Translations under genes and position numbers: made by a program
Part shown: positions 1 to 64,000 of the stretch, one piece after another
Position numbering within the stretch: the stretch's first letter is position 1
Layout: every line of letters starts with the position of its first letter
The notes under the pieces: model-generated
Database searches by the model: none
The model's input: the letters and a program-made list of their open reading frames with translations, nothing else
Told to the model about the DNA's origin: nothing
Assembly (NCBI RefSeq): GCF_031127875.1
Contig: NZ_JARXIA010000005.1
Coordinates: 1 to 64,000 of the forward strand
Length of the DNA: 64,000 nt
DNA from: Pelagicoccus sp. SDUM812005
GTDB lineage: Bacteria > Verrucomicrobiota > Verrucomicrobiia > Opitutales > Opitutaceae
Reading direction: 5' to 3'

Positions 1-85
1 CCAAAAACGCTCGAAATCAGCTCGAAGCGTCGAAACGAAGAAGCAGCCAGGGATGCTCTCTTTCAAAACGACTGCCGTGAATTAT

Positions 86-1270
86 TCAGGCTAGGCCGGA
101 CTTGCCCACGATCGGGCTGCGATCCGATATATCGATGTGGGAGCCGAGCAGGCTGGAAAGCCGCCCCGACTTGTCCGGAAAAATCTCCGCCCGGCATATC
201 ATCCAACGATAGCCGCCATCCTTGTGCTTCATGCGATACTTCAGCTCGATCTCCGAAATCTCGCCTCGCAAGGCTTGCCCGAAAACCTCCTCCACCTCCG
301 CGGCATCCTCCGAGAACAAGTGCGACTTGAAGGCCTCCAACGTATTCGGAAATTCGCTACCCGCATAACCCAGCTGCTTCTTCCACCGTTCGCTGAAATG
401 CAGTTGGTTGCTGCGCAAGTCCCACGACCAAAGCCCGATGTTAGAAGCTTTGAGCGTGAGATCCAAGCGCCGCTGGCTAGCCTTGTAAGCTTCTTCCGCT
501 CGCTTGCGCTTCGAAATGTTTCGCAAGGTGATCAGAGAACAATCACGCCCCTTCCACTCTACAGCGACGGAGCGCAACTCCGCATTCGGCACCGCAGAGC
601 TATCAGTTTGAATTTCAAGCTCAACCGAATCCGCCTCCAGAACCGCATAGTCAAACAACTCGCGCACCGTGTCGTCCATCCCCTCGGGAAACCACGCTTC
701 CGCAACCTTGTTGTTGAACAAGAGCTCCCCATCCGGTCTGGCTACCAGAAAAAGGGCGACATCCAAGCAGTGCAGCAATCCCCTGAAAATCCCCTTCCCT
801 TCGGCCGAAGTGCTCTGCTGCACGTTCTTGAGCTCGCTCAAAAGTTCGCGACGCTCGAAGGCGTGCTGCACCGCCTCGATCAGACGATCCTGATTTAGGT
901 CCTTGTAGAAGAGGTAATCGTCCGCCGAGGAATCCGGCGTATCCAAAATCACCGACTTTTCCTCGTCCTCCAGCAAGCAAAGCACCAAGGGTTCGTATTC
1001 GCTTTTTCGATATCTCGCCAAAACGTCGACATGAGGCAACTCGTCCATAATACCTTTCGATATGACAAGATCGATCTTTGCGTTAATCAAGGTACGCTTT
1101 GCGTCTCGCAAACTTTCCGCATGATAGCACAAGAAGTCGTAACGATCGGACTTCTTGAGAGATTCGAGTATCTGCTCCGCTCTCTGGAGGTCAGACTCAA
1201 CTACCAAACTGGTAATCGACGATATTGGCATTCGGGGAAAAGGATGGAGGAAGGAAAAACGCGACACCAT
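86..1270 (-). CDS. Pseudo-receiver / double PAS sensory protein
   Basis: A cytoplasmic signalling protein of about 394 residues with no membrane segment. Residues about 20-140 look like a response-regulator receiver fold, but the strand that normally ends in the phospho-accepting Asp reads DLVISKG, so the acceptor seems to be missing. Two PAS regions follow (about 163-255 and 266-385), the second ending in a typical PAC segment (YRMKHKDGG followed by a GSHIDISD-like end). No kinase, GGDEF, EAL or HTH output follows, so it probably works as a sensor or adaptor for a partner elsewhere. The start is uncertain: TTG 1273, ATG 1270 or ATG 1231, none with a clear ribosome binding site. Domain assignment is by eye; ligand and partner are unknown. 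Confidence 0.7.
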   Translation of the reverse strand: MVSRFSFLHPFPRMPISSITSLVVESDLQRAEQILESLKKSDRYDFLCYHAESLRDAKRTLINAKIDLVISKGIMDELPHVDVLARYRKSEYEPLVLCLLEDEEKSVILDTPDSSADDYLFYKDLNQDRLIEAVQHAFERRELLSELKNVQQSTSAEGKGIFRGLLHCLDVALFLVARPDGELLFNNKVAEAWFPEGMDDTVRELFDYAVLEADSVELEIQTDSSAVPNAELRSVAVEWKGRDCSLITLRNISKRKRAEEAYKASQRRLDLTLKASNIGLWSWDLRSNQLHFSERWKKQLGYAGSEFPNTLEAFKSHLFSEDAAEVEEVFGQALRGEISEIELKYRMKHKDGGYRWMICRAEIFPDKSGRLSSLLGSHIDISDRSPIVGKSGLA

Positions 1271-1432
1271 CAAGTGAACAAGCAGACCGCAAGCCGAACC
1301 ATGCTAACTAGTATACATACCTAGTGTAAAATTTACCGCTTGGTTAAATCAATAGTGAGAGCGGAGCTCTAGCCGCGTCAAATTTGACTTGATCCGCTCA
1401 AGCTACCATAAAACGAGGGAATTCCCCGAGCC

Positions 1433-2638
1433 TTGTTCATGTCCCCTAAACCATCGATACCCCACCTGATCCCTAACGAAGGAATCTGGGCCGGACGCGT
1501 CTGGCTTCCTGCCTCGAGCGCACCCAACGGATTGGCCGGACCCCGCGTCGTCGGGGCGATAGACGGCCGCGTTTTCGACTTGAGCAGACGCTTCCAGACC
1601 TTTTCCGACCTCGTTAATTGCGGAGCGCCCGCTAAAGAGATCCCCCAATGCCTCGGCTCGGAAATCGCTTCCGTAGAAGAGCTGCAGGAGAACAGCGTCT
1701 ACACGAACCGGGCCGCCACGCTCGCGCAAGAGACGAGGCCTTGCCTGCTCGCTCCCAACGATATCCTCGCTACCAAAGCTTGCGGAGTCACCTTCATCCG
1801 AAGCCTCCTCGAACGCGTTATCGAGGAAAAAGCCAAAGGCGACCCGCAAGCCGCCTCCCAAGTCCGTCAGGCAATACTGGATACGCTCGGAAACGACCTT
1901 TCTAAAGTGAAGCCCGGCTCCGAAGAAACAGTCGCCCTAAAAGCGAAACTCATCGAACAAGGAATCTGGTCCCAATACTTGGAAGTGGGAATCGGGCCCG
2001 ACGCCGAAGTATTCACCAAAGCTCAGCCGATGGCCTCCGTAGGCTACGGCGTCCAGATCGGCATCCATCCGAAATCGAAATGGAACAACCCAGAGCCCGA
2101 GATCGTGCTAGCCGTATCCAACAAAGGGAACATCCAAGGAGCCACCCTAGGAAACGACGTGAACCTGCGCGACTTCGAAGGACGCAGCGCCCTCCTCCTC
2201 GGCGAAGCCAAAGACCAAAACGGGTCCTGCTCGATCGGTCCTTTCGTCCGCCTCTTCGACGAAAGCTTTTGCCTGGACGACGTGAAGACGTGCGAGATCG
2301 GCCTCGAAATATCAGGGGAAGACGGCTTCCACACCAGCGGAAGCAACAAGATGATAGAGATCAGTCGCAGTCCGGAAGAGCTCGTGCGTCAAGCCATCGG
2401 AGACAACCACCAATACCCGGACGGCTTCATGCTCTTCCTCGGAACCATGTTCGCGCCCACCGAAGATCGCGACCGAGCGGACGAAGGCTTCACCCACCAC
2501 ATCGGCGATCGGGTTACCATCTCCAGCCCCAAGCTCGGACAGCTTACCAATTGGGTCGCCCACACCAACGCCATCCCTCGCTGGGAATTCGGCATACGAG
2601 ACCTCATCGACTACCTCCAGAGGTCCCGCGTCACCTAA
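1433..2638 (+). CDS. Fumarylacetoacetate hydrolase (FAH) family protein
   Basis: A soluble protein of about 400 residues. Its C-terminal half has the FAH-fold signature: a PEPEIVLAV segment carrying metal-binding acidic residues, then GNDVNLRDFEGRS. Family members are Mg- or Mn-dependent hydrolases, decarboxylases or dehydratases of 2-keto acids. The size and the extended N-terminal half resemble the group that includes 2-keto-3-deoxy sugar acid dehydratases, so a sugar-acid role is possible but not shown. The start is TTG 1433, 12 nt after an AGGGA motif, or ATG 1439 two codons later. It is convergent with the UDP-sugar pyrophosphorylase gene, with a hairpin between them. No pathway neighbours are visible. 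Confidence 0.8.
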   Translation: MFMSPKPSIPHLIPNEGIWAGRVWLPASSAPNGLAGPRVVGAIDGRVFDLSRRFQTFSDLVNCGAPAKEIPQCLGSEIASVEELQENSVYTNRAATLAQETRPCLLAPNDILATKACGVTFIRSLLERVIEEKAKGDPQAASQVRQAILDTLGNDLSKVKPGSEETVALKAKLIEQGIWSQYLEVGIGPDAEVFTKAQPMASVGYGVQIGIHPKSKWNNPEPEIVLAVSNKGNIQGATLGNDVNLRDFEGRSALLLGEAKDQNGSCSIGPFVRLFDESFCLDDVKTCEIGLEISGEDGFHTSGSNKMIEISRSPEELVRQAIGDNHQYPDGFMLFLGTMFAPTEDRDRADEGFTHHIGDRVTISSPKLGQLTNWVAHTNAIPRWEFGIRDLIDYLQRSRVT

Positions 2639-2693
2639 AATCGGATACAATCCAATCGATACAAGTCCTACCTCGGGCGCTTAGCTATGGACG

Positions 2694-2726
2694 AAAAAAG
2701 AGAGGCAGGATCGCTCCCGCCTCTCT
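2694..2726 (-). terminator. Rho-independent terminator of the UDP-sugar pyrophosphorylase gene
   Basis: Eight-base arms AGAGAGGC (2699-2706) and GCCTCTCT (2719-2726) enclose a 12-nt loop. On the minus strand the hairpin is followed by a run of six T (complement of 2694-2699). It lies just after the stop of the minus-strand gene and between two convergent genes. On the plus strand it has no T run. Confidence 0.75.
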
Positions 2727-2754
2727 TCTAAAAAAAGTCGATACGACCGGCTCG

Positions 2755-4161
2755 CTAGCCGATGTAGATTTCGTTCGAAAAATCGAGCTCCTGAGGATTG
2801 CGCTTCCAAGCCTCGACGAACGCATCCTTCGTATCCGCATAAAGCGCCGACACTTCGATCGCCTGGTCGTAATCGGCAGGAATCTCGATCCCAGCCGCCG
2901 CGAACCACTCGCGGAAGAGCTTGATCTGATCCGCCTTGCAGCTTTCCGGGGAATCAACGCCTTCCGCATTCTTCACCGGGCTGAAGTCGTTCAGGCGCGT
3001 CGTCTCGATCACGATTGGGTTCTTCGCGAACGGGATGGAATCGAAGACGAACATCTCGAACTTGATACCGTTGGGCGTATCCGGATTTTGGACTTCGCCC
3101 GCTTCGTCCACGAAGGGAATCTTCTTGTCCGCGCGGTGGAAGGGCAAGGAGACGGAGCTGCCGGGAGCGACCAGCGAGCGCGCGAAGCTGACGTCGATCA
3201 CATGGATCGCGATGCTTCCCGCTCGGAAGGAAAGCTGACCGTCCGCATCGCGACGGGCACACAGCTCGTCGGGCATATCGCTGTATTCGACTACCTGGCT
3301 CACTCCGTCGAGAACGCAAAAATGGCCGAGCTTTTCCTTTTCGTAGGCCTTCGGCAGCATCTTGCTCGATAGCGTTGAGCCCGACTTCAGGTGAAAGCCG
3401 ATGAAGTAAGGATCCGCCGGCTGCACCAAAGGATTGTCTACCTGGAAGTAGCTCAAGATCTCGATCCCATCCTTAGCCATCGCTTCGAAGGACCCGCTCC
3501 GATCGAGGGCGCGCAAAGCGCCGCCATGCCCGTCCGGGCTCATCGCGATGCTGGACTTGGACTCGAGGATGATCTTGCCCTCCTTGTCCACCGCAGGCAT
3601 GCGGCCTTGGCGGAAGAAGATGACCGATCCGTCCGCTAAACCAAAATTCTTGTGCTCCTCGAAGAACGCGACCGTGGCGGCATGGTTGATGTCGCTGGTC
3701 ATGATGAACCAAGGCAATTTGCATCCGTAACGAACTCGAGCCGCTTGGATCTTCTCCGCAAAAACTTGGAAAAGCGTCTTCTGCTTAACGGGAGTCACCG
3801 GGTACGTGCCTTTCGGACCATTGTAGCCGAGACGCGTGCCCTGGCCGCCCGCTACGGTGAAGGCTGCCACCTTGCCCGACTTCAGGGCTTCCTCGCCCAG
3901 AGCCTTGGCTTCCTGCCATTCCGGATCCGTATCCACATTTTCAGGAATCGAAATGTAGGGAGCCGGTTCCAGGGCGCTGAAGTCCACGCTCCCATGCTCG
4001 CTATCGCCCTTTACGAGAGTGGCGACAAGTTTATCGAGTTCATCGAGGTCGATCTCGTCGGCTTGCGATTTCAAGTTCGCTCGCTCCTCATCACTCAGTT
4101 CATCCCAAAAGCGGAATACTTGCTCCTGTCCACGGGATTCGAAAAGCTGTTTTTTTTCCAT
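2755..4161 (-). CDS. UDPGP-family UTP--sugar-1-phosphate uridylyltransferase (eukaryotic UAP1 type)
   Basis: About 468 residues. It has the type-1 UDPGP nucleotide-binding motif GGQGTRLG (about 105-112) followed by the lysine-containing GPKGTYPV, then SDINH and the long C-terminal part typical of UDP-N-acetylhexosamine pyrophosphorylases. It should make a UDP-sugar (UDP-GlcNAc or UDP-Glc) from UTP and a sugar 1-phosphate for cell-envelope or polysaccharide synthesis; the substrate cannot be fixed by eye. This family is common in eukaryotes and in the Planctomycetes-Verrucomicrobia group, unlike the shorter GalU/GlmU enzymes. I chose ATG 4161, preceded by AGAGAAAT, over upstream starts at 4230 and 4185 that add a cysteine-rich tail unlike the family. 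It follows the FtsB-like gene on the same strand. Confidence 0.88.
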   Translation of the reverse strand: MEKKQLFESRGQEQVFRFWDELSDEERANLKSQADEIDLDELDKLVATLVKGDSEHGSVDFSALEPAPYISIPENVDTDPEWQEAKALGEEALKSGKVAAFTVAGGQGTRLGYNGPKGTYPVTPVKQKTLFQVFAEKIQAARVRYGCKLPWFIMTSDINHAATVAFFEEHKNFGLADGSVIFFRQGRMPAVDKEGKIILESKSSIAMSPDGHGGALRALDRSGSFEAMAKDGIEILSYFQVDNPLVQPADPYFIGFHLKSGSTLSSKMLPKAYEKEKLGHFCVLDGVSQVVEYSDMPDELCARRDADGQLSFRAGSIAIHVIDVSFARSLVAPGSSVSLPFHRADKKIPFVDEAGEVQNPDTPNGIKFEMFVFDSIPFAKNPIVIETTRLNDFSPVKNAEGVDSPESCKADQIKLFREWFAAAGIEIPADYDQAIEVSALYADTKDAFVEAWKRNPQELDFSNEIYIG

Positions 4162-4258
4162 ATTTCTCTGCGAATGAGGCAGCATACCTCGCAATAGCGG
4201 ACAAAGATGGCAACAAACTTCTCCGCGCAAAGCCGCGCCAAGCTCGAAAAGACGCGAT

Positions 4259-4540
4259 CTATCGCTCGAAACGGAAAATCAGCTCACCTTCCTTCGCGTA
4301 GTTGAGCTTAGTACGGATCACCGATTCGATGTATTCAGGATTTCCCTGCAGGTTCTCGAGCTGAGCCTCTCGCTTGCTCGATTCTTCGACCAACGCGTCA
4401 TGACGCTTAGAGAGCACCATTTTCTCCGCCCGCAGCTTATCGAGGTGTTGATAATCTCGATACAGGAACGCAGCCGCGAAAACACCCGCCCCAATAAAGA
4501 GTACAGCAAAGAACATGTTGGTGAATCGTCGGGCAGTCAT
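4259..4540 (-). CDS. FtsB/DivIC-like septum formation initiator
   Basis: A small bitopic membrane protein of about 93 residues. A short basic cytoplasmic N-terminus is followed by one membrane span (about 7-25) and a periplasmic coiled coil (about 29-60) rich in Leu, Lys and Glu. It ends with the segment NPEYIESVIRTKLNYAKEGE, typical of FtsB/DivIC proteins, which join FtsL and FtsQ in the divisome. ATG 4540 gives the usual short N-terminus; the longer start at 4576 adds 12 residues of no obvious role. It is divergent from the ExeA-like ATPase gene and upstream of the UDP-sugar pyrophosphorylase gene. Confidence 0.82.
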   Translation of the reverse strand: MTARRFTNMFFAVLFIGAGVFAAAFLYRDYQHLDKLRAEKMVLSKRHDALVEESSKREAQLENLQGNPEYIESVIRTKLNYAKEGELIFRFER

Positions 4541-4630
4541 GCAAGTAAGATGCAACAACAAGATGCAGCTCTCCAATTATTGCAAAAAAATAATTGTAAG
4601 GCCCCAGCAATTCGCGGACATTTCGCCCCA

Positions 4631-5452
4631 ATGTACCAAAGTTTCTACGGTCTCAGGGAGATGCCGTTCAACATTACTCCCGATCCTAACTTTCTGTACC
4701 TAAGCCCGACTCACCAAGAAGCGCTGCAACACCTCAAGTACGGTGTCGCCGAAAAGAAAGGCTTCATTGTCCTGACCGGAGAGGTTGGCTGCGGCAAGAC
4801 CACCCTCTGCCGCCACTTCATCAACGAGATCGACGAAGAGAAGTACGAGATCGCCCTGATCCTCAATCCGCGCATCACCGAAACCCAGCTTCTCAAGACC
4901 ATCCTCACCGAACTGGGAGCCACCGGCAGCATGAGCCGCAGCCGCGGCGGCCTCGTCCAGCAAGTCAACGACCTGCTGCTGGAGAAGATCCAAGCGGGCA
5001 AGGACATCCTCCTCATCATCGACGAGGCCCAAAACCTCACGTTCGAACTGCTCGAGCAGCTACGGCTCCTCTCCAACCTCGAGACCGACAAGCAAAAGCT
5101 CCTGCAGATCATCCTCATGGGGCAACCGGAGTTTAAGGAGATCCTCGCCGAGGAACGACTCCGCCAGCTACGCCAACGCATTCTCGTCCACACCGAGCTG
5201 CGACCGCTCAACCGCCTGCAGATCGAGCAGTACATCCACCACCGCATCGCGATGGCAGGTGGCCAAGGCATCCCCTTCTTCACGAGCTGGGCCGTGCGCT
5301 GGATCAGTTGGAAATCCCGGGGAATTCCCAGAATCGTGAACAACATCTGCGACAAGTCCCTCCTCTCTTCTTATATTAGAAGCAGCGAGGTGGTCACCTG
5401 GAAGGACGTACGCGCCGCCCTCAAGGAAATCAAGACCCTCGATTTCAAGTAA
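4631..5452 (+). CDS. ExeA/GspA-like secretion AAA ATPase
   Basis: 273 residues, AAA+ fold. It starts with the family N-terminus MYQSFYGLREMPF, then Walker A GEVGCGKTT (50-58), Walker B LLIIDEAQN (Asp131, Glu132) and a sensor region. GspA/ExeA proteins work with GspB to help insert or assemble the secretin through peptidoglycan; related ATPases serve exopolysaccharide and exosortase loci. I chose ATG 4631 because homologues begin there. Upstream in-frame codons overlap the divergent FtsB gene. The next gene is a GspB-like membrane protein, which supports the pairing. There is no C-terminal peptidoglycan-binding domain, so it is the short form. Confidence 0.85.
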   Translation: MYQSFYGLREMPFNITPDPNFLYLSPTHQEALQHLKYGVAEKKGFIVLTGEVGCGKTTLCRHFINEIDEEKYEIALILNPRITETQLLKTILTELGATGSMSRSRGGLVQQVNDLLLEKIQAGKDILLIIDEAQNLTFELLEQLRLLSNLETDKQKLLQIILMGQPEFKEILAEERLRQLRQRILVHTELRPLNRLQIEQYIHHRIAMAGGQGIPFFTSWAVRWISWKSRGIPRIVNNICDKSLLSSYIRSSEVVTWKDVRAALKEIKTLDFK

Positions 5453-5592
5453 GCGGCCCCGGCTCGCACCTCGCCCTGAGAGGCCTTCTGTCGAAGGAAC
5501 CCGACTCGCTCGCTAAATAAAGGCCGCTCAAAGCCGTTTCATAGCTAGTGCCAGCTTCCAAGCTGTCCACGCAACCAGCTAAGAAAACGGAA

Positions 5593-6264
5593 ATGAGCCT
5601 CATCAACCAAGCCCTCAAGCTCGAGCAGCAAAAACGCCACACCGAAACCACGCCAGTCGCCCCGATGGTGACTCGCATGGCCCAGCGCCGCTCCCGCGAC
5701 AAGATGCCCCTGCTCCTCTTCGGATTCACCGGCATGGGCATGCTGCTCGCCGCCTCCGTCACCGCTATTTTTTACTTCGGCTCCGAATTCCTCGAATCCG
5801 ACAAGGCTCTCGCCACCACGACGCTTCCCCCTGCCGCCTCCAGCGAAGCCCCTCAAGACGCAAGCTCCCCGGCAGCGCCCGCAGACGCCGAACCGCAAAT
5901 CGAGGAACTGCTCGGCCAACTTTCCCCCGACCAGCTCTCCACCGTGCAGCAAATGCTGCTCGAGCGCGACTCGGAGCAGCCTGACGGCGAAGCCGTAGCC
6001 ACCAACGAAACGGCGCCAGCCGACCAGAGCGAATCCCCCTCCCACAGCCTTTCCGACCTTTCCCGCCTGCAGGCTATCGTAGACTCCTACTCCGTCCAAG
6101 GCATCCGGAAAGCCGGCGCCGAAACGCGCGTTTTCCTCAACGGCAGGATCCGCAAGATCGGCGACGTTATCGACATCGAAAACAGGCTGCAGCTCATCGG
6201 CTTTACCGAAACTGCCCTCATTTTTCGGGATTCGAGCGGCCAGCGCTTCGAAAAAGCCCTCTAA
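5593..6264 (+). CDS. GspB-like general secretion pathway protein
   Basis: About 223 residues starting MSLINQALKLEQQKR, a close match to the usual GspB-type N-terminus. A basic linker leads to one membrane span (about 38-63), an Ala/Pro/Glu-rich low-complexity stretch, and a compact C-terminal domain (about 168-223) of GspB/PilP type with alternating short strands. It probably sits in the inner membrane with the periplasmic domain contacting the secretin or peptidoglycan, as a partner of the ATPase encoded 140 bp upstream. ATG 5593 is preferred over 5548 because of the conserved N-terminus. Confidence 0.75.
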   Translation: MSLINQALKLEQQKRHTETTPVAPMVTRMAQRRSRDKMPLLLFGFTGMGMLLAASVTAIFYFGSEFLESDKALATTTLPPAASSEAPQDASSPAAPADAEPQIEELLGQLSPDQLSTVQQMLLERDSEQPDGEAVATNETAPADQSESPSHSLSDLSRLQAIVDSYSVQGIRKAGAETRVFLNGRIRKIGDVIDIENRLQLIGFTETALIFRDSSGQRFEKAL

Positions 6265-6350
6265 ATAGGCCCCCCTTCGCCCCCTAGTCGCCCCTTCCCG
6301 CCACCCTAAAGCCCGCTCCGAGCGAGGCTTGACGGCAAATCGCCGCCCAA

Positions 6351-6378
6351 TTCCTAGGGACAACCCTACCCTTAGGAA
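6351..6378. promoter_or_regulatory. Inverted repeat upstream of the sugar transferase gene
   Basis: Arms TTCCTAGGG (6351-6359) and CCTTAGGAA (6370-6378) can pair over about nine bases with one G-T wobble. A TTGACG box lies at 6329-6334. No convincing -10 element is placed correctly and no T run follows, so this could be an operator or leader hairpin. Function is unproven. Confidence 0.3.
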
Positions 6379-6521
6379 ATCGCTGCCGCCTCAGGCATCA
6401 GGCAAAAGCTGAGACAGCGCTAAGGTACCCCATGCTCGCATAAGTAGCGCAACCATTTCCGATTGCGCTTGTACCTATTCCAAGCGACTCTCATTACGTC
6501 TTTTTTACGCTTGATCCTCCG

Positions 6522-7928
6522 ATGCTAAAAAACCGCCAAGAAGGAATCCTCAATCTGCATGGCCTGTGGCAGGCAGCTTGCCTCCTCATACTCTTTCTCG
6601 TCATTCGCCATGCTTTCGAATTCTTCGGGTACCGGCTTAAGGTCGAGTACCTGAACCTCTACATGGCCGGCGTGGCCATTGGCTCGTTCGCGAACCTGCG
6701 CGTGCTCAAGAGATACGCTGAGCACTTCGTTAACCTCGGCTGGTACAGGACCTTCCGCCTGACATTCCAGCAGTTGCTCCGCATCATGCTGCTGCAGCTG
6801 GCCGTGGTCTTCGCCGTCAAGGACTCCGAAATCAGCCGCCTCTTCCTCACCAGCTACTTCGCCGCGGCCTTCGGCCTCTTGTTCGTGATGAACAAGATCC
6901 TTCCCAAGCACCTCTGCCGGCTCAGCTTCAAAACCCAGGTCATCCCGACTCTCATCGTCGGCTCCACCGAGTCGCTCTCCAGCTTGGAGGAGTGGATCAA
7001 CAACAAGGCCAGCTACGGCATCGAGATCGTCGGCTACACGGGCGAAGAGGCGTGTCCGCCCAGCCACGAGCAACCTATTCCCTGCCTCGGCACTATCGAC
7101 GACCTGAAGCGAAACATCGAGACCCACCAGATCTCCCAAGTCGTCATCATCGACAAGGCGCTCTCGCCGGAAGGCTCCAAACGGGCCATGGCCCTCGCCC
7201 AAAAAGCGGGTTGCCGCGTCCGCATCTACAACAATTGGCAAGCCGACTTCCAACAGCGCATCATGGTCGAGCACGAGGGAAACTACACCTTTCTCACCTA
7301 CGAGGACGAACCGCTGGAGAATCCCATCAACCGCATGATCAAGCGCAGCTTCGACGTCGCCGTCTCCCTGCCGATCGTCGCCTTCGTCCTTCCGCCGCTC
7401 ACCCTTTTCGTCTGGGCCTTCCAGCGCAAGCAGTCCCCGGGGCCGATCTTCTACGCCCAGCCGCGCACCGGCATGACCAAGCGGACCTTCCACATCATCA
7501 AGTACCGCACCATGCACGTCTCGGACGCGAACGCCAAAAACGTGGCCAAGCAAGCGACCAAGGGCGACTCCCGCATCTACGCATTCGGCGCTTTCCTGCG
7601 AAAGACCAGCCTGGACGAGCTGCCTCAGTTCATAAACGTCCTGCTGGGCGAAATGAGCGTATCCGGTCCACGCCCCCACCTCATCGACCACGACCGCGAA
7701 TTCTCCGAAAAGCTACAGGTCTACTACACCCGCCACTTCGTTAAGCCAGGCATCACCGGACTCGCCCAATCCCTCGGCCTACGCGGCGAAATCAACGAGC
7801 CCGAGCACCTGACCAAGCGCATCGCCTACGATATCACCTATATCAACACCTGGTCCTTCTGGCTCGACCTGAAGATCATGCTTCGCACCGCCAAAGCCGT
7901 AATCTTCCCGCCCAAGAGCGCCTACTAG
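6522..7928 (+). CDS. Polyprenyl-phosphate sugar-1-phosphate transferase (exopolysaccharide priming enzyme)
   Basis: 468 residues of the WcaJ/WbaP-like polyisoprenyl-phosphate hexose-1-phosphate transferase type. The N-terminal part has about four hydrophobic spans, the middle is a Rossmann-like CoA-binding-type region (about 150-240), and the C-terminal catalytic domain starts with a further hydrophobic segment (KRSFDVAVSLP). That domain contains KYRTM, the RKTSLDELPQ motif and SGPRP, all conserved in this family. It should load the first sugar phosphate onto undecaprenyl phosphate at the inner membrane to start exopolysaccharide or O-antigen units. No glycosyltransferases or Wzx/Wzy/Wza genes lie nearby, so the rest of the pathway is elsewhere. 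Confidence 0.88.
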   Translation: MLKNRQEGILNLHGLWQAACLLILFLVIRHAFEFFGYRLKVEYLNLYMAGVAIGSFANLRVLKRYAEHFVNLGWYRTFRLTFQQLLRIMLLQLAVVFAVKDSEISRLFLTSYFAAAFGLLFVMNKILPKHLCRLSFKTQVIPTLIVGSTESLSSLEEWINNKASYGIEIVGYTGEEACPPSHEQPIPCLGTIDDLKRNIETHQISQVVIIDKALSPEGSKRAMALAQKAGCRVRIYNNWQADFQQRIMVEHEGNYTFLTYEDEPLENPINRMIKRSFDVAVSLPIVAFVLPPLTLFVWAFQRKQSPGPIFYAQPRTGMTKRTFHIIKYRTMHVSDANAKNVAKQATKGDSRIYAFGAFLRKTSLDELPQFINVLLGEMSVSGPRPHLIDHDREFSEKLQVYYTRHFVKPGITGLAQSLGLRGEINEPEHLTKRIAYDITYINTWSFWLDLKIMLRTAKAVIFPPKSAY

Positions 7929-7947
7929 GACGGCGGAAGAGATTGGA

Positions 7948-8472
7948 TTGCACCCGCCCCCAAAACAGGGCAAGCATTCCATCCCAGTGGACGAAGCCTC
8001 TATCGATAGCCCTCTGGGTGCCTGTCGGCTGATCGCAAGCCGAGACGGCCTGCTCAGCCTCTCTTTCCTCGACGAAGGGGAAAGAGCCCGAGAGCCTTCG
8101 CCCCGCTCCAGCAACCCGCACCTGTTGGCAGCCATCGAGCAGCTGGAAGCCTACTTCGCCGGCCAGTTGACACGCTTCAGCTGCCAGCTCGCCCCTCAAG
8201 GCACCGCCTTCCAGCGCCGCGTCTGGGAACGCCTCGCCGCCATCCCTTTCGGCGTCACCAAATCCTACGGACAAATCGCCGAGGAAATCGGGCAGCCGCT
8301 CGCTTCCCGCGCCGTTGGCGGAGCGAACAATAGAAACCCCATCCCCATCCTCATCCCCTGCCACCGAGTCATCGGCTCCAAAAACGCGCTGGTAGGATTT
8401 GGTTGCGGACTGTGGCGAAAACAATGGATGCTAGAACATGAAGGCATCGCCCTTCCCCTCGCCCGATCCTAG
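7948..8472 (+). CDS. ogt: Methylated-DNA--protein-cysteine S-methyltransferase
   Basis: About 174 residues with the C-terminal DNA-binding/active-site domain of O6-alkylguanine-DNA alkyltransferases. It has the Cys acceptor motif IPCHRVIG, the recognition-helix segment with RAVGGANNRNP, and the SYGQIAEEIG helix. It repairs O6-methylguanine by transferring the methyl group irreversibly to its own cysteine. The N-terminal domain is short, as in Ogt/MGT, and there is no Ada zinc domain. The predicted start is TTG 7948; an alternative GTG lies at 7987. It lies 20 nt after the sugar transferase gene and just before cardiolipin synthase, so co-transcription is possible. Confidence 0.88.
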   Translation: MHPPPKQGKHSIPVDEASIDSPLGACRLIASRDGLLSLSFLDEGERAREPSPRSSNPHLLAAIEQLEAYFAGQLTRFSCQLAPQGTAFQRRVWERLAAIPFGVTKSYGQIAEEIGQPLASRAVGGANNRNPIPILIPCHRVIGSKNALVGFGCGLWRKQWMLEHEGIALPLARS

Positions 8473-8481
8473 TTCGCAACC

Positions 8482-9873
8482 ATGGCCCCCGATCTCCTTA
8501 TCGAAACGATCCTCCCGCACCTCGGCGCCATCCTCGGCCTCGGCCTGGGCGTCATTCTCATCGCCCGCCTCATGCGGGAAAAGCGCCGCCCCAGCAATAC
8601 CTTCGCGTGGCTGCTGGTCATCATCCTCGCCCCCTACATCGGCGTCCCCCTCTTCCTCCTCATCGGCGGCAGGAAGATCAAGAAGCTCACCAGCGACAAG
8701 CGTTCGCTGCGACTCCATCCCCACGAGTACGACCAGGACTTCATCGAAGACTCCCCGTTCGGCCTGCTTGGCCATGGAAACAAGACCCGCTTCCTCCCCG
8801 ACGCCACCGACGCCTACGACGTATTGATCGAATCGATACAAAACGCCAAGACGTCGATCGATATCACCACCTTCATCCTCAGCCACGACGCGGTAGGCCG
8901 ACGCGTCGTCAAGGAGCTCTCCCGCAAGGCCAAGGAGGGCGTCGCCGTTCGCCTCCTGCTCGACGCCATCGGCTCCTTCGGCAAAAAAACCTTCTACATG
9001 CTCGAACTGGAGAAAGCCGGCGGAAAGATAGAGCGCTTCATGCCGGTGTTCCCCATCGCCTTCCCGGGCGCCACCAACCTTCGGAACCACCGCAAGATCG
9101 CCCTCTTCGACAAGCAATCCGCCATCATCGGGGGACGAAACATCGGCCGCGAATACATGGGGCCCAATCCCTCCAAAAGTCGCTGGACCGACTTCGGGGT
9201 GGAAATCTCCGGTCCCGCCGTATCCGCTCTCAATACCATTTTCGAAGAAGACTGGGCCTTCGCGTCACGTAAACGTGGATACAAAGCCGTTCCCCAATCC
9301 GTGGTTAAACCGGTTCCGGGAGGCGAATCCACCATCGAGATCATGGCCAGCGGTCCCGACACCCCCGACGACCCGCTCTACGAAAAGGTGCTCGCCAGCA
9401 TCCAAGACGCGGAAAGCTCCATCACCATCGTCACGCCTTACTTCATACCAGACGAAGTCCTGCAACGTACCCTCAGCGTGAAGGCGCGCACCGGCAAGGA
9501 GGTCACCATCATCGTGCCCAAACGTTCCAACCACCGCATCACCGACCTCGCCCGCCGCACCTTCCTCCGGGAGCTGCAGGCATCCGGCGTCAAAGTCCTC
9601 GCCTACGAACGGGAGATGATGCACGGGAAGGCCCTCCTCATCGACGAAAAGCTGGCCATGACCGGATCCGCCAACATGGACCTGCGCAGCCTCTTCGTTA
9701 ACTTCGAGGTCGCCGCCTTCTTCTACTCCCAGCCCGACATCAAGGAAGTCGAAAGCTGGATCAAGGACGTCTCCTCCCGCTGCACGGAACTGCAAGCGGA
9801 GCAGCTGGAACGCCAACGCTACCTCAAAGGCCTCGCCGAAGACCTCAGCCACCTCATCGCGCCCTTGCTCTGA
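8482..9873 (+). CDS. cls: Cardiolipin synthase (phospholipase D superfamily)
   Basis: 463 residues. Two N-terminal membrane spans form the PLDc_N anchor, followed by two catalytic HKD motifs, HRKIALFD with the following GGRN, and HGKALLID with the following GSAN. Bacterial Cls proteins condense two phosphatidylglycerols, or PG with PE, into cardiolipin at the inner membrane. Both HKD motifs are intact and the length is normal. The ATG lies nine nt after the alkyltransferase stop. Confidence 0.9.
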   Translation: MAPDLLIETILPHLGAILGLGLGVILIARLMREKRRPSNTFAWLLVIILAPYIGVPLFLLIGGRKIKKLTSDKRSLRLHPHEYDQDFIEDSPFGLLGHGNKTRFLPDATDAYDVLIESIQNAKTSIDITTFILSHDAVGRRVVKELSRKAKEGVAVRLLLDAIGSFGKKTFYMLELEKAGGKIERFMPVFPIAFPGATNLRNHRKIALFDKQSAIIGGRNIGREYMGPNPSKSRWTDFGVEISGPAVSALNTIFEEDWAFASRKRGYKAVPQSVVKPVPGGESTIEIMASGPDTPDDPLYEKVLASIQDAESSITIVTPYFIPDEVLQRTLSVKARTGKEVTIIVPKRSNHRITDLARRTFLRELQASGVKVLAYEREMMHGKALLIDEKLAMTGSANMDLRSLFVNFEVAAFFYSQPDIKEVESWIKDVSSRCTELQAEQLERQRYLKGLAEDLSHLIAPLL

Positions 9874-9961
9874 CACGCATTCCATGATTGCGGCAGCGAA
9901 AAAAACGTTCGCTATCGCATCGCAAGCACACACCTTCCCTCATTCCAAAAGGTCAGAAACG

Positions 9962-10756
9962 ATGGATAAACTAACAGAGATCATGAACTGGAAGGCCCAG
10001 GAGATCGCGGATCGCATCCGCGAAGTCGCCGACCACGAACTCCAAGCCTTCGCTCCCGAAGCCCCCATTCGCGGTTCCTTCCTGCAAGCCCTCCAAGCCC
10101 CTGCCGGACTGGCCGTCATCTCGGAAATAAAGCGCCGTTCCCCCTCCGCCGGACAAATCAAGGACCTCGGCCCCTCCATCGAACAGGCCGACAAGTACCT
10201 CGCCGCCGGCGGCGACTGCCTTTCCATCCTCACCGACACCAAGTACTTCGGCGGCGAACTGAAGGACCTCTCCTCCGTCACCGAAAAGTTCCGCTCCCAG
10301 CAGAACGGCATCCCCTGCTTGCGCAAGGACTTCATGATCCACCCCATCCAGGTCCTCGAAGCCGCCCAAGCCGGAGCCTCCGCCATCCTCATCATCGTTC
10401 GCGCCCTCAGCGACGAACAAATGACTGCTCTGCGCCGCGCCGCCGATCTCGCCGGACTCGACTCCCTCTACGAAATCCACAGCGAAGCGGAACTGGAAAG
10501 AGCCGTCGCCCAAGACGCCAAGATCATCGGAGTCAACAACCGCGACCTCGCAAAGTTTACCACCGACCTCGCCTTTTCCGAACGCCTCATCCCCCGATTC
10601 CCCTCAAACGTCGTAGCCGTCTCGGAATCCGGAATCTGGACCGGGCAAGACGCCGCTCGCGTCCGCGCTTGCGGAGCCAAGGCCATCCTCGTGGGCGAGG
10701 CCCTCATGAAGGCGCCCGATACCGCCCAACTCATGGCGGACTTCCACAACGCCTAG
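9962..10756 (+). CDS. trpC: Indole-3-glycerol phosphate synthase
   Basis: 264 residues of TIM-barrel type. It catalyses ring closure of CdRP to indole-3-glycerol phosphate in tryptophan synthesis. Family signatures are visible: ISEIKRRSPSAG, LTDTKYFGG, CLRKDF, GVNNRDL and VSESGI. I chose ATG 9962 (MDKLTEIMNWK) over an upstream in-frame ATG at 9884 because the N-terminus then matches the family. It is monofunctional, not fused to TrpF. No other trp gene is in the window; the next gene is rsmA. Confidence 0.94.
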   Translation: MDKLTEIMNWKAQEIADRIREVADHELQAFAPEAPIRGSFLQALQAPAGLAVISEIKRRSPSAGQIKDLGPSIEQADKYLAAGGDCLSILTDTKYFGGELKDLSSVTEKFRSQQNGIPCLRKDFMIHPIQVLEAAQAGASAILIIVRALSDEQMTALRRAADLAGLDSLYEIHSEAELERAVAQDAKIIGVNNRDLAKFTTDLAFSERLIPRFPSNVVAVSESGIWTGQDAARVRACGAKAILVGEALMKAPDTAQLMADFHNA

Positions 10757-10814
10757 GCACCGGCCCACAACTGACCGCACCGCCTCCACCGCCAACACCG
10801 TCAACCGCCCTCAC

Positions 10815-11639
10815 TTGCCACTCTCGCCCTCACAGACCCGCGACCTGCTCGAGCAACTCGGACATCGCCCCAAAAAACAATTGGGCCAAAACTTCCTCAT
10901 CGACGGAAACATCGTCCGCAAGTCCCTCGAGCTCGCCGGCGTGGCCGCCGGCGACCATGTCGTTGAGATCGGCCCCGGTCTCGGCACCCTGACCCGCGCC
11001 CTCCTCGAAGCAGGCGCCATCGTGCACGCCGTGGAAAAAGATCCCGTGCTCGGCGCCCACGTCGAATCCATCGCCCACGCCGAGCCAAACCTCCACCTCA
11101 TCAAGGGCGACGCCCTCGACCACCCCCTCGGCGACCTCCCAGAGCAGCTCGAAGACTTCAAGATAGTCGCCAACCTTCCCTACGCCATCTCCACCCCGTG
11201 GATGGCGGCCGTGCTGGAAAGCCGCCTCCCCAGCGTCATGACCCTCATGCTGCAAAAGGAAGCCGCCCAACGCTACGCCGCCAAGGCCGGCACCAAACAA
11301 TTCGGAGCCATCAGCATCTTCCTGCACGCCGCCTTCGACGTCCTCCCCGGGCACGACGTCTCAGGCTCCTGCTTCTATCCCAAACCCGACGTGGGCTCCA
11401 CCCTGCTCCACCTCAAGCGAAAAGCCGCCCCCTTTCGCTTCAGTCCGGAAAGTATCCAGCTCATCCGTGAAATCTTCCAGCAGCGTCGCAAGCAAATCTC
11501 CTCCCTCCTGCGTAAGGCAAAAACGGATACCGCATCCCGCTGGCTCGCAAACCTCGAAAGCGCCGGCATTCCCGCTTCTGCTCGCCCCGAGCAAATCGAC
11601 ACCGCCCACTGGATCCAGCTAGAAAGGACGGAAGCGTAA
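10815..11639 (+). CDS. rsmA: 16S rRNA (adenine1518-N6/adenine1519-N6)-dimethyltransferase
   Basis: 274 residues. It dimethylates two adjacent adenines in the 3'-terminal hairpin of 16S rRNA during small-subunit maturation. It has the KsgA N-terminal motif KKQLGQNFLID, the SAM-binding loop VEIGPGLGTLT, and the catalytic NLPYAIS motif, then the helical C-terminal domain. The reading frame opens at TTG 10815, which lies at the right distance from the QNFLID motif; no ATG is available upstream of it. It follows trpC by 58 nt on the same strand. Confidence 0.93.
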   Translation: MPLSPSQTRDLLEQLGHRPKKQLGQNFLIDGNIVRKSLELAGVAAGDHVVEIGPGLGTLTRALLEAGAIVHAVEKDPVLGAHVESIAHAEPNLHLIKGDALDHPLGDLPEQLEDFKIVANLPYAISTPWMAAVLESRLPSVMTLMLQKEAAQRYAAKAGTKQFGAISIFLHAAFDVLPGHDVSGSCFYPKPDVGSTLLHLKRKAAPFRFSPESIQLIREIFQQRRKQISSLLRKAKTDTASRWLANLESAGIPASARPEQIDTAHWIQLERTEA

Positions 11640-11983
11640 GCGCCTCCCCAAAAATTGATGACGCGAGCGCATCGCTACGAATCGCTGTTCCAAAAAACGA
11701 ATACAGCAGCCACCTGAATCCCGCTCGGATTCAAAGGTCCAAGTACACGAAAATCATTCAGGCGGATTCCGCAAAGATCTCCTCCACGACGATCGATCAA
11801 CGCTGCGAAATCCGCTCTGAAGCAATTGACTACGAAACCCAGTCAGTCGCCTTTACCAAGCAACCGCTCGCCCCTAGCAACATGCGACGCTGGCGACGCT
11901 CGCGTATCCACTGCGGAATGACAAGGAGACGACGCACCATGTTTTGACTGCGGCTGTCCATCGAAAGAATGCTGCGTTCCTGG
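11640..11983. other. Intergenic stretch after rsmA
   Basis: I see no convincing gene here. Short open frames exist on both strands (for example a minus-strand frame reaching 12066) but show no recognisable family and overlap a better candidate. One TGGATAC heptamer lies at 11904-11910. There is no clear terminator for rsmA. Confidence 0.4.
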
Positions 11984-12250
11984 CTACTCATTGCTAGCAA
12001 TCTCCACGCTGAGGGCTTCCAAGAAGCGGACCAGATCCGCGCGCTTCGCGGAGGCCGTTTCCACATCGAGCTCGACCGGGCTCTGCCGGTTGAGCACTTC
12101 CCGAGAGGCCATCGCCCAAGCGTTGGGGCGATCCGTCAAGAGCTTCGCAGCCTCGTCCACACTCTCTTCCAGAGAGAATCCAAATTCATCCTGCAGCCCA
12201 AGGTCCCACTTCGGGGTCCACGTTTCTTCGAGTCGATTGATTGAGTTCAT
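11984..12250 (-). CDS. Small hypothetical protein
   Basis: An 88-residue acidic protein, probably soluble, with no signal or membrane span. It starts MNSINRLEETW, and the C-terminal half is a likely amphipathic helix. It belongs to no family I recognise. ATG 12250 has a GGTGG stretch upstream; ATG 12256 is an alternative. It stands alone between rsmA and a candidate RNA/terminator region. Its Glu/Leu composition looks protein-like, but coding status is uncertain. Confidence 0.4.
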   Translation of the reverse strand: MNSINRLEETWTPKWDLGLQDEFGFSLEESVDEAAKLLTDRPNAWAMASREVLNRQSPVELDVETASAKRADLVRFLEALSVEIASNE

Positions 12251-12333
12251 GCACACAATCTACCACCGAACATCAGACATCTCCTGTCCCATGCCTCGAA
12301 TCATTACAATTTCATGCAGAAAAAAACAGCGCT

Positions 12334-12433
12334 TGAAAAAGGCTCAGGCCCCAGATAGCGTCCTAAATATAGAATTTCCCACCCACACACCACCCAGCCA
12401 GGTCGTCCCCCTCGACGGCCTGGCATTTTTTTT
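12334..12433 (+). ncRNA. Candidate small RNA upstream of the DUF192 gene
   Basis: A TTGAAA box (12334-12339) with only a poor -10 match 17 nt later is followed by an unstructured C-rich stretch (TTTCCCACCCACACACCACCC) and a strong terminator ending near 12433. No plus-strand reading frame ends at this terminator. A short transcript of about 60-70 nt from near 12369 would account for it. The alternative is an attenuator in a long leader of the DUF192 gene. This is inference from sequence only. Confidence 0.3.
12397..12433 (+). terminator. Strong rho-independent terminator without an obvious upstream gene
   Basis: An 11-bp stem, GCCAGGTCGTC (12397-12407) with GACGGCCTGGC (12414-12424), contains one G-T pair, has a six-base loop, and is followed by eight T (12426-12433). 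It is a textbook terminator on the plus strand. The nearest plus-strand gene upstream, rsmA, ends about 760 bp earlier. Confidence 0.8.
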
Positions 12434-12468
12434 GGTCTAACACCGAAGACTGTGGAAATTGCTTTAAT

Positions 12469-12501
12469 GCCGAATTCGGCGCTTGAACGGTAGGCCTACC
12501 G
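12469..12501. promoter_or_regulatory. Two adjacent perfect palindromes upstream of the DUF192 gene
   Basis: GCCGAATTCGGC (12469-12480) and CGGTAGGCCTACCG (12488-12501) are both perfect palindromes, seven bases apart, about 55-85 nt upstream of the DUF192 start. A TTGAAC box lies between them (12483-12488). They may be operators for a dimeric regulator or small RNA hairpins. No regulator gene is adjacent. Confidence 0.4.
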
Positions 12502-12553
12502 CCGCGATTCGCGCTTGCTCCTCCCTACGGAAGGCAAAGACTTCGCAGCTGCC

Positions 12554-13030
12554 ATGAAAGTCGCTCCCTTTAAGTCAATCGCCCTTGCCGCCCTCAGCCT
12601 CCTTCCCCTGCTAGCGAGCTGCACAAAGGAAAATGCCTCCCGCGAAACGGGACCTGCCCAGATCGCTCTCGGCGACAAAACCTTGACCATCGAGTTCGCC
12701 ATCACGCCCAGCGAACAGCGCAAAGGGCTCATGGGCCGCGACGGAATCGCCGACGACCATGGCATGCTCTTCGTCTACCAAGAGCCTCAGCAGATGTCCT
12801 ATTGGATGAAGAACGTCGATTTCCCCATCGACATCGGATTCTTCACTGCCGACGGCGTCCTGCGCGAGGTGTACCCCATGTATCCGCAGGACACCCTCGC
12901 TCGAAAGTCCATCGGCAAGGAGATGCTCTACGCCTTGGAAACCCGTTATCGCTGGTTCAGCGAAAACAATATTCGCCCCGGCGCCCAGCTCGACTTGGAC
13001 GCGGTCCGCAAGGCTCTCGGCAAGCCCTAA
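12554..13030 (+). CDS. DUF192 lipoprotein
   Basis: 158 residues. A basic start and hydrophobic stretch lead to a lipobox-like LLAS-Cys (Cys about 22), so it is probably a lipoprotein. The rest is a DUF192 beta-barrel domain: an RKGLMGR segment, then MLFVY and the MKNVDFPIDIGFF stretch that is the family hallmark. The biochemical role of DUF192 is not established; structures suggest a small binding barrel. ATG 12554 is chosen because it gives a clean signal sequence; an upstream frame at 12515 adds only a polar tail. It is convergent with gspF, two nt from its stop. Confidence 0.87.
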   Translation: MKVAPFKSIALAALSLLPLLASCTKENASRETGPAQIALGDKTLTIEFAITPSEQRKGLMGRDGIADDHGMLFVYQEPQQMSYWMKNVDFPIDIGFFTADGVLREVYPMYPQDTLARKSIGKEMLYALETRYRWFSENNIRPGAQLDLDAVRKALGKP

Positions 13031-13032
13031 GC

Positions 13033-14298
13033 CTAGCCGTTAAAGCTCTGCATGATCGAAATGAAGGGCAAGAAGAGAGCCAATACGATCAATACCACCG
13101 CAACCGCCAAGATCACGATCATGAGCGGTTGCACCATGGCCGTCAGGCTGGAGATGGAATTGTCCACTTCCTCGTCGTAGATATCGGCGATCTGTCCCAG
13201 CATCTCCGGCAAATCCCCCGTCTCCTCACCTACTTCCACCATGGAGGTAACCATCGTGGGAAAAATCTTGGTCCCTTCCAAAGTCGAAGCGATGCCCTCC
13301 CCGTCCTTCACGCGGTTCCGCACGGTCTCCACCGCGTTCATCACATGCTTGTTGCCGCAGGCGTCCCGCGTGATTCGCAGGGCATCAAGTATCGGCACGC
13401 TGCTCTCGATCAAGGTTCCCAAAGTTCTGGAAAAGCGGATCACGTAAATCTTGGTGCAAAGGTCGCCTACCCCGACGAACTTGAGCTTCAGCCAATCGTA
13501 GAAGCTTCGTCCGATGCTCGTAGCCCCGAAAACCCGCTTGAAAATCCACAGCCCTAGCAGCCCGCCGAAGATCGCGTACCAATAGGCCACGATAAATTTG
13601 CTCACCGCCAAGACATACACCGTGAGCACCGGCATCTTGTCCTCGCCAATTTCCTCGATGAAGATCTGCTCGAACTTCGGCACCACGAAGATCAAAAGGA
13701 ACATCACGATCACGAAGGAGATAACCATCACCACCATCGGATAGGTCATGGCCGAAGCCAAACGGGCCTTCATGCGTTCCGACTTCTCTAGGTAAGTCGC
13801 CAACCTCGCCAAAGAAACCTCCAGCATGCCGCTGGCCTCGCCTGCCCTCGCCATATTGACGTAGAGGAAATCGAACTCCTTCGGGTATCCAGCCAAGGCA
13901 TCCGAGAAGGTGCTGCCGGACTGGATACTCTCGATCAAGGAATTCTGTATCCAACGAAAGACGACATTCTTCTCCTGATCCTTCAATACCTCCAGCGAGC
14001 GAACCAAGGTCAAGCCCGCCTGCAGCAAGGTAGCGAGCTTGCGGGTAAACTCCGCCAAGGCCTTCTTCTTCACCGCCGAGCCGAGGTACATAGGCTTCTT
14101 GCTCGCCTTTTCGGACTTCAAGCCCGTCGCCGTGGCGGAGGTCTCGTTCGCCCCCGCGGGCTTGACCACCGTAACTCGCGCCGGAGTCAGCCCATAGCTG
14201 CGGATCTGTTTCACGGCTTGCTGGCGCGATGCGCCTTCGACGATGCCCTTGCGCTCCTTGCCCTCCGAATCTATCGCGATGAATCTAAATTTCGACAT
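13033..14298 (-). CDS. gspF: Type II secretion / type IV pilus inner-membrane platform protein
   Basis: 421 residues. A small N-terminal domain (SKFRFIAIDSEGKERKG, PilC/GspF type) is followed by two T2SSF repeats (about 83-205 and 285-410), each ending in membrane spans near 190-215, 245-265 and 390-415. GspF is the polytopic platform that couples the GspE ATPase to pseudopilus assembly. The gene is 29 nt downstream of the ATPase gene on the same strand, the usual pairing. No pseudopilin or secretin genes are adjacent, so the system is split on the chromosome. A pilus role cannot be excluded. Confidence 0.9.
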   Translation of the reverse strand: MSKFRFIAIDSEGKERKGIVEGASRQQAVKQIRSYGLTPARVTVVKPAGANETSATATGLKSEKASKKPMYLGSAVKKKALAEFTRKLATLLQAGLTLVRSLEVLKDQEKNVVFRWIQNSLIESIQSGSTFSDALAGYPKEFDFLYVNMARAGEASGMLEVSLARLATYLEKSERMKARLASAMTYPMVVMVISFVIVMFLLIFVVPKFEQIFIEEIGEDKMPVLTVYVLAVSKFIVAYWYAIFGGLLGLWIFKRVFGATSIGRSFYDWLKLKFVGVGDLCTKIYVIRFSRTLGTLIESSVPILDALRITRDACGNKHVMNAVETVRNRVKDGEGIASTLEGTKIFPTMVTSMVEVGEETGDLPEMLGQIADIYDEEVDNSISSLTAMVQPLMIVILAVAVVLIVLALFLPFISIMQSFNG

Positions 14299-14327
14299 AC
14301 TACGTGCGACCCTCTCAGCGGGAGCGA

Positions 14328-16016
14328 TCAGGAATAACGTATCACCTCTTCCACGGAAGTGACACCGGTAAAAATGTTGCGGAGCCCGTCTTCCCTCAAG
14401 GTCCTCATGCCTTCGTTCAAGGCCTGCTCGCGGATCGCCGCCGCGGGTCGGCCTTCGCTGATGAGCTCGCGCACCGACTCCGAGACCGACAGCATCTCAA
14501 AGATCCCCTGCCGCCCCGTGTAGCCCGTATTGGCGCAGGAGCCGCAACCGCTGCCCTGGAAAAATTCCTTCTGCTGCAAGATCGCAGCGTCCAAATTAAG
14601 CTGCTGCAGCAAGGCTGCGTCGGGCAAATAGGCTCGGCGACAATTCGGGCAAATCTTTCGCAACAGACGCTGGGCCAGCACCGCCTCCAGCGAGGAGGAA
14701 ATCAAAAACGGTTCCACCCCCATATCCATCAGACGCGTCACCGCGCCCGCGGCATCGTTGGTGTGCAAGGTACTCAAAACCAAGTGCCCCGTCAGCGAGG
14801 CTTGGATCGCGATCTGGGCCGTATCCAAATCGCGGATCTCCCCCACCATGATGATATCCGGATCCTGTCTGAGGAAAGACTTCAAGGTACTGGCAAAGGT
14901 GAGGCCGATATGCGGGTTCACGCCGACTTGCATGATCCCGTCGATCTCGTACTCGATCGGGTCCTCCGCCGTCATCAGCTTCGACTCGATACGGTTCAGG
15001 CGCTTCAAGCAGCTGTACAAGGTCGTCGTCTTGCCGGACCCCGTCGGCCCCGTAGAGATAAAAATCCCATTCGGCCGGGCGATCGACTTCTCGACCGCCG
15101 TCAATACATCCTCCGGCATGCCCAAGGAGCTGAGCTCCAGCTGGGTCGCCCCCTGGTCCAGCACGCGAAGCACCACGCTTTCGCCAAACTGTGTCGGAAG
15201 CGTGGATACACGTAAATCCACATGGCGCCCCGTCACCACCAAACGCACCTTGCCATCCTGAGGAATTCGGCGTTCCGCGATGTTCAAGTTCCCCAGAACC
15301 TTGACGCGCGAAATGATCGGCACCGCCAGCTCGCGAGGCGGCGGCGACATTTCGTAGAGCGCCCCATCGATTCGGTAGCGTATCTTGAACTCCTTCTCGA
15401 AAGGCTCGAAATGAATATCCGAGGCCTTGTCCTTGATCGCCTGAGCCAGCACCAGGTTGACGAAACGAATGATCGGCGTTTCGCCCGCCATCCCAAGCAG
15501 GTCGTCGGGACTGATATCGTCGTCGGACGCCACATCGCTCAGGTCCAGCTCCTCGAGGATGCCGGTATAGTCGACGTTCTTTGGCCGATAGTAGACATCC
15601 AACAGCTCGTCGACCACCTTCGGGTCGAGCAAAAGCAAGCGTACGTCGCGATTAACGGCGAAAGCCACGTCGTCGACCACGCTGGTATTGAACGGATCGG
15701 TCGTCACGATCGTGAGCTGCCGCTCCGTGCTCTCGATCGGCACGACCCCATGCATGCGAGCGAGCGACGGGTCGATCATCGCGATCAACTCCGCCGGAAT
15801 ATCGTAAGGAGCATCCTTTAGACGAGGAATCCCTAGGTAGCTGGCAACCGTATCCAAAAACACAGAACGGTTCAGCTTCGCCTCCTCGACCACCAGCGTC
15901 GCCAGCGAAACATTCCCCTCCGCAAGCCTTCCCTGCAGTTGGTCCAGCGTAGAGCGGTCCAACAAGCCGTGAATCTGGCAAAGGTCGTAAACCGCCTGGT
16001 TGTGAGAATCGTACAT
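14328..16016 (-). CDS. gspE: Type II secretion traffic ATPase
   Basis: 562 residues. An N-terminal MshEN/T2SSE_N domain (about 1-150) precedes the hexameric ATPase core: Walker A GPTGSGKTTT (323-332), the EDPIEYE Asp box, Walker B DIIMVGEIRD (387-396), and the His box LSTLHTND. A zinc-binding loop has Cys456/Cys459 and Cys491/Cys494, as in GspE/PilB. It powers pseudopilus or pilus extension from the cytoplasmic face. It is transcribed before gspF. The VGEIRDLDTAQIAIQASLTGH run fits GspE best, but PilB is a close relative. Confidence 0.92.
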   Translation of the reverse strand: MYDSHNQAVYDLCQIHGLLDRSTLDQLQGRLAEGNVSLATLVVEEAKLNRSVFLDTVASYLGIPRLKDAPYDIPAELIAMIDPSLARMHGVVPIESTERQLTIVTTDPFNTSVVDDVAFAVNRDVRLLLLDPKVVDELLDVYYRPKNVDYTGILEELDLSDVASDDDISPDDLLGMAGETPIIRFVNLVLAQAIKDKASDIHFEPFEKEFKIRYRIDGALYEMSPPPRELAVPIISRVKVLGNLNIAERRIPQDGKVRLVVTGRHVDLRVSTLPTQFGESVVLRVLDQGATQLELSSLGMPEDVLTAVEKSIARPNGIFISTGPTGSGKTTTLYSCLKRLNRIESKLMTAEDPIEYEIDGIMQVGVNPHIGLTFASTLKSFLRQDPDIIMVGEIRDLDTAQIAIQASLTGHLVLSTLHTNDAAGAVTRLMDMGVEPFLISSSLEAVLAQRLLRKICPNCRRAYLPDAALLQQLNLDAAILQQKEFFQGSGCGSCANTGYTGRQGIFEMLSVSESVRELISEGRPAAAIREQALNEGMRTLREDGLRNIFTGVTSVEEVIRYS

Positions 16017-16088
16017 AGGGAGCGTAGAGCAGGAAAACTACCTTCTACGAGGCTCCCTTGTCCAGCGACATTCTCTCGCCGAAAAATC

Positions 16089-16976
16089 TCAGCGCGGCTC
16101 CGCCAGATCCTGCACCGCCCGCTTGATCTCTTCCGGTCGCGTCCAAGGAAGGAAGTGGTTCGCCCCCTCCAATATCCGCAATTCAACTACGCCGGGAGGA
16201 AGCTCCCGCTTCACGTAGTCCGCGTTTTCCTTGGGAACCAGATCGTCCCGGTCCCCCTGCAATACGACGCAAGGGACCTGCAAGCCCGCCAGCTTCGGCT
16301 GAAGCAGCTCCAGCTCCCCCTTGAGCGGAAAGATCTCGTCGTTGCTGTTGCGCCACTCCCGCGACAAGCCCCACCGTACCAAAGGAAACTTCCCCACCCA
16401 GTTGTACCACTGCCGCTTCTCCAAGTTCGGATCCATCGACGGAGCCACCAGAACCATTCCGGAAACCGAATCCGGAAAGTCCGCCGCCAAACGGGCCACC
16501 ACCGGACCGCCCAGGGAATGCCCGACCCAGATGGCCGGCAAGGCGACTCCCGAGGCCTTCACCGCATCGCGAATCCGGCGGGCCTGCACCTCGATCGACA
16601 CCTCCGCGCCCTTGGGTCGCGTCCTCCCGAAACCGGGCCGGTCCACCGACACCAAGGTAAACCGGGCGTTCAGCTCCGCGTCTGAAAGCAGGTGCACGAA
16701 AGCGTCCCAACTCCCCGGAGATCCGTGCATGAAAACCACCGTCGGCCCCGCGCCGGTACGAGCTAGGAAAACGCTCCCCTCCGCATCCTGATGTTCGAAA
16801 TACACCGGGGCCGGCTGGCCTCGACTCGAAAAATGCGCCTGAATCTCCTCTTCCGCCATTTGTAAGGACATGCAACCGGAAAACCCCACCGCCATCGCGA
16901 CAAAGCCAAGCAACAAGAAACCGCCGCCCCACAGCGCCCCTTTCCCAGACAAAAGACGCCTGCCCCTCCGCTTCAT
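16089..16976 (-). CDS. Alpha/beta hydrolase
   Basis: 295 residues. It is membrane- or lipid-anchored by an N-terminal hydrophobic segment (about 15-33), with a possible lipobox ending at Cys35. The fold shows the oxyanion loop HGSPG (84-88), the nucleophile elbow GHSLG (Ser154) and a late GANHF segment supplying the catalytic His. The substrate is unknown; the family includes esterases, lipases and haloalkane-type hydrolases. It is upstream of gspE on the same strand with a 70-nt gap, so it could be co-transcribed, although no functional link is evident. Confidence 0.85.
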   Translation of the reverse strand: MKRRGRRLLSGKGALWGGGFLLLGFVAMAVGFSGCMSLQMAEEEIQAHFSSRGQPAPVYFEHQDAEGSVFLARTGAGPTVVFMHGSPGSWDAFVHLLSDAELNARFTLVSVDRPGFGRTRPKGAEVSIEVQARRIRDAVKASGVALPAIWVGHSLGGPVVARLAADFPDSVSGMVLVAPSMDPNLEKRQWYNWVGKFPLVRWGLSREWRNSNDEIFPLKGELELLQPKLAGLQVPCVVLQGDRDDLVPKENADYVKRELPPGVVELRILEGANHFLPWTRPEEIKRAVQDLAEPR

Positions 16977-17105
16977 CGAAAGGCAGTCTCAAGCGAAAAG
17001 CCGGCCAAGTCGCCTGCGAGGGAGCAGCCCCTCCTTTCGGTAACGCCCAACGGTCGTCCCTCCCAAGGTAGCCGGCTCCACTCGATTCCCAGCACGGGCC
17101 GTCCC

Positions 17106-17750
17106 CTAGTGCTTGTGTCCCTTGTGCGAATGGTCGTGACCGTGCTGGTCCGCAGCCTTCTTCGTTTCGCACATTTCGCAGCTTCCATCGTCGCAGCAGG
17201 AGTCAGCCGCGCTCGCGGTTACCGTCCCCTTCTGCATTCCGCAGGTCAGCATCATCGATCCGTAGTACGGGTTGCGCAGGGAGGAGCTAGCCTGCAGCCA
17301 AGTGCCGCCCTTGTTCTTGAAAGCCATGGGGCAATACATGATGTGAGCCGTTCCCTCCGCGATTCCGTTCTCCTCCACCTTGGCAAGCAAGGCGTCGGAC
17401 CAGGACTTGAACGCCTTGCGAGCCGCCGCGATGTCGGACGACTCCGCAATCGCCTTCGCCGCGTCCAGCTCGGTCGAGCAACAGCTGTCCGCCTCCGTCG
17501 CGCACGCCATGCTCTCGGCATGGGAAAGAAACGCCTGCGCTCCCTTCTTCGCGGCCGCCAGGTCATCGCCCGCCAACCCTTCCTGGGTCGCAAAATAGTC
17601 GGACAACTGCCCCTGGGCGCAACCTGCGCAGCCCGCGTGCTCGCTGCCGCCGTGGCCGGTCATTTCATCCGTGCTGCAAGTGCCGCAATGGGCGGCGAGG
17701 GTCGATACGGCCGCGAGACTCGCGACCAGACTGAGTATTAGCTTTTTCAT
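17106..17750 (-). CDS. Secreted cysteine/histidine-rich DUF3347 protein
   Basis: 214 residues. A signal peptide (about 1-19) leads to a mature N-terminus rich in Cys and His (CGTC, CAGC), then a helical DUF3347 domain with the signature MYCPMAF and the closing NPYYGSMMLTCG. The tail ends in a Cys cluster and a His-rich stretch (HGHDHSHKGHKH). DUF3347 domains are found in copper-efflux systems and are thought to bind Cu(I) in the periplasm. The same domain is fused to the end of the CusB protein encoded nearby. It lies 158 nt after cusA on the same strand, at the end of that operon, and is probably a periplasmic copper chaperone or buffer. Confidence 0.75.
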   Translation of the reverse strand: MKKLILSLVASLAAVSTLAAHCGTCSTDEMTGHGGSEHAGCAGCAQGQLSDYFATQEGLAGDDLAAAKKGAQAFLSHAESMACATEADSCCSTELDAAKAIAESSDIAAARKAFKSWSDALLAKVEENGIAEGTAHIMYCPMAFKNKGGTWLQASSSLRNPYYGSMMLTCGMQKGTVTASAADSCCDDGSCEMCETKKAADQHGHDHSHKGHKH

Positions 17751-17908
17751 AATCGATTGGGTTTTGATTTAAGGGCGCTTTTAGGCCCGACTTAGTGTTT
17801 CAGAGCGAAAGGGAAATTCGATGCGTCAGCGGTACGGGTTCCCGAAACCGCACTACTACGCCCTTAAACGCGCTGGCTTGCCCATACCCTCACACAAGAT
17901 CCGATTTT

Positions 17909-20900
17909 TTACGCGTTCCTCCTTCGGAACTTGCTGCCCAATTCCGCAAACCCGCAATAGAGCACCGGAACGAAGAATATCGTCAGGATCGCGAGCAACA
18001 TACCGCCAAACGAAGGTATCGCCATCGGGACCATGATGTCGGAACCGCGGCCCACTGAGGTAAGGACCGGCAACAAGGCCAATATGGTGGTCGCGCTCGT
18101 CATCATGGCAGGTCGCACGCGCCTGGAAGCGCCTTCCACCACGCGACGGCGGATCTCTTGGGGAGACCCAGGCGGCGCTTCCCGGAATCGCTGCTCCAGG
18201 TAGGTCGCCATAATCACGCCGTCATCCGTCGCGATCCCAAACAGAGCCAGAAAGCCGACCCAAACCGCCACGCTCAGGTTGATGGTATCCACTTGAAAAA
18301 GCTCTCTGAGGTTGAACCCGAAGATCGAGAAATCGAGGAACCACGCCTGTCCATACAGCCAGACAAGGGTGAAACCTCCCGACCACGCAAAGGCAATCCC
18401 ACTGAATACGAGCAAGGTTACGAGCACCTTCCTGAAATTCAGATACAAGATCAGGAAGATTGCGAACAGGGCAACGGGCAACACGATGCTAAGACGCTTC
18501 TCAGCCCTGACCTGATTCTCATAGCTCCCCGTGAATCGATAACTCACACCGGCTGGGATCACCAGCCCGCCGCTGGCGATTTTGTCTTGGAGGAAAGCTT
18601 GGGCCTGCTCGACCACCTCGACCTCCGCGTATCCATCGACCTTATCGAAGATCACGTATCCCACGAGGAAGGTATCCTCGCTCTTGATGACCTGAGGGCC
18701 GCGCACGTAGTTAATGGTAGCTAATTCGCGCAGCGGGACCTGAGTACCGTTAGGCGATGCGACCAGTATCCGCTCGATGGATTCAATCGTATCGCGAAGC
18801 TCTCGCATATAGCGCACTCGCACCGGATAGCGCTCCCGGCCTTCGACGGTCTGAGTAATCGGCTTTCCGCCTATGGCTACTTCGATGACTTCCTGCACCG
18901 TCGTAATCTTCACGCCGTAGCGAGCGATTGCGTCCCGGTCGATATCGATCTCAAGGTAGGGCTTACCTACGATACGGTCCGCCAAAACGGCCTCTTTCTT
19001 GATCGCAGGAACTTGCTTGAGCAAACCTTCGATATCAAGGGCCACCTTTTCCAAAGTCTCCAGGTTCGGACCGTAAACCTTTAGCCCCATGGGCGCTCTC
19101 ATACCGCTTTGCAACATGACGATGCGAGCCGCGATCGGCTGCAGTTTCGGCGCCGAAGTAGTGCCAGGGATGGATGCCGCCTTCACGATTTCATTCCAAA
19201 TGTCGTCGGGACTCCGAATCTCGTCGCGCCACTGGCGGAAAGGCCGGCCGTCCGGGTCGAGCACCAATTCGCCGCTCTCGTCGCGTACAAACGCGTCAGC
19301 CTTTTCGTCGTAGGCGAAGCTGAGCACGCGGCCGTCTTGGTCCGTTATAAATTCCGACTTGTAGGAGATGATCGTCTCGATCATCGAGATCGGCGCTGGA
19401 TCGAGCGGACTTTCCACGCGGCCGATCTTGCCCACCGCGCTTTCGACCTCAGGAATGGCATTGATGGCCATGTCTTGTTTTCTCAATACATCCATAGCCT
19501 CGCCAATCGAAGCGTGAGGCATGGTCGTAGGCATCAGCAGATAAGATCCTTCGTCGAGCGTAGGCATGAACTCCTTTCCAAGGCCGGGCATCTTGTGGCT
19601 CATGGCCACGTAGGCATCCGTTTGCTTCGCCCACCCGGGCATCCACCCGAAGCTCCTCTCCCAGCCAAGCCATGCCGTGAAGCCGAACAATAAGATGAGC
19701 AAGCTTCCCAAAACAAATAGCAGCTTTACCTTTAGCAGCGCCGCAAGAATTCGCGGGTAGAAGCGAATAAAGAGGTAGAAGAACCCCAGCAGTCCCCCGA
19801 CCGTCAGCAACACGAACGCCACATTGCGCGCCGCATACTCCGGCCCGAGCGGCTTCCAATCGAAGGCAAGCCACACCGCGACGACCCCGGCCACGATGAA
19901 GTTAAAGCTGAACAGCGTTTTGCGCTGCACCTTCTCGGGAATGCGTGGGCTTGCGATTTGAAAGGCGGCGCTAGCCACCAACAGCAACCCCAGCCACCAA
20001 GGGAACCAAGCAAGAGCGAATGGACCCACCACCCCGCAAAGCGCGACCACGCCCCACAAGCTAAGCCTTGCGATGTTCGATTTTGAACGGCCGGCGACAA
20101 ACCAATGGGCCAGCGGCGGGATCACGGTGAGGGCCACCACAATGGAGCCGACCAAGGCAAAAGTCTTGGTGTAGGCGAGCGGTCGAAAGAGCTTACCCTC
20201 CGCCGCCTGCATGGTGAACACCGGCAGGAAGCTGATCACCGTCGTCAAAACCGCTGTCACCACGGCGCTAGCCACCTCCGTGCAAGCCCGATAAACAACC
20301 TCCAGTCGACTCTCCTCCTCGGACGCCTCGTCCAGATGCTTGAGTATATTTTCGATCAGAACCACCCCCATGTCGACGATCGTACCGATGGCGATGGCGA
20401 TGCCAGAAAGAGCGACCACGTTCGCATCCACCCCAAAGAGCTTCATGCCAATGAAGGAAAAGAGAACCGCGAGCGGCAGGACGCCTGAAATCAAAGCCGC
20501 GCTCCGTAGGTGCAGAACCATTACAACAACCACAATGATCGTAACCAAAATCTGCTGACGCACCGCGTCCTCGAGCGTTCCAAGCGTTTCGTAGATCAAA
20601 CCGGTACGGTCGTAGAACGGAACGATTTTTACCTGACTCACCGTTCCGTCTTCCAAAGTCTTTTTAGGCAGGCCGGGCGAGATCTCCGCTATCTTTTCCT
20701 TAACGCGCTTGATTACCGCGAGCGGGTTCTCGCCGTAGCGAGTGACTACCACGCCACCCACCGCTTCAGCTCCCGCCTTGTCGAGAGCGCCACGCCTGAG
20801 GGCGGGGCCAAATTCGACTTCTGCGACCTGATCGAGCGTGATCGGAATGTTATCGCGCTGCGTAATGACCGTCTTACGGAGGTCATCCAAGCTTTCGATA

Positions 20901-21685
20901 AAGCCCAAGCCACGAATCACGTATTCGACGGAATTGATCTCAATGGTTCGCGCTCCTACGTCCAGATTACTGCCCCGAACCGCATCGTAAACCTCGTTCA
21001 AGGCGATACCGTAAGACCGCAAGGCATCCGGATCTACGTCGACCTGGTACTCCTTCACGTAACCGCCGATGGAAGCAACCTCAGCGACCCCATCAACCCC
21101 TTGCAAGGCGTAGCGCACGTACCAATCTTGGGCGCTCCGCAATTCGTCGAGATCCCAGCCTCCACTCGGCTCGCCTTCCGAATCCATCCCCTCCAGCGTG
21201 TACCAAAAGACTTGTCCCAAGGCAGTCGCATCCGGACCGAGCTGGGGCGATACTCCTTGCGGCAAAGTGCCAGACGGCAAGCTGTTAAGCTTTTCCAAGA
21301 TACGGCTTCGCGTCCAGTAGAACTCAGCATCCTCCTTGAAGATGATGTAGATCGACGAGAACCCGAACATCGAATAACTTCGAACCGTCTTCACCTGAGG
21401 CAGCCCGAGCAGGGCGCTGGTAAGCGGATAGGTAATCTGGTCCTCGATGTCCTGCGGGGACCGTCCCATCCATTCCGTGAATACGATCTGCTGGTTTTCT
21501 CCTATATCCGGGATGGCGTCCACCGGTACCGGATCCCGCGGCAAGGACCTGCTTTCCCAATCGAAGGGAGCAACCATAATCCCCCACAGGATCAGGCCGG
21601 CGGTAAAGAGAGCAACAACAAGCTTGTTCTCTAAGCAGAAGCGTATCAACCCGTTGATAGGATTTCCCTTCGGACTAGTGGCCAT
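17909..21685 (-). CDS. cusA: CusA-type heavy-metal RND efflux transporter
   Basis: 1258 residues, about 200 longer than E. coli CusA. It is an inner-membrane RND pump of the HME family: N-terminal span, PDIGENQQIVFTEW and GRSPQDIEDQITYPL (porter domain), the span with IGTIVDMGVVLIEN, and GIATDDGVIMATYLEQR near the end. Together with CusB and a TolC-type channel it exports Cu(I)/Ag(I) across both membranes. The extra length comes from additional hydrophobic segments in the middle (about 530-690) and a charged insert near 800-860. The start overlaps the end of cusB by 11 nt. Metal preference is inferred from neighbours. Confidence 0.92.
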   Translation of the reverse strand: MATSPKGNPINGLIRFCLENKLVVALFTAGLILWGIMVAPFDWESRSLPRDPVPVDAIPDIGENQQIVFTEWMGRSPQDIEDQITYPLTSALLGLPQVKTVRSYSMFGFSSIYIIFKEDAEFYWTRSRILEKLNSLPSGTLPQGVSPQLGPDATALGQVFWYTLEGMDSEGEPSGGWDLDELRSAQDWYVRYALQGVDGVAEVASIGGYVKEYQVDVDPDALRSYGIALNEVYDAVRGSNLDVGARTIEINSVEYVIRGLGFIESLDDLRKTVITQRDNIPITLDQVAEVEFGPALRRGALDKAGAEAVGGVVVTRYGENPLAVIKRVKEKIAEISPGLPKKTLEDGTVSQVKIVPFYDRTGLIYETLGTLEDAVRQQILVTIIVVVVMVLHLRSAALISGVLPLAVLFSFIGMKLFGVDANVVALSGIAIAIGTIVDMGVVLIENILKHLDEASEEESRLEVVYRACTEVASAVVTAVLTTVISFLPVFTMQAAEGKLFRPLAYTKTFALVGSIVVALTVIPPLAHWFVAGRSKSNIARLSLWGVVALCGVVGPFALAWFPWWLGLLLVASAAFQIASPRIPEKVQRKTLFSFNFIVAGVVAVWLAFDWKPLGPEYAARNVAFVLLTVGGLLGFFYLFIRFYPRILAALLKVKLLFVLGSLLILLFGFTAWLGWERSFGWMPGWAKQTDAYVAMSHKMPGLGKEFMPTLDEGSYLLMPTTMPHASIGEAMDVLRKQDMAINAIPEVESAVGKIGRVESPLDPAPISMIETIISYKSEFITDQDGRVLSFAYDEKADAFVRDESGELVLDPDGRPFRQWRDEIRSPDDIWNEIVKAASIPGTTSAPKLQPIAARIVMLQSGMRAPMGLKVYGPNLETLEKVALDIEGLLKQVPAIKKEAVLADRIVGKPYLEIDIDRDAIARYGVKITTVQEVIEVAIGGKPITQTVEGRERYPVRVRYMRELRDTIESIERILVASPNGTQVPLRELATINYVRGPQVIKSEDTFLVGYVIFDKVDGYAEVEVVEQAQAFLQDKIASGGLVIPAGVSYRFTGSYENQVRAEKRLSIVLPVALFAIFLILYLNFRKVLVTLLVFSGIAFAWSGGFTLVWLYGQAWFLDFSIFGFNLRELFQVDTINLSVAVWVGFLALFGIATDDGVIMATYLEQRFREAPPGSPQEIRRRVVEGASRRVRPAMMTSATTILALLPVLTSVGRGSDIMVPMAIPSFGGMLLAILTIFFVPVLYCGFAELGSKFRRRNA

Positions 21686-23600
21686 GGCTATCGTGAGCGT
21701 CCTCGCTATCGCTTATTGTTTCCCGAACTTCGCCGCACGTGAGCATCATCGCCCCAAAGTACGGGTTCTGCAACGGCTCTCCGCTTTGCAGCCAATCGGC
21801 TCCACGATCTGGATACACCATGGGACAATGCATCACCGTGAGCGATCGGTCGAAAACGCTCGGCTTAGCCTTCGCCGCGGCGATCATCGCGTTCGAAAGA
21901 TCTTCGAAATGAGGCCTGCGCAGGGCGTCTAGACTCTCCGCCTCTAGCATCTCGCGCAGCAACTCGAGCAGCTCGCCAGCGGAGGCGCTTGCTTCGGACA
22001 TCCCCTTGACAGCAGACTTCGCCGCATCGAGGTCGTCGCCTGCCAAAGCCGCCTGCAATGCCAGATAGTCAGCTGTCAACCGGGCCGCTTGTTCGGGTTC
22101 GATCCGCAGCGCTGCCGCTTCATGACCGCTGCCATCGGCCTCGCTGCGAGTAGACGACGGTCCATGGTCATGCCCAGGAGGCGGCCCTCCTCCCTGAGTG
22201 TTCATCATACTGGGTTTGGCTTGAATCTGAAGCGCGCTGTCGATCTTGAAAGCCCCTTTGCTCACGATACGATCTCCTTCCTGCAGCCCGGCCGCTACGA
22301 TAAAATGTTCGCCGGCTCGTGGACCGAGAGTGATCTCGCGCCCTTCGTAAGTAGGTCGCTCCGTATCCGGTTTTTCGATATAAACGACGGCGCGTTCGCC
22401 CGTTCGCAGTACCGCTGACGCAGGCACGTAGAGCGGAGCTTCCTGAGTTTCGTCGCGTACGTATCCAAGTTCCTGCGCCGGTACGAGATCCATACCGCAC
22501 ACGTCACATTCTCCGGGCGCGTCCTTCACGATTTCCGGATGCATGGGACTGATCCACTTGCCAGCGAATTCGGGAGCGTAGACCTTTCCGCCTTCCGCAA
22601 GGCGCGCCTCGACGCGCCCTTTGGCAAACATGCCGGGCTTGAGCCGGCCGTCCCGATTCGGCACGTTGACGCGCACCTGCACAGTACGCGTCTTGCTATC
22701 GACCTCCGGCTCGATAAAGGCAATCTGCCCATGGAACGTTTCGCCGGGAAAGGCTTGGACGGAAAAAGCCACTTCCTGCCCGTAGCGAAGCCAAGCAAGA
22801 TCCGACTCGTAGGCATCTAGGAAGAGCCAAAGCTCGTTAAGGTCCACGATCCGAAATAGCGATTCGCCCGTTTTGACGTAGTCACCTTCGTTCACTTTTT
22901 TGGATACAACCACGCCGCCAATCGGAGCCCGCAGGGTAAAGTGGTCCTTGGCTTGTCCCCTTTCAAGAATGGCATCGATCTGGTCGGGCAAAAGATCCCA
23001 GAGTCGCAACTTTTCGCGAGCGGCCGCCGTGATCGAAGATCCGGGATCGCTGCGATAGGACGTAAGCAGTTCGCGCTGCGCAGTCAGCAGCTCGGGGCTA
23101 TAGACCCTGGCGAGGTGCTCGCCTTGCTTCACGGCAATGCCGGTGTAGTTGACGAACAACTCGTCGATACGGGCTGGAAAGCGGGCCGTAAGCGATTTTT
23201 CTTTGGTCTCGTCGTAGGCCAGCTTGCCCACCAAGCGTACCTCAGCCTTAGGAAAACCGCGCTGGACGGGAGTGGTCTGTATCTCGGCGAGAGCTCGAGA
23301 GCTTTTGCTCATGCTCATAACCCGTGGTCCTTCGTCCGCTCCTTCATCCTTTTCCAAAGGTATTAAGTCCATGCCGCAGATTGGGCAATCGCCGGGAGCG
23401 GGCTGCTGGATCTGCGGGTGCATGGAACAGGTCCAAATACTTGGTTCTACCGAAGCGGACGGTTCGCCCGCCGCAGCCGAGCCAGCCGTAGCGTGGTCAT
23501 GCCCCCCATCGGGAACAAAGGCGAAGCGGCCGATCCCGAGCCCTAGGAGAAGCGCTACGCCGGCCACTGCGGCCATGGTGGAAAGAGGTTTGCTTTTCAT
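21675..23600 (-). CDS. cusB: CusB-type periplasmic adaptor with two metal-binding domains and a C-terminal DUF3347
   Basis: 641 residues. An N-terminal membrane anchor precedes a heavy-metal-binding domain (TCSMHPQI ... CPICGMDLIPL, about 58-84), then the membrane-fusion barrel-sandwich and beta-barrel parts. A second metal-binding unit (SPMHPEI ... CDVCGMDL) is inserted after the barrel, and a full DUF3347 domain closes the protein (MHCPMVY ... NPYFGAMMLTCG). CusB proteins bridge CusA and the outer-membrane channel and hand over Cu(I). Having three metal-binding modules in one chain is unusual compared with E. coli CusB (about 400 residues). ATG overlaps the TolC stop as ATGA. Confidence 0.9.
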   Translation of the reverse strand: MKSKPLSTMAAVAGVALLLGLGIGRFAFVPDGGHDHATAGSAAAGEPSASVEPSIWTCSMHPQIQQPAPGDCPICGMDLIPLEKDEGADEGPRVMSMSKSSRALAEIQTTPVQRGFPKAEVRLVGKLAYDETKEKSLTARFPARIDELFVNYTGIAVKQGEHLARVYSPELLTAQRELLTSYRSDPGSSITAAAREKLRLWDLLPDQIDAILERGQAKDHFTLRAPIGGVVVSKKVNEGDYVKTGESLFRIVDLNELWLFLDAYESDLAWLRYGQEVAFSVQAFPGETFHGQIAFIEPEVDSKTRTVQVRVNVPNRDGRLKPGMFAKGRVEARLAEGGKVYAPEFAGKWISPMHPEIVKDAPGECDVCGMDLVPAQELGYVRDETQEAPLYVPASAVLRTGERAVVYIEKPDTERPTYEGREITLGPRAGEHFIVAAGLQEGDRIVSKGAFKIDSALQIQAKPSMMNTQGGGPPPGHDHGPSSTRSEADGSGHEAAALRIEPEQAARLTADYLALQAALAGDDLDAAKSAVKGMSEASASAGELLELLREMLEAESLDALRRPHFEDLSNAMIAAAKAKPSVFDRSLTVMHCPMVYPDRGADWLQSGEPLQNPYFGAMMLTCGEVRETISDSEDAHDSHGH

Positions 23601-24940
23601 TTCGATTCAGAGGCTTGAAAGGTTCCGAGAATGGGTTGGTTCGCGATCGCCTGAGCTGTGACCAGCTGCTGCCACGCGTCGGCTGCTGCCCGCCAATAAA
23701 GCATTTGCAATTCGAGCAGCGAACGTTCGCTGTCGATCACTTCGAGAATTCCCGTTCGGCCGCTTTGGTAGCTGGCGCGGCTGTTCTCGACCGCCTGCTC
23801 CGCAAGGCCAAGAAGCTCGTCCCCGTACAACTTGAGACGACGGTTCGCGTCCACCAGCGACGAGAGGCTGCTGGCTAGGTCGGCCTTGAGAGCGTTGAGA
23901 CGATTTTCGTATTCGGACTCGAAGGCTTGCCGAGACAAGGCCGCTTCCGCTTGGGCGGAACGGTTTTTCTTCGTCCACAACGGAACGTTCACCCCGAAGG
24001 TGATCCCCCAAGCATCCTTGCCGGAGTCGATACTCATCGCGGGCGTCGCGAGCTCGCCGATTTGCATATAAGTAAGGCCGACAGTGAAATCGGGCCGGGC
24101 CCCGAGCTTGGCCAATTCGCTGCGAACACCTGCGCTCGCAATCTTGCGTTCAAGCATCTGCAGCTCGGGATTGCTGGCCTCGATGGCTGCCAACAAGGCC
24201 TCGGCATCCGGCGCCACGAGATCCGGCTTACGCCATTCAGGCCAGGGAAGCGCGCCGGCGTGCGGAAGAGCCAACAGTTCGCTCAACTTTGCGGATTGAG
24301 TGACGCGGGCCTGCCGCAGCGACTGGAGACGGTCGCTCACCTTGCCGATTTCCACCTTCAGCCGCAGCAAGGCGTTCAAGTCTCCGCCCGACTTGACCCT
24401 CTCCTCCACGATCGGCTCCAGCTGCTCGAGCAAGGCCACGTTCTCCTCGGTGAGCTGCGTCGCACGTTGGGTAAAGCCGTACTCGTAGTACATCGAGGCA
24501 ACCGTGCGAGCCAGCATGAGCTGCTGGCTTTGGTAGGCAAACCAGAGCGCTTCCGCTTCTTCGCTGATAGCCCTTTCTCGGGCATCAAGCGTACCAAACC
24601 AAGGTATCTTCTGGCTGGCCATGAACACATTCTCCTGCGGTCCGTTGCGCGTTTGCACAGACTCGACAAAATGGGTCACCTGGAACATGGGATCAGGCAA
24701 AGCGGCCGCTAGCGGGATGCGCTCCCTCGCCGCTTCGTAACGACGTTCGAAGGCTGTAAGCTGAGGATTAGCAGCCTGCGCCCGCTCAAGGTAATCCTCC
24801 AAGGAGGACAACTGGGCCGCAACGTCGGAGCCTTGCGCCCAGAGCGTGGCGCCCCCGCAGATTCCGCCAATAGCGAAGACGGTTAAGCGCAGCCTGTTGA
24901 ATGGGTTACGTAGTCTGAAATTCATCGATACACGTTTCAA
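23597..24940 (-). CDS. TolC/CusC-type outer-membrane efflux protein
   Basis: 447 residues. It has an N-terminal signal peptide (about 10-35) and two homologous coiled-coil/beta-strand repeats of the outer-membrane efflux family, with long Ala/Leu/Glu helices and the typical NPEL segment. It should form the trimeric outer-membrane channel of the CusCBA complex. It is the first gene of the operon tolC-cusB-cusA, coupled to cusB by a four-base overlap. Start ATG 24940; a second Met lies five codons later. It is divergent from the copper storage protein gene, with 167 bp between them. Confidence 0.87.
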   Translation of the reverse strand: MKRVSMNFRLRNPFNRLRLTVFAIGGICGGATLWAQGSDVAAQLSSLEDYLERAQAANPQLTAFERRYEAARERIPLAAALPDPMFQVTHFVESVQTRNGPQENVFMASQKIPWFGTLDARERAISEEAEALWFAYQSQQLMLARTVASMYYEYGFTQRATQLTEENVALLEQLEPIVEERVKSGGDLNALLRLKVEIGKVSDRLQSLRQARVTQSAKLSELLALPHAGALPWPEWRKPDLVAPDAEALLAAIEASNPELQMLERKIASAGVRSELAKLGARPDFTVGLTYMQIGELATPAMSIDSGKDAWGITFGVNVPLWTKKNRSAQAEAALSRQAFESEYENRLNALKADLASSLSSLVDANRRLKLYGDELLGLAEQAVENSRASYQSGRTGILEVIDSERSLLELQMLYWRAAADAWQQLVTAQAIANQPILGTFQASESK

Positions 24941-25030
24941 CGCAAGCCATGGCCGAAACCCTCACAAAAAAACACCGCGCCTTCGCGTTCGAAAAGCGCC
25001 GCCGAGAACTCTCCGGCGAAGCGCGTCTGG

Positions 25031-25072
25031 TATATTATCTGCAAGAAGCTTACGTCCACGCGATCGACGCGT
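25031..25072. promoter_or_regulatory. Divergent copper promoter region with inverted repeat
   Basis: Between the tolC-cusBA operon and the copper storage gene there is an AT-rich -10-like box TATATTAT (25031-25038) and a perfect inverted repeat ACGCG-N5-CGCGT (25058-25072), about 20 nt before the csp ribosome binding site. No good -35 is seen, which fits activator-dependent transcription. The repeat could be an operator, but a chance match is possible given its short arms. Confidence 0.35.
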
Positions 25073-25107
25073 AACAACCACAACCCATTGAAAGGAGACA
25101 ACAAACT

Positions 25108-25434
25108 ATGTCACACGCTCAATACAAGGACTGCATAGAAGCCTGCAACGCCTGCGCCGACGCCTGCGATCACTGCTCCACCGCTTGCCTCGCAGAGGAC
25201 GACGTTAAGATGATGGCAGATTGCATCAAGATCGATATCGATTGCGCTGCAATGTGCCGTCTTGCCGCTGCGGCCATGGCGAGAGGCTCCTCGTTCGTCG
25301 ACGAGTTCTGCCGACTCTGTTCCGACCTTTGCGAAAAATGCGCGGAAGAATGCAGCAAGCACGAAGCGCAGCATTGCAAGGACTGCGCGGAAGCCTGCCG
25401 CAAGTGCGTCGATGCCTGCCGCCAAATGGCATAA
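25108..25434 (+). CDS. Csp-type four-helix copper storage protein
   Basis: 108 residues, 19 of them cysteine, arranged mostly as CxxxC and CxxC pairs along predicted helices (for example 9, 13, 16, 20, 23, 27 and 90, 93, 97, 100, 104). This is the pattern of the four-helix-bundle Csp family (formerly DUF326), in which thiolates lining the core of a tetramer bind many Cu(I) ions. There is no signal peptide, so it is a cytosolic Csp3-like form. A strong ribosome binding site AAGGAG (25092-25097) fixes the start. It is divergent from the Cus efflux operon and therefore likely copper-induced. Confidence 0.9.
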   Translation: MSHAQYKDCIEACNACADACDHCSTACLAEDDVKMMADCIKIDIDCAAMCRLAAAAMARGSSFVDEFCRLCSDLCEKCAEECSKHEAQHCKDCAEACRKCVDACRQMA

Positions 25435-25655
25435 ACGAACCCCCTTGGCTGCCCGGCGTCTATACCCGGGCGGCAACCTATCTAAGAGATGCGAACGTCA
25501 TTAGCGCGAGATCGATGGACAAAATCCAAAACCGTTGTGAAACCGCATGACGATCTAAACGGCTCGTGGAAATGGGACGCGAACCCCACCGTCCTCTCCG
25601 CAACCGAGACTTCAGCTGCATGTCCTGCTCTACTTAACTGAGCTTTAACGGCGCA

Positions 25656-26657
25656 ATGGAAACCTTGGCTTATCTAGTCGGCATCTCGCTGGTCGCGTTA
25701 GCGCTTTTCGACGTGTATCGCACTGTGCTTGCCAACGGCACCGGGCGCGGCCCCATCGAATCGAAACTGAGCCACTGGACTTGGCTGTCACTTCGCTCGC
25801 TCGGGCGAGAACTCGGAAAACAATCCGCCACCGCTACGATGTGCGGCCCGCTAATCGTGGCGTTATTGCTAGCGGCTTGGTCCGCGACCCTGATGCTTGG
25901 CTTCGCTTTCGTGTACTGGCCACAGCTCGGCGTCGGCATTCAATCGAGCAGCCATGCTTCGCTCGAGTCCTTCGCCTTCGCGTTTTACTACAGTGGATAC
26001 ACCTTAACCACGCTTGGCTTGGGCGACCTTTATCCGGCAAGCTCGTTGCTGCGCACCCTGACAGTCGCTCAATCGTGGTTGGGATTCACCATGCTGACGC
26101 TTTCGATTTCCTACGTTCTCTCCGTATACCAAGCTATCCGTCAGCAGGAAGGCACCGCCCTAAAACCGCATGCCTTGTCGAAGGGAACAGGAAAGGCTAG
26201 ACAAGCCTTCCAATGCCTCCGCGATTCGAGCGATCCTGCAAGCGTCTTCCGCGAGATGCATGCGGACTTCGTCACGATGCATACCTCCCATCACCTGTAT
26301 CCAGTCATCCACTACTTTCATCGCGAGCGCGAGAAATACTCTACGACGCGAATATTCTACCTAGCGCTCGAAGTGACGTCCCTGAAACTCGCCCAAACAG
26401 AGACTTCGGGCCGCGCCGAGGCCGAGCAGTGCTGGGTTACCTTGGAGGACTCCGTACGGGAATTCGCGATGATGATCACCGGCGAGCAGAGCTCCGGCGC
26501 ACCGCAATCCGAGCCGAGCCGCGAGAACATAACTCCTGAAGAATTCTCGGACGCGCGAGATTTCGATTTAGAAACTTACCTAGAAAAACGGGGACGATGG
26601 GAACCCCAGCTACGCGAAATTTGCCGCTATCTCGACGAGGAATGGCCGGAGGAATGA
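25656..26657 (+). CDS. Two-TM potassium channel family protein
   Basis: 333 residues. Hydrophobic segments near 4-22 and 65-90 come first, then a pore loop with the selectivity-filter-like TTLGLGDLYP (about 120-130) and a last span (about 140-165). A long soluble C-terminal half without a recognisable RCK domain follows. The filter GLGD differs slightly from the classic GYGD but occurs in prokaryotic Ion_trans_2 proteins. Ion specificity is therefore likely K+ but not certain. It is translationally coupled to the next gene (stop inside ATGA at 26654) and lies within the copper island, with no obvious copper link. Confidence 0.75.
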   Translation: METLAYLVGISLVALALFDVYRTVLANGTGRGPIESKLSHWTWLSLRSLGRELGKQSATATMCGPLIVALLLAAWSATLMLGFAFVYWPQLGVGIQSSSHASLESFAFAFYYSGYTLTTLGLGDLYPASSLLRTLTVAQSWLGFTMLTLSISYVLSVYQAIRQQEGTALKPHALSKGTGKARQAFQCLRDSSDPASVFREMHADFVTMHTSHHLYPVIHYFHREREKYSTTRIFYLALEVTSLKLAQTETSGRAEAEQCWVTLEDSVREFAMMITGEQSSGAPQSEPSRENITPEEFSDARDFDLETYLEKRGRWEPQLREICRYLDEEWPEE

Positions 26658-28324
26658 CGAAGGATTCGACAGGCCCGTCCGTTGCGGTCTTCGGTGGCGG
26701 AATCGCGGGACTGACCTGCGCCCACGAGTTGGCGAAACGAGGCTACGCCGTTTCGGTCTACGAAGCCAACTCCGAGTCCGGGGGCTTCTTTCGCAGCTCG
26801 CGGGACGAAAAGGGAATGCCGACGGAATACTCGTGGCACGGGCTCGGGCCGTGGTACCACAACGCGTTCGACCTGCTGCGCGATATCCCATGGGACCAAG
26901 ATCGAAGCGTCTACGACCACGCCCTCTCCCGACCCATCGATTTCGGCATCTTTCCGGAGAAAAGCCACAGCCGCTTCTACTCCGGGTTGCTCAGCATTCC
27001 CCATATGGTCGGATTTAGTAAACGTGACGCCATCCGCTGGCTGTGGCTAATGCTGAAAACCTGGACGGCAAACGAAAGGACCGAGCAGCGCTATTCTCGA
27101 TTGAACGCCGCGGAACAATGGAAACCCAAGCTTTCCAGAACCGCCCACCTTTGGTGGCGGTCCTGCTTTGGCCCTTGGATCGGCTCCGACTGGAAGAACG
27201 CTTCGCTCCATCACGCCGGACAATTTTTCCGTAAGCAACTCGTTACGCAGCCCACTTACCAGCACCCAGCCGACGAGGACGGCCAAGCTTGGTCGCACGG
27301 ACAGCGAGATGGCTGGCTCCTGTTCCGCGGTCCTAGCAGCGAGTATTGGTTCGCCCCTTGGGAGCGCCACCTCGAAAGCCTCGGCGTTCGCCTCTTCCTC
27401 GACGCACGGCTGGAAGAACTGTCCTTAACCGACGGCAAAATCGAACGAGCGACGCTCGCGTCCGGCGAAGGAATCGAAGCTGACTACTTCGTTTTGGCGA
27501 TCAATCCCTTCGCCGCTGCCGATGTGATCCAGCGCTCCCCTGAATTGGCAAAGCTGGAACAGCTGAGGCTCTTCAAGCCCTTGACCGCGGACGGACCCCA
27601 CGTCCAGGTATCCTTTCGCCTCGCGTTCGCCGAGCCTGTGCGACTCCCTAGAGAACGGATGGCGGCGGTAGTGGCCGATTCCGAATTCAACCTCACCGTC
27701 TTCGCTCAGGAACAGGCGTGGCATAAAGACGTGTCCTTGGGAAAGGGAGTCCAGTCCCTGTGGACAGGCACAAGCTGCGTGTCGTCCCAACCTGGGCGGC
27801 TGTTCGGTTTATCCGTAGAACGCTGTTCACGGAAAGAATTCGAGGAGGAAGTCAAATCCCAGCTTTTCAGCTGCGAATCGCTCAACCAGCTGGTACGGGA
27901 GGCCAACCACGGGCGCGACCTGAAGGACTTCGAACTGCTCGAGTTCGAAGTGTGGCACGAATGGGACTTTTCCGGCGAAACGATTCGCAGCCCCCAGCCC
28001 AAATGGGTGACCACCACGAACACCCAACCCTACTTGCCCGAGCAACGGACACCCCTACCCAACCTGTTTCTTGCCGGCGCGCACACGCGGACGGAAGCCG
28101 ACGTGTGGAGCATTGAAGGAGCCGTTGAAAGCGGTCGGCGGGCAGCAAGGGGCATCGATCCCATGGTCCCGTTGAAGCGACAATATAGACCGATTTGGAT
28201 GAAAGCTCTCGGTAAGGTAGACGATCTATGCTTTCGCTGTAGACTACCGCACCTTTTAGATTGCGGCCGCGTAGTACTCGCTGCCAGCGCCGCGGGCGCC
28301 GCGCTTTGGTTCGCCCTGCGCTAA
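26654..28324 (+). CDS. FAD-dependent amine oxidase / phytoene desaturase-like oxidoreductase
   Basis: About 556 residues. It starts with an ADP-binding beta-alpha-beta fold (VAVFGGGIAGLTCAHELAKR, then YEANSESGG), the hallmark of the flavin amine-oxidase/carotenoid-desaturase superfamily. The C-terminal FAD motif LFLAGAHTRTEADVWSIEGA is also intact. A final hydrophobic segment (about 530-555) suggests a membrane tail. The substrate is unknown; relatives act on carotenoids, hydroxysqualene or polyamines. Possible starts are ATG 26597, 26642 or 26654; I prefer 26654 because it overlaps the channel stop as ATGA. No carotenoid genes are nearby. Confidence 0.75.
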   Translation: MTKDSTGPSVAVFGGGIAGLTCAHELAKRGYAVSVYEANSESGGFFRSSRDEKGMPTEYSWHGLGPWYHNAFDLLRDIPWDQDRSVYDHALSRPIDFGIFPEKSHSRFYSGLLSIPHMVGFSKRDAIRWLWLMLKTWTANERTEQRYSRLNAAEQWKPKLSRTAHLWWRSCFGPWIGSDWKNASLHHAGQFFRKQLVTQPTYQHPADEDGQAWSHGQRDGWLLFRGPSSEYWFAPWERHLESLGVRLFLDARLEELSLTDGKIERATLASGEGIEADYFVLAINPFAAADVIQRSPELAKLEQLRLFKPLTADGPHVQVSFRLAFAEPVRLPRERMAAVVADSEFNLTVFAQEQAWHKDVSLGKGVQSLWTGTSCVSSQPGRLFGLSVERCSRKEFEEEVKSQLFSCESLNQLVREANHGRDLKDFELLEFEVWHEWDFSGETIRSPQPKWVTTTNTQPYLPEQRTPLPNLFLAGAHTRTEADVWSIEGAVESGRRAARGIDPMVPLKRQYRPIWMKALGKVDDLCFRCRLPHLLDCGRVVLAASAAGAALWFALR

Positions 28325-28425
28325 GCCGTTCCTGATTTTGGCGAGGCACCAAGGTGCGATCGATGGTGACGCTTTCGCTAACGCTCGCCCACGAACTGGC
28401 TTACCCCTGTCGAGCGATTCCTTCC

Positions 28426-28971
28426 CTATTCGGACGTACCCTCAAATTTTGGCACAGGACGGGCTTCCGCTTCCGCTGCGCTGGCAGCAATACCATTCTC
28501 TGCGATGTCCGCGATCAGCCATTCCATCTCTTTGATTTCGCGGCGCTGCGCCTTTATAATCTCGTCTGCCAGCTCCCTAACGCGCGGATCTTCGATTCCC
28601 GCCCGCTCGCTCGTAAGTATGGCTATCGAATGGTGGGGGATCATGCCTTCCATGTAGTCGGAATCGTCAACGGTCGCTTGGCTGCGCACGAGCCATAGGC
28701 TAATCAAAAACAAAGCCACTCCCCCTAAATAGATAGCGATATTAGCTTTCTTGTTTCGGTACATACCAAGCATGAAACTCAACATCACTACGATCATTCC
28801 CGCTCCCATAATGAGGGCCATGAATAGCCTCGTTTCACTAAACCACGCATGGTCGAGCAATTGATAGGAATGCAGGTACATTAAGAAAAACATCACCACG
28901 ATCGAGGTTGCGATCATAGCGAAAAACTTTCCGTAATTTCCGTGGGAATCATGGTCGTTACTATGCTTCAT
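28426..28971 (-). CDS. Membrane-anchored DUF305 protein
   Basis: 181 residues. A His-containing N-terminus precedes three predicted membrane spans (about 15-36, 47-69, 75-95), then a soluble DUF305 domain with the conserved MIPHHSIAI helix (about 109-118) and REIKEMEWLI. DUF305 four-helix proteins are often found with copper genes and may bind metal through the HH pair; their function is not established. It lies 153 nt downstream of copA on the same strand and is probably part of the copper response. Confidence 0.82.
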   Translation of the reverse strand: MKHSNDHDSHGNYGKFFAMIATSIVVMFFLMYLHSYQLLDHAWFSETRLFMALIMGAGMIVVMLSFMLGMYRNKKANIAIYLGGVALFLISLWLVRSQATVDDSDYMEGMIPHHSIAILTSERAGIEDPRVRELADEIIKAQRREIKEMEWLIADIAENGIAASAAEAEARPVPKFEGTSE

Positions 28972-29124
28972 AGCGCCTGTCCGTGCAGGCTACGCGCCAG
29001 CGCTTCTATAGCGCTACGCGCATAGCTAACAACATATCGTTTTGCACGTAATCCGCCTATAGCAGGTTGCGCAAGGCACCGCATCAATGAACGAAGGGCC
29101 GGTTGGAGCCTGATCGTACCGATA

Positions 29125-31548
29125 TTAATCCACCTTGAAGGCTCGTAAACGCAACGCGTTGGAAACGACCGATACAGAGCTCAAAGCCATTGCAGCCCCC
29201 GCGATCATGGGACTAAGCAAAACCCCAAATATTGGATACAAAATACCGGCCGCGACTGGCACCCCGACCGCGTTGTAGACAAAAGCGAAGAACAGGTTCT
29301 GGCGGATGTTTCGCATGACGGCGCGGCTGAGCCGCAACCCACCTACGATCCCACGCAGATCGCCTTTGACCAAGGTCAACCCCGCGCTTTCGATCGCAAC
29401 ATCCGTTCCGGTACCCATGGCGATCCCTACATCGGCAGCAGCAAGAGCCGGCGCGTCGTTGATACCGTCCCCAGCCATGGCCACGCGATGTCCCTTCGAT
29501 TGCAGTTCCTTTACGATGCGCTGCTTGTCCTCAGGCGACACTTCAGCGTGAACGGTGTCAATGCCCAGCTCCGCGGCGACCGCCTTGGCCGTCCTTACAT
29601 TGTCACCGGTACACATGACGACCGAGATCCCCAACTTCCGGAGCGATTCAATGGCTTCCTTCGACGACTTCTTAATCGGATCCGCAATGGCAAGCAAGCC
29701 GAGCAAACGATCGTCTCTAGCGACCCAAACCACCGTGTTGGCCCTCGACTCCAAGTCTTGCGCCTGGCTCCCCAGCGAACGGGGAATTCCAATGCCTTCG
29801 GCTTCGATAAACGCCCTCTTGCCCACTCGAACCAGTCCCCCCTCCACGCGAGCTTGCACACCGCCGCCCGTAACGCTTTCGAAGTCGTCGACTTTCGAAA
29901 GAGCCAGGCTCTTCGACCTAGCCTTTTCTACCACGGAGCGGGCCAGCGGGTGTTCCGACTGGGATTCCACAGCAGCAGCTAAACGCAGCAACTCGTCCTC
30001 CAAAACGTCACCCTGGGCCAACACTTTTACTACGGTAGGCTTTCCTTCAGTAAGCGTTCCAGTCTTGTCGGTGATCAAATGCGTGAGCTTCTCAGCACGC
30101 TCGATAGCTTCCGCGTTCTTAACGAGTATGCCGTTCTGGGCGCCCTTGCCCACTCCCACCATGATCGACATCGGAGTCGCCAAACCAAGAGCGCACGGGC
30201 AAGCGATTATCAGAACTGAAACCGCCACAACAATTGCATAAGCCATCGCAGGAGCCGGCCCCCAGAGCCCCCAGATCCCGAACGCGAGAAGGGCCACTAA
30301 AACAACCGTCGGGACGAAATATCCAGCCACCGAATCCGCCAGCTTTTGAATCGGCGCGCGGCTACGTTGGGCATCCGCGACCATGCCGACGATTCGCGAG
30401 AGCATGGTTTCTTCGCCGACTGCCTCGGCCTCCATCACGAAACTGCCTGTCTGGTTAACGGTCGCTCCGATCACCTTGTCGCCAACCGCTTTCTCGACCG
30501 GCACCGGCTCGCCCGTGATCATCGATTCATCGATGGTACTTTTTCCCTCCAAAATCGAACCGTCCAGCGGGATCTTCTCGCCAGGTCGCACGCGGAGGCG
30601 ATCCCCTTTTTGGATACGGTCGATTTCCACTTCCTCCTCCTCGCCGTTTTCCTTCAGACGGTGAGCGGTCTTGGCTGCGAGATCGAGCAGACTTTGAATC
30701 GCCTGCCCCGTCTGCCGCCGCGCTCTCGCCTCCAGCCATTGACCGAACAAGATCAACACCGTGATCACCGCGCCCGCCTCGAAATAGAGAGCGACTTCGC
30801 CATGCATGCGAAAAGAATCCGGAAAAAAGTCCGGAGTAAGCACAGCTGCAACGCTGTAGACGTACGCGGCCCCCACACCTAGCATGATCAAAGTAAACAT
30901 GTTGAGACTGCGATTAAGCAACGAACGCCATCCACGGGCGAAAAACATCCCACCTGCCCACAGAATAACCGGCGTGGCAAAGGCGAGCTCTAACCACCCT
31001 TGTATCCGCGGTGTCATGACACTCTCAAAAGAGAGCCCCGGAATCATACTGTCAAAAGCAAGCAAGAGAACGGGAAACGTCAGAATCGCAGCCCATAGCG
31101 TCTTGCGTTTCAGGTCGCGCATCTCGTTGTCGTCCTCCTCATCGTCGCCCGGGATCCCCATCGGCTCCAGATCCATGCCGCACTTCGGGCATTCGCCTGG
31201 ATGGTCCTGCTGCACTTCCGGGTGCATCGGGCAAGTCCAATTCGTTTTCTTTGGGGCTTTGTACGCTGGATTCCGCTCCAAGCTCATGCCGCATTTGGGA
31301 CAATCCCCTGGCTTGTCGGATTCCACGCCCGCGCACATCGGACAATAGTATTTGGCGGTCGCCGATGGCTTCACATCTTCGCCATGGGAATTCCCGTGGT
31401 GGCAACAACTGCCCTTCTCGTTGGCGCCGCGAAAAGCTCCGTGCTCAGGCTCGGATGCAGGCTTTTCGTGATCGCAGGATTCGCTTTCTTTTTCCTTAGC
31501 TTGATCGCCGGAGGACTGAGAGTGGTGGCAGTGGTGTTCGTGTTTCAT
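29125..31548 (-). CDS. copA: Copper-translocating P1B-type ATPase
   Basis: 807 residues. The N-terminus is rich in His and Cys and contains two heavy-metal-binding units (YYCPMCAG ... CPKCGMSL, about 68-90, and WTCPMHPE ... CPKCGMDL, about 104-127) instead of classical HMA domains. The pump core has TGEP (345-348), the metal-binding membrane motif CPC (450-452), the phosphorylation site DKTGT (494-498), SEHPLA and [12 protein letters not shown]. It should expel Cu(I) from the cytoplasm using ATP. It follows the AraC regulator by 77 nt on the same strand, with a palindromic promoter-like element directly before the start. Confidence 0.94.
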
Positions 31549-31552
31549 CGCC

Positions 31553-31564
31553 CTATTATAATAG
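31553..31564 (-). promoter_or_regulatory. Palindromic TATAAT box next to the copA start
   Basis: CTATTATAATAG is a perfect 12-base palindrome ending five bases before the copA ATG and containing a consensus TATAAT in the minus direction. Used as a -10, it would place the transcript start at or next to the ATG, giving a nearly leaderless message. No -35 consensus is seen at 16-18 nt, so an activator would be needed. It may instead be an operator. Confidence 0.4.
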
Positions 31565-31625
31565 ATCCTGGCCTCGATTTTCTTACATTGTGATGGCGTA
31601 TTCTTACGAAATTCCGCCGCGAATC

Positions 31626-32201
31626 CTAAATGGTGTCGATGGACCGTCGGGCGACAGGCTTCGTACTCTTGAACTCACGAGGAGACATACCTGTCTCCCT
31701 CTTGAACTGCGCCGAAAAATGGGCCGCGCTGCTGAAGTCCAGCATTTCCGCTATCTCTGTAACATTTTGCTCATCGTAAGAGAGCAGCTCCTTGGCCCGC
31801 TCTACCCGCTGAAGCATAAAATAGCGCTCGATCGTCATCGCTTCCACAGACGAGAAAACCTTGCTCAAATAACTGTAGTCTTGCCTTAGGGAGTTCGCCA
31901 GAAAGACGGATAACTTTTCGGGAGTGGACATATCCGAGTAATGAATACGTTCCAAGATCAGCGACTTGATCTTGTTGATCAGACGCCTCTCCTTGGAAAC
32001 TAAAATCTCGAACCCATTCGCTTCCAATTTCTCGGCGAGCAAGCTCAGCTCGTCCTGCGTCAGTCGCTGTCCCAACCAGGCTTCGCCCAAGGTCACGGAC
32101 TCTACTTTGAATCCAAGCTGCAAAACGATCGACTCCACCGTCGCGATGCAACGCGGACAAACCATGTGCTTTATCGCGACGCGCTCACTTTCCTCGTTCA
32201 T
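31626..32201 (-). CDS. AraC-family regulator with N-terminal CxxC (HMA-like) half
   Basis: 191 residues. Residues about 8-70 resemble a heavy-metal-associated domain: a KHMVCPRC motif at the position of the metal loop, then [14 protein letters not shown] and ANGFEILV. The C-terminal part (about 95-185) is an AraC-type double helix-turn-helix ([28 protein letters not shown], cited here as the second HTH). Similar short regulators are commonly encoded beside copper ATPases in Bacteroidetes, from memory of that family. It probably senses Cu(I)/Ag(I) through the Cys pair and activates copA. It is 13 nt downstream of the ECF sigma gene. Confidence 0.82.
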
Positions 32202-32214
32202 TGAAAACTATTCC

Positions 32215-32817
32215 TCAAAATGCGGAAGCAAGGTCCGCGAGTCCGGCTCTCAAGGCTTTACGGGCTCGATAGATCCTCATTTCCACAGTCTTACGATTCG
32301 TATTCAAAACCTCAGCGCAATCATCGTAGCTATGCTCTTCGAGAACGCAAAAAATGAATGGAAACTTTAACTTGTGCGGAAGCGAAGCGATGGCTGCATC
32401 GATAGCCGAGAGAGCTTCCTTGGAAACGGCAGCCTGCTCCGGAGTTCGCTCGGGAGACTCCACCGCTTCGATCAGCTCTTGGTTCTCCGCTCCCGGTATC
32501 CGTGCGCTAAGCGAAATGTCGTTGCCACGCTTCTTCGACCGCCGAAGGAAATCGCGACAGAGGTTACCCGCGATCGAAAAGATCCAAGTCGCAACCTTCG
32601 CTCGCGGCCGAAACCGCCCCGCATGCTGGAAAACGCGCACGAAGGTCTCTTCGGTCAGTTCCAGGGCATCCGCCTCGTTCGAAACGAAGCGATAACAGAA
32701 ACGAAAGACCGGTTCGCGATGTCGCTCCATCAACGCAACAAGCCCTTGCTCGTCGCCCGACTGGACACGTTCGATCTCCAACAAGTCCGCATCCACCGCT
32801 CCATGCCCATCGCTCAT
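32215..32817 (-). CDS. ECF sigma factor (CnrH-like)
   Basis: 200 residues. Sigma-70 region 2 (about 30-100, with FRFCYRFV and the FVRVFQHAGRF helix) and region 4 (about 140-195, with EEHSYDDCAEVL and TVEMRIYRARKALR) are present and region 3 is absent, which defines an ECF factor. The start overlaps the stop of the CnrX-like sensor gene as ATGA. The upstream pair looks like a sensor and an anti-sigma factor, so it is probably held inactive at the membrane until metal is sensed. Likely targets are the efflux genes of this island. Confidence 0.87.
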   Translation of the reverse strand: MSDGHGAVDADLLEIERVQSGDEQGLVALMERHREPVFRFCYRFVSNEADALELTEETFVRVFQHAGRFRPRAKVATWIFSIAGNLCRDFLRRSKKRGNDISLSARIPGAENQELIEAVESPERTPEQAAVSKEALSAIDAAIASLPHKLKFPFIFCVLEEHSYDDCAEVLNTNRKTVEMRIYRARKALRAGLADLASAF

Positions 32818-33284
32818 TCCGGCTCGCTCAGGGCCTCGACCGCCAGCTTCCTCAGCTTCTCCTTCTTCTCAGGCGGTAAGACGCTCATCATATCATAGTA
32901 ATGGCGGATCGACAGTTCCTGCAGCGCCGCGTGCACGCCATGCAGCTCGTGGATCGCAGCGTTCACCTCGGGAGAGAACCTGTCCTGCGACACGAGCAGC
33001 TCGCGCAGCTTGGCGATCTGCCCGTTAAAATCCGCCAACAACTTCGCGCGATCGCGACGATAATCGGGCTCGAACCCATCCACCAAAGCGATCTCTTCCG
33101 GATTCAACGCCAGCTCTTGGTGCAACCAATGGTGGCCATGTTCCTCGTCATGTTCCCAAGAGTTGCCGCCCTTGACCATGAGGCCGGTCACGACATACGA
33201 AACGCCCACGCAAACAGCGACCAGCACTACTGCCCAAACCGCTAAGGTTCCCAACCGTTTCGTCCTAATTCGATCCGCTTCCAT
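32814..33284 (-). CDS. CnrX-like periplasmic metal sensor
   Basis: 156 residues. One N-terminal membrane span (about 13-35) precedes a periplasmic four-helix hooked-hairpin domain of the heavy-metal-resistance (CnrX/ZraP) type. Candidate ligands are His51, His55, Glu72, His128 and Met132. From memory, the CnrX nickel ligands are His42, His46, Glu63, His119 and Met123, so every spacing is the same with an offset of nine. It should bind a transition metal and release the sigma factor through the preceding membrane protein. It is coupled to the sigma gene by ATGA. The metal could be Ni, Co or Cu. Confidence 0.82.
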   Translation of the reverse strand: MEADRIRTKRLGTLAVWAVVLVAVCVGVSYVVTGLMVKGGNSWEHDEEHGHHWLHQELALNPEEIALVDGFEPDYRRDRAKLLADFNGQIAKLRELLVSQDRFSPEVNAAIHELHGVHAALQELSIRHYYDMMSVLPPEKKEKLRKLAVEALSEPE

Positions 33285-33288
33285 ACAC

Positions 33289-33624
33289 TTATTTATCCAA
33301 ATGGAGAATGTGCGCCTCTTCGAAAACGTCGAAACCTAGGGCATCCGTCGCCAAGCCTTTTCGATCCGAGCTGCTCGCAAGCGCAGATGTCGCCAAAACG
33401 CTCGCCGTAGAACTGATAACCAAAACCGCGATCATGGTCGCAGCGGCGAAGCGCGTCTGCTCGAAAAGTCCCAGCAACCAGTCCAGTCCGAAAGCCTCTC
33501 CGCCTTCGGAGCGGACCCCGCCTCGCAAGCGCCTTAGAACGTTCCGCTCCAAATCAGGAGGACATCCAGGCAATTCACGTTCCTTGGCCAAACCGACCAA
33601 TCTATCAAAATCCCTATCCTTCAT
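33289..33624 (-). CDS. Single-span membrane protein, probable anti-sigma factor (CnrY-like)
   Basis: 111 residues. A charged cytoplasmic N-terminus (about 1-55) is followed by one membrane span (about 57-80) and a short periplasmic tail rich in Ser and Asp. There is no clear family signature, but size, topology and position, first in an operand order of small membrane protein, CnrX-like sensor and ECF sigma, match CnrY of cnrYXH. I infer that it binds the sigma factor at its cytoplasmic side. Four nt separate it from the sensor gene. A TGGATAC word lies 13 nt upstream of the start. Confidence 0.6.
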   Translation of the reverse strand: MKDRDFDRLVGLAKERELPGCPPDLERNVLRRLRGGVRSEGGEAFGLDWLLGLFEQTRFAAATMIAVLVISSTASVLATSALASSSDRKGLATDALGFDVFEEAHILHLDK

Positions 33625-33881
33625 AGCACTCTAAACGTATCCAGAAACGAAAACCCTCAAACAAAACAGAAAAAGCGCCCGCTGCAACCGAGGGGAGCCC
33701 CTTCATAGCCTCTGATGAAACGACAGAGAGGCTTCTAGACAACCCTCCCCGAAGCAAACAACTTGTACCCCTAATCGAACCAGAATACGCCGCGCTACCC
33801 TTTACAAGCGATGGAAACGAGGGCAGCCTATCTCTAGGCTATTGCGAAAGGCAGAGCCCGCTCTGATTTCCAGCATCCCAG

Positions 33882-35672
33882 ATGGAAGCAACCGAAAAGC
33901 ATACCCCCCCTCGCTATTCCAGCTTGGAAACACCCCTCGTCAGCGGCTCCTTGTTTTCCACCATGCACTGGCTGCATTGGCTTATCATTCTGCTGTCCCT
34001 CGTCCTTACCCTCACCGCCTGGAAAATCACCTCCAACCAGATCGCCGAAAAAGCCGCCAGCAGCTACCAGCGCGAAACCACGAAGATCATCGACCTCGTC
34101 CTCGAGCGCATGCAGCGCTACGAAGACGCCCTCTGGGCCAGCGCCGCCTACATCAATTCGATCGGAGGCGACATCTCCTTCGAGGAATGGAAAGTCTACG
34201 CCGAAGCGATCGGAATCGAAAAAAAGTACCCCGGCATCAACGGCATCGGCATCATCCACTACCTCGCCTCCGAAGACTTGCAGAGCTACCTAGCCGAACA
34301 ACGGAAAACCCGTTCCAAGTATGCGGTGCACCCTCCGCACGATAAGACAGAGTACTGGCCCATCAGCTATATCATCCCCCTCGCCGGAAACGAAAAAGCG
34401 GTCGGGCTCGACATGGCCCACGAAAGCAACCGCCACAGCGCCGCCCGACTGGCCCGCGACAGCGGTTCCGCCCAAATAACCGGCCCCATCGAGCTGGTCC
34501 AAGACGAGCAGCACACCCCTGGCTTCCTCTTCTTCGCCCCCTTCTACGGCAGCCACCAAATCCCCCAGGACACGCAGGAGCGACGCGAACGCTTCGTCGG
34601 CCTCGTCTACGCGCCTTTCGTCGTGCGAAATCTAGTCGACGGCGTGCTTTCCCGCGACTTCAGGAACGTCACCTTCTCCATCCACGATGCGGAAGAGGAG
34701 ATCTTCAACGAAAATGCCATCGGCGAAAGCGAGTACGACCCCAACCCGCTCTTCCAGTCCAGCGCCAGCATCGAGCTGTACGGCAGGACCTGGACCTTCC
34801 AATTCCGCAGCAGCAAGGAATTCAAGAGCGACACCTCCAGCGGCCAACCCACTACCATCCTCATCGGAGGCATCACCGTAGACGTCCTGCTCCTCGTCCT
34901 CTTCCTGCTGATTTCGAGAAACAGCCGCCGCAACGCCCTGCAGGCCCGCAAGCTCCTCCAGGCCCAGCAAAAGATAGAACAGGCCAACGAGGAGCTCACC
35001 CATTTCAACTACCGCACCTCCCACGACCTCGTCGCTCCGCTCAAAACCATCCGCGGCTACGTCGACCTCGCCCAATACGAGCTGAAGGACCAAAACACCG
35101 CCGGCATCTCCGACTGCCTCTCCCGCATCGAAAAGCAGGCCCAGCGCCTCGAAAAGCTGGTAGAAGACCTGCTCGACCTCTGTCGCATCGACAACCAAAA
35201 CGTCGCTGCCGATATCGTCGATCCTAACGAAATCTTCGACTTCGTCAGCTCCACCCTGCAAAGCCTCTGGCAGGAAAAGGACGTCACCGTCTCCCTCGAA
35301 AACAAGCTAGGCTCCCCCTTCCGCTCCCAGCCCGTACGCATCCGGCAAATCCTAGAGAACCTCGTCTCCAACGGCATCAAGTATTCCGACCCCGAAAAGC
35401 TCACGCGCTGGGTAAAAGTCACCTTCGTCCGCGTAAACAAGGACTGGATACGCATCGAAGTCGCGGACAACGGCATCGGCATTCCCGGCGAGGACCGAGA
35501 GAAGATATTCGAAATGTTCTTCCGGGCCGGCAACAATTCCGAGTTCGGCAGCGGCCTTGGCAACTACCTCGTGAAGAAGCACGTCGCCGCCCTGCATGGC
35601 AAGATCGACTACCGCTCGTCCGACGAAGGCACCTGCTTCACGGTCGATATCCCCGCCGGCAGTCGCGAGTAG
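33882..35672 (+). CDS. CHASE-domain sensor histidine kinase
   Basis: 596 residues. A first membrane span (about 30-52) leads to a periplasmic CHASE domain (about 80-290; KYPGINGIGIIHY and the FFAPFYG region), then a second span (about 320-345). A short coiled coil precedes HisKA with the phospho-accepting His in SHDLVAPL (about 390), then HATPase_c with N, G1 (VADNGIGIP) and G2 (GSGLGNYLVKKHV) boxes. CHASE domains bind small extracellular ligands; which one is unknown. No response regulator is adjacent, so it is an orphan kinase. Confidence 0.88.
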   Translation: MEATEKHTPPRYSSLETPLVSGSLFSTMHWLHWLIILLSLVLTLTAWKITSNQIAEKAASSYQRETTKIIDLVLERMQRYEDALWASAAYINSIGGDISFEEWKVYAEAIGIEKKYPGINGIGIIHYLASEDLQSYLAEQRKTRSKYAVHPPHDKTEYWPISYIIPLAGNEKAVGLDMAHESNRHSAARLARDSGSAQITGPIELVQDEQHTPGFLFFAPFYGSHQIPQDTQERRERFVGLVYAPFVVRNLVDGVLSRDFRNVTFSIHDAEEEIFNENAIGESEYDPNPLFQSSASIELYGRTWTFQFRSSKEFKSDTSSGQPTTILIGGITVDVLLLVLFLLISRNSRRNALQARKLLQAQQKIEQANEELTHFNYRTSHDLVAPLKTIRGYVDLAQYELKDQNTAGISDCLSRIEKQAQRLEKLVEDLLDLCRIDNQNVAADIVDPNEIFDFVSSTLQSLWQEKDVTVSLENKLGSPFRSQPVRIRQILENLVSNGIKYSDPEKLTRWVKVTFVRVNKDWIRIEVADNGIGIPGEDREKIFEMFFRAGNNSEFGSGLGNYLVKKHVAALHGKIDYRSSDEGTCFTVDIPAGSRE

Positions 35673-35707
35673 TCGGGCCGCCTAGCAAGCGACCCTCGCA
35701 GTCTCCC

Positions 35708-37438
35708 CTACGGTACTAGAATCACGACCGAGGCGAATATCGCGACGAACACCAAAAGGATCAGGGCCAAGCCCGAACCGAGCGGAGCTCGTTCCACGTC
35801 CGGATCGAACCGATCGCGCGAGCCTTTTTGCAAGCCGAACCATGCCCGAGGATTTCCAAAGTTGGACGCCAGGAACGATGCGATCCCGTCCCGAGCCTTC
35901 GCTCCCGCTCCGAAGAACGCGTTGACCGGCTTGACCACCATAGCCTGAGCGACGGGAGCGCCGCGACGGTAGAACCAGTCCGTGTCCAAGGCGAGGTAAG
36001 GTTCGCCCGCTAGCTTTGCCCGCAACACCCAGAATCCGATAAAGGTGAAGGTGAGGATCTGCGTCGCTTCCACCAAGTGGTAAGCGGTGTACGGGTGGTA
36101 CTCCGCATCGAACGGAAGCAACACGTATAGAGCATGCGGATACACGCCGAAGAAAGTACAGCCAAACGCGACCAGCCCCATCGCCACGTACATGTTACGC
36201 GGAATCGGCTTGGTTTCCAGCTTCTGGTCCTTCCCCCAAAACGTAAAGACAGGAATCTTCAGCCCAGTGTGCAAGAAGGTACCGACCGAGGCCAGGAGCA
36301 GGCCGAGCATGATCGCATAGTGGTGAGCCTCGCCCGCAGCGGACACGATCATCGACTTGCTGATGAAGCCGTTGAACAACGGAAAGCCGGAGATCGAAAA
36401 CGCGCCGATCATGAACAGCCAAACCACTCCCCGCATCTTCGGAGCCAAGCCGCCTAGGTCGCTCAGCTTGCTCACGCCCGTTGCCTGGATCACCGCGCCC
36501 GCTCCCATGAAGAGCAAGGCTTTGTAGAGAATGTGGCTAAAGGCGTGCGCCGCCGTGCCATTCATCGAAAGTGCCGTGCCGATGCCCACGCCAGTCACCA
36601 TGTAGCCCACCTGGCTGATGATGTGATAGGCAAGGATCTGGCGTATGTCATTGGCCAATACAGCGTAGACCACCCCGTACAGAGCCATGAAAAGTCCCAT
36701 GTAGATCAACAGGTCCCAGCCGGGGAAGAGAACGAGCAGCACGTAAACCGCCGACTTGGTGGTCAAGGCGCTCATGAAGATCGCGCCCGTGATCGTCGCC
36801 TTCGGATACGCATCGGGCAACCAAGGATGCAGCGGAGGCAAGGCTACGTTCAAAGCGACGCCGATCAGCACCAGCCATGCCGCAGCCCCCATATCTGGAG
36901 TCAGGGCCTGCAGGGTCAAAGTACCCGTCTGCCCGTAGAAAAGGATGATACCGCCGAAGAGGAAGGAACCGCCTGCCACGTGCACCAGCAGGTAGCGAAC
37001 CCCGGCGCGTACCGACCGCGCTTCGCGCCTCGCGAAAACGAGCCAGGCCGACGCGACCGCCATCAATTCCCAGAAAAGCAGCAAGGTCAGGAAATCGCCC
37101 GCCAAGGTCACGCCCAAGGCGCCGGCCGCGTACGAAAGGGCAGCAACTTGCTGGCCCCGGTCATCTACATGCCAGGCGTACACTCCGGCCACTGCCGAGA
37201 TGAGCAGGAAGATCACCGCGAACACGAAATTCACCTTGGTCACGGAATACAGGGTCAGCTCGAAGCCTGCTAGGCTCGCATGGGCCGACGCCCCTACCCC
37301 CATCGTCCAAAGCTGCCAAAGGCCAACCAAAGGCATCGCCACGCAAAGCGCCGCCCGCAGTCCCTTGCCCGGAAGTACCACAGCCAAAGCGGCCGCCGCT
37401 AAAAGCCAAAACGCTGGCGCAAGCTCAAACATCGTCAT
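35708..37438 (-). CDS. Mrp/Mbh-type antiporter subunit D (third copy)
   Basis: 576 residues, about 14 membrane helices, of the proton-translocating NuoL/M/N-MrpD family (Proton_antipo_M). The conserved core with PLHPWLPDAYPKA and ILAYHIISQVGYM is present. It is the last gene of the operon and the longest of three D-type paralogues, with a C-terminal extension ending in one more span. The start overlaps the stop of the small membrane protein gene by 14 nt. In Mrp complexes such subunits carry H+ or Na+; which ion is exchanged here is not evident. Confidence 0.87.
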   Translation of the reverse strand: MTMFELAPAFWLLAAAALAVVLPGKGLRAALCVAMPLVGLWQLWTMGVGASAHASLAGFELTLYSVTKVNFVFAVIFLLISAVAGVYAWHVDDRGQQVAALSYAAGALGVTLAGDFLTLLLFWELMAVASAWLVFARREARSVRAGVRYLLVHVAGGSFLFGGIILFYGQTGTLTLQALTPDMGAAAWLVLIGVALNVALPPLHPWLPDAYPKATITGAIFMSALTTKSAVYVLLVLFPGWDLLIYMGLFMALYGVVYAVLANDIRQILAYHIISQVGYMVTGVGIGTALSMNGTAAHAFSHILYKALLFMGAGAVIQATGVSKLSDLGGLAPKMRGVVWLFMIGAFSISGFPLFNGFISKSMIVSAAGEAHHYAIMLGLLLASVGTFLHTGLKIPVFTFWGKDQKLETKPIPRNMYVAMGLVAFGCTFFGVYPHALYVLLPFDAEYHPYTAYHLVEATQILTFTFIGFWVLRAKLAGEPYLALDTDWFYRRGAPVAQAMVVKPVNAFFGAGAKARDGIASFLASNFGNPRAWFGLQKGSRDRFDPDVERAPLGSGLALILLVFVAIFASVVILVP

Positions 37439-37652
37439 CTCCCTTGTAGTAATCTTCCTTCTTCTGCAGCCAAACTTTGCCCAGGAACTTCGAAACCACG
37501 ATGATCAAGACGCAGCCCACGAATCCAAACATGCAATAGAACAGCGGGATCGCGTCCCAGGCATGAGGGTGCGGGTGCGGAGGCCCGAAGTACTGCAGCG
37601 CTAGCGAGGCCAGCGTCACTATTCCCAAAAGTATCCAGTGTATCGTCTTCAT
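37425..37652 (-). CDS. Small membrane protein of the antiporter operon
   Basis: 75 residues with two predicted membrane spans (about 5-22 and 36-56). A His/Pro-rich loop (PPHPHPHAW) lies between them, and the C-terminal tail is charged and cytoplasmic. It is not a standard Mrp subunit and I do not recognise a family. It sits between the second and third D-type subunits with overlaps at both ends (4 and 14 nt), so it is almost certainly co-translated and may be an accessory subunit. Confidence 0.7.
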   Translation of the reverse strand: MKTIHWILLGIVTLASLALQYFGPPHPHPHAWDAIPLFYCMFGFVGCVLIIVVSKFLGKVWLQKKEDYYKGDDDV

Positions 37653-39193
37653 GGCGCCAATCCGATTTCCTTAGCGTTCAATGCCTGCGGCAACTCGCCC
37701 ATCACCGACTCCACGACCCGTCCCGCAATCTCGAAGAAGGGCAGCGGAAAGTCCGGAAAAATGCCAAACACCAAAGCGAGCGTCGCGGTGATGCAAAGCG
37801 GCACCACCATCCAAGGCGTAGCCTCCCCCTTCGGGAAGTGGGCATCCGGGGCCGGTGGCCGGAAAAAGCCGCGAATCACGATCGGAAAGAAGTATCCCGC
37901 GTTGAGCAGACCGCTAAGCAAGAAGACTCCCAGAGCGAGGCTGTGCCCGGAATCCAAACTGCCCATGCTCAGCCACCACTTGCTCAAAAAGCCATAGACA
38001 GGGGGAATTCCCGCGAGACCCAAGGCACCGATTCCGAAAGCAGCAAACGTCCACGGCATCCTCCGCCCCAAACCGTCGAGCTGGGAAATCTCCGTCTTGT
38101 GCGAATGCACGATGATAGCGCCCGCGCAGAAGAAGAGCGTGATCTTCATGACCGCATGAGCAGAAAGGTGCATCAAGCTACCCGTCAGCGCGGCTGGCGA
38201 AGCCAAGGCGGCGCCCATCACGATATAGGACAGGTGTCCAACAGTTGAATACGCGAGCCGCTTCTTGAGATTGTCCTGCCGCAGGGCGATGAGCGAGGCG
38301 AGCAGGATCGTCGCCCCTGCGAACAAGGCCAATATCACGTCGAGGCCATGCTCCTTCATCATCTCCGGGCCAAAAACGAAACCGGTCACGCGCAGCACCC
38401 CGAAGGCGCCGGACTTGACGACCGCGACCGCGTGCAACAAGGCGCTCACCGGAGTAGGCGCCACCATCGCCGCCGGCAACCAGCTGTGCAGCGGCATCAC
38501 GCCGGCCTTTACGCCCACGCCGACCATGAAAAGCAGGAAGAGCAACTTGAGCTCTCCGTCTCCAAACGCTCCTTCCGGAATAAAGCCTCCCGCTACGAAA
38601 CTGACTTCGCCGACGCGCAAGTTAACCCAGACTGCGGCCGCCAAGAAGAGGAGACCCGCGGTCAACGCGTAGCCGAGGTACATGCGACCGGAACGCAGGG
38701 CGTCCGGCGATTCCTTGTGCACCACCAAGGGATAGGTCGCCAAAGTGAGCAGCTCGTAGAATACGAGAAAGGTGATCAGGTTGTCGGAGAAAGCGATGCC
38801 GAGAGTCGCCGACAAGCTAAGGGCGAAACTGCAAAAGAAGCGGGTCTGCTTCTTCTCGTGGTGCCCGCGCATGTAGCCCAAGGCATAGGCGGTCGTCACG
38901 ATCCATAGACCCGACGCCACCAGGGCGAAGAGCACGCCCAGCGGATCCGCCACCAAGCTCAAGCCGATGCCAGGAGCGATTTCGAGCAAGGTGATCCCCA
39001 CCGATTCCCCGCGCAGAGCCCCCGGGACCAGCGAGAGCACGAGGGCAAACTTGATTCCGGCCGCCAGGAAACTCCACGATTCGCGGAGGTTCGGCATACG
39101 GGAACTGAATAGGATCGCCGGTATCGCCGCCATGGATACGAGGACGGCAAAAAGCGGGACCATTGAGGTTTGGTAAAGTGCGTCAGTCGTCAT
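37649..39193 (-). CDS. Mrp/Mbh-type antiporter subunit D (second copy)
   Basis: 514 residues, about 14 membrane helices, NuoN/MrpD-like, with the conserved segments MPLHSWLPAAMVAP and KRLAYSTVGHLSYI. It is one of three different D-type subunits in the operon and carries its own set of family Lys/Glu residues in the membrane. It starts four nt after the first copy and overlaps the small membrane protein gene by four nt. Confidence 0.88.
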   Translation of the reverse strand: MTTDALYQTSMVPLFAVLVSMAAIPAILFSSRMPNLRESWSFLAAGIKFALVLSLVPGALRGESVGITLLEIAPGIGLSLVADPLGVLFALVASGLWIVTTAYALGYMRGHHEKKQTRFFCSFALSLSATLGIAFSDNLITFLVFYELLTLATYPLVVHKESPDALRSGRMYLGYALTAGLLFLAAAVWVNLRVGEVSFVAGGFIPEGAFGDGELKLLFLLFMVGVGVKAGVMPLHSWLPAAMVAPTPVSALLHAVAVVKSGAFGVLRVTGFVFGPEMMKEHGLDVILALFAGATILLASLIALRQDNLKKRLAYSTVGHLSYIVMGAALASPAALTGSLMHLSAHAVMKITLFFCAGAIIVHSHKTEISQLDGLGRRMPWTFAAFGIGALGLAGIPPVYGFLSKWWLSMGSLDSGHSLALGVFLLSGLLNAGYFFPIVIRGFFRPPAPDAHFPKGEATPWMVVPLCITATLALVFGIFPDFPLPFFEIAGRVVESVMGELPQALNAKEIGLAP

Positions 39194-39197
39194 GGGA

Positions 39198-40679
39198 TCA
39201 GAATCCGGGCAACATTGGGCTGATGAAATTCGAAACGATGTAAACGTTGCCGAAACCGAGAAGAAGGAGGGACAGAGCGAGAACGAGCGTGGACAGTCCC
39301 ATCACCCAAGGCAGGCGAGCCCGCTTGGGCGCATCCGGAGCGTCCTCGTCCTTGCCGAGATACAGCCGCTCCAGCACTCGAAAGAAGTACACGGCGTTGA
39401 GCAAGCTGCTCACCAAGATCACCACTACGAGTACCCAGCTGCCCTGGTCGTAGCTGCCGAGCAAGAGGTACCACTTGCTGAAGAAGCCAGCCGTCGGAGG
39501 AAGTCCGATCATCGAAATCGCGGCCAGCGCGAAACAAGCGCAGGTCAAGGGCATCTTCTTGCGCAAGGACGCATTCAAGCCCTTGATCGAAGTCCCCTCC
39601 CCTTGGCGCTCCAGATTGGCTGTCACCAAAAAGAGGCAGGCCTTCATCACGGCGTGGTTGATGACGTGCAACACCGCTCCGATGTAGCCGTTGGGAGTCG
39701 CCAAACCGAATCCCACCGCGATGTATCCAATTTGCGCTACACTACTATAAGCGAGCATGCGCTTGAGGTTGTCCTGGGCGATCGCCATGATCGAGCCCCA
39801 CACGATACCCACAGCGCCAAGATAAAGCACCACGTCGAAAATCCGCAAATCCGCGAGCAAGGCCTCGTACGGGAGAACCTCGTAGCCCAAGCGGAGCAGC
39901 GCGTAGGCAGCGACCTTCGTTCCCAAAGGAGCCACCAGCGCCGTACTGGTTGCGGGAGCATTGGTGTAGACGTCTGGCAGCCAGTAGTGCAGCGGCAAGA
40001 GCGCCATCTTGATGCCCAATCCGACAAAGATGAATACGACCGCGAGCGTCGTCACCGGTCCGAGGCCGTCCACCTGCAGGATCGCGGCCACGTCGACCAT
40101 GTTCAAGGAGCCCGTCTTGGACAAGAGGAGACCGATGCCGATCAAGTAAAAGGAAGCTCCGATGGTTCCGATGATCAGGTAGCGGAACGAAGACAATGCC
40201 GCCTTCGCGCTGCCGCAGCCCAAAACCGCGTAGCCGGCCAAGGCGCTGATCTCCAAGAAAACGTAGAGGTTGAACAAGTCCCCCGTGCCCACGATGCCGC
40301 TGAATCCAGCCAGCAGGAGCAGCGAGGAAGCATAGAAGGTCATCGCGTTCTTCGCCCCGCAATCGCGTTCCACGGACTCGCGAGAATGCAGCAGCACGAA
40401 CGCTGAAACCGCACCGATGGCGAAGGTGAAAAAACAGGACAGCGGATCGGCAACCAGCTCGATACCGATCGGCGGCGACCAGCCTCCCATCGCGTAGCGA
40501 ATAGCCCCGCCGCTCGAAGTGAGCCAAAGCCCATAGCCGCCCAGTGCCGCGACCGTCAGGCTCGTCAACCAAGACAAGGTCCACGGCAAGCCGCGACCCA
40601 ACTCGTTCGCCAAGGGCATCAACAGCGCCACGAACAAGTACAACAAAATCGGCAGAGCCGGCAGGTGTTCGGCTATCAT
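39198..40679 (-). CDS. mnhD: Mrp/Mbh-type antiporter subunit D (first copy)
   Basis: 493 residues, about 14 membrane helices. It shows the MrpD/MbhH core: LPLHYWLPDVYTNAP, KRMLAYSSVAQIGYI and the LPPTAGFFSKWYLL loop, with family lysine and glutamate positions in the spans. It is the copy next to subunit C, the normal place of MrpD/MbhH. The start overlaps the subunit C stop by four nt. It should form a proton pathway in a multi-subunit cation/proton antiporter of the inner membrane. Confidence 0.9.
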   Translation of the reverse strand: MIAEHLPALPILLYLFVALLMPLANELGRGLPWTLSWLTSLTVAALGGYGLWLTSSGGAIRYAMGGWSPPIGIELVADPLSCFFTFAIGAVSAFVLLHSRESVERDCGAKNAMTFYASSLLLLAGFSGIVGTGDLFNLYVFLEISALAGYAVLGCGSAKAALSSFRYLIIGTIGASFYLIGIGLLLSKTGSLNMVDVAAILQVDGLGPVTTLAVVFIFVGLGIKMALLPLHYWLPDVYTNAPATSTALVAPLGTKVAAYALLRLGYEVLPYEALLADLRIFDVVLYLGAVGIVWGSIMAIAQDNLKRMLAYSSVAQIGYIAVGFGLATPNGYIGAVLHVINHAVMKACLFLVTANLERQGEGTSIKGLNASLRKKMPLTCACFALAAISMIGLPPTAGFFSKWYLLLGSYDQGSWVLVVVILVSSLLNAVYFFRVLERLYLGKDEDAPDAPKRARLPWVMGLSTLVLALSLLLLGFGNVYIVSNFISPMLPGF

Positions 40680-41047
40680 TTCGCTGCCTCCTTTTGGATG
40701 TCATCTTCGTCCAAGCTGCCATAGGCGCCGTGGACGCGGATCAACAAAGACAAGGCAACGCCAACCGTTGCCACGCCCACCACGATCGCCGTCAGCATCA
40801 AGGCATGCGGCAAGGGGTTGATGTAGGCATCCGTCTGATCGACGGGAAGCGCCGCATCCTTCACCGGAACGGTTCCGTCCGCCTTGTACGCCGTCTGGAT
40901 GAAAAACAGGATAATGGCCGCTTGGAAGATGGTCATTCCGATCACCTTCTTCACGTAGTTGCGCTTGAGCAGCATTCCGTACAAGCCCACTGTCAAAAGC
41001 AGGAAGCACAGAACGTACGCCGAGTAGTCGCTAAAAAAATTGCTCAT
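40676..41047 (-). CDS. mnhC: Mrp/Mbh-type antiporter subunit C (NuoK-like)
   Basis: 123 residues with three membrane spans. It is of the NuoK/MrpC family, shown by the GLYGMLLKRNYVKKVIGMTI segment and the PLPHALMLTAIVVGVA segment. It carries a longer, charged loop between spans two and three than NuoK. It is coupled by four-base overlaps to the B and D genes. Confidence 0.9.
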   Translation of the reverse strand: MSNFFSDYSAYVLCFLLLTVGLYGMLLKRNYVKKVIGMTIFQAAIILFFIQTAYKADGTVPVKDAALPVDQTDAYINPLPHALMLTAIVVGVATVGVALSLLIRVHGAYGSLDEDDIQKEAAK

Positions 41048-41487
41048 CCTTCGCTCTTATCGTCCTCCGTCAAAACGTCGAAAATCGCCACTAGGACCGT
41101 CATCACCGCCAAGGCGACGCCCAGCTCGATAACCAAGATCCCCCAGTAGTGCAGGCCCACGGCAGACAGTCCCATCGACGGCATGGAAGCGTACTCCAAG
41201 AACCTTCCGCCGTTGAGTAGCGCCAACAGGCCTACGCCTCCGAAAATCCAAGCGCCCAGCGAACCCAAGCCGATGGTCGCGCCGGAGGACAGTTCCTTCT
41301 GGCTGGCGGCCCGGCCTTCGCCGATGCGTAGCAGGATCACCGCGGCAGCCAAGAGGGCTCCGCCTTGGAAGCCTCCGCCCGGACTGTAGTGACCGTGGAA
41401 AATAACATACAAGGCGAAGACTTGGATCAAGCGCGACATGTAGCGGCAGGCAAGCCGCACGACTGGACTAACGTCGATTCCCTTCAC
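41044..41487 (-). CDS. mnhB: Mrp/Mbh-type antiporter subunit B
   Basis: 147 residues with four membrane spans. It is of the MnhB/MrpB family, with the hallmark HYSPGGGFQGGALLAAA loop. I chose GTG 41487 because it overlaps the previous stop as GTGA and is preceded by a strong GGGGGAGG ribosome binding site; an upstream GTG at 41520 would overlap the neighbour by 37 nt. It corresponds to MbhF in hydrogenase operons. Confidence 0.87.
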   Translation of the reverse strand: MKGIDVSPVVRLACRYMSRLIQVFALYVIFHGHYSPGGGFQGGALLAAAVILLRIGEGRAASQKELSSGATIGLGSLGAWIFGGVGLLALLNGGRFLEYASMPSMGLSAVGLHYWGILVIELGVALAVMTVLVAIFDVLTEDDKSEG

Positions 41488-41783
41488 GATTCGCGCCTCC
41501 CCCGTAAGATGAGCAAACACGCGATCCCCGCCGCGAAGACGACCACCGTCTCGCCAAAGGTATCGAAACCACGATAGTCCGCCAGCACCACCGTTACGAT
41601 ATTGTCCGTTCCGGCGTCCTTGTACGAATTCGCGATATAATGAGTGCCCGCAGCCGGCGTGCCGACCGAGCTCTCGTCCCGATGCAAGGGAGCATCCACG
41701 TCCCCGCGGGACGGCAAGTCGCGAACGACCGATACCATCGACAGGAAAAAGCCGGCCAAGATTAGGTATTGTAGTACTTTCAA
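41484..41783 (-). CDS. MbhE-like antiporter subunit (part of MrpA C-terminus)
   Basis: 99 residues with an N-terminal span, a polar stretch, the conserved NIVTVVLADYRGFDTFGE segment and a C-terminal span. In canonical Mrp systems this region is fused to the end of MrpA; as a separate protein it matches MbhE of membrane-bound hydrogenases. It overlaps the DUF4040 gene by four nt and the B gene as GTGA. Confidence 0.85.
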   Translation of the reverse strand: MKVLQYLILAGFFLSMVSVVRDLPSRGDVDAPLHRDESSVGTPAAGTHYIANSYKDAGTDNIVTVVLADYRGFDTFGETVVVFAAGIACLLILRGRRES

Positions 41784-42025
41784 TCCTCAGTCCTCCGCGT
41801 TGTCCGCAATATCATGGCAATAAAATAGACTCCTAGCACACCCGCTCCCACGACCGCCTCGGTGAAGCCCACGTCGACCGCGCCCATTTCTATAAACAGG
41901 ACTGCGATCACGAAACTAAATACGGAAGTCGTGACCGCCGCCGCGAGCAAGTCCCGCACGTTGATGGCGATCAAGGCCGTAACGATCAGGAACGAATACA
42001 ATAGAAACTCGATATAGTTGTTCAT
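41780..42025 (-). CDS. DUF4040 / MbhD-like antiporter subunit
   Basis: 81 residues with three spans. It includes RDLLAAAVTTSVFSF and VDVGFTEAVVGAG, the signature of DUF4040/MbhD, also found near the MrpA C-terminus. ATG 42025 has a GAGGAGG ribosome binding site and overlaps the G subunit stop as ATGA; the longer frame to 42091 lacks this. It is part of the split-MrpA arrangement of this operon. Confidence 0.87.
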   Translation of the reverse strand: MNNYIEFLLYSFLIVTALIAINVRDLLAAAVTTSVFSFVIAVLFIEMGAVDVGFTEAVVGAGVLGVYFIAMILRTTRRTED

Positions 42026-42357
42026 TTGCCAGCCTCCTCGCTCTTCGCTTCCTGCGCGTCGGAACGCCAGGGCTTCAGTCCACTCTTCCAAGCGGCGCGG
42101 CCCAGGGCATGCGCCGCAACGGGATTGGTCAGCAGCAGGAAGAATCCGATAAGCAGCACCTTCAAGGCATCCAGGGTAAGGCCGCTGATAATCGCAATGC
42201 CGACCACGGCTACGATCACGCCCACTGTATCCACCTTGCTGGCCGCATGGGTCCGGGCAAAGAAATCGGGCAGGCGCACCAAGCCGATGCTGCCGATCAG
42301 CATACCCAGCAAGCCCACGAAAACCAATACGCTACCGATGATGTCGCTTACGCTCAT
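42022..42357 (-). CDS. mnhG: Mrp/Mbh-type antiporter subunit G
   Basis: 111 residues with three membrane spans. It is of the MnhG/PhaG family, shown by GLVRLPDFFARTHAASKVDT and the LTNPVAAHALGRAAW end. The C-terminus is charged. It shares one base with the subunit F stop and overlaps the DUF4040 gene by four nt. It is equivalent to MbhC. Confidence 0.9.
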   Translation of the reverse strand: MSVSDIIGSVLVFVGLLGMLIGSIGLVRLPDFFARTHAASKVDTVGVIVAVVGIAIISGLTLDALKVLLIGFFLLLTNPVAAHALGRAAWKSGLKPWRSDAQEAKSEEAGK

Positions 42358-42626
42358 TACTCTTCCTCCTTCCGCAGGCGGAAGTATTCCGCCATGGCGA
42401 TACCGCCGATAAAGTTCAGGATCGCGTAACCGAGCGCGATGTCGACGAACATGGACAAACGATCGAACATCAAACCAATCAGCAAAATCAGGACGATCGC
42501 CTTGCCGCCGATCGCGCCGATCGAAAGCAAGCGGTCAAATACCGTCGGCCCTTTAACGAGGCGATAAAACGGGATCGCCGTGGCCACGATAAAAAGCAGC
42601 ACCATTACATTCGCCAAAGAACTCAT
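42357..42626 (-). CDS. mnhF: Mrp/Mbh-type antiporter subunit F
   Basis: 89 residues with three spans. It is of the MrpF/PhaF family, with FYRLVKGPTVFDRLLSIGAIGGK conserved in sense (VKGPTVFDRLL) and a GYAILNFIGGIAMAEYF end. It overlaps subunit E by four nt. It is equivalent to MbhB. Confidence 0.9.
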   Translation of the reverse strand: MSSLANVMVLLFIVATAIPFYRLVKGPTVFDRLLSIGAIGGKAIVLILLIGLMFDRLSMFVDIALGYAILNFIGGIAMAEYFRLRKEEE

Positions 42627-43189
42627 ACTCTGCCCTCCTTCTTCGTTTCAAGAGGTAGTTTTTCTACTGATACACTTGCAGAGGCCTCGCTCAAACGGGC
42701 CACGCGCTGAGCCATGTCCCCCTCAAACACATCCTTCTCCGTATCGGCCGTCAGGGCATGCACCACCATCTCGTCCCCTTCCACGTCCACCGTTAGCGTG
42801 CCGGGAGTCAGCGTGATCGAGTTAGCGAAAAGAACGGAATTCACCTGGCTCGGCATCTCGCAACGGAAGCGAAACATTCGCGGCTGCAATCCCTCCTTGG
42901 GACCGAGGATCTTCTTGGCGACGTACCAAGCGGCGAGAAGCATCTGCCACAAAAGCCAAAAAACGTAGACTACGGTGGTGACGATGCGCAGGCGGCGCTC
43001 CCCTTCCCCGCGAATCGCCGGCAGTCGGGATTCCTGCCAATACAGGAAGGCCACCGAGAGGGCTCCGATTCCTAGATGGAACGCATCCAACTTTCCGCTG
43101 AAAAGCACCCAAAGGACAAAAAGGCCGACAGCGGCGGCCAGCGACATCTTGCTTCGTCTCACGGCAGTTTTCTCAACACCTTCACTCAT
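42623..43189 (-). CDS. mnhE: Mrp/Mbh-type antiporter subunit E
   Basis: 188 residues. Two or three N-terminal spans precede the MnhE domain, with the YVAKKILGPKEGLQPRMFRF segment and the NSITLTPGTLTVDVEGDEMVVHAL motif that typifies the family. It is the first gene of the eleven-gene antiporter operon reading leftwards to 35708. It is equivalent to MbhA. Confidence 0.9.
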   Translation of the reverse strand: MSEGVEKTAVRRSKMSLAAAVGLFVLWVLFSGKLDAFHLGIGALSVAFLYWQESRLPAIRGEGERRLRIVTTVVYVFWLLWQMLLAAWYVAKKILGPKEGLQPRMFRFRCEMPSQVNSVLFANSITLTPGTLTVDVEGDEMVVHALTADTEKDVFEGDMAQRVARLSEASASVSVEKLPLETKKEGRV

Positions 43190-43596
43190 GCGGCTCGTTT
43201 TGAAGGATAGCCTCGGACGAAGTCCACGCAGACGCGCAACACCCTTCGTTCCAAACTTCCTGATTACCCCTGTTCATTGTTTCGATTGGAAGCGAGCACG
43301 CCTTGGCCTAGGCGATGCACCGGTCCAGAAGGACCGCTTTTCTTTACCGCCACGGACGCATGTCAACCAAAACAGGATCTTTTCCCACCAAAAACCTCGC
43401 CGGGCAACGCCAGCAACGCATCGAAAGCCGCCGCATCTTCAGCTCATGCTGCGGCGCAAACAGTAGATTTCCCAATGGCCCCAGCTCGATGCACATTGCC
43501 GAAAACTTGGCCTCAATATTGCTGAAATTCCCTCTAGCCTAGGATTGCGTCGCAACCGCGAGGCCCTATCTTCTGGCCCATCCAAACAGCGCACCC
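43190..43596. other. Divergent intergenic region between the antiporter operon and the CPA2 gene
   Basis: About 400 bp without a credible gene. It should hold promoters for both the leftward mnhE operon and the rightward CPA2 antiporter, but I find no strong -35/-10 pair. It contains a short hairpin (43321-43336) noted separately. Confidence 0.5.
43321..43345 (+). terminator. Orphan terminator-like hairpin
   Basis: CGGTCC (43321-43326), loop AGAA, GGACCG (43331-43336), followed by CTTTTCTTT (43337-43345). It reads as a weak plus-strand terminator, yet no plus-strand gene precedes it; it lies antisense to the leader of the antiporter operon. Confidence 0.4.
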
Positions 43597-45951
43597 ATGA
43601 CACTTCTCGAAGCTCTCCCTCTCGCCGCTTCCGCACACTCCTCGCCGATCCTCGCAGACCTTGCCTGGATCATGCTGGGAGCCGCCGTCGCCGCCTTGAT
43701 CTGCGCCCGCATCAAGCTGCCTCCACTTCTTGGATACTTGTTTGCCGGCTTCTTTCTCGGTCCCAACCTAGGCCTCTGGCCGCCCTTGGTGACGCTGACC
43801 AACGTCCAGGACCTCAGCGAACTCGGGGTCGTCTTCCTCATGTTCTACATCGGGCTCGAGTTCAATCTCCAGAAAGTCCGCAAAGTCTTCGCTCCGGCCG
43901 GAACCGCCCTCATCCTGCAAACCTTGCTCATGCTCTTCATCGGCCGGCAAGCCAGCGAGTGGCTGGGACTTTCCACCATGGACGGCTGGTTCCTGGGCGG
44001 ACTGCTCTCCATCAGCTCTTCCATGGTATCCGTAAAGCTGATGCGCGAAAACGGTTCCTTCAACCGCCAGCACGGACAGCAAGCCGTCGGCATCCTGGTC
44101 TTCGAAGACATCCTCGCCATCCTGCTGCTCGTCCTGCTCAACGGTATGGCCGCCTCCGGCTCCTTCGACTACGCCAAGCTCGGCCAGACCGCCTTCTTCA
44201 TCGGTCTCTTTATCGTCGCGGTCTTCCTGATCGGCACCCTAGGAGCCAAGCGCCTCGTACGGGTGCTCGAAACTCGCGGCACCACCGAGATGATCACCAT
44301 GGCCACCCTCGGCCTCATTTTCGGCGTCAGCCTCATCGCCGAGCAATTCCAATTTTCCTGGGCGCTGGGCGGCTTCCTCGCCGGAGCCATCCTCCCCACC
44401 GCCGGGCTCGGCCATCGCATCGAAAGCCTCACCGAACCGCTGCGCGACCTCTTCTGCGCCCTCTTCTTCGTCACCGTCGGCATGCTCATCGAGCCAGCTG
44501 CCCTCTGGGCCAACGCCCCCGCCATCCTCATCCTCTCCGCCGTCGTCGTCGTCGGCAAGTTCGCCGCCTGCTGGCTGGGACTCTTCATCGCTGGCCAACA
44601 CGCCGGCGTGGCTGGACGGGCTGCCATCATCAAGTCGCAGATCGGCGAGTTCAGTTTCGTCATCACCGCCATCGGAGCCAAATACGGAGCCACCAGCCCC
44701 GAGCTGCAGTCCATCGCTTCCGGCGTGGCCTTCGTCACCATCATGCTCACTCCCTTGCTCATCAAGAGCGAAGGCCCCATCCTCAAGGCGATCGAAAGCG
44801 CCGCCCCCAAAGCGCTCAAGGAATTCACCCAGCTCTACGCCCAATGGCAGGACACCCTGGAGCTCTCCTTCAACCGCAGCGTGCTCAACCTCGCCCGCGG
44901 CCCCATCCTGCGCATCGTGCTCTATTTCCTGATCATCAATGCGATCATCATCGGGGCCGCCATCGTCTCCACCCACTTCACCAAGCCGGACTTCGTCCCC
45001 ATCAGCCAGGAGCACTTCAGCCAAGCCCTCTTCCTCTCCTCGCTTCTCTTCAGCCTGCCCTTCTTCGTGGATACCGTGCGAAACTTCAATGTACTCGTGC
45101 TGCTCTTTTCCGACGCCGCCCTGAGCAAGAAGCTGTTCCAGCAGTTCTCTAAAGGAACCTTCCGCAACGTATTCAACGGATTGATACTTCTCGTCCTGCT
45201 TTTCGTCTACGGCACCGTATTCCTGATCGTAGCGGCCCCCTTCTTTCCGACCGGGTCCATCTTTTTCGTTTTCGTAGCGGTCGCCTTGATACTGGGGCTG
45301 ACCTTCTGGAAGCGACTCGTGCACATGCACAACAATTGGGAAATGGCCTTCGTCGAATCGATGGAGAACGAGTCTCGCAGCCAGATCGAGAAACGCATCG
45401 AACACAATCTCACCCAGCTGCAAAAGGAGAACCCTTGGCAAGTGCAGGTCGAAGCGGTCGACATCCTCAAGACCTCGAAGTGGACCGGCAAGGAGATCAA
45501 GGACATCGACCTGCGACGGCAAACCGGAACCACCATCGCCGGCATCGAGCGCGGCGGCTTCGACTTGACCGACATCCAGCCCTACTCCCGGATCTTCCCG
45601 CACGACAAGCTCTTCCTGCTGGGCGAGCCGGAGCAGATCGCCGCCGCTCGCGCCTACTTGAACCAGGAGGACGACGGCGCGGAAAAGCCCCAGTCCCCTT
45701 TCCGCTTCTCCAAAGAAATCGTGCCGCCCCTAAGCATCTGGGACGGGCTCTCCATCAAGGACACCCGACTGCGCTCCGAGCACGGCGTCACCATCGTCGG
45801 CATCCAACGCGCGGGCCAGCGCATCGTAAGCCCCAGCCCCGACGAAGTCCTGCACGAGGGCGACCTGCTGCTGATGATGGGATGCGAAGACCGGCTCGCC
45901 AAGGTGAACCAACTGCTCGTGCTGGAAGAAGAGAAAGCGAAAGCTGGCTGA
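43597..45951 (+). CDS. CPA2-family cation/proton antiporter with TrkA-C domains
   Basis: 784 residues. The first about 390 form the Na+/H+ exchanger fold (about 12-13 spans; LGYLFAGFFLGPNLG, and the FEDILAILLLV ion-binding helix with Asp). An additional block of about five hydrophobic segments (about 435-575) follows. Two soluble TrkA-C (RCK_C) domains end the protein (about 625-690 and 710-775), while an RCK_N Rossmann domain is absent. Family members exchange K+ or Na+ for H+; regulation by a ligand at the TrkA-C domains is likely. It is divergent from the Mrp-like operon, which suggests a shared role in ion homeostasis. Confidence 0.87.
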   Translation: MTLLEALPLAASAHSSPILADLAWIMLGAAVAALICARIKLPPLLGYLFAGFFLGPNLGLWPPLVTLTNVQDLSELGVVFLMFYIGLEFNLQKVRKVFAPAGTALILQTLLMLFIGRQASEWLGLSTMDGWFLGGLLSISSSMVSVKLMRENGSFNRQHGQQAVGILVFEDILAILLLVLLNGMAASGSFDYAKLGQTAFFIGLFIVAVFLIGTLGAKRLVRVLETRGTTEMITMATLGLIFGVSLIAEQFQFSWALGGFLAGAILPTAGLGHRIESLTEPLRDLFCALFFVTVGMLIEPAALWANAPAILILSAVVVVGKFAACWLGLFIAGQHAGVAGRAAIIKSQIGEFSFVITAIGAKYGATSPELQSIASGVAFVTIMLTPLLIKSEGPILKAIESAAPKALKEFTQLYAQWQDTLELSFNRSVLNLARGPILRIVLYFLIINAIIIGAAIVSTHFTKPDFVPISQEHFSQALFLSSLLFSLPFFVDTVRNFNVLVLLFSDAALSKKLFQQFSKGTFRNVFNGLILLVLLFVYGTVFLIVAAPFFPTGSIFFVFVAVALILGLTFWKRLVHMHNNWEMAFVESMENESRSQIEKRIEHNLTQLQKENPWQVQVEAVDILKTSKWTGKEIKDIDLRRQTGTTIAGIERGGFDLTDIQPYSRIFPHDKLFLLGEPEQIAAARAYLNQEDDGAEKPQSPFRFSKEIVPPLSIWDGLSIKDTRLRSEHGVTIVGIQRAGQRIVSPSPDEVLHEGDLLLMMGCEDRLAKVNQLLVLEEEKAKAG

Positions 45952-45982
45952 TTCCGAATCGACGCCTAGAGAGCTGCGGAAG

Positions 45983-47140
45983 CTAGTCCTTGGAAATCGC
46001 GACCAGCTCGAGGATCAAGCCCTTGAGCAGCTCCATCTCCACGCCGTTCATAGCGGTAATCGTCATCTTCTCCGGTCCGACGTATACGGAACCGACCCGC
46101 ACCACTTGCCCCTCCTCTTCGCCGAGATCCTCCAAGTCTTCCTCGCCCTCGAGGGCTTGTACCGGCGGACTCGATACAGGCAGCACATGGATATCGAAAA
46201 CCGTTTCCCCTAGCGGATCGAAACCGAACTCCATCGGATCGACCTCGGAAAAGAACGGATGCCGCCGCAAGGCTTGCACCGCGTTGTGCTTGTCCGCGTC
46301 CAAGTAGAAACTCGCTCGGCAAGGATCGTCAGCCGGCCTGCCGCCCGCATCCGGACCGCCCAGCTCGCCCACCCCGTCGCGCTCGTCCTGGATGGAAGTG
46401 CAAAGGTTCCAAACCTCCGGCAAGGCGTCCTGCAGGGCTTCCGCAACCTGGTTCGGCTCCGTATCCAAAAACTCGATAATGGCATCGATGATCGACCCCA
46501 GCACGTCCGCCGTCCCCACGAAAACGCCTGGGATCACGTAGATGCAGTTCTCGTGCACCAGAAAGCGCCCGAACATCACCGCCCCGCGCTCCAAGGGTTC
46601 CTGGTCTCCGAAATCCACATACAAGTATTCGCTCCCCGGCTCGAAAACGTTGCGAACCGTATAGTACGGAAGCGACTCGTTCGCCTCGGTGACCTGCACG
46701 AGCAAAGCTTGGCTCTGCGCCAACTTTTCGAATACAAGCCGAGCGTCGTTCTTCAAGCCGCACTCCTTGCTATCTTCCAAAGCCGCCTTGACCTCGGGAA
46801 AAGCCCGCCCGCTCAAGGCCAGGTTCATGATGTTCCACTGGGTCTCGTAAGCGATCAAAGGCAGGTCGCGCTCCGGCGCGAAACGGCGGTCCATCGCGTC
46901 GAAGCGACGCGCCCACTCCTCAGGCCCCACCCGCTTCTCCAGCCAGCGCGAGGCGGCCGCCAACCCCTTGCCCACGATCGCGTCGAAAGCCTTGGGAGCG
47001 TCCGGATTGAATGGGTTGAACGGGCAGGTCAAAGGACATTGCTGCTCGACCACCCGCTCCGCGACGCAGCGCTGGACGGTGATGGAGGATCCGATTGCCG
47101 GGCAGAAACGTCGGTCGGGAGTTGAAATAGGAGATACCAT
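45983..47140 (-). CDS. Conserved-looking hypothetical protein with N-terminal cysteine motif
   Basis: 385 residues, cytoplasmic, acidic. The N-terminus has an ordered Cys set (Cys13, Cys25, Cys35, Cys39) in the form CPAIG, RCVAER, CPLTCPFNPF, which looks like a small zinc-binding site. I recall similar N-termini in uncharacterised planctomycete and verrucomicrobial proteins. The rest shows mixed helix/strand with no domain I can name, and an acidic stretch (GEEDLEDLGEEEG) near 335. It is convergent with the CPA2 antiporter gene. Function unknown. Confidence 0.7.
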   Translation of the reverse strand: MVSPISTPDRRFCPAIGSSITVQRCVAERVVEQQCPLTCPFNPFNPDAPKAFDAIVGKGLAAASRWLEKRVGPEEWARRFDAMDRRFAPERDLPLIAYETQWNIMNLALSGRAFPEVKAALEDSKECGLKNDARLVFEKLAQSQALLVQVTEANESLPYYTVRNVFEPGSEYLYVDFGDQEPLERGAVMFGRFLVHENCIYVIPGVFVGTADVLGSIIDAIIEFLDTEPNQVAEALQDALPEVWNLCTSIQDERDGVGELGGPDAGGRPADDPCRASFYLDADKHNAVQALRRHPFFSEVDPMEFGFDPLGETVFDIHVLPVSSPPVQALEGEEDLEDLGEEEGQVVRVGSVYVGPEKMTITAMNGVEMELLKGLILELVAISKD

Positions 47141-47277
47141 AAGCTTCCCAAGGTCTAGGCCTCGCCCTCCAGAAATCGAGCTTCAAAAACGCCGCCGCTC
47201 GCCTGCCATTCTGTAAGAGCAGACTTGCGCGCATTTCCCTTCACTCCTCCTCCGCCTTCGAGCATAAACACTCCCCT

Positions 47278-48054
47278 ATGAACCTCGGAAAAATCGCTAC
47301 CACCCTAGCCCTCGCGGCTGCATTTTCTGCCACTTCCAGCTTCGGCCAGCAATTCAAGGCGCTGCTTTTCACCAAGACCGACGGCTGGCACCACGACTCC
47401 ATCAACGCCGGAGTCACCGCCATCCAAGACCTCTCCAAGCTGCACGACTTCGAGGTCTTCTGGAGCGAAGACGCGGGCCGCGTGATGAACGACAATTGGC
47501 TCAAGGACTACGACGTCGTCATCTTCCTGCTCACCACCGGCAACATCCTCAACGACGAACAACAAGCCGCCTTCCAACGCTTCATCAACAACGGCGGCGG
47601 ATTCGTAGGCATCCACAGCGCCTCCGACACCGAGTACGACTGGGATTGGTACACCAAGATGGTCGGGCACATGTTCCACATCCACCCGGCCGTGCAAACC
47701 GGGGTCATCAAGGTCGAAGACCCCAACTTCCCGGGCATGGACCGCTTCGCCCCCAAGTTCATCTTCACCGAGGAATGGTACGAGTTCGACGCCCCACGCA
47801 CCGACGACCTCAACTACCTGCTCAGCGTCGACGAAAAGACCTACAAGCCTGCCGCCAACTGGGGCGTGAAAAGCGGGGACGGCATGGGCGACTTCCATCC
47901 CGTCAGCTGGTACAAGGAATACGAGGGCGGACGCGCCTTCTACACCGCTCTCGGCCACATGCCGGCCACCTACAAGGACGCGGACTTCATGCACCACGTC
48001 TACGGCGGCATCTACTGGGCCGCCACCGGCAACGGCTTCACCGCCGGCGAATAG
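47278..48054 (+). CDS. Secreted ThuA-domain protein
   Basis: 258 residues. A signal peptide (about 1-23) precedes one ThuA domain, a class I glutamine-amidotransferase-like fold: KTDGWHHDSI at the start, VIFLLTTGN, GGGFVGIHSASDTEYDW and the RAFYTALGHMPATYKD end. ThuA was named for trehalose utilisation, and secreted copies are abundant in Planctomycetes and Verrucomicrobia, where they are linked to glycan use; the enzymatic role is unproven. It stands alone, with a hairpin terminator after the stop shared with the convergent TolC gene. Confidence 0.88.
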   Translation: MNLGKIATTLALAAAFSATSSFGQQFKALLFTKTDGWHHDSINAGVTAIQDLSKLHDFEVFWSEDAGRVMNDNWLKDYDVVIFLLTTGNILNDEQQAAFQRFINNGGGFVGIHSASDTEYDWDWYTKMVGHMFHIHPAVQTGVIKVEDPNFPGMDRFAPKFIFTEEWYEFDAPRTDDLNYLLSVDEKTYKPAANWGVKSGDGMGDFHPVSWYKEYEGGRAFYTALGHMPATYKDADFMHHVYGGIYWAATGNGFTAGE

Positions 48055-48098
48055 CGCATCGCAGCCTCGCCCACCTAAAACCAAATATAGCTTCCTCA

Positions 48099-48125
48099 GG
48101 GGCTGGACTCGCAAGGTCCGGCCCC
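48099..48125. terminator. Hairpin between convergent thuA-like and tolC-like genes
   Basis: A ten-base stem GGGGCTGGAC / GTCCGGCCCC (one G-T pair) with a seven-base loop lies in the 78-bp gap between two convergent stops. T runs are short on both sides, so termination efficiency is uncertain, but position and stem strength support a bidirectional terminator. Confidence 0.6.
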
Positions 48126-48132
48126 TTCGCGT

Positions 48133-49479
48133 CTAGGGAGCCATCACCGGATCCGACAAGCCGATCGACCGCCGCACCTGGGCAACCGCCGCATTGTAGC
48201 GATAGAACGCTTCGGCCTGGTTCAGCCGCGCTTCGGTCAAAGACACCCTCGCCTGCAAGACGTCCAGCTGGGTGGCGTCGCCCGCCTCGTAGCGGATATC
48301 CGCCAAATTCAAGGCCTCTTCCGCTTGCCCCACCACCTGGATGCTTGCCTCCGCCAGTTCGCCAGCCGCCTGCATCTCCGAAAGGGCCCGACGCACCTCC
48401 ACCTCGACCGCCAACGTCGATTGGCTGCTCTCCAGCCTCGCCTGCTCGAACTGCGACTTCGCCTGCAGCACCTGCCCTCGCGTGCGCCGCCCGTCAAAAA
48501 GCGGCACGCTCACCTCCAGCCCTGCCGTCCACCCCTCCAGGGCGTCGTCGAAACTGGAGGAATCGCTCGGCTTGTTGAACTGGTAAGACCCCACCAAGGC
48601 GACCTTCGGGCGATAACCGGAGCGGGCAATCGCGACCCCCTCCCTGCGAGCTTCCTCCACCTTCGCCAAACGCTGCAGCTCCGGACGGTTCGCTAGGGCC
48701 GACTCCAGGGCCGACTCGAGGTCGAAGCTGAGCGGCGCATAGCGCAGCTCCCCGAGCAACTGCGGAACCTTCCGCTTGTTGACGCCTTCCATCACGAAAA
48801 ACCCCAGGGTCTGACGCAGCTCCTCCACCGCGATCCGATAGTCGTTCTGGGCCTGGATCAAAGCGGGACGGGCATTGGCCAGCGAAACCTCCGCTCGCAA
48901 AACCTCGAAGCGAGATCCCGAGCCCACCTCGTAGCGATTCTTGGCATTCTCCAGCAACTCCTCGAAAAGGCCCACGTTTTCCTCCTGCACCCCGATTCGA
49001 GCCCGGGCCAGCAGGGCCGCATAGTAGCCAACCCGAGCCGCCAGCAAAGTATCGTTGACCACCGCTTGCAGCTCCAGCAAGGCCGCCTCCTCCACCAAGC
49101 CCTGTACCCGCAAAGCCGCCCGAACGCCTCCGCCCGCATACAAGGTCTGCCGCGCCTGCACCCCTAGCGACCATTGAGCCGAAATGGCCGGCCCAAAGGC
49201 GTCCGGATCGCTCAAGCCCTCGTCGATCTCCGTGTACTGACCCATCACCGAAACGTCCGGCAAAGCCTGGGAACGCACCTCGATCACCAAGCCCGTCTGC
49301 TCCTCGATGCGCTGGCGCGCCTTCAGGATCTCGAAGTTGTGCTCGAGGGCAAAGCCGAGAGCCATCTCGAGGTCGAGCTCCTCCGGGATTTCGTAAGAAC
49401 TCGTTTGGGAGCTGGAGAGGGAGGCGACGGCTAGCGAGCCGACTGCGAGGATGGGGTGGAGTTTTCGCAAAAATTGCAT
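48133..49479 (-). CDS. TolC-family outer-membrane efflux protein
   Basis: 448 residues. A signal peptide (about 1-23, MQFLRKLHPILAVGS...) precedes the duplicated outer-membrane efflux-protein repeats with long coiled coils; the ANRPELQRLAKVEEARREG run marks the second repeat. It forms an outer-membrane export channel. Unlike the copper operon copy, it has no adaptor or pump gene beside it, so it may be shared by several systems. ATG 49479 is chosen because it gives the signal peptide; the frame extends to 49566 without one. Confidence 0.87.
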   Translation of the reverse strand: MQFLRKLHPILAVGSLAVASLSSSQTSSYEIPEELDLEMALGFALEHNFEILKARQRIEEQTGLVIEVRSQALPDVSVMGQYTEIDEGLSDPDAFGPAISAQWSLGVQARQTLYAGGGVRAALRVQGLVEEAALLELQAVVNDTLLAARVGYYAALLARARIGVQEENVGLFEELLENAKNRYEVGSGSRFEVLRAEVSLANARPALIQAQNDYRIAVEELRQTLGFFVMEGVNKRKVPQLLGELRYAPLSFDLESALESALANRPELQRLAKVEEARREGVAIARSGYRPKVALVGSYQFNKPSDSSSFDDALEGWTAGLEVSVPLFDGRRTRGQVLQAKSQFEQARLESSQSTLAVEVEVRRALSEMQAAGELAEASIQVVGQAEEALNLADIRYEAGDATQLDVLQARVSLTEARLNQAEAFYRYNAAVAQVRRSIGLSDPVMAP

Positions 49480-50013
49480 GGTAGATCGATCGATTCGCAA
49501 CGAGGAAAGTGAGGGAGCAATACGCCGCTTCAACCTCATAATGGCTCGCGGGCCCGCCCACCTCACTCGGCTGCTGACTCCCCTCCTATACGCAACCCAC
49601 AGCGACCCGTTACGAAAAAAAGGCCCTGATCCGTCAAAAAGCTTAGCTCCAGCGGCATCCTGCTAGCAGCCAGCATCCTCCTAGGACGCCCAGCCCCAAA
49701 AGAAACAAGTATCCATATTTCCGATACTCAGCTCAATATCTCTCGATAAGCCTCGCCCTCCCGGAACGAAGCCCCGGTTCACCCCATTCCCTCCACTAAT
49801 CAACCCTAAGACAGGAACTTGCCGCGAAAATGACAGTCCTTCCCCTTTGCAGTCCCAATACCCAAGCCAACGCTCCTCGCGGTCCCTCGATACGCCAAAA
49901 ACTGTCACAGTTTTGTCAATACGTTGAAAAACGCTCCCCCGAGAGGCGGATTTCTTGATTTTTGACACATCGCTTCTTGGCAAGGCCACCCCGCTGCATA
50001 GATTACCACGCTA
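49480..50013. other. Intergenic region between tolC-like and SpoIIE phosphatase genes
   Basis: About 530 bp with divergent promoters presumed. A perfect inverted repeat AAAACTG-TCA-CAGTTTT lies at 49898-49914, followed by TTGTCA and TTGACA (49962-49967) boxes, but no clear -10. One TGGATAC word lies at 49709-49715. Minus-strand frames here look non-coding. Confidence 0.45.
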
Positions 50014-51801
50014 ATGTTTCCGGATTCGGACAATCACTCTTATCCCAAGTCCCTTTCAACCACCTTCTTAGGGACCTCCCCCGACGCCTCCCCCGAGCAG
50101 GAAGGTTCCTTCACCCGCGCCCAACTCAAAGCCGCCCTCGAAGCCGCCTACCAGGCCGGCGCAGACCGCGCAAAGAAACAGGAAAAGCACACCGCCGATC
50201 CGGACATGCTCTTCTGGCAGCTCATGGACAACCTGCCGGACAACGTTTACTTCAAGGATACCCGAAGCCGCTTCATCTGCGTCAACCGAGCCCAAGCCCG
50301 CTTCCTCGGAGTCGAGGAGCCCAACGACGCCATCGGCCTCTCGGACTTCGACTTCTTCCCCGAAAAGCTGGCCAAAATCCAGTTCCAGGAAGAGCAGGAA
50401 ATCATCGCCACCGGCAAAGGCTACAGCCTGCACGAAGAAAAGCACCTCAAGGACGACGTGCTGGAGCGCTTCATCGTCTCCAGCAAGCTCCCCCTCAAGG
50501 ATTCCGCAGGCAAAGTCTACGGCACCTTCGGCATCTCCCGCGACGTCACCGAGCGCTACCTCGCGGAGCGCGAGGTCCAACGGCAGCGCAACCTGCTCGA
50601 AGCCATCATCGACATCCTCCCCTGCCGCATCTTCGTCAGGGACCTCGACGACCGATTCGTTCTCGCCAACCAAACCTACAAGACCGCCCTCGGCATCAAG
50701 TCCTCGCAGGAAATCATCGGGCACACCCTTGCCGAATTCAGCGACGAGGAACGCGTCGCCAAGATAAAGGCCGAAGACCAACGCGTCCGCGAAAAAGGGG
50801 AACCCATCCTCAACCAAATCGACTTCGACCTGAGCGTTTTTAAGAAGGACAGCTGGATCGTAACCTCCAAAGTGCCGCTGCGCGGAAGCGACGGCAGCAT
50901 CGAAGGCATCGTGGGCATGACCTACGACATCACCGAGCAAAAGCTGGCCGAAGAAGAAGCCCGCACCCTTTCCGAAAAGCTGCGACACAAGAACGCCCAG
51001 TTCGAAGCCGAGCTCCTCGTCGCCCGCCAGCTGCAGGAAACCTTGATGTCCATCGGCTTCGACGAAAACCGACAGTATTCAAAATCTGGAACAAACTGGG
51101 ACCTACGCTCCAGCTACTTCTACAAGCCCAGCCACCACCTCGCCGGCGACTTCTTCGACCTTATCCAAATCTCCGACTCCAAAGTCGGCGTGCTGGTCTG
51201 CGACGTCATGGGGCACGGCGTAAAGGCCGCCCTCGTCACCATGCTCCTGCGCGGCCTCATCTCCGAGTTCGCCGATATCCTAGACCAGCCGGGTCGCGTC
51301 CTCGGACAACTCAACAAGCGACTCTGCTCCCTCGCCGAAGACCAGGAATTCCCCCGCTTCACCACCGCGGTCTACCTCACCCTCGACCTCGATACCGGAC
51401 AAGCCCGCGTCGCCAACGCCGGCCACCCCGGCCCCCTCTGGAAAACCCGCGACCAACACGGACGCGAGCTCTTCGAACCCTGCCCCTCCGGCGAAATCGG
51501 CCCCGCCCTCGGCCTCATTCCCGAGCAAGAGTTCCCTCGCCACGAATTCACCTGCCAGGATACAACCGAGTTCCTCCTCTACACCGACGGCATCATCGAG
51601 CAAAAGGACGCCATGGGCAACGAGTTCGGCATCCTCAAGCTCGAGGAACTGCTCCTGAACAACAAGGGCGACGACCTCGCCGAACAGCTGAAGACAATCA
51701 AGTCAGCCCTCAAGCTCACCGCTGGAACCGAAGACTTCGACGACGACATCTGCATCGTCGCCGTTAAAATGCAGCCTAAAGCCCCGAAAACCGGAGCCTA
51801 G
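50014..51801 (+). CDS. PAS-PAS-SpoIIE (PP2C-type) phosphatase
   Basis: 595 residues. Residues about 63-190 and 195-315 are PAS/PAC units (NLPDNVYFKDTRSRF and RIFVRDLDDRFVLAN starts, each ending in an IxRDVTE/TYDITE-like PAC). A coiled-coil linker containing ARQLQETL follows, then a SpoIIE/PP2C phosphatase domain (about 365-590) with the metal-binding Asp residues in AGDFFDL, VCDVMGHG and FLLYTDGIIE. Such proteins dephosphorylate anti-anti-sigma or related partners after sensing a signal. No anti-sigma/antagonist pair is visible here. Cytoplasmic. Confidence 0.87.
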   Translation: MFPDSDNHSYPKSLSTTFLGTSPDASPEQEGSFTRAQLKAALEAAYQAGADRAKKQEKHTADPDMLFWQLMDNLPDNVYFKDTRSRFICVNRAQARFLGVEEPNDAIGLSDFDFFPEKLAKIQFQEEQEIIATGKGYSLHEEKHLKDDVLERFIVSSKLPLKDSAGKVYGTFGISRDVTERYLAEREVQRQRNLLEAIIDILPCRIFVRDLDDRFVLANQTYKTALGIKSSQEIIGHTLAEFSDEERVAKIKAEDQRVREKGEPILNQIDFDLSVFKKDSWIVTSKVPLRGSDGSIEGIVGMTYDITEQKLAEEEARTLSEKLRHKNAQFEAELLVARQLQETLMSIGFDENRQYSKSGTNWDLRSSYFYKPSHHLAGDFFDLIQISDSKVGVLVCDVMGHGVKAALVTMLLRGLISEFADILDQPGRVLGQLNKRLCSLAEDQEFPRFTTAVYLTLDLDTGQARVANAGHPGPLWKTRDQHGRELFEPCPSGEIGPALGLIPEQEFPRHEFTCQDTTEFLLYTDGIIEQKDAMGNEFGILKLEELLLNNKGDDLAEQLKTIKSALKLTAGTEDFDDDICIVAVKMQPKAPKTGA

Positions 51802-51825
51802 CAGCCCACGCCAACAAGCGATCTC

Positions 51826-52263
51826 CTAACCGAGAACCTTCTTCACCTCGCTGGAAGCCAGCTTCATGTCGAGAGCCGGTCCCACGTCCGCCTTGAGCTT
51901 GGCCATAACCGCGCCCATGTCGCGCATCGAGGAAGCGCCCGTCGCTTCAACCGCGTCCGCCACCAGCTTCGGATAGGCATCCTCGTCCAACTTGGCCGGC
52001 AGCAAGGCCTCGAGCAATTCCGCACGCTCCGCGATCTCAGCCGCCTTGTCTTCGCGACCCGCCTTGGCAAACGCCGCCGCCGATTCCTCAAACTTGCCCG
52101 CTTCCTTCTCGACCACGGCGAGAACCTTTGCCTCTGAAAAGTCTTCGTTGGCTCGTACCTCGCCCTCCTGAATAGCCGCCAAGGCAGCGCCATAGGCCTC
52201 AGTCGCTGCAGCGTCGCGAGCGATACGGGCTTTTTGATGAAGTTCTTTGAGCTTGTTTTTCAT
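51826..52263 (-). CDS. GatB/YqeY domain protein
   Basis: 145 residues of the YqeY family: an N-terminal helical part starting MKNKLKELHQKARIARD, and a C-terminal tRNA-binding-like domain related to the GatB tail (SMRDMGAVMAKLKADVGPALDMKLASSEVKKVL, named here by its MGAVMAKLK core). The cellular role is unclear; a link to tRNA amidation is only by homology. ATG 52263 starts at the family N-terminus; a longer frame to 52542 overlaps the divergent thioredoxin gene. Confidence 0.88.
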   Translation of the reverse strand: MKNKLKELHQKARIARDAAATEAYGAALAAIQEGEVRANEDFSEAKVLAVVEKEAGKFEESAAAFAKAGREDKAAEIAERAELLEALLPAKLDEDAYPKLVADAVEATGASSMRDMGAVMAKLKADVGPALDMKLASSEVKKVLG

Positions 52264-52407
52264 TTCGCCGCCATTGTCGGAGCCGACCCTCGCTTGGCAA
52301 TGGTTAACTTTCGCTTTCAATTTTCGCCGACAGAACTGAAAATCCCATGGTTTACCTCGCATCCCCGCCCCCTTTCCGTTCGTATTTCCCCTAGCAATAG
52401 CTCCCCC

Positions 52408-52851
52408 ATGCCTGAAAAAAAGACCTCCTGGCTCAAGTACGCCATCTTCGCCGCCGTCATCGCAGCCGCCTACTTCATCAACGTCGAAGTCCAGACCCGC
52501 CTCGGCCAAAACGTGCTCGAGGAAATGCAGCTCCAGCGCCACAGCCTCCCCGAAGCCTTCGCCAAAGCCTCCGCGGAAAACAAGCTCGTGCTCGCCGACA
52601 TGTCCGCCATCTGGTGCCCCACCTGCCGCAGCCTCGACAAGAACATCTTCTCCAATCCCGCCGTCCAGGCCAAGATCAACGAAAAGTACGTCTTCGCCCG
52701 CATCGAGTACGAATCGGAAGAAGGAGAGCGCTTCATGGAAACCTACAATACCCGCTCCTTTCCCACCCTCCTCGTACTCGATCCCGAAGGCAACAAGCTG
52801 AAGGAACTCCCCATCACCACCTACCCCGAAGAGTTTATCCAGTTCCTCTAG
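52408..52851 (+). CDS. Membrane-anchored thioredoxin-fold protein
   Basis: 147 residues. One N-terminal span (about 10-26) anchors a periplasmic thioredoxin fold with the redox motif WCPTC (Cys70, Cys73) and cis-Pro in SFPTLLVLD. The sequence resembles the C-terminal domain of DsbD and thioredoxin_7 proteins, so it may reduce or isomerise periplasmic disulfides. It is divergent from yqeY. ATG 52408 is used because upstream in-frame codons lie in the yqeY promoter region. Confidence 0.82.
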   Translation: MPEKKTSWLKYAIFAAVIAAAYFINVEVQTRLGQNVLEEMQLQRHSLPEAFAKASAENKLVLADMSAIWCPTCRSLDKNIFSNPAVQAKINEKYVFARIEYESEEGERFMETYNTRSFPTLLVLDPEGNKLKELPITTYPEEFIQFL

Positions 52852-52952
52852 TATAAGGTCTGTCGGAAACGGCCTTACCTGCGCAAATCACGCCAGAATC
52901 GCCGCTCGAACCTGCTCGGGCCCCTATTTCGAACCAAGCCTCGCCGCCAGCC

Positions 52953-52986
52953 TTGACATCCTTTATTTTCAGTATTTTCTGAAAAC
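52953..52986 (+). promoter_or_regulatory. Candidate GbsR operator upstream of its own gene
   Basis: A TTGACA box (52953-52958) is followed by the inverted repeat TTTTCAG-N6-CTGAAAA (52966-52985). The same TTTTCA-N8-TGAAA pattern recurs at 53592-53610 before the next gene. Its place between the -35 and the start codon suits autorepression. Confidence 0.55.
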
Positions 52987-53001
52987 ATAAATCAAAACGG
53001 C

Positions 53002-53511
53002 ATGAGCGAGCTCGCAGAAATAAAGGACAACTTCGTCACCCAGTGGGGCGCCCTGGGCAGCCAGTGGGGAATCAACCGCACCATGGCCATGATCCATGCC
53101 CTCCTGCTCGTTTCCCCGAAGCCGCTGACCACCGACGAGATCATGGCGGAGCTCTCCGTCAGCCGCGGCAACGCCAATACCAACCTCCGCGACCTCGTCA
53201 GCTGGGGCCTCATCCGCCAAGTCATCGTCAAAGGCGAACGCAAGGACCACTACGAAGCTGAAAAGGACACCTGGAAGATCTTCTGCATCGTCGCCCGCGA
53301 ACGCAAACGTCGCGAGACCGAGCCAGCCAGCCAAGTCCTCAAGGACTGCATCGAACGATCCAAGGACCTGAAATCCGTCGAGGCCAAGGAACTGCACAAG
53401 CAGCTCAGCTCCCTCAACGACTTCGTCACCCTCGCCAACTCCATCATGGAGAAAGTCGCCTCCAAGGAGCAAAGCTCCCTCCTCCCGAAGATCCTCAAGG
53501 TCCTCAGCTAA
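53002..53511 (+). CDS. GbsR/MarR-type transcriptional regulator
   Basis: 169 residues. A winged helix of the GbsR group (about 25-85) has the QWGINRTMAMIHALL start and the SVSRGNANTNLRDLVSWGLI recognition helix. A C-terminal helical dimerisation part follows. GbsR proteins repress osmoprotectant uptake or synthesis genes in Bacillus, but in other phyla targets vary. An inverted repeat before this gene and a similar one before the next gene suggest that both are its targets. No metabolite-binding site can be named. Confidence 0.83.
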   Translation: MSELAEIKDNFVTQWGALGSQWGINRTMAMIHALLLVSPKPLTTDEIMAELSVSRGNANTNLRDLVSWGLIRQVIVKGERKDHYEAEKDTWKIFCIVARERKRRETEPASQVLKDCIERSKDLKSVEAKELHKQLSSLNDFVTLANSIMEKVASKEQSSLLPKILKVLS

Positions 53512-53591
53512 GCGAAGCCGCTCCACGGCTCGCCCGCCTCCAAACCGGAACCGGAAACTAACCGAAACCAAAACATCAACGCCCGCACTAA

Positions 53592-53610
53592 TTTTCATTT
53601 TTTCCTGAAA
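53592..53610 (+). promoter_or_regulatory. Second candidate GbsR operator
   Basis: TTTTCA (53592-53597), eight bases, TGAAA (53606-53610): the same arms and spacing as the repeat before the gbsR-type gene. It lies 36 nt upstream of the small membrane protein gene. Confidence 0.5.
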
Positions 53611-53645
53611 CTTCCAATAGTTTAACCTAAAACATCGAAAACGCC

Positions 53646-54035
53646 ATGAACTACACGCTCGTCGCCACCCTCGCCTACCTAGCTGCCGCCATCGGCATGA
53701 CGCTCTACGTCGGACGCACCCTGCGCGTCCACGGACGCCCCTTCCTCGCGGAAGCCTTCCGCGACAAGCCGGAATTGGCCGACGCCATCAACGTCCTCCT
53801 CAACACCGGCTTCTACCTGCTCAACTTCGGCATCATCGGAGCCAGCCTCAAGTTCGTGCTGGAGGCCAACACCTTCGTCGAAGCCATCAACGTTGCCGGC
53901 TACCGCCTCGGCATCGAGCTCCTCACCATCGGAGCTATCCACTTCTTCAACATGCGCATGATCAACAAAGTGCGCAAAGGCGAACCCAAGCACCGCCCCG
54001 CACCAAATCCGGAACCCGCGCCCGCAACCACCTAA
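53646..54035 (+). CDS. Small membrane protein, probable GbsR target
   Basis: 129 residues with three predicted spans (about 4-22, 50-68 and 82-105), then a basic, Pro-rich cytoplasmic tail (HRPAPNPEPAPATT). I do not recognise a family with certainty; it looks like a conserved integral membrane protein. It is preceded by a candidate GbsR operator and follows the regulator by 134 nt, so it is probably regulated by it. Confidence 0.7.
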   Translation: MNYTLVATLAYLAAAIGMTLYVGRTLRVHGRPFLAEAFRDKPELADAINVLLNTGFYLLNFGIIGASLKFVLEANTFVEAINVAGYRLGIELLTIGAIHFFNMRMINKVRKGEPKHRPAPNPEPAPATT

Positions 54036-54140
54036 ACGCCACCCCCTTCAACGGCGGCCGCTGCGAAACCCAACCCAAGCCCTGAAAGCCAACACTGGAT
54101 ACCAGCCGCCGCACTCTTTAAAACCGAACGCTCGCCCATC

Positions 54141-55109
54141 ATGAAAAAACTCGTCATCGCCGGCGGCACCGGCTTTCTCGGCCAGGCCCTCGCCCGCCAC
54201 TTCGCGCGCAAGAACTGGCAAGTCACCATCCTGACCCGCGACACCCGCGCCGCCACCCTCGCCGGGCGCCTCGTCCCCTGGGACGGCAGGACTATCGGCC
54301 CTTGGACCGCCGCACTCGAGAACGCCCACGCCCTCATCAACCTTTGCGGCAAATCGGTCAACTGCCGCTACCACGCCCGCAATCGCCAAGCCATCCTCGA
54401 AAGCCGCATCGCTCCCACCCGTGTATTGGCCCAAGCAATACAAGAGCTAGAAAAACCGCCCGCCGTCTGGCTCAACGCCGCCAGCGCCACCCTCTACCGC
54501 CATAGCCTCGACACCCCCATGGACGAGACCGAGGGAGAAATAGGCCACGGATTCTCGGTCGACGTCTGCCGAGCGTGGGAAGCAGCCATCTACGAAAGCC
54601 AACTTCCCCGCACCCGCCGCGTAGCCCTGCGCACCAGCATGGTGCTCGGACACGCAAAAAACAGCGTCTATCCCATCCTCGCCCGCATCGCCCGTTGCGG
54701 CATGGGCGGCAAACTCGGAACCGGCCAGCAAATGGTCAGCTGGATACATGAAACCGACTTCGTCCGGGCCGTCGCATTCGCGATCGAAGACAGCGACCTC
54801 ACCGGCCCCCTCAACCTCACCGCGCCCGCTCCGGTCCGAAACCATGTATTCATGCAATCCCTACGCCAAGCGCTTGGCATCCCCTTCGGTTTACCGCATT
54901 TCAAGCCCCTGCTCGAAATCGCAGCCTGGCTGCTGCGCACCGAAACCGAGCTCACCCTCAAAAGCCGCTTCGCCGTCCCCGCCAAGCTGCTCGCCCACCG
55001 CTTCGTATTCTACTACCCCTTCGTCGACGAAGCACTCGCCGCCCTCGCCTCCAACACGCCCGACCCCAGCCGCTTCCCCGAACTCCACCTCCTGCCCAAC
55101 GAACCATGA
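54141..55109 (+). CDS. TIGR01777-family epimerase-like oxidoreductase
   Basis: 322 residues. It is an extended short-chain dehydrogenase with the NAD(P)-binding IAGGTGFLGQAL motif at the N-terminus, the family NLCGKSVNCRYHARNR segment, and a C-terminal DUF1731-like end (VPAKLLAHRFVFYYP). Family members (cell-division-inhibitor SulA homologues by old naming) have no agreed substrate. It may be co-transcribed with the membrane protein 105 nt upstream. The codon choice is extremely C-rich at third positions. Confidence 0.85.
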   Translation: MKKLVIAGGTGFLGQALARHFARKNWQVTILTRDTRAATLAGRLVPWDGRTIGPWTAALENAHALINLCGKSVNCRYHARNRQAILESRIAPTRVLAQAIQELEKPPAVWLNAASATLYRHSLDTPMDETEGEIGHGFSVDVCRAWEAAIYESQLPRTRRVALRTSMVLGHAKNSVYPILARIARCGMGGKLGTGQQMVSWIHETDFVRAVAFAIEDSDLTGPLNLTAPAPVRNHVFMQSLRQALGIPFGLPHFKPLLEIAAWLLRTETELTLKSRFAVPAKLLAHRFVFYYPFVDEALAALASNTPDPSRFPELHLLPNEP

Positions 55110-55210
55110 GCACCGGACTACAGCGACTCCTTACCTCCCTCGCCGTTCCTCCAGAAAACCATTGAAACAGCTCAAATAAAACACCCCAAGGATTTAAACC
55201 TACGGGTGTA

Positions 55211-55280
55211 TGCGTATCCATTTCTCCACGACTGCTTTTCATCCCTTGTCAAGGGACCTGCATAGATTTTTGGATACGCA
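55211..55280. repeat. Long-spaced inverted repeat with nested hairpin
   Basis: TGCGTATCCA (55211-55220) and TGGATACGCA (55271-55280) are perfect ten-base arms 50 bp apart, each containing the TGGATAC word. A GTGTA before the left arm (55207-55211) and TACAC after the right arm extend the symmetry with a gap. A second hairpin, CCCTT-GTC-AAGGG, lies inside at 55243-55255. There is no T run, so it is not a simple terminator. Confidence 0.65.
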
Positions 55281-55448
55281 AGGGGTTACACTGAAGACCC
55301 ATCCTAGCCGACCCTTACTTTACGATTTTTTATCAATTCCATCATGGAATAGGTTGACGAGAGCGATCCGAAATCCAGCATCGCATCCATAGGTGAAAGC
55401 TACAATCCAAGGAGCTTCCGCCCCGTCCATTCCAACCTCGAATTCTCT

Positions 55449-55467
55449 TTCTTAACTGAACTAAGAA
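55449..55467. promoter_or_regulatory. Inverted repeat TTCTTA-N7-TAAGAA
   Basis: Six-base perfect arms (55449-55454 and 55462-55467) separated by ACTGAAC, in an AT-rich patch about 165 bp before the first eCIS gene. The size suits a dimeric regulator. No cognate regulator is identified. Confidence 0.4.
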
Positions 55468-55629
55468 GCACGTCTCCTTCCCCCAAAAGTTCGCCTTCTC
55501 CTCAGTTCCGCCGTTGCGAACGCTCACGCCCGCAGCGACACCGGAAAGAGGCAACAGGCGAACCGCAAATAGGGACGGAAACCTTGCTCCTCACCTGACG
55601 TCGTTCCTTCGCCAGGCGTAGTGTCATTC

Positions 55630-56238
55630 ATGATACACGACTCCCTCCAGCTCATCGTCAACGAACTGAACGCTGCCCTCAAAGGCAACAACTCCGAGGA
55701 CCCCGTCTTTCTCGGCAACATAGCACAAGTCGAAAGCGGCACCTCCGAAGCGGAGAAGCAAGTCGTGCTCAGCCTCGTCAACGTCGAGGAGGAATCCTCC
55801 CTCAAGAACGGCCCCCACCATCGCCTCAAGGACGGCAAGGTCGTCTACGAAAACCGCCCCGTCCACCTCTCCCTCTACCTGCTCTTCAGCGCCAACCACA
55901 AGAACTACGCCACCGCCCTCAAGCGCCTCGAAGCCATCATCACCTTCCTCCAAGGCAAGAACGTCTTCACCGCACGAGCCGCCCCCGACCTGCAAAAGCT
56001 CTCCCGCACCCCCGAAGAGCTAGCCGGCTTTCGCATGAGCCTGGAACTCTTCTCGCTCTCCTTCGAGCAAATCAACCACCTCTGGGGCTCCCTCGGCGGC
56101 AAACAAGTCCCCTTCATCCTCTACCGGGCCCGACTCGTCAGCCTTTCCGCCGAAGAGATCCAGCGCAGCGGTCCGCCGATCACCCAAATCTCCATCGACA
56201 GCGAAGATACCTTCGCCGCTTCCGCCCATGCCCGTTGA
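55630..56238 (+). CDS. DUF4255 eCIS protein (Afp16/Pvc16-like tail terminator)
   Basis: 202 residues. The N-terminus MIHDSLQLIVNELNAAL and the NRPVHLSLYLLFSANHKNY core (read as PVHLSLYLLFSA) are typical of DUF4255, the family of Pvc16/Afp16 proteins that cap the tube and sheath of extracellular contractile injection systems. ATG 55630 gives the family start; GTG 55621 is an alternative. It is the first gene of the operon and overlaps the next gene by 11 nt. Confidence 0.87.
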   Translation: MIHDSLQLIVNELNAALKGNNSEDPVFLGNIAQVESGTSEAEKQVVLSLVNVEEESSLKNGPHHRLKDGKVVYENRPVHLSLYLLFSANHKNYATALKRLEAIITFLQGKNVFTARAAPDLQKLSRTPEELAGFRMSLELFSLSFEQINHLWGSLGGKQVPFILYRARLVSLSAEEIQRSGPPITQISIDSEDTFAASAHAR

Positions 56239-57601
56239 GATCGCCTACCAACCGCTATTCAGCGTTCAGGTCGAGCACAACTACCTGCTCGACATGGGCA
56301 GCAAGGAATTCGACTCCCTCAGCCCCACCCTGCAAAACAGGCAAAAAGCGAAGTATCGAATTTCGGAATACATCAGCTTCCAGCCGACCTTGGAGACGGA
56401 CACCCTGCTCAAGCGACACCGTTGCCGAATCCGCTCCACGCCCGAAGGTTTCCAGATCTTCGCAGCCACCACCGAGCAAGATGGAACGCGCCGCATGGAA
56501 CGTCCCCTACCACCCGACACCCCTCTCTACTTCCTCGCCCAGCTCAATAACTTCGCCTTCCTCTCGCAGGCAAACCTCCCCGAACTCCTCCGCCACCACG
56601 GCCTGCTCTTCAGCAACCGCCACGAACACACGGCCGCGAACCAGCTCCAGCTCACTCGTCCTCTCGCCGCCTTCGACCCTTCCGCGTCCTACCAGGCAGG
56701 CGACCTTTGTCTCGACGGTTCGGATACGCCGACTCAGCTCTTCGAGGCGAAAACCGATCTCGCGCCCGCCGCCTCCCCCGCTGCCCCCCAATGGCTGAGA
56801 CTGCCTGCCCCACCCTACGAGAACGGAACCGACTACCTAACCGGCGAACGAGTTCTCCACGCAGGCAAATGCTACGAAGCCAAGTCCGATGGCCAACACT
56901 CCGCTCCCCCTGACAACGCCTGGACCGAAAGCTACACGCCTCGCCTCGGCGACGGAGCCAGCAAGGCCGACCGCGCCGAGATGCGCCCCCCTCGCTTCCA
57001 GCTCAGCCTCGGTAGCGACTCGGAAATCACCTTCGCCAGAGCCATCCTAAAAGACTCGAGCAACAACACCGTTTGGCAGCAATCCTTCTTCAATCCAAAC
57101 GGCGAGCCCCTGCACTCCCTCGAGATCGACGCCAGCTCCCTCGCTCCCGACTTCTATACCCTAGAGCTCACCCAAGGAGACGGCTCCCCCATCCCCGACC
57201 AACCCAGCTCCTTCTTTCGACTCCCCGACTCGATTTCCCAAGCTCCCTTCGCCCTCGTCGAAATAAAAAGCCTCCCCTCCGACTCCACCCACGCCCTTTT
57301 CGACGAGCAAAGAAACCTCAACAGCCCCACCTTCCACATCCGCTTCCGCAAGCGCCACGCCTACTGGCGGTATCTGTTTCATGGAGACACCACCGACTAC
57401 CCTCCCGCCGATACGGGACCGCTCTCCCAGGAAGACCCGCAGGACCCCACCCGCTTCGTCACCACAGAACCACTACCGCTAACCACCGCTCCCTACACCC
57501 TTGGCAATTTCGGCGACACGGCCCTCTCGCTGCCGCCGCCCCCGCCGAACGTCACGCGCGAAGCTGACCGCGTCGTCAGCCAAACTTTCATTCATGTTTA
57601 A
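56228..57601 (+). CDS. Unrecognised eCIS-operon protein with two CBM5/12-like modules
   Basis: 457 residues. The N-terminal part (about 1-145) is mixed alpha/beta with no match I know. Residues about 153-192 and 200-233 each follow the carbohydrate-binding family 5/12 pattern: an aromatic, then G-D or G-E with a hydrophobic residue, then F/Y-E-A-K, then a closing Trp (YQAGDL ... LFEAK ... QWLRL; YLTGERV ... CYEAK ... AWTESY). The C-terminal part (about 255-457) is strand-rich. The start overlaps the DUF4255 gene by 11 nt and the sheath gene follows by 22 nt, so it is an integral operon member, perhaps a surface decoration, cap or receptor-binding component. No cysteine cluster or signal peptide is present. 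Confidence 0.7.
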   Translation: MPVEIAYQPLFSVQVEHNYLLDMGSKEFDSLSPTLQNRQKAKYRISEYISFQPTLETDTLLKRHRCRIRSTPEGFQIFAATTEQDGTRRMERPLPPDTPLYFLAQLNNFAFLSQANLPELLRHHGLLFSNRHEHTAANQLQLTRPLAAFDPSASYQAGDLCLDGSDTPTQLFEAKTDLAPAASPAAPQWLRLPAPPYENGTDYLTGERVLHAGKCYEAKSDGQHSAPPDNAWTESYTPRLGDGASKADRAEMRPPRFQLSLGSDSEITFARAILKDSSNNTVWQQSFFNPNGEPLHSLEIDASSLAPDFYTLELTQGDGSPIPDQPSSFFRLPDSISQAPFALVEIKSLPSDSTHALFDEQRNLNSPTFHIRFRKRHAYWRYLFHGDTTDYPPADTGPLSQEDPQDPTRFVTTEPLPLTTAPYTLGNFGDTALSLPPPPPNVTREADRVVSQTFIHV

Positions 57602-57623
57602 CTAACCTAAAACCGCACCGCTC

Positions 57624-59672
57624 ATGGCCTCATCCTATAAAACACCCGGCGTCTACGTTGAAGAGATCTCACTCTTTCCTCCCTCCGTCGCCCAAGTCGA
57701 AACCGCCGTCCCCGCCTTCATCGGCTACACCGCCGACCACAAGAGCCGCGGCTCGGACCTGAAACTGGTCCCCACCAAGATCCGCTCCCTCGCCGAATAC
57801 GAAGAAGCCTTCGGCAAAGCCCCAACCACCTCCGTAAACTCCGTCGACCTCGACAGCGAAAACAACGTCATCGCCGCCAAGCTCGAGAACGCCTTCATCA
57901 ACTACGACGCGATCCGCCTCTTTTTCGCCAACGGCGGCTCCAAGTGCTACATCATCTCCATCGGCAAATTCCCCGCCACCACCGCCGACGCGAACTCCGC
58001 CGACTTCCACAAGGGCCTCGCCGAACTGGAAAAGGAAGACGAGCCCACCCTCATCCTCTTCCCGGACGCCATCCACCTCAGCGACGATAAGTTCACCGCT
58101 CTCCAACAAGCCGCCCTCGAACAGGCCGCCAAGCTCGGCGACCGCTTCTGCCTGCTCGACACCAAGCCCCAGGAACGGGACGGAAACGGACAAGTTACCG
58201 TCAACTTCATCGAAAAAGTCGAAGCCTTCCGCAACGCCATCGGCGTCAAAAACCTCAAGTACGGCGCCGCCTACGGCCCCTACCTCAAGACCAATCTCGA
58301 AAAGTCTTTCAGCTACCGGGACATCAAGGGCAAAATCACCCGCGGCGGATCCCCCGTCGGACTCAAAGCCCTCACCTCCGACTCCACCGTTAGCAAGTCC
58401 ATCGAGATCCTGGACCTCGCTGTCAAGGACGTCGACGAGCTCAACACCCTCCTGCCCGGCGGCCTCGCCGCCCTCGAAACCGCTTTCCTTGAAAAGGAAA
58501 ACGACTTCAAGACCAAGATAAACGACCCCGCCGCCAACATCGGCCCTCAGCAAACCGCCTACAAGAACCTCCTCCAAAACGCCTTCGACATCCTCAAGAC
58601 CAAGGCCGAGGTCATCTCCAAAAACACCGGAAACAAGTTCGCCGCCGGAGTCACCGACTCCAAAGGCAAGCCCATCCGCACCGTACTCGACGACCTCAAA
58701 GCATCCATCAGCAGCGACGCCCCCGGCGCCCTGTATTCAGCAGCCAATACGCTGCTCGCCCTCGCCACGCACGGAGCTCGCAGCGGTGCCGACCTCAGCG
58801 GACTCAAAAAAACCGACCTCGCCACCGATTGGGGCGCCTTCGTAGACGGTGACGCCGCCGACTACTACCCCACCGATCCCGCTCCGCTCAACGGCGACGC
58901 CAAAAACGACGCCCTCCGCGCCAATATGAAGCTAGGCGCCGCCCTCGCCGCCTCCGCCTTCAAAGGCATCTACGCCGAACTCGGCAACCTGCTCGACACC
59001 GCTCGCGGCTACGAAAGCACCTACGAAAATGCCCTCGTCGCCATTTTCCCAATACTGAAGAATATCATCGATCGCACCAAGAACACCGTCACCGAACAGC
59101 CCCCGTCCGGCGCCATGGCTGGCGTCTACTCCAGCGTCGATGCCACCCGCGGCGTTCACAAGGCCCCTGCCAACGTCAGCCTCAACAACGTCATCGGCGT
59201 CGCCATGCAAGTTACCCACGAGCAACAGCAAGACCTCAACGTCGACGTCGTGGCTGGCAAATCCATCAACGTCATCCGTCCCTTCACCGGCAAAGGCATC
59301 CTCGTCTGGGGAGCCCGCACCCTGGCAGGCAACGACAACGAATGGCGCTACGTCTCCGTGCGGCGCTTCTTCAACATGGTCGAAGAGTCTACCAAGAAAG
59401 CCAGCGAGCAATTCGTCTTCGAGCCCAACGACGCAAACACCTGGACCAAGGTCAAAGCCATGATCGAGAACTTCCTCATCAACCAATGGCGAGCCGGCGC
59501 CCTCGCAGGAGCCACCCCCGAGCAAGCCTTCTTCGTCAACGTCGGCCTCGGAAAGACCATGACCGCCCAAGACGTCCTCGAAGGAAAGATGATCGTCGAA
59601 ATCGGCATGGCCGCAGTCCGTCCCGCCGAATTCATCATCCTGCGCTTCTCCCACAAGATGCAGGAAGCCTAA
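57624..59672 (+). CDS. Contractile injection system sheath protein
   Basis: 682 residues. The N-terminus YKTPGVYVEEI followed by AVPAFIGYT, and the C-terminal block (VWGARTLAG, YVSVRRFFNMVEES, QWRAGALAGATPEQAF, EIGMAAVRPAEFIILRF), are diagnostic of phage-tail-like sheath proteins. Sheath subunits form a contractile cylinder around the tube. It is about twice the length of Afp/PVC sheaths, because of a large Ala/Asp/Lys-rich middle insert (about 210-480) likely exposed on the surface. It is the only sheath gene visible, unlike the three in Afp and PVC loci. Confidence 0.93.
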   Translation: MASSYKTPGVYVEEISLFPPSVAQVETAVPAFIGYTADHKSRGSDLKLVPTKIRSLAEYEEAFGKAPTTSVNSVDLDSENNVIAAKLENAFINYDAIRLFFANGGSKCYIISIGKFPATTADANSADFHKGLAELEKEDEPTLILFPDAIHLSDDKFTALQQAALEQAAKLGDRFCLLDTKPQERDGNGQVTVNFIEKVEAFRNAIGVKNLKYGAAYGPYLKTNLEKSFSYRDIKGKITRGGSPVGLKALTSDSTVSKSIEILDLAVKDVDELNTLLPGGLAALETAFLEKENDFKTKINDPAANIGPQQTAYKNLLQNAFDILKTKAEVISKNTGNKFAAGVTDSKGKPIRTVLDDLKASISSDAPGALYSAANTLLALATHGARSGADLSGLKKTDLATDWGAFVDGDAADYYPTDPAPLNGDAKNDALRANMKLGAALAASAFKGIYAELGNLLDTARGYESTYENALVAIFPILKNIIDRTKNTVTEQPPSGAMAGVYSSVDATRGVHKAPANVSLNNVIGVAMQVTHEQQQDLNVDVVAGKSINVIRPFTGKGILVWGARTLAGNDNEWRYVSVRRFFNMVEESTKKASEQFVFEPNDANTWTKVKAMIENFLINQWRAGALAGATPEQAFFVNVGLGKTMTAQDVLEGKMIVEIGMAAVRPAEFIILRFSHKMQEA

Positions 59673-59773
59673 GAAATCTCCTTCTGCATCCAATATTTAA
59701 CTACAGCAGCAAATCTGCGTCTACCGGAGCAATCTGCTAAATTACTCAAAGCTTCCCAACCCACTCACCACCC

Positions 59774-60211
59774 ATGACAGAATATCCACTCACCAAATTC
59801 CACTTCGTCGTCTCCTGGGGCGGCTCCCGCATCGGCTTCACCGAAGTTTCAGGACTCGAAGCGGAAACCGAAGTCATCGAATACCGCGAAGGCTCCAGCT
59901 CCGAATACTCGAAGATCAAGATGCCCGGCATGCAGAAGTACGCCAACATCACCCTCAAGCGCGGCACCTTCCTAGGCGACAACGACTTCTTCGAGTGGTG
60001 GAAAACCACTCGCATCCTCGGCAAGCCGGAGCGACGCGACCTCATCATCAGCCTGCTCAACGAAGAGCACGCCCCCGTCATGAACTGGAAGGTCAAGAAC
60101 GCCTTCCCCACCAAGGTACAAGCCACCGACCTCAAAGCGGACGGAAGCGAAGTCGCCATCGAAACCCTGGAACTCGCCCACGAAGGCATCGAGATGGAAG
60201 CGATCGCCTAA
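59774..60211 (+). CDS. Contractile injection system inner tube protein
   Basis: 145 residues, T4 gp19/Pvc1-like. It has the typical KFHFVVSWGG and GFTEVSGLEAE start, GMQKYANITLKRGTF, and the MNWKVKNAFPTKV end. Hexamers stack to form the rigid tube pushed out on contraction. It follows the sheath gene by about 100 nt. No cargo-specific extension is seen. Confidence 0.92.
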   Translation: MTEYPLTKFHFVVSWGGSRIGFTEVSGLEAETEVIEYREGSSSEYSKIKMPGMQKYANITLKRGTFLGDNDFFEWWKTTRILGKPERRDLIISLLNEEHAPVMNWKVKNAFPTKVQATDLKADGSEVAIETLELAHEGIEMEAIA

Positions 60212-60243
60212 CCCGCGCTCGCCTCCCATTCCCGACCTGACCT

Positions 60244-60687
60244 ATGGATCGCTTCGGATTCCTTGGAGCATTCCACTTCCGCGTCGAGTTTCTCGGCCTC
60301 GGTGGTGATTCCGTGGATACACGCTTCCAGTCCGTTTCCGGCCTGAGCTCCACCATCGAGACCGACTCCCTGCGCGAAGGCGGAGAAAACCGCTTCGAGC
60401 ACGCCCTGCCCAATCGCACCTCCTACAGCGACCTCGTGCTCAAGCGCGGCTTCGTCACCTCCTCCGCCCTGCTCGATTGGTTCTCCAACGCCATGCAAAC
60501 CCTCGAGATCTATCCCAAGGACCTCAACGTCGTCCTGCTCAACGAAAAGCACGAACCGGCCATGACCTGGAAAGTCACCCACGCCTGGCCCAAGAAATGG
60601 GCCATCGGCGACCTCGACGCCGAAACCAGCGCTATCGCCATCGAAACCCTAGAACTCGGCTACCACGAATTCCGCCTCGAAAAATAA
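60244..60687 (+). CDS. Second tube protein (Pvc5/Afp5-like tube initiator)
   Basis: 147 residues of the same gp19 family but divergent from the first copy: FHFRVEFLGLG, FQSVSGLSS, LKRGFVTSSALLDWF and MTWKVTHAWPKKW. In Afp and PVC particles a second tube-like protein joins the tube to the spike, which is the likely role. It lies 32 nt after the first tube gene. Confidence 0.9.
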   Translation: MDRFGFLGAFHFRVEFLGLGGDSVDTRFQSVSGLSSTIETDSLREGGENRFEHALPNRTSYSDLVLKRGFVTSSALLDWFSNAMQTLEIYPKDLNVVLLNEKHEPAMTWKVTHAWPKKWAIGDLDAETSAIAIETLELGYHEFRLEK

Positions 60688-60731
60688 CAACCCGCTCGCG
60701 CCACGCCGCAGAGACCGATCACTCCCCCCCA

Positions 60732-60920
60732 ATGACCATAGAAATCCGCCAACTCATCATCCGCGCCTCGCTCACCGACGAGCCCGACGCCAAGGCTCCC
60801 CAAACCGGAGCCCAAGCCCGAGCTGGCGCCAACCCCAAGCAAAACGGCCAAAAGGCGGAAATCGTCCGCGAAGCCGTCGAGCAAGTCATGCAAATCCTCC
60901 GGGAAGAAAAGGAACGCTAG
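60732..60920 (+). CDS. Small DUF5908 eCIS protein
   Basis: 62 residues. The N-terminus MTIEIRQLIIRASL followed by a flexible Ala/Gly/Lys linker and a C-terminal helix matches DUF5908, small proteins (about 50-65 residues) found between tube and LysM genes in contractile injection loci. Role unknown; probably a baseplate accessory like Afp6. The ATG lies 44 nt after the previous stop. Confidence 0.75.
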   Translation: MTIEIRQLIIRASLTDEPDAKAPQTGAQARAGANPKQNGQKAEIVREAVEQVMQILREEKER

Positions 60921-60923
60921 GCC

Positions 60924-61628
60924 ATGGGCATGGGCAAACTAGAGAAAATGGAGATCACCGCGTTCAGCGACGCGGAATTCTCCCAACCCGTCCCGGACGG
61001 ACGCTTCGTCACCCAGGTCAACCCCGAAAAGGTCAGCCTCAAGTACGAGATCGAAATCCCCGAAGACCAAGCCCAAGGCACCTCCGGCTCGGAAGCTCGC
61101 TTCGGCAAGATCAAGCCCCAAGAGCTCAGCTTCGAATTCATGTTCGACAGCACCGGAGCCATCCCCAACCCCGACGGATCCTCCCCCATCAACGACGACG
61201 GCGTCTACGAACGCGTGAAGCACTTCATGTCAGTCGTCTACGAATACAACGGCGAAGAACATAAGCCCAACAACGTGCAAATCGCCTGGGGACGCCTCCT
61301 CTTCAAGTGCGTCCTCAAAACCGTCAACATCGACTACCGCCTCTTCCGCCCCGACGGCACTCCCCTGCGGGCCGTCGCCAGCGCCAGCTTCCAAGGCTCC
61401 GTCGAGGAACGCCTCCGCACCGCCATCGAAGCCCCCGCTTCCCCCGACATCACCCACACCCGCACCGTACGCGACGGCGAAACCCTCCAGCAACTTGTCA
61501 CCGAAGTGTATGGACATCCCAAATACGCCATCCCAGTCGCCCGAGCCAACCGACTCCCCAACCCACGCCGCCTTAACACCGGCCAAATTCTCCACTTTCC
61601 GCCCATCGTAGGTTCCAAGAATGCCTAA
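60924..61628 (+). CDS. LysM-containing tube/baseplate adaptor (Afp7/Pvc7-like)
   Basis: 234 residues. The N-terminal domain resembles phage gp53/Pvc7-type baseplate proteins (VNPEKVSLKYEIEI, ELSFEFMFDSTG). A C-terminal LysM module (about 180-228; RTVRDGETLQQL, GQILHFPPI) follows. Such proteins link the tube end to the spike hub. The start is three nt after the DUF5908 gene, and the end overlaps the VgrG-like gene by eight nt. Confidence 0.87.
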   Translation: MGMGKLEKMEITAFSDAEFSQPVPDGRFVTQVNPEKVSLKYEIEIPEDQAQGTSGSEARFGKIKPQELSFEFMFDSTGAIPNPDGSSPINDDGVYERVKHFMSVVYEYNGEEHKPNNVQIAWGRLLFKCVLKTVNIDYRLFRPDGTPLRAVASASFQGSVEERLRTAIEAPASPDITHTRTVRDGETLQQLVTEVYGHPKYAIPVARANRLPNPRRLNTGQILHFPPIVGSKNA

Positions 61629-63369
61629 CCCACGCATCGTCCCCTCCGCCGCTCCCAAGGACGTCGTCACCGCCACTATCAAGGTCGACGGCAACGCCCT
61701 TTCGCGCACCTTCGAAATCGCAGCCGTCAGCGTGGTCAAAAACATCGGACGCATCCCCTTCGCCCGCATCGAACTCTACGACGGCGACCCCGCCACCGAA
61801 ACCTTCCCCGCTTGCGACTCCCAAGAGCTCGCTCCCGGCGGCGAAATCGAAATCCACGCCGGCTACCGGTCTAGCGAATCCCCCATTTTCAAAGGCATAC
61901 TCGTCAGCCACTCCCTCCGGATCCGCGCCTCCGGCCGCCCCATCCTCACCCTCGTCTGCCGCCACCCCCTCTACCAGTCCACCCTCACCCGACGCTCCCG
62001 CAGCTTCCAGGAACTCACCGACTCCGACGCCATTTCGGAAATCCTCGGAGCCTACGGCGTATCCATCGATGCGAATACAAGCGAGGTCACCCACGAAAGT
62101 CTCTTCCAATACCACTGCACCGACTGGGACTTCTGCCTCGCTCGCGCCCAAGCCAATAGCCTCTTGCTCATTCCCACCGACGACGGAGCCACCCTCGCCC
62201 CCTTGGACTCCAGCCAAACACACATACTCCAGCTCCAGTACGGCGCCACGATTTACGAATTAGACCTCGAGCTCGATATCCGCACCCAAGCCACCGAAGT
62301 CACCGCCAGCGCTTGGGACCCAGCTTCGCAAGAAGCCCTCGAAGCGACCGCCAGCGAGCCAGAACTCCCCACAGCCGGCAACCAATCCGCCACCGACCTC
62401 GCCAGCTTGCACGGCCAATCCAGCCACTTCCACCACGCCGGAGCCGTAAGCCAAGAGGAGCTGGACGCCTTCGCCTCCGGACAACTGCTCCTGCAGCGCC
62501 TCGGAGCTCGCGTCGGCCGCGTCCGCTGCATCGGCACCTCCGACCCCGTCCCCGGCCAACTCCTCGACATCGCCGGTATCTCCGACCGCTTCAGCGGCAG
62601 CTACCTCATCTCCGGAGTACGCCACACCCTTAGCAACGGCAGCTGGTACACCGACCTCCAAGTCGGTCTCCTGCCACAAGAAATCCAATCCAGCTCCCAC
62701 GCCATCGCCGCGCCTGCCGCCGCTGCCATGTTGCCGCACGCCAACGGCCTTCATATCGGCATCGTGGAAGCCCTCGAAGGCGACCCCCAGAGCGAGTTCC
62801 GCATCCAAGTCAAACTGCCCACCCAAGGCGAAGACGCTGCCCCCTACTGGGCTCGCCTCGCCTCCATCGATGCCGGCGACGCTCGCGGCGCTTTCCTGTA
62901 TCCAGAGATCGGCGACGAAGTTGTGGTCGCCTTCTTCGACCACGACCCCCGCCATCCCGTCGTCCTCGGCAGCCTCTACAGCAGCGCCCGCCCCGCCCCT
63001 CTCGAGCCCTCCGACGACAACCACGAAAAAGGTTTCTTCTCCCGCTCGGAAATGAAGCTCCACTTCAACGACGACCTCGTGTCCGCCACCCTCGAAACCC
63101 CTAACGGAAATATCCTTCAGCTCAGCGAAGACGAAGGCGGCATCCTCCTCGAAGACGAAAACGGAAACAAGATCACCCTCAGCTCCGACGGCATCGAACT
63201 CTCCAGCGCCGCCGATCTCGTCCTTACCGCCAGCGGAGACGTTAGCATCGAAGGCACTAACGTCACCCACAAAGCCAACGCCCAATTCACCGCCGAAGGC
63301 GCCTCCGCCGCCGAACTCAAAGCCTCCGGCAATACCACCATCAAAGGCGCCCTCGTCCAAATCAACTAA
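61621..63369 (+). CDS. VgrG/gp5-like spike hub protein (Afp8/Pvc8-like)
   Basis: 582 residues. The gp27-like hub part (about 1-370) contains IPFARIELYDGDP and the SRSFQELTDSDAISEIL segment. An OB-fold follows (about 375-460; GIVEALEGDPQSEFRIQVKLP, and GDEVVVAFFDHDPRHPVVLG), then a C-terminal beta-helix needle with regular repeats (about 470-580). It forms the piercing spike of the particle. There is no effector extension after the needle. In an eCIS operon it should be called the spike protein rather than a T6SS VgrG. Confidence 0.9.
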   Translation: MPNPRIVPSAAPKDVVTATIKVDGNALSRTFEIAAVSVVKNIGRIPFARIELYDGDPATETFPACDSQELAPGGEIEIHAGYRSSESPIFKGILVSHSLRIRASGRPILTLVCRHPLYQSTLTRRSRSFQELTDSDAISEILGAYGVSIDANTSEVTHESLFQYHCTDWDFCLARAQANSLLLIPTDDGATLAPLDSSQTHILQLQYGATIYELDLELDIRTQATEVTASAWDPASQEALEATASEPELPTAGNQSATDLASLHGQSSHFHHAGAVSQEELDAFASGQLLLQRLGARVGRVRCIGTSDPVPGQLLDIAGISDRFSGSYLISGVRHTLSNGSWYTDLQVGLLPQEIQSSSHAIAAPAAAAMLPHANGLHIGIVEALEGDPQSEFRIQVKLPTQGEDAAPYWARLASIDAGDARGAFLYPEIGDEVVVAFFDHDPRHPVVLGSLYSSARPAPLEPSDDNHEKGFFSRSEMKLHFNDDLVSATLETPNGNILQLSEDEGGILLEDENGNKITLSSDGIELSSAADLVLTASGDVSIEGTNVTHKANAQFTAEGASAAELKASGNTTIKGALVQIN

Positions 63370-63408
63370 CCCCCTTCATCCCTCATAATTCATCCTTCAT
63401 TCTTAAAA

Positions 63409-63702
63409 ATGCCTCCCGCCGCCCGCATCACCGACACCCACGTCTGCCCCATGGTCGATCCCTCCACCGGCGTTCCCCATGTCGGAGGCCCCATCCTGCC
63501 GCCGGGCGAAGCCACCGTGCTCATCGGCGGCATGCCCGCCGCTACGCTGGGCGACTCCTGTATTTGCGTCGGCCCTACAGCCAGCATCATCGCCGGCTCC
63601 TCCACCGTAATGATCGGCGGCTCTCCCGCCGCTCGCATGGGCGATTCCACCGCCCACGGCGGCAGCATCGTATCCGGAGAGCCCACCGTGCTCATCAACT
63701 AA
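63409..63702 (+). CDS. PAAR-domain spike tip protein
   Basis: 97 residues, a single PAAR domain: an N-terminal ITDTHVCPM, repeated G-x-P-A-A-x-x-G-D segments (GGMPAATLGD, GGSPAARMGD), and His/Cys residues (His19, Cys21 and His near 82) able to hold the tip metal. It sharpens the VgrG-like needle. No toxin extension is fused. It lies between the spike and gp25 genes. Confidence 0.92.
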   Translation: MPPAARITDTHVCPMVDPSTGVPHVGGPILPPGEATVLIGGMPAATLGDSCICVGPTASIIAGSSTVMIGGSPAARMGDSTAHGGSIVSGEPTVLIN

Positions 63703-63725
63703 TTCAAACGAGACCGCTCCCACCT

Positions 63726-64000
63726 ATGTCTGACCAAAATCTACCCGCCTTTATCGGAACCGGCTGGGCCTTCCCGCCGGACTTCCTCATGGGCAGCCAC
63801 ACCGTCCGCCTCAGCGACGGCATCGAAGACATCGAACAATCCCTCCGCATCCTCCTTTCCACCCTCCCGGGAGAGCGAGCCATGCGCCCCGACTACGGCT
63901 GCGATCTCACCCCCCTGCTCTTCGAACCGCTAACCACCACCCTGCGTACCGTCACCGAAGATCGCGTAAAAACCTCCATCTACCTCCACGAGCCTCGCAT
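63726..64000 (+). CDS. GPW/gp25-like baseplate wedge protein (partial)
   Basis: The first 91 codons are inside the window; the 3' end is missing. It has the gp25 family features: an N-terminal GTGWAFPPDF segment, then IEDIEQSLRILLSTLPGER and the MRPDYGCDLTPLLFEP motif (PDYG core). gp25/Afp9 proteins start sheath assembly at the baseplate. It lies 23 nt after the PAAR gene, which shows that the operon continues to the right. Confidence 0.9.
   Translation, partial: MSDQNLPAFIGTGWAFPPDFLMGSHTVRLSDGIEDIEQSLRILLSTLPGERAMRPDYGCDLTPLLFEPLTTTLRTVTEDRVKTSIYLHEPR

Follow-up and report, generated by a model that had tools for sequence, protein, structure and literature searches.

The injection-system locus

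The window (the whole stretch of DNA analysed, 64,000 nucleotides) corresponds to bases 1-64000 of a 292-kb contig that belongs to a 6.65-Mb genome, 99.5% complete. Contig and window share one numbering, and the next 39 kb to the right of the window were analysed as well. The right end of the window enters a locus of 16 genes, the first ten spanning 55621-64145 and six more being found at contig bases 64142-80837. A preliminary description of the window had recognised ten consecutive genes in the order of an extracellular contractile injection system (eCIS), and all ten are present in that order and at those positions. It had also stated that the locus runs off the window; the contig indeed continues it to 80.8 kb (end 80837), and the extension to the right that it proposed yielded two baseplate proteins, a fibre, a tape measure, an AAA+ ATPase and a toxin-like cargo. 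The genes are the following:

55621..56238 (alternative ATG at 55630), + strand: cap protein, Pvc16/Alg16A-like, 205 aa (Pfam Pvc16_N/DUF4255, 1.7e-35)
56228..57601, + strand: Alg16B-like cap adaptor of 457 aa, its middle region CBM5/12-like (homologue profile)
57624..59672, + strand: single sheath, 682 aa (sheath match, 6.2e-15; phmmer against solved sheaths)
59774..60211, + strand: inner tube protein 1 (Phage_T4_gp19, 3.6e-47)
60244..60687, + strand: inner tube protein 2 (Phage_T4_gp19, 1.1e-41)
60732..60920, + strand: small DUF5908 protein (DUF5908, 9.4e-16)
60924..61628, + strand: CIS_tube adaptor of LysM type, Alg7-like by position (CIS_tube, 5e-53)
61621..63369, + strand: VgrG-like spike, Alg8-like by position (Phage_base_V, 1.3e-20; vgr_GE, 9.3e-58)
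63409..63702, + strand: PAAR spike tip (PAAR_motif, 1.1e-24)
63726..64145, cut by the window edge at 64000, + strand: gp25 sheath initiator (GPW_gp25, 1.1e-23 for the whole gene)
64142-67273, outside the window: Alg11-like baseplate protein, 1043 aa (homology, 7.5e-134)
67270-69885, outside the window: Alg12-like protein, 871 aa (homology, 1.5e-124 and 6.3e-118)
69934-72696, outside the window: Alg19-type fibre, 920 aa (1.6e-48 against the AlgoCIS fibre)
72693-74135, outside the window: CIS_TMP tape measure, 480 aa (4.4e-92)
74405-79396, outside the window: cargo, 1663 aa (eCIS_core, 4.6e-32)
79500-80837, outside the window, - strand: AAA+ ATPase (1.6e-26)

The AAA+ ATPase gene is followed by a gene encoding an NMT1-like substrate-binding protein. 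The ten proteins examined in the flanks all belong to ordinary cellular families, and the same upstream flank precedes the injector locus in one of the seven congeners examined.

The second gene, which the preliminary description had left as unknown, encodes a cap adaptor. A profile built from ten homologues matched All3326 of the Anabaena thylakoid system (tCIS) with 1.1e-26 and the cap adaptor (Alg16B) of AlgoCIS, the clade-Ib system of Algoriphagus machipongonensis, with 8e-26, a value that compares with 5e-4 when the protein was used as a single-sequence query. Residues 197-238 give a CBM_5_12 match (5.8e-5) that lies under the curated Pfam cut-off, and since the profile also aligns with tCIS All3326 across this region, we have discarded the idea of a carbohydrate-binding module acting as a new anchor. 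A structure model of the cap adaptor was likewise discarded (mean pLDDT 50.7).

Sheath, baseplate and fibre

The sheath is the only match of its kind in the whole genome. A phmmer search of solved structures gave All3325 of tCIS (3e-136) and the AlgoCIS sheath 7adz_2A (7.6e-133, covering sheath residues 3-681). The preliminary description had given the sheath about twice the size of those of Afp and PVC and a long insert. The insert is real and occupies about residues 225-490 of the 682; it is mostly helical in a predicted structure (mean pLDDT 62.4) that we have used for insert helicity and a fold search only. The size comparison holds against Afp2 and Pvc2 (354 and 355 aa) but not against Afp3, Afp4, Pvc3 and Pvc4 (410-451 aa), which this sheath exceeds about 1.5-1.7 times. 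It is not an oddity either. The single sheath protein of AlgoCIS measures 692 aa and has four domains, of which III and IV face outwards (PMC8894135), so that the design with one large sheath is already known. One sheath gene was also found in each of the 22 named relatives, which came from a sheath-pattern scan and were counted over each fetched stretch. Nineteen of these sheaths have 445-488 aa, two have 643 and 741 aa, and one, from a metagenome-assembled genome (MAG) of Akkermansiaceae, is split over two frames.

This Akkermansiaceae MAG (Verrucomicrobiota) provides the nearest named relative of the sheath. In a tree of 25 rows, AlgoCIS not being among them, the sheath groups with that of the MAG and that of the congener G007 (support 100/99). 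Niabella and Spirosoma, with their long sheaths, are the neighbours of this group, at a support (87/91) that does not exceed the star threshold of the tool. Three other congeners have sheaths that fall in a separate clade (100/99). In a sample of eight genomes of the genus, this sheath occurs in two, a different one in three, and none in the remaining three. Niabella sp. and Spirosoma arboris also keep nearly the same gene order. The former has a sheath of 643 aa (50% identity) and a cap adaptor of 440 aa, and differs in that its AAA gene lies elsewhere and its main cargo, the one scanned of two (the second has 373 aa), shows no Pfam M35 match. The latter has a sheath of 741 aa (44% identity) and a cap adaptor of 357 aa, and differs in showing no PAAR match and, again, no Pfam M35 match in its main cargo.

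The relationship to clade Ib extends to the rest of the particle, since the sheath, the cap adaptor and the relatives of Alg11, Alg12 and Alg19 all have their best solved-structure matches there. All3325, All3326 and All3315 of tCIS are best matches, and All3317 and All3314 second-best ones, although the tCIS sheath has 484 aa compared with 682 here. AlgoCIS shares with this locus one long sheath gene (692 aa there, 682 here), the cap adaptor, an Alg11 homologue of similar length (1050 vs 1043 aa, the best-aligned stretch being the C-terminal half), Alg12, an Alg19-type fibre and a DUF4157 cargo, and it differs in its longer fibre (1443 vs 920 aa), its shorter cap adaptor (284 vs 457 aa) and its two cargo genes, where the present locus joins nuclease-like and M35 domains in one cargo. 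The clade Ia systems Afp and PVC share the gene logic of sheath, tube, spike, PAAR, gp25, baseplate and AAA+ ATPase. They carry several sheath genes, unlike the one found here, and in the account given in PMC8894135 they have a longer cap protein and lack both a cap adaptor and an Alg19 homologue.

Residues 16-538 of the fibre align to residues 9-552 of 9wt0_a, and residues 751-806 of the AlgoCIS fibre were also matched (1.6e-48 for the whole sequence); against tCIS All3314 the value is 1.1e-36. In AlgoCIS, Alg19 trimers occupy the six baseplate vertices, and the flexible C-terminal part of the protein binds bacterial surfaces (PMC13314943). The N-terminal shoulder and neck part of Alg19 is present here. 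The protein ends at 920 aa, and its length (920 vs 1443 aa) indicates that it probably lacks most of the long C-terminal part.

A short fibre of this kind could suggest a membrane-anchored clade-Ib system, like tCIS or T6SS-iv, in which the Alg19-type protein would form a docking crown and not bind the target; such a system would work upon contact or at lysis. The tCIS fibre is as long as 1476 aa, and the shoulder of Alg19 has been noted to resemble TssK (PMC13314943). In addition, two structural proteins of the locus have 19-residue Kyte-Doolittle means over 1.6, namely the Alg12-like protein (2.01) and the PAAR protein (1.62). The value of 1.6 is the customary cut-off for such means. However, the stretch scoring 2.01 falls inside the region aligned with known baseplate proteins, which makes a transmembrane role of the Alg12-like protein doubtful. 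The Cis13 fibre of tCIS carries a transmembrane helix (PMC8894136), and a tally of the 16 genes leaves none for such a fibre here. Furthermore, the length of the fibre varies among relatives: Alg19 was matched in 11 of 14 genomes examined, the open frame measuring 735 aa in Niabella and 1057-1474 aa in nine further genomes, while the Akkermansiaceae MAG has a fragment. Thus, we do not take the short fibre as a sign of anchoring, or as a defining feature. Finally, no IcmF_C domain (TssM) was detected in the whole genome (E. coli was positive among 14 control genomes), in agreement with the earlier statement that no membrane-anchoring T6SS genes are seen. On this TssM result a canonical T6SS (i-iii) was rejected, and together these observations render an anchored machine unlikely.

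Genes for sheath, tube and baseplate derive from phages, and a degenerate prophage or an R-type tailocin could be considered as well. This explanation is contradicted by the downstream genes and can practically be dismissed: the locus bears the eCIS marks Pvc16, DUF5908, CIS_TMP and eCIS core, no head, terminase or portal family was found in 12 flanking proteins examined, and a search of viral_contigs with the sheath gave six pattern matches and no confirmed relative.

The 1663-residue cargo

The cargo is the least ordinary part of the system. It contains the only eCIS-core match of the genome (Pfam, residues 117-194), a DNA/RNA non-specific endonuclease match at 1094-1162 (6.6e-6; its 26.8 bits fall just short of the 27-bit cut-off) and an M35 aspzincin domain at 1537-1661 (1.9e-33), the latter part aligning to solved M35-type endopeptidases with 1.1e-27. 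The motif words HELTH, GGHL and HELAH appear at 183, 1102 and 1618, respectively, and all three are words of catalytic type. A nuclease and a protease activity are predicted for the endonuclease-like and M35 domains. The HExxH motif has been named for DUF4157 (PMC8213781).

Residues 1-1348 resemble a normal cargo, with a leader, the eCIS core, a long spacer and a nuclease; an architecture of DUF4157, long linker and toxin has already been published (PMC8213781). The large cargoes of six relatives, scanned with Pfam, gave no M35 match. Two of them combine the core with an endonuclease: one of 1675 aa from an uncultured Flavobacteriaceae (31.3 bits) and one of 1386 aa from Chitinophaga skermanii, whose 24.3 bits are under the cut-off.

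Met1349, whose codon lies at contig base 78449, opens a segment that looks like the start of a second cargo. It has a basic, R-rich beginning, then FFGN..FFSP, EEEE/QAK repeats and CDCGG, and the M35 domain comes after it. This order of basic, FF and acidic parts matches the N-termini of the cargoes of relatives. In the congener G007, a single 1647-aa frame contains these parts too, and a boundary of conservation between both proteins falls at this methionine: 25/26 and 36/40 columns are identical from Met1349 onward, and 13/41 and 30/60 in the poorly conserved linker ahead of it.

Leaders were collected from the DUF4157 proteins of genomes with related loci, including L089 and L090 (without FF) and the short L100 (with FF); of 43 rows, six were dropped (fragments, second cores and wrong starts) and two proteins were restored with their true start. 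FF occurs within the first 60 residues in 20/23 non-redundant leaders (35/39 in all) and in 9/194 structural ORFs of the relatives' loci, the ORFs, unlike the leaders, not having been dereplicated. Two FF are found in 15/23 non-redundant leaders and in 0/194 structural ORFs. None of 12 plasmid DUF4157 proteins, fetched out of 90 records found, carries FF. Hence, this is not a general DUF4157 signal, and it is lineage-bound at best.

A rule demanding hydropathy < -0.9, charge >= +3 and two FF, with windows taken from PMC11297309 and thresholds of our own, set with the leaders in view, was passed by Met1349 alone among the 21 internal methionines of this cargo. In the cargo proteins of 13 relatives it was passed by one internal methionine out of 237, the orthologous one of G007. 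Only 7/20 of the leaders then used pass the same rule. A 65-residue leader profile ranked Met1349 and the methionine of G007 best among the locus proteins tested, giving Met1349 just 4.5 bits, while composition shuffles of the same region reached 8.5; a 45-residue profile scored Met1349 negatively. The profile was therefore rejected as a proof of the second leader. The synonymous share around Met1349 (8/28 identical residues) is inside the range of other windows (0.24-0.53), and no clear Shine-Dalgarno motif was seen by eye ahead of Met1349, nor of most gene starts in the locus. Taken as sequence, these features suggest a second leader at Met1349, with mixed statistical support.

We consider that there is an even chance that the protein is a tandem payload, i.e., two full cargo units in one polypeptide, each with its own loading leader, that would deliver the nuclease and the M35 protease together from one tube, the leader being a lineage-specific FF signal. 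The cargo might instead be a single multidomain toxin, whose FF/EEEE region at 1349-1490 would be a basic-then-acidic linker that is leader-like by composition. The success of the composition shuffles speaks for such a linker, as does the fact that no separate second unit is known: no free-standing copy was found in 395 genomes of the phylum of Niabella (a search run without a positive control), the unit was found in its own genome only among 372 genomes of its own order (a sample evidently lacking G007), and seven plasmid records matched the M35 part only. Viral contigs gave no match to the cargo. Yet the order of basic, FF-FF and acidic parts begins exactly at a methionine, the G007 conservation boundary coincides with that residue, and the N-termini of relatives show the same order, so that we regard the single toxin as a possible, though rather unlikely, explanation.

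The proposed machine and its payload

The preliminary description had expected a particle, released or anchored, of the Afp/PVC/AlgoCIS type. The downstream genes agree with this view, and neither TssM in the genome nor a phage head among the flanking proteins examined was found. Gene set, gene order, homology and the same in-frame cargo arrangement in two genomes, all read from sequence, establish what is encoded, and from this we infer how the particle would be assembled, released, loaded and fired, what it would target and which enzymes would be active. The injector is a well-preserved AlgoCIS-type machine, of a kind already known. Very probably, the locus encodes the full set of parts of a contractile injection system of the AlgoCIS type (clade Ib). 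We read the presumed load of its tube, the 1663-residue protein, as two cargo units fused in frame.

On the model of AlgoCIS, a single long sheath would wrap the tube, and the cap and cap adaptor would close its end. The baseplate, formed by the Alg11 and Alg12 relatives, would carry the spike, the PAAR tip and trimeric Alg19-type fibres. Following the firing sequence described for AlgoCIS (PMC13314943), contact of the fibres would open the cage and widen the iris, and contraction of the sheath with loss of the cap adaptor would drive the tube into the target.

The load of the tube is presumably the 1663-residue protein. Its first unit would contribute the FF leader, the eCIS core, the long spacer and the nuclease-like domain, and its second unit a leader of its own from Met1349 followed by the M35 metalloprotease. 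Being fused, both enzymes would therefore be delivered together as one chain, or as two cargoes if Met1349 starts translation. Met1349 could also serve as such a start, or a protease could cut between the units. In AlgoCIS, the cargo fills the tube lumen, and contracted particles lacked Cgo1 and contained less Cgo2 (PMC8894135). Cgo1 likewise has a predicted C-terminal metalloprotease, and its inhibition of growth is, according to the same work, independent of its metalloprotease motifs (PMC8894135). For this reason, it should not be taken for granted that the toxicity here lies in the enzyme activity.

An eCIS of Verrucomicrobia, from Candidatus Udaeobacter copiosus, is already on record (PMC8213781, Table 1). 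A literature search that was mostly untargeted, preprints and most subscription papers being outside its scope, brought up neither an FF leader nor an eCIS protein with two cargo units, which is weak evidence that these are absent from print. If the tandem payload is true, one tube would carry a nuclease and an M35 metalloprotease at once. The cargo lends itself, as an experiment of nature, to studying how an eCIS recognises what it loads, since a leader-like segment recurs inside the fused protein. In its treatment of eCIS signal peptides, PMC11297309 reports having found no specific conserved sequence, and the FF leader in 20 of 23 non-redundant DUF4157 proteins from genomes with related loci contrasts with that.

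Divergence from a congener with the same sheath

The features compared or discussed here are the following (contig coordinates continue the numbering of the window).

window 56228-57601, cap adaptor
contig 72693-74135, tape-measure protein
contig 75000-77300, long spacer of the cargo (residues ~200-960)
contig 81126-91979 (L002/L003), genes adjoining the eCIS
G007:C35:527733-529055, AAA+ ATPase of the congener G007

The cap adaptor shares only 63% identity with that of G007 (locus L045), less than its neighbours, the cap (94%) and the sheath (93%). The tape measure shares 50% identity, the remaining structural proteins, cap adaptor excepted, being 77-98% identical. The cap adaptor contains a CBM5/12-like stretch at residues 197-238 (a Pfam match below the cut-off), also present in the cap adaptor of Niabella, and what looks by eye like a second copy at residues ~148-190. 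Also by eye, few gene starts across the locus (contig 55621-78449) have a clear Shine-Dalgarno motif.

The AAA+ ATPase is 92% identical between the two congeners; it lies immediately after the cargo in Pelagicoccus sp. SDUM812005 and 81 kb away from the eCIS locus in G007. The upstream flanks are syntenic, and no synteny was found downstream within the stretch compared.

Sheath lineages in other genomes

The sheaths of three other congeners, G001, G002 and G005 (L029-L031; 520-544 aa as read), belong to a different lineage, and thus, the genus holds two CIS lineages. None of these three genomes yielded an eCIS-core match. In the Akkermansiaceae MAG (L004 1-1822), the sheath is spread over two overlapping frames, likely an assembly error since the contig has low coverage.

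Cargo spacer and downstream genes

By eye, the spacer appears helix-like; it has repeated segments at residues ~210-600. Near residue 807 there is a stretch whose hydrophobicity suffices for membrane entry. The cargo of an uncultured Flavobacteriaceae can be aligned, at 39%, to residues 117-688 of this cargo.

The adjoining genes encode an NMT1-like transport protein, a NikR-like regulator, a DUF1989 protein, and urea-carboxylase-like and allophanate-hydrolase-like proteins, and probably constitute a urea-use cluster.
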